A stretch of DNA of 64,000 nucleotides from Apteryx mantelli. Taxonomy: Eukaryota > Chordata > Aves > Apterygiformes > Apterygidae. The stretch spans positions 21,782,001 to 21,846,000 of the forward strand of contig NC_089981.1 of NCBI RefSeq assembly GCF_036417845.1. Direction: 5' to 3'. Shown here one piece after another: positions 1 to 64,000 of this stretch. Below the pieces are notes generated by a model. That model was not told where the DNA came from, did no database searches, and was given only the letters and a program-made list of their open reading frames with translations. The first letter of the stretch is position 1. Each line of letters opens with the position of its first letter. A program made the position numbers and the translations under genes.

Positions 1-3000
1 AGGGTTACCTGGAACCTTCAGGAGGAAGAAAGCGGTGCGTTGTCTGCCGGAAAAGCTCCTAGTAAGTCTGTCTTGGTCTTTGGGAAAACAAATAGCAGGT
101 GAAGCAGGCTGTGTGAGGGTTGGAGTCTAGGTGCCTGACTAAATGTGGCTGTAGTGTAATAGGTTACTCTGTCATCTGAGCTGGGTTGACACTGGGCCTT
201 CGCAGTCCTGAAAGCCTGTGTTTTGCACTTGTTGAAATCATGAGGTCAATCATGTTAATGAAGCAGTAGAGGCAGGCTGAGAGGACATGCTGTCATGTAG
301 CACAGCTCAGCTGGCAGCTTGTTAAGCTGTGACGTGCATCCTGGGACCAGGTCCCTGAGCTAGCGGTCTACGTTCCACACCTTCTGCAGTTAACTAGAAT
401 GATATTTCCCCCCCCCTCCCCCCTTGAAACTCTTAAAATTTTTCGAAACTGAGCAGCTCTGCACATCTCTGCGGTTCACCCTTGCGAGCTCTGCTGAGCT
501 GAGGCTGCTGAAAAGGGCTTGGCTGGGACCCTGTGCTTTCGGTGTTGACGAAGTTGTTTGTGTGGTTCTCGATTACTCTCACGCAAACGCTGTAAAAAGC
601 AATTGCAGGAGTGGATGAGAAGTCCTCCATTAACAGAAGCTGTAAAACATTAATGCATTGTTAAACAAAACCCTTCTATAGCCAGCCCTGTTGATAGACT
701 TCTTGTTTTATAACTGGCTTTGAATCTTTGACCTACTAGGTTTATGTTGTTCTTAAATGCCTTCTATTTTTCTTCTCTTGGGGAACCTAGGGATGCCGTT
801 TTACAGACTTCAGAGAGCAAAAGAAGGGGCCTGGAAAGCTGAGGACTTGAACCAAACGTTAAATCAGGTGCAGTTAAATGAGCCTCCTCCAACCAATTAT
901 ATGATTCCTGAGCCTATGTTTCCTGATCTAGATTCCTCTCAGGTTGGTTCCTTTTCCAGCAGCCAAGTGTTGTGGAAGGCATCCCACCTCATCTGTGCCC
1001 TCGTTGTGCAACACCCTCCTCTCATGGCAGAGTTCTTCTTCTGCGTGCAGTACATTTCATGTAGCCCACACACCTCAGCAATCCTCTACTCATTTAATCT
1101 TTCAAGTGGTCCTTACGGTTGAAGAAGCACGTCTTATTTTGCACTACACGTGCAGCTTCTTTGTTGAAAGATGGTGCTGTTTGAGAAGCTGCAAACTATT
1201 TGGTGGCTGTAAAAACTGGCCTGCTGGTAGTTGGTTTGTGCCGTCAGACTTTGTCTCTGTTATCCACCAGTGCAGTGCTGAGTGGCGCCAGTGCCGGTTG
1301 CTGTTGCACAGAGACCTAGTTGAGAGTTGGGTCTTCAGCCTCCCTGGTTAAAACTAGTAATTACTTGCCTGTTTCAGTGGATAAAAGCTGTTTTGAAAAT
1401 CCTGATCTGATTCTTCTAAGTACAAGCATTTACGAAATTGTCTGTTTCACAGGTGTACTGTCAAAATATACCTTTGACACCACCTCTGCCCTCAAGCCTT
1501 CCCCCCTATGCACCTGTCAGCCAGCCCACGGTTCAGTTTATCATGCAGGGCAGTCTTCCAGCGCTTGGCTGTGTGGCAGGGCAGAGCTTGACTCCAGAGC
1601 CAGGCAGCCTGGCTACTGCGTCTGAACCAGGAATTCAAGCTGCTTCTGTTGGAAACGCAGAAGAAAAGACGAAAGCGCCCAAACCTCCAGTGGATAAAAC
1701 AAAAAATGAAGAAGTGAGTGAATGCTGTCAAGTAGCAAACGTGTAGCTAGAATTAGGCATGCAAGCCGCATTAAAGACACGTTAACTATAGAACGTTTAA
1801 AAAAGTGCTTTAAAAAAGGTACAGAATAATTTTACTCAAAGCAAGGGTTCCTTATAGCACAAACTGGTTTGTTTCAGAACTGCAATTTACAGGGAAGGAG
1901 ATCAGTTTATGAGGCTAGCTCTTACTTGGGTTGTTGAAATTGTGAAATGAGTCTTAATTTACATTGTTAGCTCGTTTCTAAGAGAACTAGATTTGGAAAG
2001 CATTCCCTGGATAACACAAGGTAATGAATTTCTCTTTGCTGTGTAGTACATGAAGAAGCTTCACATGCAGGAAAGGGCTGTGGAAGAGGTGAAACTTGCT
2101 ATTAAACCCTTCTACCAGAAGAGGGAGATTACAAAGGAGGAATACAAGAATATTCTGCGAAAAGCAGTGCAAAAGGTAAGGTGACAGTGAATTGACCTGA
2201 AGAGGAGGAGCTGTACAGACAGCTAAACAGGTGGCAATACTTTGAATTGCATTTATGAACTTCGGTAAAGACATGCTGTAACAGAATAGCTGATCTTTGG
2301 ACTCTAACTTGGACTCTGCAGTCTTTCGGTGAAGCAGGAGTTGCTTTAAGCAGGGCTGAACGTGCCGTTTATGAGAGCTGCTGGACTGTTCCTTTTATAA
2401 GATCATGTTTAGCAATGTTCTAAGCCCCTGAAAACTTAAGCTGCCTGTCCTGCAGCATCACGTGGCATGTGTCTTGGGAATGGTCAGATCTTTCTTGTTA
2501 TGGACTCTGGCCAGAAGGCTCAAGCTGCTTCTGATTAAAAGTTAGAAAATACTTGGTATGCTAAAATCCGGTAACACTTCCTGTAATGTCCGTGTGCTTT
2601 GGAGGAGGGCCTTGTAGTTTAGCTGACATTGACTTTGGTCTCAAATCTTAGTGCTGACCAGATCGTGATTTAAAAATTACCTGATGAGCAGGTGAACACA
2701 TGTGGTCTTGTGAGAATAAGTAATGATTTTGTGGTCAAGGCGCTTAGATGATGCCTCAGAGAACTGTATCACAGAGGAAAAAAATGGTATGACTTTTGCT
2801 CAAACGCATTTAGACCAAGATCTCAGTTGCACATATTACAAATGAACATGGAGGACAGAGCTAGAGTTAGTGCAAGGTTGCTGTAAACCACGCAAGGCAG
2901 GTTGAGAGCAGTCTTACCCATGTTGAGTTTTCTGCTTTGTGTATCCTGCTACGTGATGTTAATGCCTTTGCAGGAGTCGGTCCTGCGAGGAAGCTTAGAG

Positions 3001-3231
3001 TGTAGGAAGCTTAGGGTGTCACGATTGTTTGTCTGTATCTGCCTGAACTATTACAGTACCGTTAACTGGCTGAATGCCTTTTCTAATCCCTTGTAGATCT
3101 GCCACAGCAAAAGTGGAGAAATCAACCCTATGAAGGTAGCCAATCTGGTAAAGGCATATGTGGAAAAATACAAACATATGAGGAAGCATAAGAAGTCTGA
3201 TGGTGAAGATGTGCGTGAAGTGGAAAACTGA
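1..3231 (+). CDS. PHRF1: PHRF1, C-terminal part (partial, 5' end outside window)
   Basis: Last five coding exons of PHD and RING finger domain protein 1, a nuclear E3 ubiquitin ligase that contacts the RNA polymerase II CTD. Exons by splice signals and phase: 1-61, 791-942, 1453-1713, 2047-2175, 3097-3231 (TGA at 3229-3231). Phases match at every join. The final two exons encode the SRI-type CTD-binding domain ([20 protein letters not shown], then [12 protein letters not shown]), which matches vertebrate PHRF1 as I recall it. The third exon listed is proline-rich ([20 protein letters not shown]), also typical of PHRF1. The PHD and RING fingers lie upstream of the window. All introns start GT and end AG. 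The neighbour IRF7 follows in the same order and orientation as in human, with a ROCO gene between them. Identification is confident; small errors in exon edges are possible. Confidence 0.93.
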
Positions 3232-5632
3232 GAACAAGCCAGAGCCAGCATAACTTGGACTGAACTTGCTCTGGCTGAGAACATTATTCCAGAGGGAATA
3301 ATAGATCTGCAGTTGCATCTCATTGAAAACAAAGTGCAGAGAAGCAAAATGCTAATAGGATTTATCTGCTGAATCTACTTTTGAATTGTTTCCATATGGG
3401 AATGAACTTGGGGTTTTTCTTGGATTACCTACAGATGTAGAGCTAAATAATCATCAAATGCCTCAGACCAGCAGAGTAATTCCAGGGGAAACACAGAAGA
3501 GATTAATGTTTGGGACTCCCAAATTGCTACAGTTTTCAGGGTTACTTTAATCACAATTTTGGGCTGTGCACCTGTCTCGCTAAAAGTTTCAAACTGGACA
3601 CCACTTTTCATATACAGTATATCAAGAACTATATACTGTTTCCCTTATGTTTATTTATCAAATATGGATTGTCTTTAGAAACTCCTGATTTGATACTTGA
3701 AATGTGGTATTTTTAGCCCGCTCAATGGTGAGCGAAGCTTTACTCGCTCTGTCATTTGGGGATTGCAAAAGTGAGCTAACCTTTATAAATTGACTTCAGA
3801 AACACGGCTCAAGCTGTGGTGTTTATTTACATTTGGTTGGAAGTATCTTGTTAGTAAAGAGTTTAATTCTGGGGTGGGAGATTATGTTGCACTTCTGTAA
3901 ATAATGCACTGATGGCTGGTTTTGTGTCTGCCTTTCAGGAAAAATGAAACAAAAAGTAAACATTGTGAATTTTCAGTACAAGCTTGAGGGATGGGATAAG
4001 GTGAACTGATGTACAAAGCAGAAATGTGACAGAATTTATAAAGTTATTTTGAATGGTTTTAGTCCTACAGCAGGTGTCATTTGTTTGTCTTACAGCTGCC
4101 TCTTTCATTGGCTATCCTGTCTATACCTACCCACTTGGCTCTTACAGGAGGAATACTGTGTTTCTAGAAGAGGATTGGAGTTGGATAAGTAATTTCTCCT
4201 CCTCTGTAGGAGGACCGGTTCACATCTGAATCAGCAAAGGAAACTAGCACATATAATGACTTCATCTTGCTTTCTTTAAAAGCACTTCTTGTTCACATGC
4301 ACTGCAGAGCGACCAATCTTTTTTTTTTTTTTTTAAGTGGACATCTGAAAAGTAGTGACTGACAAATATATTCAGCACCCGGCAAAAACTATCATTCCCC
4401 ATATTCCTATGTTTAGGAAGAGGAAAAGCATTTAATAGGGAAGCTGAACAGAGAAACAGTAGGTTACAACTTAGAAACTGCCTTTCCCTTCAATGGGAAC
4501 TGAATATCCATGGCCCACTGGAGCAGACAGTAGCAAAGCTTGTTAAGACAGTGCTCCCTAACCTCTTAGGGTGCATTCGGAAACCATCTTCTTTGAGGAT
4601 AGTCTTGTCTGCTCATCTGCAAAGAGCCAACAATTGGGGGTCTCTTGGATCATTTTTTAAAAAGCAAATTACACTTGCACTTTTTTTTTCCTGGTGAGCC
4701 TAGGAATAGCTCACAAGTACCAAGACCTCTGATCACTTGCTGGCAGTCCTGACTCTTCAATGAACTCTGACTTGTAGCATGAGCTTCCCTGCCTGCCTGT
4801 GCTTTGACTGCGGCTCCAAGTAGCTGGCCTGGAGACTTTAACTAAACAAGCCCATGCACCAGTACTGGGTGCACGGGCAAAATGCTTCTCTCACTCCCAT
4901 GGTTCACTGTCCTAGAGATGTGCTGATGGACAAACCCTGAGCATTTTGGAAGTGGTCTTCCCTGTCTCAGGTTGCTCTTTCGTACCCTTGGAGATTTTAG
5001 AACAAAGCCTAGTTAGACACATTCTCTGTAAAACTGCAAAAGAGTATCTGAATGAGAAGTGAGTTTTAGTTTTAAACCTAAACTTGTAGCTATAGTATAT
5101 ACCTAGCAGATGGGTGTGGGGTTGAAAATGTAAACACTCCTCATTAGACTTGACAAAGTTCAGAGATCTTTATGGCAGTGTTGGCACAAGATTAAGCAAG
5201 CATAATCTAGTTGTGAGTACGCTTAGGCTGAAAATGGGAAGCCTTCAGCTTGATCAGAGGAAATGATTATGGAATAACCTGCCACCCAAAATAAGAAAGA
5301 GTAGCTAGTTTGAAAACAGAGCTTGACCAGATAACGGAAGGAATTACACTGTTAACCAGGAACACCATTTCAGTCTTTTTTGCTCCTCTGAGTGAATCGC
5401 TACTTTAAATTATTGTTTTGTATTAGCTTTGACTTAGCAGTAAAGATGACAGCCTGTTGCAAGATAAACTAGAAATGCATGTACTATAAGAACTGTTAAA
5501 TCTCAATCAGCTTTGCATCTGACGTTGCCCAGAGGAGGGAGGAAGCAGAAGAATGCGCATTGTGCAAGTGCTTTCCCTGAAGTTACATGAGCAAGAGTTC
5601 TGGTTCATTCTTTCCTCCTGTCTATTGTTAAG

Positions 5633-5638
5633 AATAAA
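5633..5638 (+). terminator. Candidate PHRF1 polyadenylation signal AATAAA
   Basis: This is the first canonical plus-strand AATAAA I noticed downstream of the PHRF1 stop codon. It would imply an unusually long 3' UTR of about 2.4 kb, so it is only a candidate. Confidence 0.35.
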
Positions 5639-6770
5639 TCCATTCCATGGGAAGCCAGCCCTTGGGTGAGGTAATAGGAAATACATCTAAAAATGCTGCC
5701 TTCTGCATGTTCCATGAAACAGGTCATCTAGTATACTGCATATTCTCCTTGGGGGGTTTTTGTTTGTTTTTGTTGTTTTTTCTTCCCCCTCTGTATGACC
5801 CTCTTGGATGAGGTGCTGCCACCTGTTTAATGAAAGATTTTATTTATTCAGCCCATGTAGGACTTCAGTAGTGTGACTTCCTGTTAGTGTCCTTTCCCTC
5901 CTCTACAACAACAGGAGTAACACCAAACAAAAGCTCCTTTGGCAAAGGCACGCGTGGCGCTGTAAAAAGTTGATACTACAACTACTCTGCTACTGTCTTT
6001 ATCTCATAGGAGTCCTCCAGAGCTGCCTCCTGGACATCACTGATGGCCCTAGAGAAGGAGGTTTTCTTTGTAGAAATAAGCTCTCTGGGCTTTGGAAGGT
6101 AGCTCTGAAAAAGGAGTGTCCTGCCCTTAGTGCTCAGCATTTGCTAGCCTCGCTGGTGCTATTGCACGTATGGGTAGGAAAGCTCGTGTAGAGCTAGGTG
6201 GGCCCCAACCCTGGGCTGTGAAGGTGAGGACAGGGTGGGGTCAGCACTGCTCTTGGCTGTGTTGTCCCATTTCATCCCATCTGCCAGCCCCGTGCCGCAC
6301 TGCTGGCTGTGGTTTGTATGTTTAGGACTGTTGCATGCAGAGCCTCGCTAACCATTCGGGAAGTTGAGCCAAGGTTCTCGCATTTCAAGAAATGACCCTT
6401 TCCTTTGGAGCTATGGTGGTTTGGATGGTATATCACGCACCGGGGCCAGGATCTTGGTTAGTTGCTGATTTCTGTGTGAGAAATGATTCATAATCCTTGA
6501 GATTCACACACTGGTAGGAGAGGCTTAGCTTGCCCACAACAGGGATTCAGAAATAGTTAGATAACTATGCATTTTAACTTTTTCTGCTAAACAAGTGTAG
6601 GAAAAGAAAGTGCAAATACTGGAGAGCATGAAGAGGAACAGTTCCTAAGTCCTCCAAATTACAGGCAGCTGGAAATAAGAGGCTGGGATCACTCTGTCTC
6701 AGTACTTATGTAGTGAGTTAGACTTTGATTTCTGGCCAGAGGTGCTTGGGTGGTTGGGGAGCTGCCCTGA

Positions 6771-6793
6771 GGATGGATGGATGGATGGATGGA
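6771..6793. repeat. (GGAT)n microsatellite
   Basis: Short perfect GGAT tandem run of about five to six units, about 110 bp upstream of the predicted ROCO start codon. Confidence 0.85.
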
Positions 6794-6904
6794 GAAAGAG
6801 AGGGTGGGGTTGCCAGGGCAGGCCTCCAGAGGCGGGGAGAGAGATGAGGAAGCAAAAGGAGGAGGCCGAGTGAACCGGAGGATCTGGTGCTGCGCTGCAG
6901 AGCC

Positions 6905-9900
6905 ATGGCCCAGCCCCGAGCCTGTGAGTAGCTGCCCCTGGCTCTTTCTGCTGCACGTGGGGCCCCAGTTCAGAGCTGCGGTGGGAGCCCTTTGGCTCCT
7001 CTTTCTGAAGGAGAGAGAGAGAAGAGAGCAGCATGTTTAGGAGAGGGTAAAATCTTTCTTTCCTAGGAGGCTCGGTGCCTGTTCCAGGTTTATGTGGTGA
7101 TGCTGAAAGCTGATGAGTTGCTCCTGAGTGTGGAGCCTTGCGCAAGGAGATACCACATGTGGTGTCACTTGGCAAGGAAGTGAAACGAGGGGAAGGAAAG
7201 AGAGGGAAGAAAGCTCAACTTTATTTTATTTTAGTGTCCCCCCCTCCCCAATCTCTTCTTGCATGTAAATCTCTCTGCTCTGAATACCATCTCTTTGGGG
7301 CTGGTCTGGCTTCACCAGCCATGCGCGATTCTCTTTTCCTGCTTCGTTCCCGTATGGAACCCTGGTGTCCTCCTGATATACTTGCTGACCTCCTCAGGCT
7401 GGCAGTAGCTCCTCAGAGACCTATAGCGTGCATCTAGAGGATGAGGATGTGAGAGAGGGAAGTGCCTGAACTCAACAGCCCTGTCTCATGTGCTGCGGTC
7501 TGGACCCTGGGAGTGGGTGGCAGCACAAGGACTGGCTCGGCGAGTTACTCAGAACTGCTCTGCCCTGTCAGCCCCGGGCTGGGAGTGAAAAACTGCTGTC
7601 CTCAGATGAGATGTGTCTGCTGCTGGAGCTTTCACAGTGTTTTAATGAGAAATAAGCTGATAACGTGGCCCCTGGGTTACTGCTCAAAATCTGATGGGCG
7701 CTGTTTCCCCTACTGCTCCCAGTGTCCTCAGTCCCAGCCAAGATAGCCAAGATCATCTTGCCTCTGCTTTTGTTTGCTCTCCTGAGAGAGCACAGGAGCT
7801 GTTCAAACAGCAGTCTGAGCCCCAAGCTGCGGCTGTGCTGTTGAAACAGCTCCTCTGTTTGGCCTCTGTTTTTTCTTGCTGAGCTTTTTTCTTGCTGGGC
7901 TTTCTCTCACTGGGCAAAACGATCTGAAAATTGTGATGAGCTCAAGCTCTCAAAGGAACCAGCGGTCTGCAGTCGTAAGGGTGTAAGTCTCTCTCCCAGC
8001 AGGCAAGAAAGCAGGCCGATGGCCGAGCACGTGGTGCATGGTCCTTAACCACCTTTCCTGTCCCATGCGTCCAGGTCAGGAGCAGGAGGAGGGTTTGCGT
8101 GAAGTGACTCTCTCTACCCAGAGGCTGCGAGTGCTGCCTTCAGCAGTCCTGAGCAACCCCACGCTGGAGAGTCTTGACCTCGACAGGAACAAACTCAAAC
8201 ACATCACTGGCATTTCTAAGCTTTGCAACTTGAAGAAGTTGATACTATCCAAGAATGAGATTGTGGACTTTCCAGATGAAATCCAGAGCCTGGTCTATTT
8301 AGAGAAACTTGAACTGAATCAGAACCAAATCCGGGTCATTCCAGAGGGGATTTTCTCCCATCTCTCCAGGCTCAAACACTTGCGGCTGAACAACAACCGC
8401 CTCTGTGCTCTCCCCAGGGACCTGGCAGCGTGTCAAGGCAGCCTCCAGTATCTCAACCTGTCCAACAACTTGTTTCGAACCTTCCCCCAGCCTGTCCTGC
8501 AGCTGACAAATTTACAAGAGCTCCACGTGCAGAATAATGCCCTTCGCCAGCTCCCCAAGGAGCTGTTTCAGGGGCAGTCCCTGAAAATGTTCAAGGCCAA
8601 TGGGAACCCGCTCAAGGAGCCACCCAGTGAAGTGTGCGCTGGTGGCCTCCAGCAGATACTGAATTACTTCACGCAGCTGCAAGACTGTTCGGGGCAGGAG
8701 GACAGGAGGGTCAAGACCATGTTCCTGGGGGCTTCACTGGCAGGAAAATCCACCATTTGCAAAAGCCTGAAGCAGGGGCAAACCAAACTGGTGCCTGAGG
8801 AAGAGCGAACGGTTGGGATCGAGATCAGCGAGTTTCGGATCGAGGACTTCACTTTTCTCTTCTGGGACTTTGCTGGCCAGCTGGAGTATTACATGACTCA
8901 CCATGTATTCATCACCCCACAGGCACTTGTCATCCTTGTCATCAATCTCCATATGTAAGTACTGTGCAGGTTTGAGTTCACAGTGGGTGGGAGAAGAAAA
9001 ACGAGTCTGGGTTGGAGACGCTTCCCTCTGCTCTGGATCAGTGCCCTTTCCATGAGACCTTGATGCCTGTTCTTTTCTCCACTGGAGTAACTAACTCCCC
9101 CTCTTCCGCTTCTTGGAGGTGACGCTTTTTCTTAAACCATTAGATCGGTCGTTATCTTGCCTAAGCCCTCTGTTTTGGGAGGTTAGGGAAGTATTGACTT
9201 GTTATATGAGAATTTACTCCAATCTAAACAGTCCCCACCTCTGCTTTCTGCATTGAAAATACCTCTACAAGCCCTCGCTTCTCTTCTAGTGATCCCTGAA
9301 AGCACAGGGAGCATCAGGCTTGGGCTTTTTGATACAGAGGGATGCTCTCATCCACAGCAGAGGGGATGAGACTGCCCCCAGCTTTAGTCAACTTAGCTTA
9401 TGGAGAGGAAACTGGTAGCCGGGGGTTGGATATGGCCCGTGGCAACATTTAGGAGATCTGGGCTCTTCTCTAGTCAATTCCTGGGTCAACACAGGGCACT
9501 TCATTAGGCTTGCGCTGGTGGGAGCTGGCTGAAGACTCAGAGGAGAGACGATGAATTTGGTGGGATTTTTTTTTTTTCCCTGATCCCTCCCCAGGTACCA
9601 AACTAATGACGATACCTTCAAGGACCTTGTGGGTTTCTGGATCAACAACCTGTCCATGCGAGTGCCAAACTCGGTGGTGCTCCCTGTGGGAACCCACACT
9701 GACTGTTGCCAGGAGGGGGAAGTGGAGGAGAAGAGGCGCGACATCATGTTCAAGATTACAGCCATGCTGGAGGAGAGGAAGAGCAACCTCTCTCACTTCA
9801 TCAACAACCTGGAAGACAGCGAGGAGCCCGAATTTTACGTGGACCAGTGGGAGAGGCTGAAGGAGATGGAGAATTGCACATTAACGGTAGGGCTGAGGTT

Positions 9901-12900
9901 GTCATAGATTTGCTGCAGCTATAAGGGAGCTGAGCAAGCTCTCAGGGTTTGGGTTTGCCTTCTTAGGTGGGTTTAGCTGGGTGGCTGAAGCCACGATGGT
10001 TCCTCGCTGTCTGCTTTCATCTCTAGCAGTAGCTGCTGCCCCTGCTGCTGTGGCAGCAGAACGGTGCCCATTCCCAGGCTGTTGTGGTTCAGAGCCTGGT
10101 GTGTTAACGGCGACAGTCACCTGTTGCTAATGCGTCAGGCTGTTGCCTGCAGCAGCTCGCGTGGCTGGGGTGGAAGTGGTAACTGCCCTCAGGTGGGTGC
10201 ACAAACAGCAGGGCAGTAACTCCTGGTGGTTCCCCGTCACTTCTTTGTGACGGGCTATCTCTGGTTGTGGCTTGTAGCCAATGCCTAGGGAGAGGTATGT
10301 TTTATTTGATTGTTTGGGTGTGTGGGAGGGGGTTGTTTTGTTTTGTTTTATTTTCTTTCACAAATCTGCAGTGTTCCATTTTTGGTTTCCTGAGGCATTT
10401 AGCCTCCTGAAGTCCTGTGTCAGGGAGTTAGGCAAATTAACTGCTTGTTATGTGAGGAAACATCTCCTTTGGTTCTTCAAAGCAGAGAAATATTAACAAG
10501 AAATTTCTCTTGCAAGCCCCACGGTGCGGGTAGCTGCCTTTCTGTGGACTGTGCCAGGGAGTTAGAGACACGAGGAGGTGCCCTTCCCATGGTGGGGATG
10601 CAGCGTCCAACTGGATGTGTCTCTGAGCGGGCTGCTCCCCATCCCTGCTTCCCGCTAGTCAATTATTGTGGAATCGCAGAGCAGCCCTGGTGGGACGGGA
10701 CTTTAGGAGGTGTCTGGGCCAACCTTCTGCTCTGAGGTGGGTCAGTGGTGAATTCAGACCAGGAAGCTCAGAGCTTTGCCTGGTCAGGTCTCGAAAACGT
10801 CCGAGGATGCAGACGGCACAGCCTCGCTGGGCGACCTGTTCCGCTGCATGGCTTACCTCATGGGGAAAATGGTTTCCTTATGTCGAGTTAGATATCTGCT
10901 GTTTTACGTATGATCTTTGGCTCTCATCGTCCTGCCGTGTGCTTCCATAAAGAGCCTTGCTCCATCTTCTCAGTAATCTCTTAAGTACCAGGAGGCTGCT
11001 GCTAGTGCCCCCCCTTCACCTCGCAGGTAAAAAAAAGCCTCCTTACTTCAACTTCTCCTCCAGCACCCTGACCATCGTGGAGGCCTCTGCTGGACTCGCT
11101 TTTGGTAGGCACGCGCTTTCTCTATTCCAGATTTTAAACTTAGTTCCCATCAACTGCACTGATCACCGTGATATCAAAAAGCTCGAAGCCATCATTCTGG
11201 AGCACGTGAAAAATGAAGAGCTCTTTCCTGAGGTTGTCCGAGTGCTGCCCCCCGTCTACAGGCAAGTGGAAGCCGCGATTGTGGATGTCGCGCAGAGCGA
11301 GGAGATGGCAGATCACGGTGAGAAGGCAGCGCCTTCCTCGTCCCCCGCACCTTCCTGCAGGGGCCTTGCTGTCCCGCTGGTGAGAGAGGCTGTCTCTGCT
11401 TTCTGTACCTGCTGGCCCCTATTGCCTAGAGGGGGAGTAACCGTTGAAGAACTTGCAGCGTTATTGCTGGAGTAGTCCCATTACCTGGCTCTAGTTGTGC
11501 TGTTTGCGTCCTGAGTTGCAAGCAAAGTCTGTCTGGAGCCAGCTGGGAAAGGCTGACATCAGGGCTGGTTCAGAGCTCCTAGGCAAGGTGGTACCTGGGG
11601 GTGAGCTGCTACGGTTGCTTTTACGTGGTTTCAGAGCACCCAAAGGGCCTGCAGGCCCGGTGTCCTGTCTGACTGGTATTATTGAGCATCTGCCCCAAAG
11701 GCAGATGTCTAGGGAAAAGTATAAAGAAAGGACAAGTGTTTGTTCACCAGAAGGCTCTGCCAGCATCTGGCAATCTGTGGCTCGGCGTGCCCTGGGCTGG
11801 CAGATGCACACGGTTGTCCGTACATTTCTTTTCATTAACTCTTGTTCTTTCTCCCCTTGGCCTTGTATAAACGTTTAAAATCCATAGTGTCCTGCAGCAG
11901 GGAGCTCCACAGCTTTAGTGCATGTTGTGAGAAGCAATGCTTCTGTTTAGTTTCTAAACCTGTGTCCTGCTAACCTTATTTAATGCCCCCACCAGGCTCT
12001 GGCTGGCTCCTCTGTCTCTCCTGTGACTTAACGGGCAGCCTTGCCTCTTCGCTTACATACCTAAAGCAGGTGATATGAACACCACCAGAACCTGGTGCTC
12101 TCTCTGGCTCCCTTGGCTGCTGCAGGACCAGAGGGAGCAAAGCAAGCTCTTTTCTCCCAGGGGGAAAAGCCTAACTATTTAATTCCAGATATAGTTGCCT
12201 GTCTCCGTATGTTCTCTGCATGACTAATGACAATTTGACGTTTAACTTGCAGTCGAAGGTCTTCTAGTTAGAAACAAACCTACACTTTGAAACACTGAAG
12301 AAAGTATTAGCCTTGTTTTTCAGAAGCTCTCCTGAGGTTCTAGCAAGCCGTCAGCAGCCTTGCTACAGTGGGACAGCTGAGGGTGGGCAAAGTGTTTTGG
12401 GGCACAGCCACTGAGCACCGCTCTGGTCCTGGCTGCTACCCTAGAGACAGCATGGTCTATTTGACATTCAGTATTGCTCGTGTTCGTTGTCTCTGTAAAG
12501 TATCTGCCTTTGACTGATGGCTTAGGAGATGTGGTTTGAGTTCCTGTGCCTCCCTCCAGGCATGATGGACCTCCAGTACCTCCTCAGCAAACTCTCCCAT
12601 CGAGAGCATCTGGCCAACCTGGGCAGAGAACTTCTCCAGGATATCTTGCGGTACCTCCACCGCATCGGGCTTATCATATGGTATGAGGAAATCAAGCATC
12701 TGGAAAACACGGTCTTTCTCCAGCCTACCTTCCTTATAACTATGTTCAAGGTGAGTGTGGGTCTTCTCTGCGTGGCCCAAGTCGTAGACAGTGCCTGCAG
12801 TTTTGCTGTGCTCCTCTCACTGCAGCCCCTTCTCTCCCTTTCTTTCCACCCAGCTCCTTGTAAGGTACCGCCTAGTCCAGCAGCTTGAGAGCATCTCTGT

Positions 12901-15900
12901 GGACACGCTCATAGGGGAACACTCTACCATCAGGGACAGGTCCAACTGGGTGTGGACCTTCAAGTCGAAGGCGATGCTGTGCCACCGGGCAGTGCGTGCT
13001 TTGGTCAAGTACCAGCTCTATTCGAAAGGGATGCAGGACATCTTTGAGGAAATAATGGGACACGAGCCCCACGGAAGGAGAGGGAAACTGTTTAGCCTCC
13101 TGGAGCACTTTGAGATCTGCCTGGAAGTGAGGAAAGCTGAAGCTCTCAACCCAGAGGCCAGTGAGTTTGTGCCTGGGAAGCCATGGGAGACAGCACGAGG
13201 CCATGGGGAGTCCTGGTACTTGTTCCCAACCTACCTGAACCAGACTGAAGAGGTTTCTGAGGTGTGGGGAGGAGATCACCCTGAGGACCTCCATATCCGG
13301 GCCTATTTCTCACCTGAAATACCTGAGGGCTTCTTTCAGAGGTAAGCAATAGTTTCTAGCTTGTGCTGAGGTTGTGTGCTGTTCACCAGCTGGTCTGTTT
13401 GGGGATTGCTTGACACAGAGCTGGTCTGATTGTCTGCAAACCCTCAGCTGTTGAGAGAACCTATCAGTTTGGGCACTAGGCTGGGACTCAAGAGACCGGG
13501 GGTGGCTTTTCAGCTGTGCCATGGTCTTGTGGGGCTCTGGACAAATCCTTTCAATATTCACTGCCTGCACATGAACAAAGATAATACTCTTGTGTTTCAC
13601 GTTTCACCTGAGGTGGGTTTTTTGGCAGGGATTGGACCACAGGGTTAGCCTCTTAGTGCAGTTGGGAGAGGTCTCTCAGGCCCACCACAGCAGATAATTG
13701 AGGATGGTCAGGTTTCTACTGGCATTGTGACTAGTTCCATTTCTGGACAGTCTCCTGCCTCTGTGGGGTTCTTCTCTTGGCTTGTGTTCAGAATTCATCT
13801 GATGGCCAAATCTGGAAGCAGCTCTTGGCTTAAGAAAGAGGCTTTTGACTGTTGTCTTTTGGAGAGCATGGAAGTGGGTATTGGGAATCACGTGGCCTGA
13901 CTCCTACTCTAGCACTAGCCTTAGGAATCTAGTGAATTTGCTGTAACAGCTAATTGTGGGCCTGATGTTTAGCCTTAGCTCCTGCTGCTTGAGCAGTCAG
14001 TAGGAGAGATTCTTCCTTCAGCTTCCACATTTGTTTCAGCTGAAATTGGTTTCATATTTTGAATTCCACCCAGTGCCACGCTTAATGTTGGAGATAATGG
14101 GGGAGGGAGGAGGGTGGTTAAATCCGTGGGCGATCTCCTTGCAGGTTCCTGGTGAAAGCTTGCTCCTTCTACTCCACACACTGGGTGGCCAAGGTGACCT
14201 GCCTGCTCATATGCAATGGCAAACCCTTGCTGATCAAAGAGAATAACCAGAGGGCCTACAGCTACCTAGAGCTCCGGTGCAGAAAGCCAGCAGAAAGGAT
14301 GGGTAAGAATCCTTGTCCTTGCGTTGCACCCTAGCTGCCTTCTGCGTACACGCGCTGCGCTTGTTTTGTGGCTCCCAACCACGTGTCTCTCCTTAGCCCT
14401 CCCCACCTCCACTGCTCTGGGTAAAGTTTCCCAGAAGCTTCTGCAGCACGCCCTAGTCTGGCCAGGGTCCTCTGAAGCATCAGCAGTTCAGCTGAACCTC
14501 CCCCTTTCTCCCTGTAACTTGTTCACGGTTCCACTCTCGAGGTATCAAATGAAAGTGGAAAGACAAATACTTATTTCTCATGAAGCAAATAGGTCAGTCT
14601 CTCTCTGATCCCTAAGGGTCCCGGAAGAGTCCATGTCTCCAACTCCAAGTAATAGGCAAAAACACCATATGAGTTGAGGATCTCTCTTTCAGTTCAAATT
14701 TTCAGTTGCCCTGGGCCTCGGTTAGCACGAGAGACCTAGTTGCTACAACCACTCTTTGCGCGGTCTGATGCAGGCAGGCTGCAAGCGACTCTTGCATCAC
14801 CCTTTGCCGGCAGCCAGGCCACCTCCCAGGCAGCTGGGGTGGGCATGAGTCACCACGACTTTCTCCTCCTGTCTGCAGAATTTCGGTCTGCCTGGGACTT
14901 CCTCATAGCCATCGTGTTCATCAGCCAGAAGCTTTCGGAGCAGTGGCCAGGGCTGCATGTCTGTGTGAAGACACCTTGCCGAACTGCTGGGTGTCCCGCG
15001 GAGCTTATGTGGCCGGACATGGATGGCAAAAACATTGTGTACGTACGTCCTGTGGCCCTCGAAGCAGAGGGCTGGCACCCAGTGGTTGTTATTGCAATGC
15101 CAGTGGGACTGATGGGCTTTTAAAAGCCATGTGAGAATAGTTGCAATACTTGCCAGACCCTGTACTGTCCTTCTGAATGTGGCAGTCTGTGTCCCTTGTG
15201 GTAATGGTTCACTGCATTTAATCATACGGGACATCTGAGCAAGGTAAAAAAGCTGAAAAAAGTTGAAAGTTGGTGCTTAGGCATAAGGCACGTAATGTCC
15301 TCACTGACCCCGTGCCAGGGACTGGGCAGTGCCTGATCTCCCTGATTTCCCACCTGACTTGGGCGCAGGGATGTGGGTAACTCGGCAGCCCTCCCTCCAG
15401 CTGGCCCCTCTGAACGCGGTGTCTTAAGTCAGTATGGAAAGATGGAGCCTTTTCAGTAATTTTGGCATCATCTTCTAAGGCAAGTGTTGAGGGCAGATCT
15501 TGCTCATTCTTCTTCTGTGGTCTCTTTCCTTCCAAGGACGAAGGAAGAAGTTAAAACTTGTGGAACATGCGGTCATCGGTTTCGAGCAGAACTGCTCTTA
15601 CCCAGAGGTGAGGCCAACGTTTGTGGGTTTGGGCTGTAAGATAGCTAGGGGTGGTGGACAAAAAGTCACTCCTGTGTCCCGTGTGTGGGAAGGGCAGATC
15701 CACAGAGGGGTTAAACCAAAGGAGGAGTAAGGGATTAAATGGGAAGGGAGGTTGGGAGGCACAGAGAGGAATGGGCACCTCTTATCTCCCACTCTAAGGG
15801 GAGTCTGGGGTGGGAAGCTGGTGTCTGGTCCCCTACTGCAAGCAATAACTGCTCTGGAAGAACTTGGAGTATTCCTCTCTCTCTGTGGGATCAAAGTGGC

Positions 15901-16495
15901 TGATTTTTGCTGGCCTGTTACCAGTGAGCTTTCCTGGCTTCTCGAGGGGGAAAATATCTGCTGGGTTTTAGCAGAGCGAGGTTGCTTGACAGCGGATATT
16001 CCTCCCTTTCTCCTTGCGCAGTGCCCGAGCAGCCGGAGGCTCTCCCAGCGCAGCCCCCCGTTCACTATTATGTCACCAGCTATGGGACCGCGACCTTCGG
16101 GCCCAGCCACGTCCACGTAAACCGCCAGGTAAGGCAGCTGCGGCTTGGCGCTTGCTGTTTCGCAGGTGGCGGTGCGTCCCCAGGGTGCAGCCCCTGTCTC
16201 TCCCCATGCGCGTCAGCGCCGCGCCGACAGCCGGGCTCGTGGCACGCGTCCTCTTTCCCCTCACTCCCGAAATGAGGGGGTGCAGCCGCTTCCAGCCCCC
16301 GGGACGCGTTGGCTCAGCCGCCTTTGGACTGGTTCTAGTTATGCCCCCCGGTTTGGACTGGGCTCTGGTTATGAAGGTCTCGCTTGAGAAACAGACCCCT
16401 GCAATGCTTCGCGGTGATTAGTTAGCCCTGAGCTCTCTGGTGCGCTTTGTAGCCTAGTTATCGTCTTACTTTTTCAGAACATCTCAAGTGAGTAA
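6905..16495 (+). CDS. ROCO-family GTPase (LRR-ROC-COR), MFHAS1-like
   Basis: Predicted 856-aa multidomain GTPase/scaffold. Exons: 6905-6923, 8075-8954, 9595-9886, 11131-11317, 12560-12750, 12854-13341, 14145-14302, 14879-15038, 15537-15607, 16022-16128, 16478-16495 (TAA). The sum is 2571 nt, phases agree throughout, and every intron is GT-AG. The start at 6905 has a good context (gccATGg) and splices in phase to the LRR exon. Domains: leucine-rich repeats about 12-210; ROC GTPase with P-loop GASLAGKST (225-233), DFAGQ (271-275) and THTD (333-336); COR about 395-740; a cysteine-rich tail (C-x4-C and C-x2-C) about 770-815, resembling a zinc ribbon; then a short beta-prone end. Human MFHAS1 is longer (about 1050 aa) and, as far as I recall, has nearly all its coding sequence in one exon, so this is a paralogue rather than its orthologue. 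Position beside IRF7 and MFHAS1's reported links to TLR signalling suggest an innate-immune role, which is inference. Confidence 0.85.
10664..11000 (-). mobile_element. Old CR1 LINE 3'-end fragment (in ROCO intron)
   Basis: The segment reads like the reverse complement of a CR1 3' end. It begins with a diverged version of the hairpin/terminal segment (GGAATCGCAGAG..., then GGGCCAACCTTCTGCTC). It continues through GACGGCACAGCCTCGCTGGG, a decayed form of the usual 'cacaacctctctgggcaacctgttcc' region. It is clearly more diverged than the copy at 50.0-50.9 kb, hence older. The right boundary is approximate and ends shortly before ROCO exon 4. Confidence 0.65.
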
Positions 16496-16595
16496 CTGGG
16501 CCAACAAGGAGGCACTTGTGGAAGAAGAGGTTTTTTTAGCCAAAGCCAAGCTGTCTTCAATGTGCTTTGCCTCCTGGTCTATAAGTTCTGTTTGC

Positions 16596-16601
16596 AATAA
16601 A
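16596..16601 (+). terminator. Polyadenylation signal of the ROCO gene
   Basis: Canonical AATAAA about 100 bp after the predicted TAA stop. It gives a short 3' UTR and supports the placement of the terminal exon. Confidence 0.75.
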
Positions 16602-17802
16602 TACCTCGGTAATGCATGGAAAGTCACTTTCTTTACTCAGCTGTCAGGGGAAGGAAGGGGGAGAATGTGCTTATTACTGCTTTGGTGCCAGCCAGGTGCC
16701 AGCAAGAGCAGGAGTAGAGAGCTCCTCTCCCAGCACTAGCCTTGCTCTGTCCTGCCCCAGTGTTCCCAGTGTCTTTGGAGGGGTCGGCGGTCTCAGATGG
16801 TGGGGTCCTGACCTGCTGCTGGGGGGCCAGGTGCCCAGGCAAGGGGTGGGTATGTGCTCATCCTCGCAAAGGAAGAACTCAGGCTACTTTAGAGAGGATC
16901 AAGGTGAGCACCGGCAAAAGATACATAGCAGTAGACAGGATGTGTTTATATATATATTTATATTTATTTATTTATTTATTTAAATGCATGAAACTTAAGA
17001 AAATAACTCTGTAAATGACTACTTTCTATGCAAAAATGCATGTTAACAGTTAACAGTCTGCCACAGGCTGAGCCTTGCTCCCTTCACCAAGGCCAGGACT
17101 TTGCCTGCTTGTCGTAGCCCGGTGGGGCGCTGTCAGCCCCCGGCTCTAGGAAGACCTGCTTCCCGGGCACCGGTCCCTGTCCCTCCCCCCGCCGTGGGTC
17201 TCCTTCCTCCCCATGCCCGCAGATGGTCGAAGGACTGGCAGGAACCGTGACTGCTCGCTCTCGGAAAAAGGACAGGTCGCTTCTGGGACCGGCTGCCGAC
17301 GTGACCAGGTTTGAACGGCCCCCGGCCCGCGGGGGCTCCTCCTCCGCCAGGCGTCCCCGTGCCGTTAGGCTTGGCGTTCATCCCGCACTGGCGACTGCTG
17401 CCGGAAGCGCACATTTGGGAGCCGAGCAATGATTTGGCAGCAGCTCGTTCCCCCCCGTTGCTGTGCAATGGTAAAATGGGTCCGTCTTTGCCTGTCACGT
17501 CAGCGTGAGCGGGGCAAGCAGCCACGGGTGAGTCCGGTGCGGGCTGGAGCTTTGCCGCAGGCGGGAGCTGGTCCGTGGGTCTGGTCCTGCCTTGCTGGTG
17601 GTGAGAGCCTCCCCGGGTGTAGTGTAGGTGGGCGCAGGTGGTTCGGGGGTCTCGGAGCCAGCACGGGTCTCGCTGCAATGCTCCTGCAAACGGGAAGCGA
17701 GGGAGCCACCTGCGTGGAGGGCCAAGCGGAGGCGGTGACTTGCCCCCGGTCCTCCAAAAGTACCGAACCCGGCGCCCGGCTCGCGGCAGCTCCTGCTGGC
17801 AC
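16602..17802. other. Convergent 3' flank: IRF7 3' UTR
   Basis: The end of the ROCO transcript (+) meets the IRF7 3' UTR (-). Several overlapping AATAAA hexamers occur on the minus strand inside a (TTTA)n tract at about 16950-16982. That gives IRF7 a 3' UTR of about 0.85 kb. The stretch between 17050 and 17800 is GC-rich, has no recognisable coding exon and is best read as IRF7 3' UTR. Confidence 0.6.
16948..16983 (-). terminator. (TTTA)n tract giving clustered IRF7 polyA signals
   Basis: A short TATA/TTTA tandem tract. Read on the minus strand it contains several overlapping AATAAA hexamers about 850 bp downstream of the IRF7 stop. A microsatellite appears to supply the polyadenylation signal. 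Confidence 0.55.
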
Positions 17803-20072
17803 TCAGTCCAGCTGCATGTTGTACTGCTCGATGAGCTCGAAGAGGCTGAAGGAGTCGGAGAGCTGCAGGCTCAGGCTGCCGCTGTTGAGGGAGGAGGCGC
17901 CCTCCCGCAGCACGTGCTCGTACCAGTACTCGCAGAACTTGGGCACCAGCTGCAAAAGCAAAAGACGCAGCATTTCGGGCAGCTGCCGCGTGCCCTGCCA
18001 CGCCAACGGCTCCCTGTGCGGGCACGCGAGCCCTGCTGAGCAGAGGGGCTCAGCGGTTCATTTAGGAGGGGAGAGGTTTCCTCACCTTCACCAGGATGAG
18101 CTTGGACTCCTTGGGCTTGGCCTTGGAGAAGCGCTGCCCGAAGCAGAGGAAGATGGTGAAGTCAGGTGAGCGCTCCCGGCGGTAGTCTCGGAAATCCCTC
18201 AGCTCTGCGAGAGGAATTTTTAGTGAGTGAGGCTGGGAGAGAGGAGTGTTGAGGGGGCACAGAGGGGCTGGGAGGTTTTGGATGGAGCAAGTTCTCGAGT
18301 CTGCTCCACCCGAGGGAAAGAGGGACCTGGAGTCACCGCTGTGGCCCAGCCTGCCCTTTCCCACCATCCCATCCTCCCTTGGAGGCTGGTGGCCACGTCT
18401 GGGTGGCCACTGTACCCCACCAGGACTTTGGTCCCCCGCGCCAAGCACTGGGCTGCGTACCCGTGCAGAACTCCTTGAAGTCGAAGATCTCCGTCTCTTG
18501 GTCGCGGCACAGCAGTTTGGGCGAGAGGTTGCCGACGTCCAGCTGCCTGGACAGGGCCCAGAAGACCTTGCACTTCTTCAGGCGCTGGGCGTAGATCTTG
18601 TTGTCGCGCTGCTCCAGCAGGAGCCCGGTGTTTTGCAGCAGCTCCTCGGTGAAGCGGCGCTGCTTCTGGTCGGCCAGGCTGGCGGGGCTGGGGAACTGCA
18701 CCAGCCACGTGAGGTCCAGGGGGATGGCAGGGTCAACGGTCTGGTACGCCAGCAGGCACCGGCTGCTGCCCACCTCCTCGTGGTGGAAGAGCTTCCCACG
18801 GTAGAAGATGCTGATGTCCAGGTTGGGAGGGATGCCACCTGCAGGTGACAGTGAGGAAGGCTTTGCCAGTGCTTTGGACCTCACCGTGACTCCAGCCCCG
18901 CTCCCACGGGTCTTGCTTGCTGCCTGTGTCCTTGGCCAGCACGATGCCCCCCGAGCTGGGGTCCCACCACCGGTGTGGTGAACCCAGCGCCCCCGCGAGA
19001 ACCAGGTAAGGGTGCGTGGCGCGCTGGAGCGGAGAAGGGCCCAAAAAACCTTTTAGACCCCAAAAGCAGCTTGGGGGGCCACCGCGGGGCACTGACCTGC
19101 GTTCCCCTGCAGCAGCGCCGCCTCCGGAGCCGCTGGGCAGGGGGCGGCCGGCGGCACCAGCCCCACGTCCGGGGCCGCTGCCGGCGCCTCCCAGGGGCTC
19201 TCGGTGTAGAGCAGCACGTCGCCCGCCACGCTTTGTGCCTCCAGGAGCCCGGCAGCATCCGCGGGGCCGGGCGCCTCCTGCCCGTAGAGGCCGTCCGCCC
19301 AGGCCGGCAGCTGGTGGCCGAGGTCGCACTGCTGCATCACCCACTGCAGCGCGTCCAGCGCGGCCCCGTCGCCCGGCTCTGCTTCGACGCCGAGGCCGTC
19401 GGCATGGGGGCAGGCGTCGGGAGGCCCCGCGGCCCCCGCTGTCGGCGGGGTGTTTCCCAGCGACAGGTCTCGGAAGTCGAACTCCAGCTGCGGCGTCGGG
19501 GTCGGCCAGCGCGGCGGGGCAGCCAGCGGGGCGGCGCGGTGGCGGCCGCCATCCTCGGGCGCCGGGTTTCCCGCGCCCCGCCGAGCCTCGCCGGCGACAC
19601 CGTAGACCTTGTGGGGGTCGTCGCCGCTCTTGGAGCGGTCGTCCAGCAGCACGAACATGCGGGTGCTCCGCAGGGCGCAGCGGAAGTTGGTTTTCCAGCG
19701 GGCCGGGTCCTCCCGCTCCGCCTGGTAGCGGCCGCTGGCTTTGGCCCAGTCCTGGGGGGGCGGCGGGGGCGGCGTTAGCGCGGCTGCGCGGGGGAGAGGG
19801 GCGCACGCGGCCGCATCATCCCGCGGGGCGTCCGGGGGGAGCCCTACCTTGAAGATCTGGAGGTCGCTGCTGCAGACGTCCTTCCTGGCGTTGTGCTTCC
19901 AGGGCACGCGGAAAGCGGTGCGGGTGCCGTCGAGCCAGCGCAGGCCCCCGTACGCCCCGCTGCTCACCGCCTGCAGCAGCCAGGGCCCAAAGCGCAGCGG
20001 CGGCGCCGGCCTGCGCGGGGCGGCCCGTCAGTGCCCCGGCGGGCCCCCTTGCCCGGCCTTACTCCGCGCCGC

Positions 20073-20105
<33 letters not shown>

Positions 20106-20135
20106 CCCGCCCCGTCCTTACCCCTCGCTCTCCAT
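17803..20135 (-). CDS. IRF7: Interferon regulatory factor 7 (complete)
   Basis: Transcription factor activated by TBK1/IKK-epsilon phosphorylation; it dimerises and drives type I interferon genes. Six exons on the minus strand: 20135-20122, 20010-19848, 19751-19097, 18838-18461, 18204-18086, 17949-17803 (TGA). The sum is 1476 nt, 491 aa, the length I recall for chicken IRF7. The N-terminal DNA-binding domain has the five-tryptophan signature at W15, W30, W42, W61 and W78, with the PWKHNARKD recognition region. Residues about 110-275 are a poorly conserved Pro/Ala-rich linker. The IRF-association domain spans about 279-440 (NLDISIFYRGKLF, LKKCKVFWALSRQL, RRERSPDFTIFLCFGQRFSK). The C-terminal tail has a serine cluster (about 462-478, SSLNSGSLSLQLSDSFS), the expected kinase target. 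Introns are short (86-258 bp) and GC content is high. Birds are thought to lack IRF3, so this gene probably covers both roles (established knowledge). Confidence 0.95.
20072..20108. repeat. (CCT)n / poly-C tract in IRF7 intron 1
   Basis: CTC-CTC repeats run into a C homopolymer of about fifteen bases inside the 111-bp first IRF7 intron. Read on the minus (coding) strand it is a G-rich/GGA tract with G-quadruplex potential about 15 bp after the 5' splice site. Confidence 0.8.
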
Positions 20136-20202
20136 CGCCAGCGACGGGGGCCGATGCCGGCGGCGCCGCGGGGTTTTGCTGGGGCTCCTGCCCACGGCGG
20201 CT

Positions 20203-20209
20203 CCTTATA
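20203..20209 (-). promoter_or_regulatory. TATA-like box of IRF7
   Basis: TATAAGG on the minus strand, about 70 bp upstream of the IRF7 start codon. It predicts transcription starting near 20175-20180 and a 5' UTR of only about 40 nt. Position relative to the ISRE and GAS just upstream supports a core promoter here. Confidence 0.6.
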
Positions 20210-20262
20210 GCGGGGCCGGAGGCGGCCCAGCTTGGCTCGGCCTCCCGGCTCCGGCAGCGCCT

Positions 20263-20271
20263 TTCCTGGAA
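20263..20271. promoter_or_regulatory. GAS-type STAT site in the IRF7 promoter
   Basis: TTCCTGGAA fits the STAT homodimer consensus TTC-N3-GAA and lies about 55 bp upstream of the TATA-like box. An E-box CACGTG follows within a few bases. Binding is predicted from the motif only. Confidence 0.5.
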
Positions 20272-20287
20272 ACCACGTGCGCCTGCT

Positions 20288-20298
20288 GAAAGTGAAAG
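20288..20298. promoter_or_regulatory. ISRE/IRF element of the IRF7 promoter
   Basis: GAAAGTGAAAG is an exact GAAANNGAAA interferon-stimulated response element core, bound by ISGF3 and IRFs. It sits about 80 bp upstream of the TATA-like box and 17 bp from the GAS site. IRF7 is a known interferon-stimulated gene, so an ISRE here is expected and consistent with autoregulation. Confidence 0.7.
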
Positions 20299-20688
20299 GG
20301 CCATTTCTGGCTCCTGCTGCAACACCGAAACAAGTAATTGGGAAAAAAAAAAGAAAAGAAAAAAAAGGGCAGGCAGAGGTGGCAGGGAGCCGCCACGGCT
20401 CCGGGCATCCGGCTTCGGGCAATCAAATCCGCCCGGCAGCGTGGAAATGAGCCCGGCGCCCCCCCGCCCAGCCCAGCGTGACCTCGCGCACATCCGTGTT
20501 TAAGGCAGGATGCCCGTAGCGGGGAGAGGGGCCGCGAGGGGCCGCGGCGGCGTTGCAGCCCCGGGCACCTGTCCCGGGTTGGCCGCCCGCGGCCTTGAGC
20601 GGGGCGAAACCGCCCCGTTTCGGTTGGCACCGCTCTGCGCGTGGGAGGGCGGGAGCCTGCGCCGCAACAAATAGCAACGAGGGTAATT

Positions 20689-20798
20689 AGAGAAGAAAAA
20701 AGAAAGGAGGGGGGGAGAGAAAAGAGGGGGGAAAGGGGGAAAAAAGGGGGGAAAAGGGGAAAAAAGGAAAAAAAGGGGAAAAAAGTGGGGGAAAAAAA
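20689..20798. repeat. Polypurine (GGGGAAAA-type) tract
   Basis: About 110 bp of almost pure purines on the plus strand, alternating runs of G and A. Strand-asymmetric tracts of this kind can form triplex (H-DNA) structures. It lies about 0.5 kb upstream of the IRF7 start. Confidence 0.85.
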
Positions 20799-20920
20799 GC
20801 GAGCCCTTTTGCAAAAGCCGAAAGCGGGGTGGCAGGGCCTGGCCAAGGTGGTGGCAAGGCAGGGCAGCGCGGCTGCGTGGGGCTTTCCTGGGCTCCTGGT
20901 GCCTGGGAACCCCCCTGCCC

Positions 20921-20924
<4 letters not shown>

Positions 20925-20985
<61 letters not shown>

Positions 20986-21003
20986 TATATATATAAAATA
21001 TAT
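20925..21003. repeat. (TA)n microsatellite
   Basis: About 75 bp of nearly perfect TA dinucleotides with one slip in the middle, between the IRF7 promoter and the large minisatellite. Cruciform-prone and likely to vary in length. Confidence 0.95.
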
Positions 21004-24000
21004 TTTTAAACCTTTCCTTCTTCTTTTTAGGCCTTTTACTTTCCATCAGAAATTACCCGCCGTCCCGAGGAAACACGCCCGCGAGCGAGTGAATCCCCGC
21101 GCGCGGGAAAGAGGAAGCACCGCGCGCGGGCCGGGGGCTGCAGCTGCTTTCCGGTAACTCGCTCTCGCTTCTCCGGGGCCGCCGGCGCTGGCGGGGGGGG
21201 GGAGCCACCGCGGTGCGGCGCTTCCCCAAAAACGGGCAGCGCCTGTGCAAGCGCGAGGCTCCGGCGGCGCGGAGGGGAAGCGGCGCCGGGACGGGCAGAG
21301 CCGCTCGGAGGCGACGCGCCGGCACGTGCCCCCTCGGCTTTCCCTGGGGCGCTCGAGCTTTTACTGGGGGGGTGTTGAGACAAAAAAAAAACAAAAATAA
21401 CCAAAAAACCCCCCAAACCCGAGATTCGCTGGAGTTTTGCGAACGGGCCAGTGCTCGCCCTGGGGCTCGGGCGGGCGGAGGGTGCTGGCGACCCGGGGGG
21501 CGAAGCTTGCGGCTCTCGGTCTCTTTTCCCCTTGCCGCCTCCCGCTGGGCAGGAAATCCGCCCCTTGCTCTCTGGGAAGCGCTGCCGGCGGCTTTCGCGG
21601 AGCGCCTCCGCGGTGTGCCGGGAGATTTCCCTCGCCCTTCGAGGAAATTCCCCCCGCTCCTTCGCCACGGTTGAAGCCCGAACGGGCAGCGCGGAGGCCA
21701 AACGGACTCGGATGCCAAAAGGCTTTAATCTCGGCTCTACGGGCGATTTTATGGATTTCCAGGCTTCCCCGTCTCGCTGTGGCCGGGCGGAGCAGCCGCG
21801 CGGGTCTCGATGGGCCCCATTGCGCCCGTGTGGGGTTTTTCTTTAGGAAACCATCCCCTTTGCTTTCCAGGATTTCCCCCCGTTGCTTTCCAGGAAATGT
21901 TCTTGCTTCCTAGCAAATATTCCCCTTGCTTTCCAGGCAACGTCTCCCTTGGTTTTTAGCAATCCTACCTGTTGCTTTGCAGGAATTGCCCACTTCCAGG
22001 AAACTTCCCCTTTGCTTTCCCAGAGCTTTCACCATTGCTTCCTAGGATTTTCTCCCTTGCTTTCTAGGCATTTTTCTCCTCTGCATTCCAGGAGTTTTCC
22101 CCCATTCCTTTCGGAGAAGCGGCCCGTGTTATTTCCTATGAACACCTCCACTGCCTTTTAGGAAATTTCCCTGTTGATTTCCAGGAAACTTCTCTTTCAC
22201 TCCCTAGGAAATTACAGTTTTTTCCTAGGAAACTACAGGGTTTTTTTTCTAGGAAATATCTCCTTTATTTCTAGGAATTTTCCCCATTTGCACTTCAGGA
22301 CTTCCTCCAGGGTTTGCCAAGAAAGTTTATTGTTGCTTTCCAGGAGTTTTTACCCTGCCGCTCTAGGCCCTGCCTTGCTCGCTCTCCAGGAAGCGTACGC
22401 CTTTGGTTTCGGGATTCCCATATTGCTTTCTAGGAATTATCCCTACCGCTTCCCAGGAAAACTGCCCCTTCGCCTCCTGGGCGCTTTCTCGCTTGCTTTC
22501 TAGGAAATTTCCCCCTTGGTTTGCAGCAATGCTCCGAGGAATTGCGCTCTGGGAATCGCCGCCGCTGCTTCCTAGGAAATCGCTGCACTTTCTGGGCAAT
22601 GTCCCCGCTGCTTTCTAGGAAATGTCCCCTCGCTGGCTGGGAAGTTCCCCCCCCCTTCCGCTTCCTAGGAATTTTGCCCTTCCTGCTTTTCAGGAAACAG
22701 CTTCTCTTTGTGGGAGGTTTTCCTTTTTGCTTCCTAGGAATTCCCCCCCCCCTTTTTTTTTGGTTTCTAGGAATCCCCCTCTCCCATTTTGCTTTCTAGC
22801 AATGTCTCCCCTCCCCCCCCCTTTTTTTTTGCTTTCTGTGTATCCCCCCCTCTTTTTTCCCTTTCCAGGAATCTTCCATTTTTGCTTTCCAGGAAATAGC
22901 TTCACTTTCTGGGAGATGTCCTGCTTTGCTTTCTAGGGATTTTTCTCATTTTATTTATTTATGCTTTCTAGGAATCTCCTCCCCTTTTTTCCTTTCCTTT
23001 CCAGGAATCCCCCCCTTTTTTTTTTTGCTTTCTAGGAATTTTCTCCCTTTTTTAATGTTCTAGGAATCCCTCCTTTTTTTTTTTTTTTTTTTTGCTTTCT
23101 AGGAAATTCTCCCCTTTCTTTTTGCTATCCAGGAATTGTCCCTGCCTCTTTTTTTTTTTTTTTTTAGGGTTGTCTAGGAAATGTTTTCCCCTTTTTTGCT
23201 TTCTAGGAATTCCCCCCCTTTTTTTTGCTTTTTAGGAATCCCCCTCCTTTTTTCCTTCTTTTTTTTTTTTTTTTTTTTGGTTTCTAGGAATTTTATCCCT
23301 TCTTTTGCTTTCTAGGAAATTTTCCTTTTTTGTCTTTTTCCTTTCTAGTCCCCCTCCCTTTGTTTTTGCTTTCTAGGAAATTTTCCACCTTTTTTGGGGG
23401 GGCTTTTTAGGAATTTTTTTCCCTTTTTTTGCTTTCTAGGAATTCCCCTCCTTTTTTATTTTTCTTTTTCTTTGCTTTCTAGGAATTTTTCCTCTTCTTT
23501 TCCTCTCTGCTTTCTAGGAATTTTTCCTCCCCCCTTCTAGGACTCCCCCTTTTTTTTTTTTTGCTTTCTAGGAATTCCCCCCCTCTTTTTTTTTTTGCTT
23601 TCTAGGAAATTTTTCCCCTTTTTGCTTTCTAGGAATTTTCCTTTTTCTTTTTGCTTTCTAGGAATTTTTCCACTTTTTTTTTTTTTTTTTTGCTTTCCAG
23701 GAATTTTTTCTTTTCTTTTTTTTTTTTTTTTTTTTTGCTTTCTAGGAATTTTCCTTTTTTCTTTTTGCTTTCTAGGAATTTTTCCTCCCTTTATTGCTTT
23801 CTAGGAATTTCCCCTCTTTTTTTTTTTTTTTTGCTTTCTAGGATTTTTTTCCCTTTTTTTTGCTTTCTAGGAATTTCCCCCTTTTTTTTGCTTTCTAAGA
23901 AATTTTCCACCCTTTTTTTGCTTTCTAGGAATTTTCCTTTTTCTTTTTTGCTTTATAGGAAATCCCCCCCCCTTTTTTGCTTTCTAGGAAATTTTCCCTT

Positions 24001-26479
24001 TTTTTTTTTTGCTTTCTAGGAATTTTTCCTCCTTTTTTGCTTTCTAGGAATTTTCCTTTTTCTTTTTGCTTTATAGTTTTTTTGCTTTCTAGGAATTTTT
24101 CCTCCCTTTTTTGCTTTCTAGGAATTTTCCTTTTTTTTTTTTTTTTTTTGCTTTCTAGGAATTTTTTTCCCTTTTTTTTGCTTTCTAGGAATTTTTCCTC
24201 CTTTTTTGATTTCTAGGAATTTTCCTTTTTTTTTTTCTTTTGCTTTCTAGGAATTTTTTTCCTTTTTTTGCTTTCTAGGAATTTTTCCTCCTTTTTTGCT
24301 TTCTAGGAATTTTCCTTTTTCTTTTGGCTTTATAGGATTTTTTTCCTTTTTTGGCTTTCTAGGATTTTTTTTTCCTTTTTTTGCTTTCTAGGAATTTTCC
24401 CTTTTACCCCTCTTTTTTTTTTTTTTGGCTTTCTAGGAATTTTTCAACTTTTTTTGCTTTCTAGGATTTTTTTTCCCTCTTTTTTGCTTTCTTGGAAATT
24501 TTCCACTTTTTTTGCTTTCTAGAAATTTTTTTCCCCTTTTTTGCTTTCTAGGAAATTTTCTTTTTTTTTTTGCTTTCTAGAAATCTTTTTCCTTTTTTTT
24601 GCTTTCTAGGATTTTTTTGCTTTCTAGTAATTTTTCCTTTTTTTTGCTTTCTAGGAATTCTCCTTTTTTTTTTTTTTTTTTTTTTTGCTTTATAGGAATT
24701 TTTTCTTTTTGCTTTCTAGGAAATTTTTCCCCTTTTTTTGCTTTCTAGGAATTTTCCTTTTTTCTCTTTGCTTTATAGGAGTTTTTTGCTTTCTAGGAAT
24801 TTTTTCCCTTTTTTGCTTTCTAGGAATTTCCCCCCTTTTTTTTTGCTTTCTAAGAAATTTTCCACTTTTTTTTTGTTTTCTAGGAATCTTCCTTTTTCTT
24901 TTTGCTTTATAGGAATTTTTTCCCCTTTTTTGCTTTCTAGGAAATTTTCCCCTTTTTTTTGCTTTCTAGGAATTTTTCCTCCTTTTTTGCTTTCTAGGAA
25001 TTTTTCCTTTTTCTTTTTTGCTTTATAGGATTTTTTTCTTTTTTTTGCTTTCTAGGAATTTTTCCTCCCTTTTTTACTTTCTAGGAATTTTCCTTTTTCT
25101 TTTGGCTTTATAGGATTTTTTTCCTTTTTTTTTTTTTTTTTTGCTTTCTAGGATTTTTTTTTTCCTTTTTTTGCTTTCTAGGAATTTTCCCTTTCCCCCC
25201 CTTTTTTTTTTGCTTTCTAGGAATTTTTCTTTTTTTTTTTGCTTTCTAGGAATTTTTCAACTTTTTTTGCTTTCTAGGATTTTTTTCCTTTGTTTTGCTT
25301 TCTAGGAATTTTTTCACTTTTTTTTGCTTTCTAGGAATTTCCCCCCCCCCTTTTTTGCTTTCTAGGAAATTTTCCCTTTTTTTTGCTTTCTAGGAATCTT
25401 TTTTCCTTTTTTTGCTTCTAGGTTTTTTTTGCTTTCTAGTAATTTTTTCTTTTTTTTGCTTTCTAGGAATTCTCCTTTTTTTTTTGCTTTATAGGAATTT
25501 TTTCTTTTTGCTTTCTAGGAATTTTTTCCTTTTTTTAACTTTCTAGGAATTTTTCCTCCTTTTTTGCTTTCTAGGAATTTTTCTTTTTCTTTTTGCTTTC
25601 TAGATTTTTTTCCCCTTTATTTGCTTTCTAAGAATTTTATTCCTTTTTTTCACTTTCTAGGAATTTTTTGCTTTCTGGAAATTTTTCCTCCTTTTTTTGC
25701 TTTCTAGGAATTTTCCTTTTTTTTTTTTCCTTTATAGGAATTTTTTCTTTTTGCTTTCTAGGAAATTTTCCCCTTTTTTGCTTTCTAGGAATTTTCCTTT
25801 TTCTTTTTTTGCTTTCTAGATTTTTTTTTCCCCTTTTGCTTTCTAGGATTTTTTTCCCTTTTTATGCTTTCTAGGAAATTTTCCCCTTTTTTGCTTTCTA
25901 GGGATTTTCCCTTTTTTTGCTTTCTAGGGATTTTCCTTTTTTCTTTTTGCTTTCTAGGAATTTTTCCTCCCTTTTTTGCTTTCTAGGAATTTCCCCCCCC
26001 TTTTTTTTTTTTTTCTTTCTATGAATTTTCCTTTTTCTCTTTGCTTTATAGGAGTTTTTTTTTCTTTCTAGGAATTTTTTCCCTTTTTTTGCTTTCTAGG
26101 AATCTTTTTTCCCTTTTTTTGCTTTCTAGGAATTTTCCTTTTTCTTTTTGCTTTACAGGATTTTTTTTCCTTATTTTTGCTTTCTAGAAAATTTTCCCTT
26201 TTTTTGCTTTCTAGGAATTTCCCACTTTTTTTGCTTTCTAGGAAATTCCCCCCCTTTTTGCTTTCTAGGAAATTTCTTTCCTTTTTTTTTTTTTTTTTTT
26301 TTTTGCTTTCTAGGAAATTTTTTTCCCTTTTTGCTTTCTAGGAATTTTCCATTTTCTTTTTGCTTTCTAGGAATTTTTTTTCCCCTTTTTTGCTCTCTAG
26401 GAATTTTTCCCCTTTTTTTTTTGCTCTCTAGGAATTTTTTCCCCTTTTTTCCCTAGGAATTCCCCTCCTTTTTTCTTTT

Positions 26480-27460
26480 TAGAAAGCAAAAAAGGGGGGG
26501 AAATTCCTAGAAAGCAAAAAGGAGAGATGACAATTCCTATAAAACAAAAGGAAAAAAGGAAAATTCCTAGAAAGCAAAAAAAAAAAGGAGAAAAGGAGGG
26601 AATTCCTAGAAAGCAAAAAAGTGGAAAAATTCCTAGAAAGCAAAAAAAAAAAGGGGGGGGGACACTAGAAAACAAAAAGAAAAAGGAAATATTCCCAGAA
26701 AGCAAAAAAAAAGGGGGGGAATTCCTAGAAAGCAAAAAAGGAGGAAAAAATTCCTAGAAAGCAAAAAAAAAGGTGGGGGGGAGGAAATTCCTAGAAAGCA
26801 AAAAGTGGGAAATTCGGGGGGGGGAGCAAATTCCTAGAAAGCAAAAAAAAAGGGGGGGGGAATTCCTAGAAAGCAAAAAGAAGGGGAATTCCTAGAAAGC
26901 AAAAAAAAATCCTAGAAAGCAAAAAGGGAAAAAAGGAAAAAATTTCCAAGAAAGCAAAAAAGGGGGGAATTCCTAGAAAGTAAAAGGAAAGGCAAAGGAA
27001 AGGCAAAGGAAAGGCAAAGGAAAGGCAAAGGAAAGGCAAAGGAAAGGCAAAGGAAAGGCAAAGGAAAAATCTTAGAAAGCAAAAAAAAAGGGGAGGAATT
27101 GCTAGAAAGCAAAAAGAAGGGGGAACTTCCTAGAAAGAAAAAAGAAAAAGAAAAGGGGGGAATTCCTAAAAAGCAAAAAAGAAAGGAGGAGGGAATTCCT
27201 AGAAAGAAAAAAAAAGTGAAAAAGGGTGGTAGGAAATTCCTGGAAAGGAAAGAAAGTGAGAAAATTCCTAGAAAGCAAAAAAAAAGGGGGGGATTCATGG
27301 AAAGCAAAAAAAGAAAAGGGAGAAAATTCCTGGAAAGCAAAGAAAAAAAGGGGAGGAGAGTCCTAGAAAGCAAAAAAAAGGAAAAAATCCTAGAAAGCAA
27401 AAAAAAAAGGAATGCGTAGAAAGCATGAAAGGGAGGAAATTCCTAGAAAGCAAAAAAAAA
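26480..27460 (-). repeat. Inverted segment of the minisatellite
   Basis: The same repeat read in reverse complement (TTCCTAGAAAGC followed by A/G-rich spacers). Strand switches occur near 26480 and at 27438-27491, where the two orientations face each other around a short AT-rich spacer and form a near-perfect hairpin. Strand composition flips from pyrimidine-rich to purine-rich across the segment. Confidence 0.9.
26986..27068. repeat. Nested 11-bp tandem repeat GGAAAGGCAAA
   Basis: About seven perfect copies of an 11-mer inside the inverted part of the array. Near-perfect identity implies very recent slippage or amplification. It replaces the usual spacer of one unit. Confidence 0.9.
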
Positions 27461-27904
27461 AATTTTTAACCCTTTTTTGCTTTCTAGGAATTTCCCCTTT
27501 TTGCTTTCCAGGCAATGTCGGTCTTATTTTTGAAGAAATTTCACTTTTGCTTTCCAGGTAATTTCCCTTGTCGTTTAGGAATTTCCCCCTTCCTTTCTAA
27601 GAATTTTCCTCCTCTGTTTTCTAGCCCCTCTCCCTCTGAATTTCTAGGAAATTCCTCCATTTTTTCCTAAGAAGTCCCTCGTGCTTTCCTGGCTATTTCC
27701 CCCCCTCTGCTGTCTAAGGCTTTTTCCCTTTTTGCTTGCCAGGAAATTTCCCATTGACTTCCCGGCTGTTTTGCTGAGCCCTTCCCAACCTGGTAAAAGC
27801 ACAGCTACTGCCCAGCAGGGCGTCTTCGTGCTCTGTTTGGAGCCCCTCTGCTTTCCCTCCCTCTCTCCCAAGCCGCTCCTCCAGGTGCCTGCTCGGTGCT
27901 GCGG

Positions 27905-30470
27905 GTCTTTCCTCTTGGTCTTCCTAGTCTCATTCCTGCACGCTTGGACGACCTTCCTCTAATGCTCCCAGGCAGCCTGTCCCTGCTTCCGTCTTCTGTG
28001 CACTTCCTCCTTCTGTCTGAGTTTTGCCAGGAGCTCCTTGTTCATCCATGCAGGTCTCCTGGCCCCTTTGCTCGGCTGCTTGCTCATTGGGATGCACCGC
28101 TCTTGAGCGTGGAGGAGGTGATCCTTGAATATCGACCAGCTCTCTTGGACCCCTCTTCCTTCTGCAGCCTATCCCATGGGATTCTTCCAAGAAGGTCCCT
28201 GAAGAGGTCAGTTTGCTCTCTTGCAGTCCAGTGTTGTGATCATATTTTTGCCCTGCTTTCTCCTTGCAGGATCCTCAACTCCACCATCTCATGGTCACTG
28301 CAGCCAAGGCTGCCCCCAACCTTCAGATCTCCAACCAGTCCTTCCTTGTTTATTAGTACGAGGTCCAGCAGCGCACCTCTCCTCATTGGCTCCTCCACCA
28401 CCTGTGTCTGAAAGTTATCATCATCGATGCTCTCCAGGAACCTCCTGGACTGCTTGTGCCTTGCTGTGTTGTTCCCCCCAGCAGATATCACGGTGGCTGA
28501 AGTCCCCCATGAGAACCAGGGCCTGTGATCATGAGGCTACTTCCAGCTGTCTGTAGAAGTCCTCATCTGCTTCCTCTTCCTGATCAGGTGGCCTGCAGCA
28601 AACACCCACAACAGTGTCACCCACGTTAGTCTGCCCCTTAATCCTTACCCATAAGCTCTCAACCCACCCATCATGCACCCCTAGGCAGAGCTCAATACAT
28701 TCCAGTTGCTCTCTCACATAAAGGGTGACACTCTCTCCTCACCCTCCTGGCCTGGCCTGGCCTTCCTAAAGAGCATGTAGCCATCCCTGGCAACATTCCA
28801 GCCATGCGAGCTATCCCACCATGTCTCTAACCACAATGAGATCATAGCCCTGTGACTGCACACAGATCTAATTCCTCCTGTTTATTCCCCGTGCTACATG
28901 CATTTGTGTGCTGGCACTTCGGAGAAGTATTCGAGCATGCCGATTTCCCGGGAGGGGTGCAAGAGGTTTCCCCCTAGTCTTGCCTTGCAGTTACTTCCCT
29001 GGCTGCCTGCAATTGCTGGAGATATCCCCACTTAAGCCCTGTTTTGCTGACTGCATCGTCTCTATAACTCTCCCCTTACCCCGTCTTTCCTAGTTTAAAG
29101 CCCTTCTTACCAGGTTGGCCAGCCTGTTGGCAAAGACGCGTGCTCCATTTAGTCAGGTGGATCCCATCTCTCCCAATCAGTTGTTGATCTTCAAACTGGG
29201 TCCCATGATCATAGAAACCAAAACCCTGTTGCCAACACCAGTGGCACAGCCAGTTATTTACCTGGAGTATCCATCTACTTCTCCTTCCATCCTTCCCCCT
29301 CACTGGCAGGACTGAGGAGAAAACAACCTGGGCCCCCACACCCTTGACCACCATTCCCAGAGCTCTGAAATCATGTTTGATACTTTCCAAGTTGCCCTTG
29401 GCAGTATCATTGGTGCCCATGTGGAAGAGCAGCAGTGGGTAGTAGTCAGACAGGTGGACAAGCCTCAGCAGTCTTTCCAAGACATCTCACATCTGAGCCC
29501 CTGGCAGGCAGCAAACCTCTCTAGACAACAGGCCAGGTCAGCAAATAGGTGCCTCCGTCCCCTGCAGCAGGGAGTCACCCACAACAATCACTCACCACTT
29601 CTTCCAGGTGTTCCTGCACAGCACAGAGTCCATCAGCCCAGTTGCTTCACTTGAAGCCATGCTCAGCTCCTCCTCAGCTTGGAGAGCACTGAACCCATTC
29701 ATCAGCTGCAGGGTTTCAGGAGGAGCAAAAGCCTTACTTTTCATACGAGAAGTGACCAGTTTCCAGCCTTCATCTTCTACAAAGTTATGGCTAACTTCAA
29801 CATGGCACAGAGCCTGCCTGCACCTCCACTGCTATGGGAGGTTGAGACTCTTGAAGCTCTAGGGTCTCTGACAATATCCTATTTCTCGCTCTTCTCAGAT
29901 ACTACGCAGCCTGCTTACCTTCTCCCGTGACTCCTTTACCTGGTGACACGGCTCATCACCAACAGCACACCTTCTGCGGAAAAGTTGATTGTCAGCCCCA
30001 GGCGCACGGAGCGACCCCAGGCACTCCCTGCAGCCCGAGACCTGCAGAGCTGCATCTGCTGTCAGAAGGTCTGTCTAGGTGGAAGCCTCCGACATGGCAG
30101 AGGCAGCGACTCCAACAGCTGCTGGAGAAAGCACTCTGCACCATGTCATAACCATAGTCAGGAAGGATACGGTCCTAAGACTGGAGAAGGCAGTTCCTCT
30201 TTGCACTCTTCTGCATGAACTGCACTCTAGGCCTGGCTCTTATATAGCCTCTCCCTAGCGCTGACTAACAGGGTGCTTCAACCACCCTAAACAAGGGTCA
30301 GCTGGAACAAAAGCCCCAACTCCCTCTGATCAGGGGCCACCAACAAAGCTTGTTAGCAGCAGCTATACCTAGCTAGAGCCTCCCAGGAGACACTAGGGCC
30401 TCCTTTAACTGTCCTTGCCTAGCTCTCCTTACCTGTCCGCAGCAAGCACCCTCTCATTCCTCAGAGGGTC
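27905..30470 (-). mobile_element. CR1 LINE, 5' part (5' UTR, ORF1, endonuclease), 3' end lost
   Basis: Read on the minus strand. A probable 5' UTR with a TATATAAG box (about 30238-30246) comes first. Next is the ORF1 start region (ASTxTDLLTADAALQVSG, CRECLG), where the expected glutamine codon of ASTQT is a stop. The ORF1 SGNH esterase-like domain follows (HMGTNDTAKGN at about 29.4 kb; GRDGIHLTK at about 29.15 kb). ORF2 endonuclease parts follow (CIELCLGVHDGWVESLWVRI and VVGVCCRPPDQEEEADEDFY at about 28.6 kb; ESIDDDNFQTQVVEEP and SDHEMVEL at about 28.3 kb). The post-endonuclease linker is recognisable to about 27.9 kb (RRPAWMNKEL-type region, VVQACRNETRK). Frames are broken several times, so it is inactive. 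The reverse transcriptase and 3' UTR are absent: CR1 homology stops just before the minisatellite flank. The 5' limit is approximate. Confidence 0.85.
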
Positions 30471-30589
30471 TCTAGAAAGCCCCCCCCAGCTTCCAACAAA
30501 GGTCTCAGAGGGTCTAAGCAGAGCCAAGAAACTGCTGCGCAAACTGCTTGCATCTGTTTGCTGGCTGTTAGCTGCGCTCAACCATCGAG

Positions 30590-31800
30590 GGCATGACAGG
30601 CCCAAGGGTCTTGGACACCGAGGTGGTTGCCCACATGATGGAGGTGGTCTTGAGAGACCTTGAGCTGGACAGGGTCAGCAGCTTGCAGCCGCATTGCCCT
30701 GCGCTCGTGCCCTCTGGGCTCTGAGCCCCCTGAGCAGAGGCCATGGCTCTCAGGCACCCAACAGCCTTTGAGGCCAGCAAAGAGCGATGGGGAGGAAGCA
30801 GTTCTCCATGGCCCCTGGGGCAATTACTACACTCCCATAGTGGCCCTGCTCTCACCTGTGTCCCCTCCTGGTGCCACAGGTGGTGATCAGCATCCACAAG
30901 AACCTGATGGGCATCAGTGAGGCATCGCTCCAGGCCGTCTGGAACAGGACCCTTTTCCAGATGGCCTGCTTGGCCCCTGATCAGGTGGTCGAGGGCCTGC
31001 TGAACACCTCCCTGCTGTGTGACAGGTACAGGGCCTGCCAGCCTGGAGGACAGCTCTGGAGCTCTGGGGCTATCGCAGGCCAAAGCAGCCCCCCTGACAG
31101 CGTGCTCTGGGTCTGTAGTGTTGCCGGGGCCATGCGGAGGACCCTGGTCCCCAAGCGCTGCCCTGCAGAGGAGGTGCTGAAGGAGCAACTCTCTTGGCTG
31201 TGGGACCAGCCACTGCTCAGGCGGGACAGCTTCATGCCAAAGCATAGCTACATCCTTCCGCTGTGAGTTTCCAGGCGAGGCCTCACTCAGCCCTGCCCAG
31301 GGCTGCACAGCCTGGCCAGAGCAGGCTGCGTGGCCTGGGGCTGGGAGCCCAGGTCCACCTGCCACTCCAGGACCATCCCTCCAGCCCAGGAAGGCTTGTT
31401 TGCTGGTGTTACAGACAGGAGCCTTGGCTTGCCTTGGCATGGCTTGCCTTGCCTTGGCTTCGGTGATCTCTCTGCGAGACCCGTCTCTGGGTGTTTTCTG
31501 CAGGCAATCAGGGTCCTGAACATGATCCTCCTGCTCAAATGATGCAGGAATACCAGGAAAAATGTGGAGGACACACACTAACCTACAAGATTACACTCTG
31601 TGCCCCCAAGGAGCAGCTGCTTGTCCACATGGAGGGGGACATCGCGATGAGCATCCTGTCGCACTACAGAACCAGCTGCCAGGTGGCAGCTCTGGGTGCA
31701 AGAGGTCAGAGATGTCCATGTACCACCAGCTCCAGAGCCTGCTCAGAGTTAGGGCTTCCTGACCTGCATTGTCTCTTTCTAAAGAGCCCCTGAGGAACGA
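30590..31800 (+). pseudogene. Decayed spliced gene fragment, possibly MROH/HEAT-like
   Basis: Exon-like segments on the plus strand. About 30595-30700 encodes VLDTEVVAHMMEVVLRDLEL. 30880-31025 is bounded by a good CAG acceptor and a GT donor and encodes IHKNLMGISEASLQAVWNRT and APDQVVEGLLNTSLLCDR. About 31501-31540 follows a ttttctgcag acceptor (AIRVLNMILLLK, then a stop). About 31545-31690 encodes YQEKCGGHTLTYKITLC and MEGDIAMSILSHYRTSCQVA. The 'VVEGLL..SLLCDR' pattern recalls maestro HEAT-like repeat (MROH) proteins, which are amplified in birds; this is from memory and weak. Stops interrupt it, so it is probably a pseudogene. A long minus-strand open frame (31578-30568) overlaps it but shows no recognisable domain. 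Confidence 0.4.
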
Positions 31801-32620
31801 TTTGAGTCTCCAGTTCCAAACCCATGCCTGTATCCCTTCTGCATATCCCCGGGTACATGCTGTTGTAATCATTGGTGCTGTTTTTTGGGGGTGGTGGTGT
31901 TTCTTTTTTTCCTCCTGAAACTCTTCTGACGCTAAGGAAAGGAAAAGAGATTTCTTTGCTCTGAAATAGATGCCGAGGTGAGGTCAGTTGGGCTCCTGGA
32001 GAGTGCAGTCTCCTTGTGATGTGCTTTGAGGCTAGATCCTCCCCTTGCAGCCCTCTTGGCCCTCTGAACAGTTCCTCAGCCATTCAGCTGTGTTTTGCTC
32101 TCTTGGGACTCAGCACTCCAAGCTCAAGCTTCCCCCGATCCGAAGCATCGCTGAGGTCAGCTGTGACATCCAGAGCTGGGTGACTTCCAAAGCTTTGAGC
32201 TCTCCTACAGACAGGAGCTGCTTGAGACCCTGCTGATGAGCGTCCCGGAGCTGGGCTGGTCCTGTAGGAGAGTTTGGGGCTCTGAGGCTGATTTCCTTTT
32301 TAAAAAAGGCATCTTATGACCACGAGGATTTCAGCTGCGTTCTCGGCTCACTGACTGCTGTTGAAGGGCAGAGGGTGCCTTCCCTGCACTTCAGCTCTTA
32401 ACTGCAGCAAGGTTTCCTCTGAAAGGTCCCCAGCGCTCAGTGGGCCCTGGAGCAGGGGGCCGCAATACAACCCCAGGTCAAAGCACATAAGGCCACATGG
32501 AAAACCCTGTTTTTACTTGCAGGGTTTCTTTCAGGGGCCTTCTCTGTAAATCACAAAGCAGCAAGTCTGCTATTAAAAAAACAAATCAAAAAAACAAAAC
32601 AAAAAACCAAAAACCCCACG
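31801..32620. other. Intergenic, nothing recognised
   Basis: Unique-looking sequence between the decayed exon-like region and the likely 3' end of SLC25A22. A-rich stretch at about 32575-32640. No coding exon, RNA gene or repeat family recognised. Confidence 0.5.
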
Positions 32621-34550
32621 CACCTTAAAAAAAACACTTTCTTTTAATCCACCTAAGGAGATCCAGAGCAAGAGCAGCATCACAGCACTACACACGTCAC
32701 AGAGAGCTGGCCGAATCGGAGAGCGGCGCTGCACAGATTCCTTCCCAGATACACACCAAAGTCATTAAAAAAAAAAAGTGATTCACATAAGCAAAGTGAC
32801 AAGTTACAAACCAGCCATAGAACAACTTTTTCTAAGAGAAAAGGGACATATCTAGGAAGAAGGTCCTTGACATACAGGTTTTGGGGGAAAAAAAAAAAAA
32901 AGTTGAAACAGATTTTTTTCAACATTAAAAACACTGATTTCTTTTTAAATTAATTTAAATATACATCTGAAACACAAACACCAAGCAAGTGAAGAGAAGA
33001 AGGAATGAAAGTGAATTTGACCAGTTTAATTGAAACACCAAAGTTGGGTGGATTGCACCAAATGGAATAAATAATGGAGAAGACCACGCTGGGTTTGTAG
33101 ATCTCGCGCTTAGGATAATTTAAACTAGAATTAAGAATACAGCCAAAGAGAGTATTTAATGAGTAATTTCTTCAACGAGTGATTTTTTGGCTGGCCAACA
33201 TCCCTTTGACAGAAAGGGCTGTAAGTGTGGATTTGCCCCCTGCCACCCAACCCAACCGTCACTACCCCAGAGCGAGCGGGACGCTGAATTTTGGCAATCT
33301 GGAGGACTCGCTCCTGCGATTGCACATTTGCGAGCGGCTCCTCGCTCGGGGTGCAGGAAACCTCTGGCCTCGTCACTACTGGCCAGCTCCAAACGCCCGT
33401 TCCAATGTCAAAGCAAAACCAGACCCAGCCCATGCGAGGTGAAAGCAAAAGCGGAGCGTTTCTAGCGCGTCTCCCAGCCTTCGGGCCCCGGGGATGGCGC
33501 CTCCGTCTGCTCTCCTCTCCTCTTCCCTCCCCGCGAGCCAGGCAGCGAGCGCAGGGAGACGAGGGAGCCATCGAGGGCCGGGCCAGAAGACACAGCTAAC
33601 TGTATGCCCGCTGCGGCAACCGCTTTCTGCCTCTGGGCCGGGCAGGCTGAAGGAATGTAAGTGGTTTCTTTTTGTTTGGTTTCCCCCCACCCTACATCTC
33701 CTATATTAAAAAAAAAAAAAAAAAAAAGTTGATCCCAAGTTCCTCTCCCTTCCCTGCCCACAGCTGAGCAGTGAAGCACCTCAGGACATTCATGAGGTCC
33801 CACAGACATGGTCCCTGCAGAGCAGATGCCTTGTCTCTGCACCTCACCTGGACGCGCCTGTGACACCTAGTTAGGAGGGAAGTCCCTTTGCTTTAAAACA
33901 AAAGTAATCACAAAAACAACAGCAATGATCCCCTTTCCTTTCCTCTGATCTCCAGGGAGTTCACCTAAGTCCAGCTTGTCTTCGAGCGAGGGAGCAGGGA
34001 GGGGTGAAGGCTTCCAGGCCAAGGAACTTGGCCAGATCCAGCATCTGCCCCCGCTCCCTGGGCGATGCAGGGCCTCCCTCGGTGAGTGCCCCACGGCCTG
34101 GGGCCCAGACCCTGAGGAGGGCCGAGTCCTCCTCGGACAGCTGATAACCCCGGGGAGGGCAAGAGGGCTGAGATGGAGGAGGGCTCAGGTTCTTTCTTTC
34201 CCATCCCTCTTCCCTGCCAAGGCTGGGAGGAGACCTCTGGGGCTGCAAGCCCAGTCTGTGCTTACCAGTGTCCTCAGGAATGACAGTTAAAAAAACAAAA
34301 TAAAAAAAAGGGAAAAATGATATGCATAACTAGGTATTGTCCTTGGGAGGAGCGGGAGGGGGCCAGCTCCAGCTTGGGACGGAGAAGGGACTCTCCCTCC
34401 CCGCCTTGGCTCGTCTGGAGACCATGTCCCCTCGGCATTCCCGCGCAAACCCTTTGTGCTGTTGCTCTGACACCAATCGACACGGATGACGGACACGGGG
34501 ATGGACTCGGCACGGCAGCGGGCGGGCAGGCACACACAGGCACGCCAGGG
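32621..34550 (-). other. Probable SLC25A22 3' UTR
   Basis: About 1.9 kb downstream of the SLC25A22 stop without recognisable coding exons. A minus-strand ATTAAA hexamer at about 32643-32648 could serve as the distal polyadenylation signal, and another lies near 33013. The extent is inferred; I saw no canonical minus-strand AATAAA in this stretch. Confidence 0.4.
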
Positions 34551-57337
<22,787 letters not shown>

Positions 57338-57436
57338 TTAATTCAAACTTGATCTTGTTATGAAATGGGTTTGTTCCTTCCGGTTGTTCCTTAACTTCCT
57401 CTTCAGTCACTGCTTCTAAGGGTTCAGGGTTTCTTC
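57338..57436 (-). other. SLC25A22 5' UTR portion of the start exon
   Basis: Upstream of the ATG there is a good acceptor (minus strand tctccttcccag) that would begin the exon at 57436. Human SLC25A22 also has non-coding upstream exon(s). The exact transcription start is not visible. Confidence 0.5.
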
Positions 57437-57600
57437 CTGGGAAGGAGACACCAAGGAGACAAAGTTGAGAACTAGCCACTTGCACTGTTCTGAAGCTCTG
57501 GTCCTTCTGGGCAGGCTGCGGAAAAAATGACTCAGGAGAGCACCTGGTCTCCTTGGACTGAGACAGCATCTGCTGACTGAGCTCCTGAGGGAGCTGTAGA

Positions 57601-57614
57601 CATATATATATATG

Positions 57615-57646
<32 letters not shown>

Positions 57647-57655
57647 AAAATATAT
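57601..57655. repeat. Compound (TA)n(CA)n(TA)n microsatellite
   Basis: TA units, about nine CA units, then TA units again, close to the SLC25A22 start exon. Confidence 0.92.
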
Positions 57656-59492
57656 TCATCTCCTGGCTCCAACAGGGTGGACTGGCCAGAAGCTGTGTTC
57701 AGGCACTGGATTCAGAGAGGAAGATGGGTTAATTGCACAGTCTCTCTTACTTTTAAGAGAGACAGACCTTCCCAAAGAGGCCTTCTCGCTGCTACAGAGG
57801 GAAGAGTCACCCTGGAGCAGGCAGGCTCCAGTGGCACGTGAGGACAGGCAGCAGCAAGGCAGCGCACAAGCTCTGCGCAGTACCGGGCACAGCAGTACCA
57901 TCTGCAGCCTCTTCTTTCCAACCCAAATGGACAGTCCGAGCCCAGTCTTGGGCCAACGCAATCTTTTAAATAGCGCCTCACCCTCCCCAGTATATTCATG
58001 GGACTTTGCACCTTGCCCCGTTCCTTGCGCTTGGTGCCTGCTGGCACAGTACCGAAGTTACAAGTCTGCAGGAAACAGGTCTCTTGAAGGCTCATAATGC
58101 CTGTTTTTTAAGGAGAGCTGGCAGATGTCACCCAGCCGCTCTCCACAGCGCCCCTCCCTAGCTGCCACCTGGGTGGTGAGCCAGGAGAGGAGGAAATCTT
58201 TGTCCTTTGCCTCAGGAATGAAATTTGCCCCCTGACTGCAGAAGCTTTCCTAGACCACGGCGGTTCAGCAAAGCGGCTTTCAGGCTTCTGCTCTTGGATT
58301 AAGCGGGACTAAACCTCCCTTTTCACTTGGATTCCCAGATTCAGCCGAAGCCAAATGAGCCCACTGCACTGACCCCACTAAGGGCAGGCTCCTTTCCAAA
58401 ATACGAAAGCCCAACCTCCCCGTCTACACCACACTATGCACCTCCCTCTCCTTGTGGGATCCCTTACAGCCAGTTTCTTACCTGCTCTCAAGTAAGCGGA
58501 GGAAGTGTGCCTTAAAAATCTCTAGAGATCAGCTGAGGTCCTGTCTGCACTTCCTAAGTGAAAAAAATCACATAAATCTTCCTCTGCATGTGTTTTCAGA
58601 TGCATGTCCACAAGAGTAGTTTGCTTGCCCATCAATTTAATCAGAATAAGACCCAAATATAAAACCACACACACACAAATACAGAGAGACCGGCGAGACC
58701 AGCTATTGTTTCAAGCCTGTAACCCCGGCATATACAAGCCCTGAACCATGAAAACTCCCTTGATAACATCTCTACCCTGAATAGGATATTTGCGTTTACT
58801 GATGCAGCAACTCTGGACGAAATCTCCGCACGGAGCAGTCCTTGTGGTCTGTTCCCAGCATCCTCAGATATCGACTGCCTCGGTGCGGCGCACCCAGATC
58901 CAGCCAGGGAACAGGCTGCATGGCCACCAAGTGCCACCACTAACATCGGCTCCCCCAGCAGAGGTAACTCAGCTAGCAGGCGAGCGAGGGCAAGGAAGCG
59001 GGGGCCATCGTTTCACAGCAGACACGACCACTTGATAAGTGTTTATACAGCACCTGGCAGGGCAGAGGCCTGAGTGCTCATTGCCCGGGGATTTTAATGC
59101 ACTGAAGTGGAAAGCTGACTTGAGCTCTGTTTAGACAGAGCTCCAACAGATCACCGTTTGCAAAACAAAGCCAAAGCCACTGCAAACTCCCCCGAGCGCT
59201 TTGCTGGGAACAACAGAGTTCCTTGAGTCCTTCAAAAACTGGCGACCCATGAAGCCTCAGGTGCCCCGGCTGGGTAGGTGGCTGGGTAGGGCCTCACCAG
59301 ATCCCAGTCCCTCCCAGGGCAGGAAAATAACTATTATAGTAGAAAGACACTGTACATTTATCCTACAAAGGAAGGAGATTAGGCAGAGACTGAGGAATAT
59401 CCTCCCAGGAATGCAGTGCTCTTTGAAGCCAAAAAATGCAAACAAAAGCAGTCAAGCAGCGCTTTTGCAGCCAAACAGGTTCAAAACTCACT

Positions 59493-59521
59493 TAAAAATA
59501 AAAAATAAAAATAAAAATAAA
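59493..59521. repeat. (AAAAT)n microsatellite
   Basis: About five units of an A-rich pentamer/hexamer. Confidence 0.85.
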
Positions 59522-60993
59522 GGAGAAGAGGAGCAAGGAGCAGGGTCAGTGAGGAGGGCTTGCCTGTTCCCGGGAAACCTCTGATCAGCACCTGGACCGG
59601 GGCAGGGGAGCAGCACCCAGAAGTTCACACCTCAAAGTCTCTGTATTAGGGCCAGGCGGACGAGGGCACTGCTGGGACCGGGACCCTCCACGGCGCAAGT
59701 AAAGGAGGAGTCTGGAGGAAACTGGTAGCAGGGGAGGGGGCAAGAAAACCAAGAAACCAAGAGGCCTTCCCTAAAGCAGAAGAGACTGGGAAGCCCTAAC
59801 AGAAGGGTGTTCCTAAATCATACGAGCCATAATTAAGAGAGCAAGAGTTGCAGAGGCGATGAATTATGTGGCATTAATTCCTTCCTAGAGTGCTGTTAAC
59901 ACAGCAAGGCATGGATTAATGCCCCATTACCCACACGCCAGGATCTCCCTTCAACATTTATTAAAATGATGGAGCAAATTAGTTTTAGGACGATGTGCAC
60001 ATCGCAGCGCAGGGAAGCGCCTCAGCGCTAGGCGGAGGATCGGCGCGGATGGCCCGCACCGATGCTGCGTGACACCCGTGCTGCCCGGTGCGGAGAAGCT
60101 CTCTGTTTCGTCCAGCCGCAGCGCGAGTGCTCTGCACTACAACTCACAGCCTTGCACTTCTCCTGTCCCTACAGGTTTTCCACCAGCGTTTATCCACCAG
60201 GGATACCACATCATCGCAAACTCCTTGCGCAGACAGGGTTTCAAGTCCAGGGAAGCAACCCTACTAACATCTTGTGCCGGATGCATGCAGCCAAAAGCCC
60301 TCTGCTCAGCCTTACAGACCTGAAGGGCTTCCCCAGCCTGTTTGAAAGGAGGCCCCAAAACAAAAATGGCCCTTTGCTTTGCCCCAGCCCTTCCAAAGCC
60401 CAGGAGCCCCTTCAAGCCAGTCTCCCCTCTCTCCCAACTACCTGGCTCCCAAATAACCAGGCCCAGAGAGAGAGCCAGCATATCTGGCTGCCTCGGGGGT
60501 ACCACAGCCAGCTTCGGATGGGTCTGGTCCTCGCAACCTCCACCTCTGCCAAAACAGTCCTGTTTTGCTCCCCTTCCTTGCCCACACACCACTGCGCCTA
60601 CCTTACCCAGGCTGTCTCTTCCCCACCTGTAAGGAGGTCTTCTTCAGGACAGCCAACCGTTGCGTACCTCGGACCAGCTGTGGTACTAACCAGCCGGGGC
60701 ACTGGGCTCGACTATTAACCTTTGTTTCTCCCGCCTTATCACCCAAAGGAAAAGTGCTTATCAGAAAATTACAGCCCCTTCTGGGGCATGGACTGGGTGC
60801 ATGCAGTCCTGCCAAGCGTGCCGTTTGCACAGCGAGCAAGGTGAGGGAGCGGGGCGAAAATCGCCTGGGGGGTATCTCTGCTCGCCTCCGATGCCTTTGC
60901 TGTGCAATGAAGGACTGCCCTGCTTTGGGTAAAGGAGGAGTCCAAAGTCGGGTCTCCCTGTCCCCATTCATCCCTGGGGCCCCGCTGCTCCGT

Positions 60994-61035
60994 CAGACAC
61001 ACACTCAGGGTAGGCAGACACACACTCAGGGTAGG
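60994..61035. repeat. 21-bp tandem duplication
   Basis: Two exact adjacent copies of a 21-bp unit beginning CAGACACACAC and ending GGTAGG. Perfect identity suggests a recent event. Confidence 0.9.
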
Positions 61036-64000
61036 CAGACAGCCGAACTAACACCCCCCATGAGATCCACCGTTGTAAAGACACTGGTCTGGAAGTGTTT
61101 TTTAGACCCATCTGTCCTGATCACTGCAAGGACACTCTCAGTGCACCAACACTCAGCAGAACACCACCCTCCACCTGAACGGTGACGCATTCGGCTTCAT
61201 CCACCAGCCCTCTGCACTCGTAAGCACTCGGGAAGAAATTTCCCTCTCCTTTCCCTTAGATAGGGAGGGAAGAAAGAAACCGTCACTTGTCTGGGGCGGC
61301 TTGGCTGAGACGTTTCAGGTATCGCAGAAGGGAGAGCAAGCATCCTTTCTGCTGCGGTGGGAGGCCATGTCCACAATTCCTCATGGATTTCAGCATTCAC
61401 ACACACACACAGACCCGCTGTGCCTGAGGGGGATCCGTTTGGCTCTCCCTGGGCAGCAATGCTTTTGCCAATGAGGCTGGCCAGGACACCCAAAATGGTA
61501 TGGTGAAACAGGGAAAAGAATTAGGACCCTCTCGTACAGCACGTGGTCACTGGAGTCAGCTCCTTCCAGAGCTCCCATCTGGCCCTATCAAGCATGGGAC
61601 TAATGCACGGATGTCACGAGTCCCTCTCCCACATATCTAGGGGCAGCTGCAAAGACTGAAATGCAGGCTTTGGACAGCAACCCTGGTCGCCTGCAGCACC
61701 CACGAAGTCTGGATGGAAAAACAGGCACCCAACACCTCCAGGAGCCGAGTCTCCTGCCCTGCGCTGCCCCTCTCGTTTCCAGGCTACCTCCTTGCCAGCA
61801 GCCCCACACTGATGGACTGAGCCTGAGGCTGGCATATGCTGGAAGCCATCACCAAAAACAGACGTTCAGACTACCACCTTCACTTGCAAATAAATGGCAC
61901 AAGCGGAAAATCGGGACTCCCTTGCACGACTTTCCATGTGCCTTGAGAGCAGATGCAAACCCAGCCCAGGGCAGCAGCCCCGCTCGCCTCCGGTGGATGG
62001 CAGGCCAAAGTCCCAGCAGGGAGGCGCTGCGCCACCCGCCTGCCCCGTTGGCGTTGGCCACACGTGGCACAGAGGGGACAGGCCTGGCGCCCGCTCAGCT
62101 TGCAGGACAGCGGGGAGGCTGAGCCCCAGGACCCGGCAGCCCCCTAGAGATGCATCAGAGTCCCCAGGATAAGGGCACGTTACCAAGGCATTTGGCTTTG
62201 CAAACACACGAGGTGGCAGCACAGGTTCACCTGGATGTCTGCAGAGAGGGAAAAAAGGGGGCCCCAAAATCCCCAGCCGGCAGCAAAGGCTCCTGACACC
62301 TCGCCCCAGCTCTGCCTCGCCCTTCGCCTTCGGACAGGATTTCCAACCATGACTTGCAGTTTGAGGAATATCCTGCTCCCTTGACATTTTGCCTTAGGGG
62401 AAAAAAAAAAAAAACGAGCCACAAACAAAAACAGTCTAATGCCTTAACGGAAGCGCTTGCCCACCACATCCTCTGCCCACCTGGACCGGTGTAGTTCCCC
62501 GCAGGAGCGTCCCAGGAGGGGACCTCCCACTCAGGAGCTTCTTGTGAGCTGGTCCAACCAACCATCCCATCATGGGGCCAAGCGTCCCACAGCGGACTGG
62601 GGGCAGCTCTGTCTCCCCAGATTCACCCTCTGGCTGCAGTCACCAGGGCCAGCTCAAAGCAAAGTGAAACAGAGCTGTTGAAGAGAGGGGACAGCCATTT
62701 CACTGCTCCTAGCAACACTCCTGCCATCTGAGCAGCCATGGTCAAGCTGGGAAAAGCTCAGCTAGTGGCTGTCTCCAAAGGAAGGATCGAGGTGTGCAGA
62801 GCAGCAGGTATTACCTGAAAGGAAGGGAGAAAAGCAGGGAAGGAGGTGGGGATCACTCCTACCTCCAGGCAGCAGCAGCAGGAGGAACACACCCAATTTT
62901 CCCACGCTCTCCCCTTCAGGCTCTCCATCCTGGTCGTGCAACAGGCTGGCCTTCTTTCCCAGTACATTCAGTTTTGCCTGCTTTGCTAAGAAACCTTAAG
63001 TGATAAGTCTAGACCGCGAGCACCTACCGTTATCTCTGTGAGAGCTAAGGCTTGGAGAAACACCTCCAAAAGGCCCTGCAAAGCGCCAGAGAAATAAATG
63101 CCTTTCCATCCAGGAGAACCTCCCTCTCCGGGACTGACAAAGCAAAGGCTCCTCCCGTTGCCTGAGCAAGGCCAAACAGCCAGTGACTTGCTTAGATTTG
63201 TGCAGAAGCTGTTTGCTGCGGCACCGGCTGTCTGATTGCTTAACAGGGGGAGTTCTGCAGAGGCCTCTGCTTGCACCAGCACAGCCTCCTCCTCACACCC
63301 CTCGGCTCTGCGCAACGACAGCTTAGGAAACAGAGCTCGGGTCACGTGTCCCTAATGCCAAATAACTCCCCAAACAGTTACCCGGGCACACACCACTCCC
63401 GCTGGGCAGCGAGGCTGGCAAAGGGCGACCCATCACCTGCATAACACCAAGCCACCTGCACTCAAGTCAGAGATGGAAGGACTGGAGGAGCAGGTCTGTG
63501 CCGACCAGGAACCAACACCAAATACACCCTTAAACTTTGCGTGACTTGGGAAACCGCCCTGGACCAACAGGCGGAAAGCTGGCATTTGTCTTAAGCAGGG
63601 CTTAGGTCTCAACACTGCAGCAGCACCAAGAGGCCCCCGTGCAGATCTGGGACCTTTTATGCTAGAGGCTGCCCAGACCTTTAGTGAAGGGCAGTCCCTG
63701 TCCTGAGGTTTTGCAGCCCAACTATGAGACTGGATGAGCAAGGACAGGCGTTAGGGGAAGCGACTCACCCGGGGCTCGCGCAGCGAAGCTGAGGGCTCTG
63801 GCTGTCCAAGGCATCAGGGCTGCTGAGCCAAGAGGAGCAGAGGGAAGACTGCAGAAGGACAAATGACCTTGCAATCATCTCCCTGAGCACACGTAGCAGA
63901 GTCCTGCTCCATAGAAGGACCACAGGTTAAAACGCTCCTGGAAGGAAATAACGCCTTCCTCCATGGGGGAGAAATAGAGCAGGTCTAAAAGTGCCCGCAG

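Follow-up and report, generated by a model that had tools for sequence, protein, structure and literature searches.

We describe here a tandem array upstream of an IRF7-like gene, in a genome that is probably that of a bird. We read the array, tentatively and with a probability of roughly 0.43, as a member of an old and dispersed family of minisatellites; the core that the family conserves, TGCTTTCTAGGAATT, would be a consensus site for the zinc-finger repressors BCL6 and BCL6B. The core is identical over 15 bases to the BCL6B MA0731.1 consensus as printed in PMC12138950 (a comparison of strings), and 18 of the 20 bases of a laboratory BCL6 site, as printed in PMC10651131, occur in 16 exact array copies, with zero copies of this 18-base match elsewhere in the window, by which we mean the whole stretch of 64,000 nucleotides that was analysed. 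By this comparison of consensus strings the array unit matches the BCL6 family, and in diverged relatives of the array the core is better kept than the spacers.

The array upstream of IRF7

The minus-strand gene beside the array is, from its predicted domains, IRF7-like. It carries Pfam IRF and IRF-3 domains, and its DNA-binding exons match the PDB structure of IRF7 (3qu3, E 2.8e-26) better than that of IRF3 (2.5e-18); the best structure match of the C-terminal domain is to IRF5, with zero IRF7 structures among 11 matches, and the last frame (17806-18057), which lacks a Pfam match, was placed by visual inspection. Its promoter has ISRE-like and TATA-like elements with a single TTTCCAGGAA site between them (Table 1), in keeping with the elements that a preliminary description of this DNA had attributed to IRF7, and some 1.6 kb separate the TATA-like box from the array edge upstream of it, which makes the earlier figure of about 1.7 kb from the start of IRF7 a reasonable one. 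A neighbouring gene with mitochondrial-carrier domains is also on the minus strand.

Table 1. Positions of the array, the IRF7-like gene and adjoining features in the window
Feature	Coordinates	Strand	Remarks
IRF7-like gene	17806..20135	-	ATG at 20135 read by eye; left end approximate
TATA-like box TATAAGG of IRF7	20203..20209	-	Read by eye
TTTCCAGGAA, BCL6/GAS-like site, IRF7 proximal promoter	20263..20272	-	
ISRE-like TTTCACTTTC, IRF7 promoter	20288..20297	-	
Array left edge	21848..22960	+	Units diverged, most often 23 bp apart, similar to TTGCTTTCYAGGAAATNTTCCCC
Homogenised forward block	22961..26479	+	GCTTTCTAGGAATT cores most often 27-30 bp apart, separated by T and C runs
Inverted block of the same units	26480..27464 (right end about)	-	28 units at up to two mismatches, 12 exact 15-mers
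Perfect 11-bp repeat AAAGGAAAGGC, 7.7 copies	26983..27067	.	Within inverted block
Array right edge	27465..27770	+	Forward diverged units again, from reading the sequence
CR1-like LINE fragment with ORF1 and the start of ORF2	27880..30540 (limits approximate)	-	Open frames; homology

The array (21848-27770; 5,923 bases) contains 114 TTCNNNGAA sites against a mean of 6.2 and a maximum of 13 in 200 dinucleotide shuffles of the same stretch, and the earlier estimate of more than 100 potential STAT sites is thus borne out. Against the same shuffles there are also 9 copies of TTCCNGGAA (0.47 expected), 95 of TTCTAGGAA or its complement (0.38) and 80 of GCTTTCTAGGAA (0.01), and the wrong-spacing controls TTCN2GAA (5 vs 4.9) and TTCN4GAA (7 vs 6.2) are not enriched in the array. 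The reversed control GAANNNTTC is enriched (32 vs 5.4), as expected where one unit is copied many times. The remaining 58,082 bases of the window, with the array excluded, hold 14 TTCNNNGAA sites and zero copies of the 12-mer. When a single unit is shuffled, TTCN3GAA appears with a probability of 0.002 for a T-rich unit and 0.006 for an edge unit, so the 114 sites amount to one event, copied many times.

The units are arranged in tandem with commonest spacings of 20-30 bp, inside the 10-60 bp range of minisatellite units, and include 60 copies of the 15-mer TGCTTTCTAGGAATT. The centre of the array is homogenised and the left edge is diverged, with 6 exact TTTCTAGGAA among its 33 units (up to two mismatches allowed). 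The TTCCAGGAA sites previously quoted from the edge units are indeed at 21888-21896 and 22863-22871, and the inverted block, also described previously, is present and is followed by forward units. Of 13 stretches, 12 have the kB pattern GGRRNNYYCC more often than their base shuffles (44 vs 0.08 in the forward block), but these matches overlap the core end and are carried by the unit. Across the whole window neither Rfam (gathering scores) nor ARAGORN gave a match.

A dispersed family of related arrays

That the array is unique to IRF7 is ruled out by at least 14 further arrays with this core, making at least 15 in total on nine contigs (sequence was inspected for 9 of the 15, and the remaining 6 were classed by their number of cores and the strings that matched). 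TGCTTTCTAGGAATT occurs 154 times in the genome, compared with once for the pattern read backwards; 43 copies are in the second large array (C4:20.88 Mb), and five exact 15-mers on C1 and C2 lie outside arrays, solitary or nearly so. The background is 14 cores at up to one mismatch in 70 kb of array flanks, both strands counted. With up to two mismatches, TTGCTTTCCAGGAAATTTTCCCC gave 13 matches, of which ten are in the window and the others are single matches on C14, C21 and C28. Like minisatellites, the dispersed arrays share a core and differ in the remainder of the unit, and when 12 array loci were compared, 898 of 900 between-locus matches fell inside arrays (with a 100-base margin), so that the loci have units in common and not flanks. 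Inverted blocks are seen in three arrays (window, C4:20.88 Mb and C3:20.74 Mb), T and C runs are expanded in two, and the IRF7-upstream array is the largest homogenised member among those read. Open frames at nine of the other loci yielded none that could be confidently named. A genome search with triple STAT sites shows, by itself, little enrichment (85 matches per orientation vs 60 for the backwards control); the search also led to three further arrays.

The second large array is 0.93 Mb from the IRF7 array and interrupts a LINE, which, like the fragment in the window, we call CR1-like from its protein motifs. Positions 29586-30539 of the window are homologous to pieces at this second locus, and the 3' part of the window's LINE fragment is not seen where the IRF7 array begins. 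We considered whether the array is a fixed part of CR1 and rejected this, as the two C4 arrays, to which the comparison applies, meet CR1-like sequence at positions and in orientations that differ.

The human minisatellite core has been proposed to promote duplication, replication slippage or exchange, and the present family could be a neutral or selfish one of this kind, with a core that seeds such events, no role for a transcription factor, and IRF7 as a chance neighbour. Dispersal on nine contigs, the sharing of units without flanks, the homogenised centre and diverged left edge, the inverted blocks, the lengthened T and C runs, and the position of one array inside a CR1-like element are all consistent with this, and we regard it as the main alternative, somewhat short of an even chance. 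It does not account for the 15 bases over which the core is identical to the consensus of a known factor, nor, if the arrays simply drifted, for a core that outlasts the spacer at positions defined by spacing, although copying driven by the core might produce such a pattern.

Retention and identity of the core

In the old arrays the core is better kept than the spacer. Among seven regular arrays (of ten, with irregular-gap stretches excluded), core columns 0-9 agree far above background and spacer columns -6 to -4 and 16 are at background, a contrast that is partly built in because 185 of the 227 tiled units were picked by core and the column modes derive from the same units. The contrast persists in the 42 units placed by spacing alone, where the mode is matched at 73% of core cells and 51% of spacer cells (nominal p = 4e-10, which treats cells as independent and again uses modes from the same units); spacer columns -8 and -7 are still matched at 67% and 58%. 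Within these 42 units the GC and TT that flank the STAT site are kept at 0.73 and 0.81 against 0.51 for spacer, and the TTC/GAA halves at 0.78 against 0.64 for the centre.

A STAT dimer requires only TTC-N3-GAA, and the core also fits STAT; that the halves are better kept than the centre counts against the BCL6 reading. At ten other arrays 169 of 232 TTCNNNGAA sites have a TAG or CAG centre, a count biased by the finding of most of these arrays with a TAG-centred pattern, and in the C3:20.74 Mb array (minus strand), which was found regardless of centre, TTTCYAGGAA is present in only 9 of 23 TTTCNNGGAA, which counts against a fixed core centre. Together with the excess of TTCNNNGAA and TTCCNGGAA and the ISRE-like and TTTCCAGGAA sites of the IRF7 promoter, the better-kept halves and the varied centres at C3:20.74 Mb favor the original proposal that this is a STAT/GAS array acting as an interferon-responsive enhancer of, or STAT sponge for, IRF7. 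We nonetheless consider that proposal unlikely, since the retained stretch exceeds the STAT site, the longest printed consensus found to match is that of BCL6/BCL6B, and arrays at many other loci are built from the identical core. The STAT reading is only partly supported: a STAT-compatible kilobase array does lie directly upstream of IRF7, and STATs may occupy it, but STAT/GAS is not supported as the best name for an array whose constant unit is longer than a STAT site, equals the BCL6B consensus and has its GC and TT kept above spacer level.

We also considered an array of 3' splice acceptors acting on RNA, with a polypyrimidine tract and CTAG/G repeated about 100 times, in which TTTTTTTGCTTTCTAG/GAA resembles an acceptor. 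Splice acceptors do not need GAA after AG/G, yet here this GAA is retained no less than the half upstream of it; moreover, both IRF7 and the mitochondrial-carrier gene are on the minus strand, where most units read A-rich. On grounds of strand and retained GAA this configuration is rejected as highly improbable.

Discussion

Returning to the reading of the core as a BCL6-family site, several steps are plausible. The array would serve BCL6-family proteins as a dense homotypic binding platform, to which they would recruit co-repressors, as NCoR2 and HDAC3 in the mouse, where PMC4700451 reports that Bcl6 binds and represses the IRF7 promoter. In resting cells the array could then have a dampening or buffering effect on the nearby IRF7 promoter, itself with one like site, and after interferon, STATs, reading the inner nine bases, may compete for the sites. 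In the centre of the array, unequal exchange or slippage of the ordinary kind probably lengthened the T and C runs and raised the copy number. BCL6 acts mainly as a repressor, at some STAT5 targets through overlapping motifs, as reviewed in PMC11507070, so the expected sign for the array is repression, and the super-responsive enhancer envisaged in the preliminary description is disfavored. Because the family is dispersed, the position beside IRF7 may be chance, and for one of about 15 arrays to lie near an immune gene would be unremarkable. Arrays at unrelated loci in related species had been named beforehand as evidence against a role at IRF7, and the 14 or more other arrays resemble that situation, within one genome. 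A stronger proposal, that the dispersed BCL6-site minisatellites are under purifying selection on the core as length-tunable repressor platforms or sinks, with the expanded IRF7 member setting a lineage-specific threshold of interferon output, is one that we hold to be rather a long shot.

Literature searches, with most subscription papers outside their scope, did not find TTTCTAGGAA together with minisatellite; judged by title, 16 of the 17 papers with any of three core strings are not on repeats and none of 12 that mention both BCL6 and minisatellite is on such an array, further searches gave nothing on such a family among the matches listed, and the main text of a chicken repeat survey (PMC4992247) is without TTTCTAGG or CCTAGAAA. 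If BCL6-family repressors do occupy the arrays, fast growth and shrinkage of the repeat would alter how many repressor sites lie next to a master antiviral gene, and species could in this way come to differ in their interferon response. Should IRF7 be a neighbour by chance, a minisatellite family that keeps a repressor consensus over its spacers would still allow the old question of shared minisatellite cores to be tested with a named protein.

The family resembles the hypervariable minisatellites of Jeffreys in having dispersed tandem arrays with differing units and a common core of 10-15 bases, although the core here matches a BCL6/STAT consensus whereas theirs is G-rich and chi-like, and outside their core the old arrays here have diverged strongly. 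Regulatory VNTRs such as MNS16A with its GATA1 sites, as described in PMC5438627, similarly alter promoter-near factor sites through copy number, whereas the present case involves about 100 putative factor sites in a genome-wide family. The mouse Irf7 promoter, as described in PMC4700451, also has BCL6-type sites upstream of IRF7, as at 20263-20272 here, but there about 1.6 kb holds five predicted sites, where we find a kilobase tandem array. GGAA microsatellite enhancers bound by EWS-FLI1 likewise present tandem factor cores as a dense platform, which is putative here, although the factor is a different one and the expected sign is repression.

Structure of the array and counts of STAT-like sites

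The tandem minisatellite lying upstream of an IRF7-like gene is a dispersed, core-conserved minisatellite whose core, judged from sequence, is a predicted BCL6-type site. The preliminary description of a kilobase-scale minisatellite with a constant GCTTTCTAGGAA is correct, with 80 exact copies at 21848-27770 where dinucleotide shuffles give 0.01. Within the same interval TTCNNNGAA occurs 114 times (mean 6.2 and maximum 13 in 200 dinucleotide shuffles), and TTC and GAA halves spaced by two or four show no rise over shuffles. The reversed control GAANNNTTC is also raised (32 versus 5.4 in dinucleotide shuffles), as expected from the copying of one unit. The probability of TTCN3GAA in a shuffled unit is 0.002 to 0.006, and because the copies descend from few ancestral units, the 114 sites represent one event rather than 114.

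The array has diverged edges, a homogenised block and an inverted block (see table). Many units of 22961-26479 also carry a kB-like GGRRNNYYCC overlapping the end of the core (44 in the forward block, 21848-26478, versus 0.08 in base shuffles). The perfect 11-bp repeat inside the inverted block is probably very young.

Features of the window and of the second array on contig C4
Feature	Position	Strand or orientation	Remarks
Leucine-rich repeats, then Roc GTPase domain	7987-8955	plus	single frame
IRF7 ATG	20135		by reading
TATA-like box	20209		IRF7 promoter, by reading
TTTCCAGGAA site, BCL6/GAS-like	20263-20272		IRF7 promoter, by reading
ISRE-like TTTCACTTTC	20288-20297		IRF7 promoter, by reading
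(TA)n run	20925-21003		about 40 copies, between IRF7 promoter and CpG-rich 21001-22000
Left edge of array, diverged units			commonest spacing 23 bp
Homogenised block with T and C runs		forward	commonest spacing 27-30 bp
Inverted block	26480-27464	inverted	
Perfect 11-bp tandem repeat	26983-27067		7.7 copies, within inverted block
Right edge, diverged units again	to 27770	forward	
CR1-like element (stretches L012, L009, L010)	C4:20869809-20880200		split by 6.8 kb insert, then by second array
Second array	C4:20877490-20880010		

Identity of the core

The constant GCTTTCTAGGAA had been taken to be a STAT/GAS site. The part of the unit that is kept is longer than a STAT site and matches the BCL6B consensus. 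The 15-mer TGCTTTCTAGGAATT, present in 60 copies in the array and absent from the remaining 58,082 bases of the window, is identical at every letter to the BCL6B MA0731.1 consensus printed in PMC12138950, and 16 exact copies in the array share 18 of 20 bases with the laboratory BCL6 site described in PMC10651131. The comparison is one of printed consensus strings, not matrix scores. By rough arithmetic, a random unit would match any of a thousand motifs over exactly 15 bases with a probability of about 1e-4 or less, although composition bias and weak consensus positions could make this higher. The BCL6 core is TTCCTAGAA according to the review PMC11507070, which describes some STAT5-responsive genes as regulated by BCL6 via overlapping motifs. 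The original observation is upheld, and the name changes from STAT/GAS array to BCL6-type core minisatellite.

Conservation was compared between parts of the unit. In tiled units it is 0.89 at the centre base, 0.85 over the three centre bases and 0.90 in the TTC/GAA halves, with flanking GC at 0.70, TT at 0.79 and spacer at 0.49; in units placed by spacing the values are 0.78 for the halves, 0.64 for the centre, 0.73 for GC, 0.81 for TT and 0.51 for spacer. The conserved flanks favour a footprint of BCL6 length; the weaker centre would suit either factor, BCL6 or STAT. The TTCNNNGAA centres in ten other arrays are TAG in 141 of 232 and CAG in 28 of 232, most of these arrays having been found with a TAG pattern. 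In three arrays found regardless of centre, TTTCYAGGAA accounts for 9/23, 16/19 and 7/9 of TTTCNNGGAA on the main strand, and the first of these speaks against a fixed centre.

Relatives in the genome

Relatives were sought in the genome of 1.504 Gb (408 contigs). The 15-mer has 154 matches versus one for the backwards pattern; the window array accounts for 60 of the 154 and the second array for 43. A paired-core search gave 28 matches at 11 loci (backwards control 0), and a triple-site search gave 85 matches per orientation versus 60 for the control, by itself little enrichment. Taking the paired-core loci, C18 and three loci from the triple-site search, there are at least 15 arrays among the matches listed, including the window array, on contigs C3, C4, C7, C8, C9, C10, C14, C15 and C18; nine were read as sequence, and the remaining six were assessed from matched strings and the number of cores. 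Two of the arrays are small (four and six cores); the core background is 14 with at most one mismatch, both strands counted, in 70 kb of flanks. Between different loci (12 of the 15 compared), 898 of 900 matches fall inside arrays, and therefore the arrays share units, not flanks. A related array on C3 (L037, C3:20738001-20743000) carries the variants GCTTTCAAGGAAATT and GCTTTTGAGGAAATT, and its orientation switches, by reading. Inverted blocks recur in this family. Near the C9 array, long open frames (7127-9026 of stretch L023) resemble a DNA transposase by eye.

A distinctive 32-base unit occurs at exactly two places in the genome (up to three mismatches), the window array and the second array, so descent or exchange probably links these two. 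Two pieces of an element that we take to be CR1-like from its protein motifs flank the second array (C4:20.88 Mb); the end of the 6.8 kb insert in this element looks retroviral. The window array also adjoins a CR1-like fragment, but in a different position and orientation.

Core and spacer were compared column by column. Ten arrays were set up, excluding the two large C4 arrays, and the seven with regular spacing were used (mostly 20-23 bp, 27 in parts); C3:28.76 Mb was dropped as irregular, and C4:35.82 Mb and C15:12.57 Mb for few cores. The 227 units, identified by core and filled by spacing outside stretches with irregular gaps, include 185 that differ from TTTCTAGGAA at no more than one position. 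Between-unit agreement exceeds background by 0.54 to 0.83 across core columns 0-9, by 0.31 to 0.40 across columns -3 to -1 and by 0.02 to 0.05 at spacer columns -6 to -4 and 16, a contrast partly built in by the way most units were identified, through their core. The 42 units positioned by spacing alone match the array mode at 73% of cells in the core and 51% in the spacer (nominal p = 4e-10, with a one-base shift allowed and modes derived from the same units); spacer columns -8 and -7 are still well matched. The pattern fits constraint or core-driven copying better than plain drift.

Relationship to IRF7

The array does lie upstream of IRF7, as first described, beginning about 1.6 kb from the promoter of a minus-strand IRF7-like gene. 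The predicted protein has Pfam IRF and IRF-3 domains; among PDB structures, its DNA-binding exons are closer to IRF7 (3qu3, E 2.8e-26) than to IRF3, and its C-terminal domain matches IRF5 best. The promoter is compact, with TTTCACTTTC, TTTCCAGGAA and the TATA-like box all inside 95 bases (20203-20297). Beyond the array, two of six frames tested have mitochondrial-carrier domains, likewise on the minus strand; with these on one side and the IRF7-like gene on the other, the array is apparently intergenic.

Occupancy of the array by BCL6 has a moderate probability and an effect of the array on IRF7 a low one, and its position beside the gene may be chance. The BCL6 assignment is apt by analogy with mouse, where Bcl6, acting with NCoR2 and HDAC3, binds and represses an IRF7 promoter that has five predicted Bcl6 sites within about 1.6 kb (PMC4700451, which is silent on arrays).
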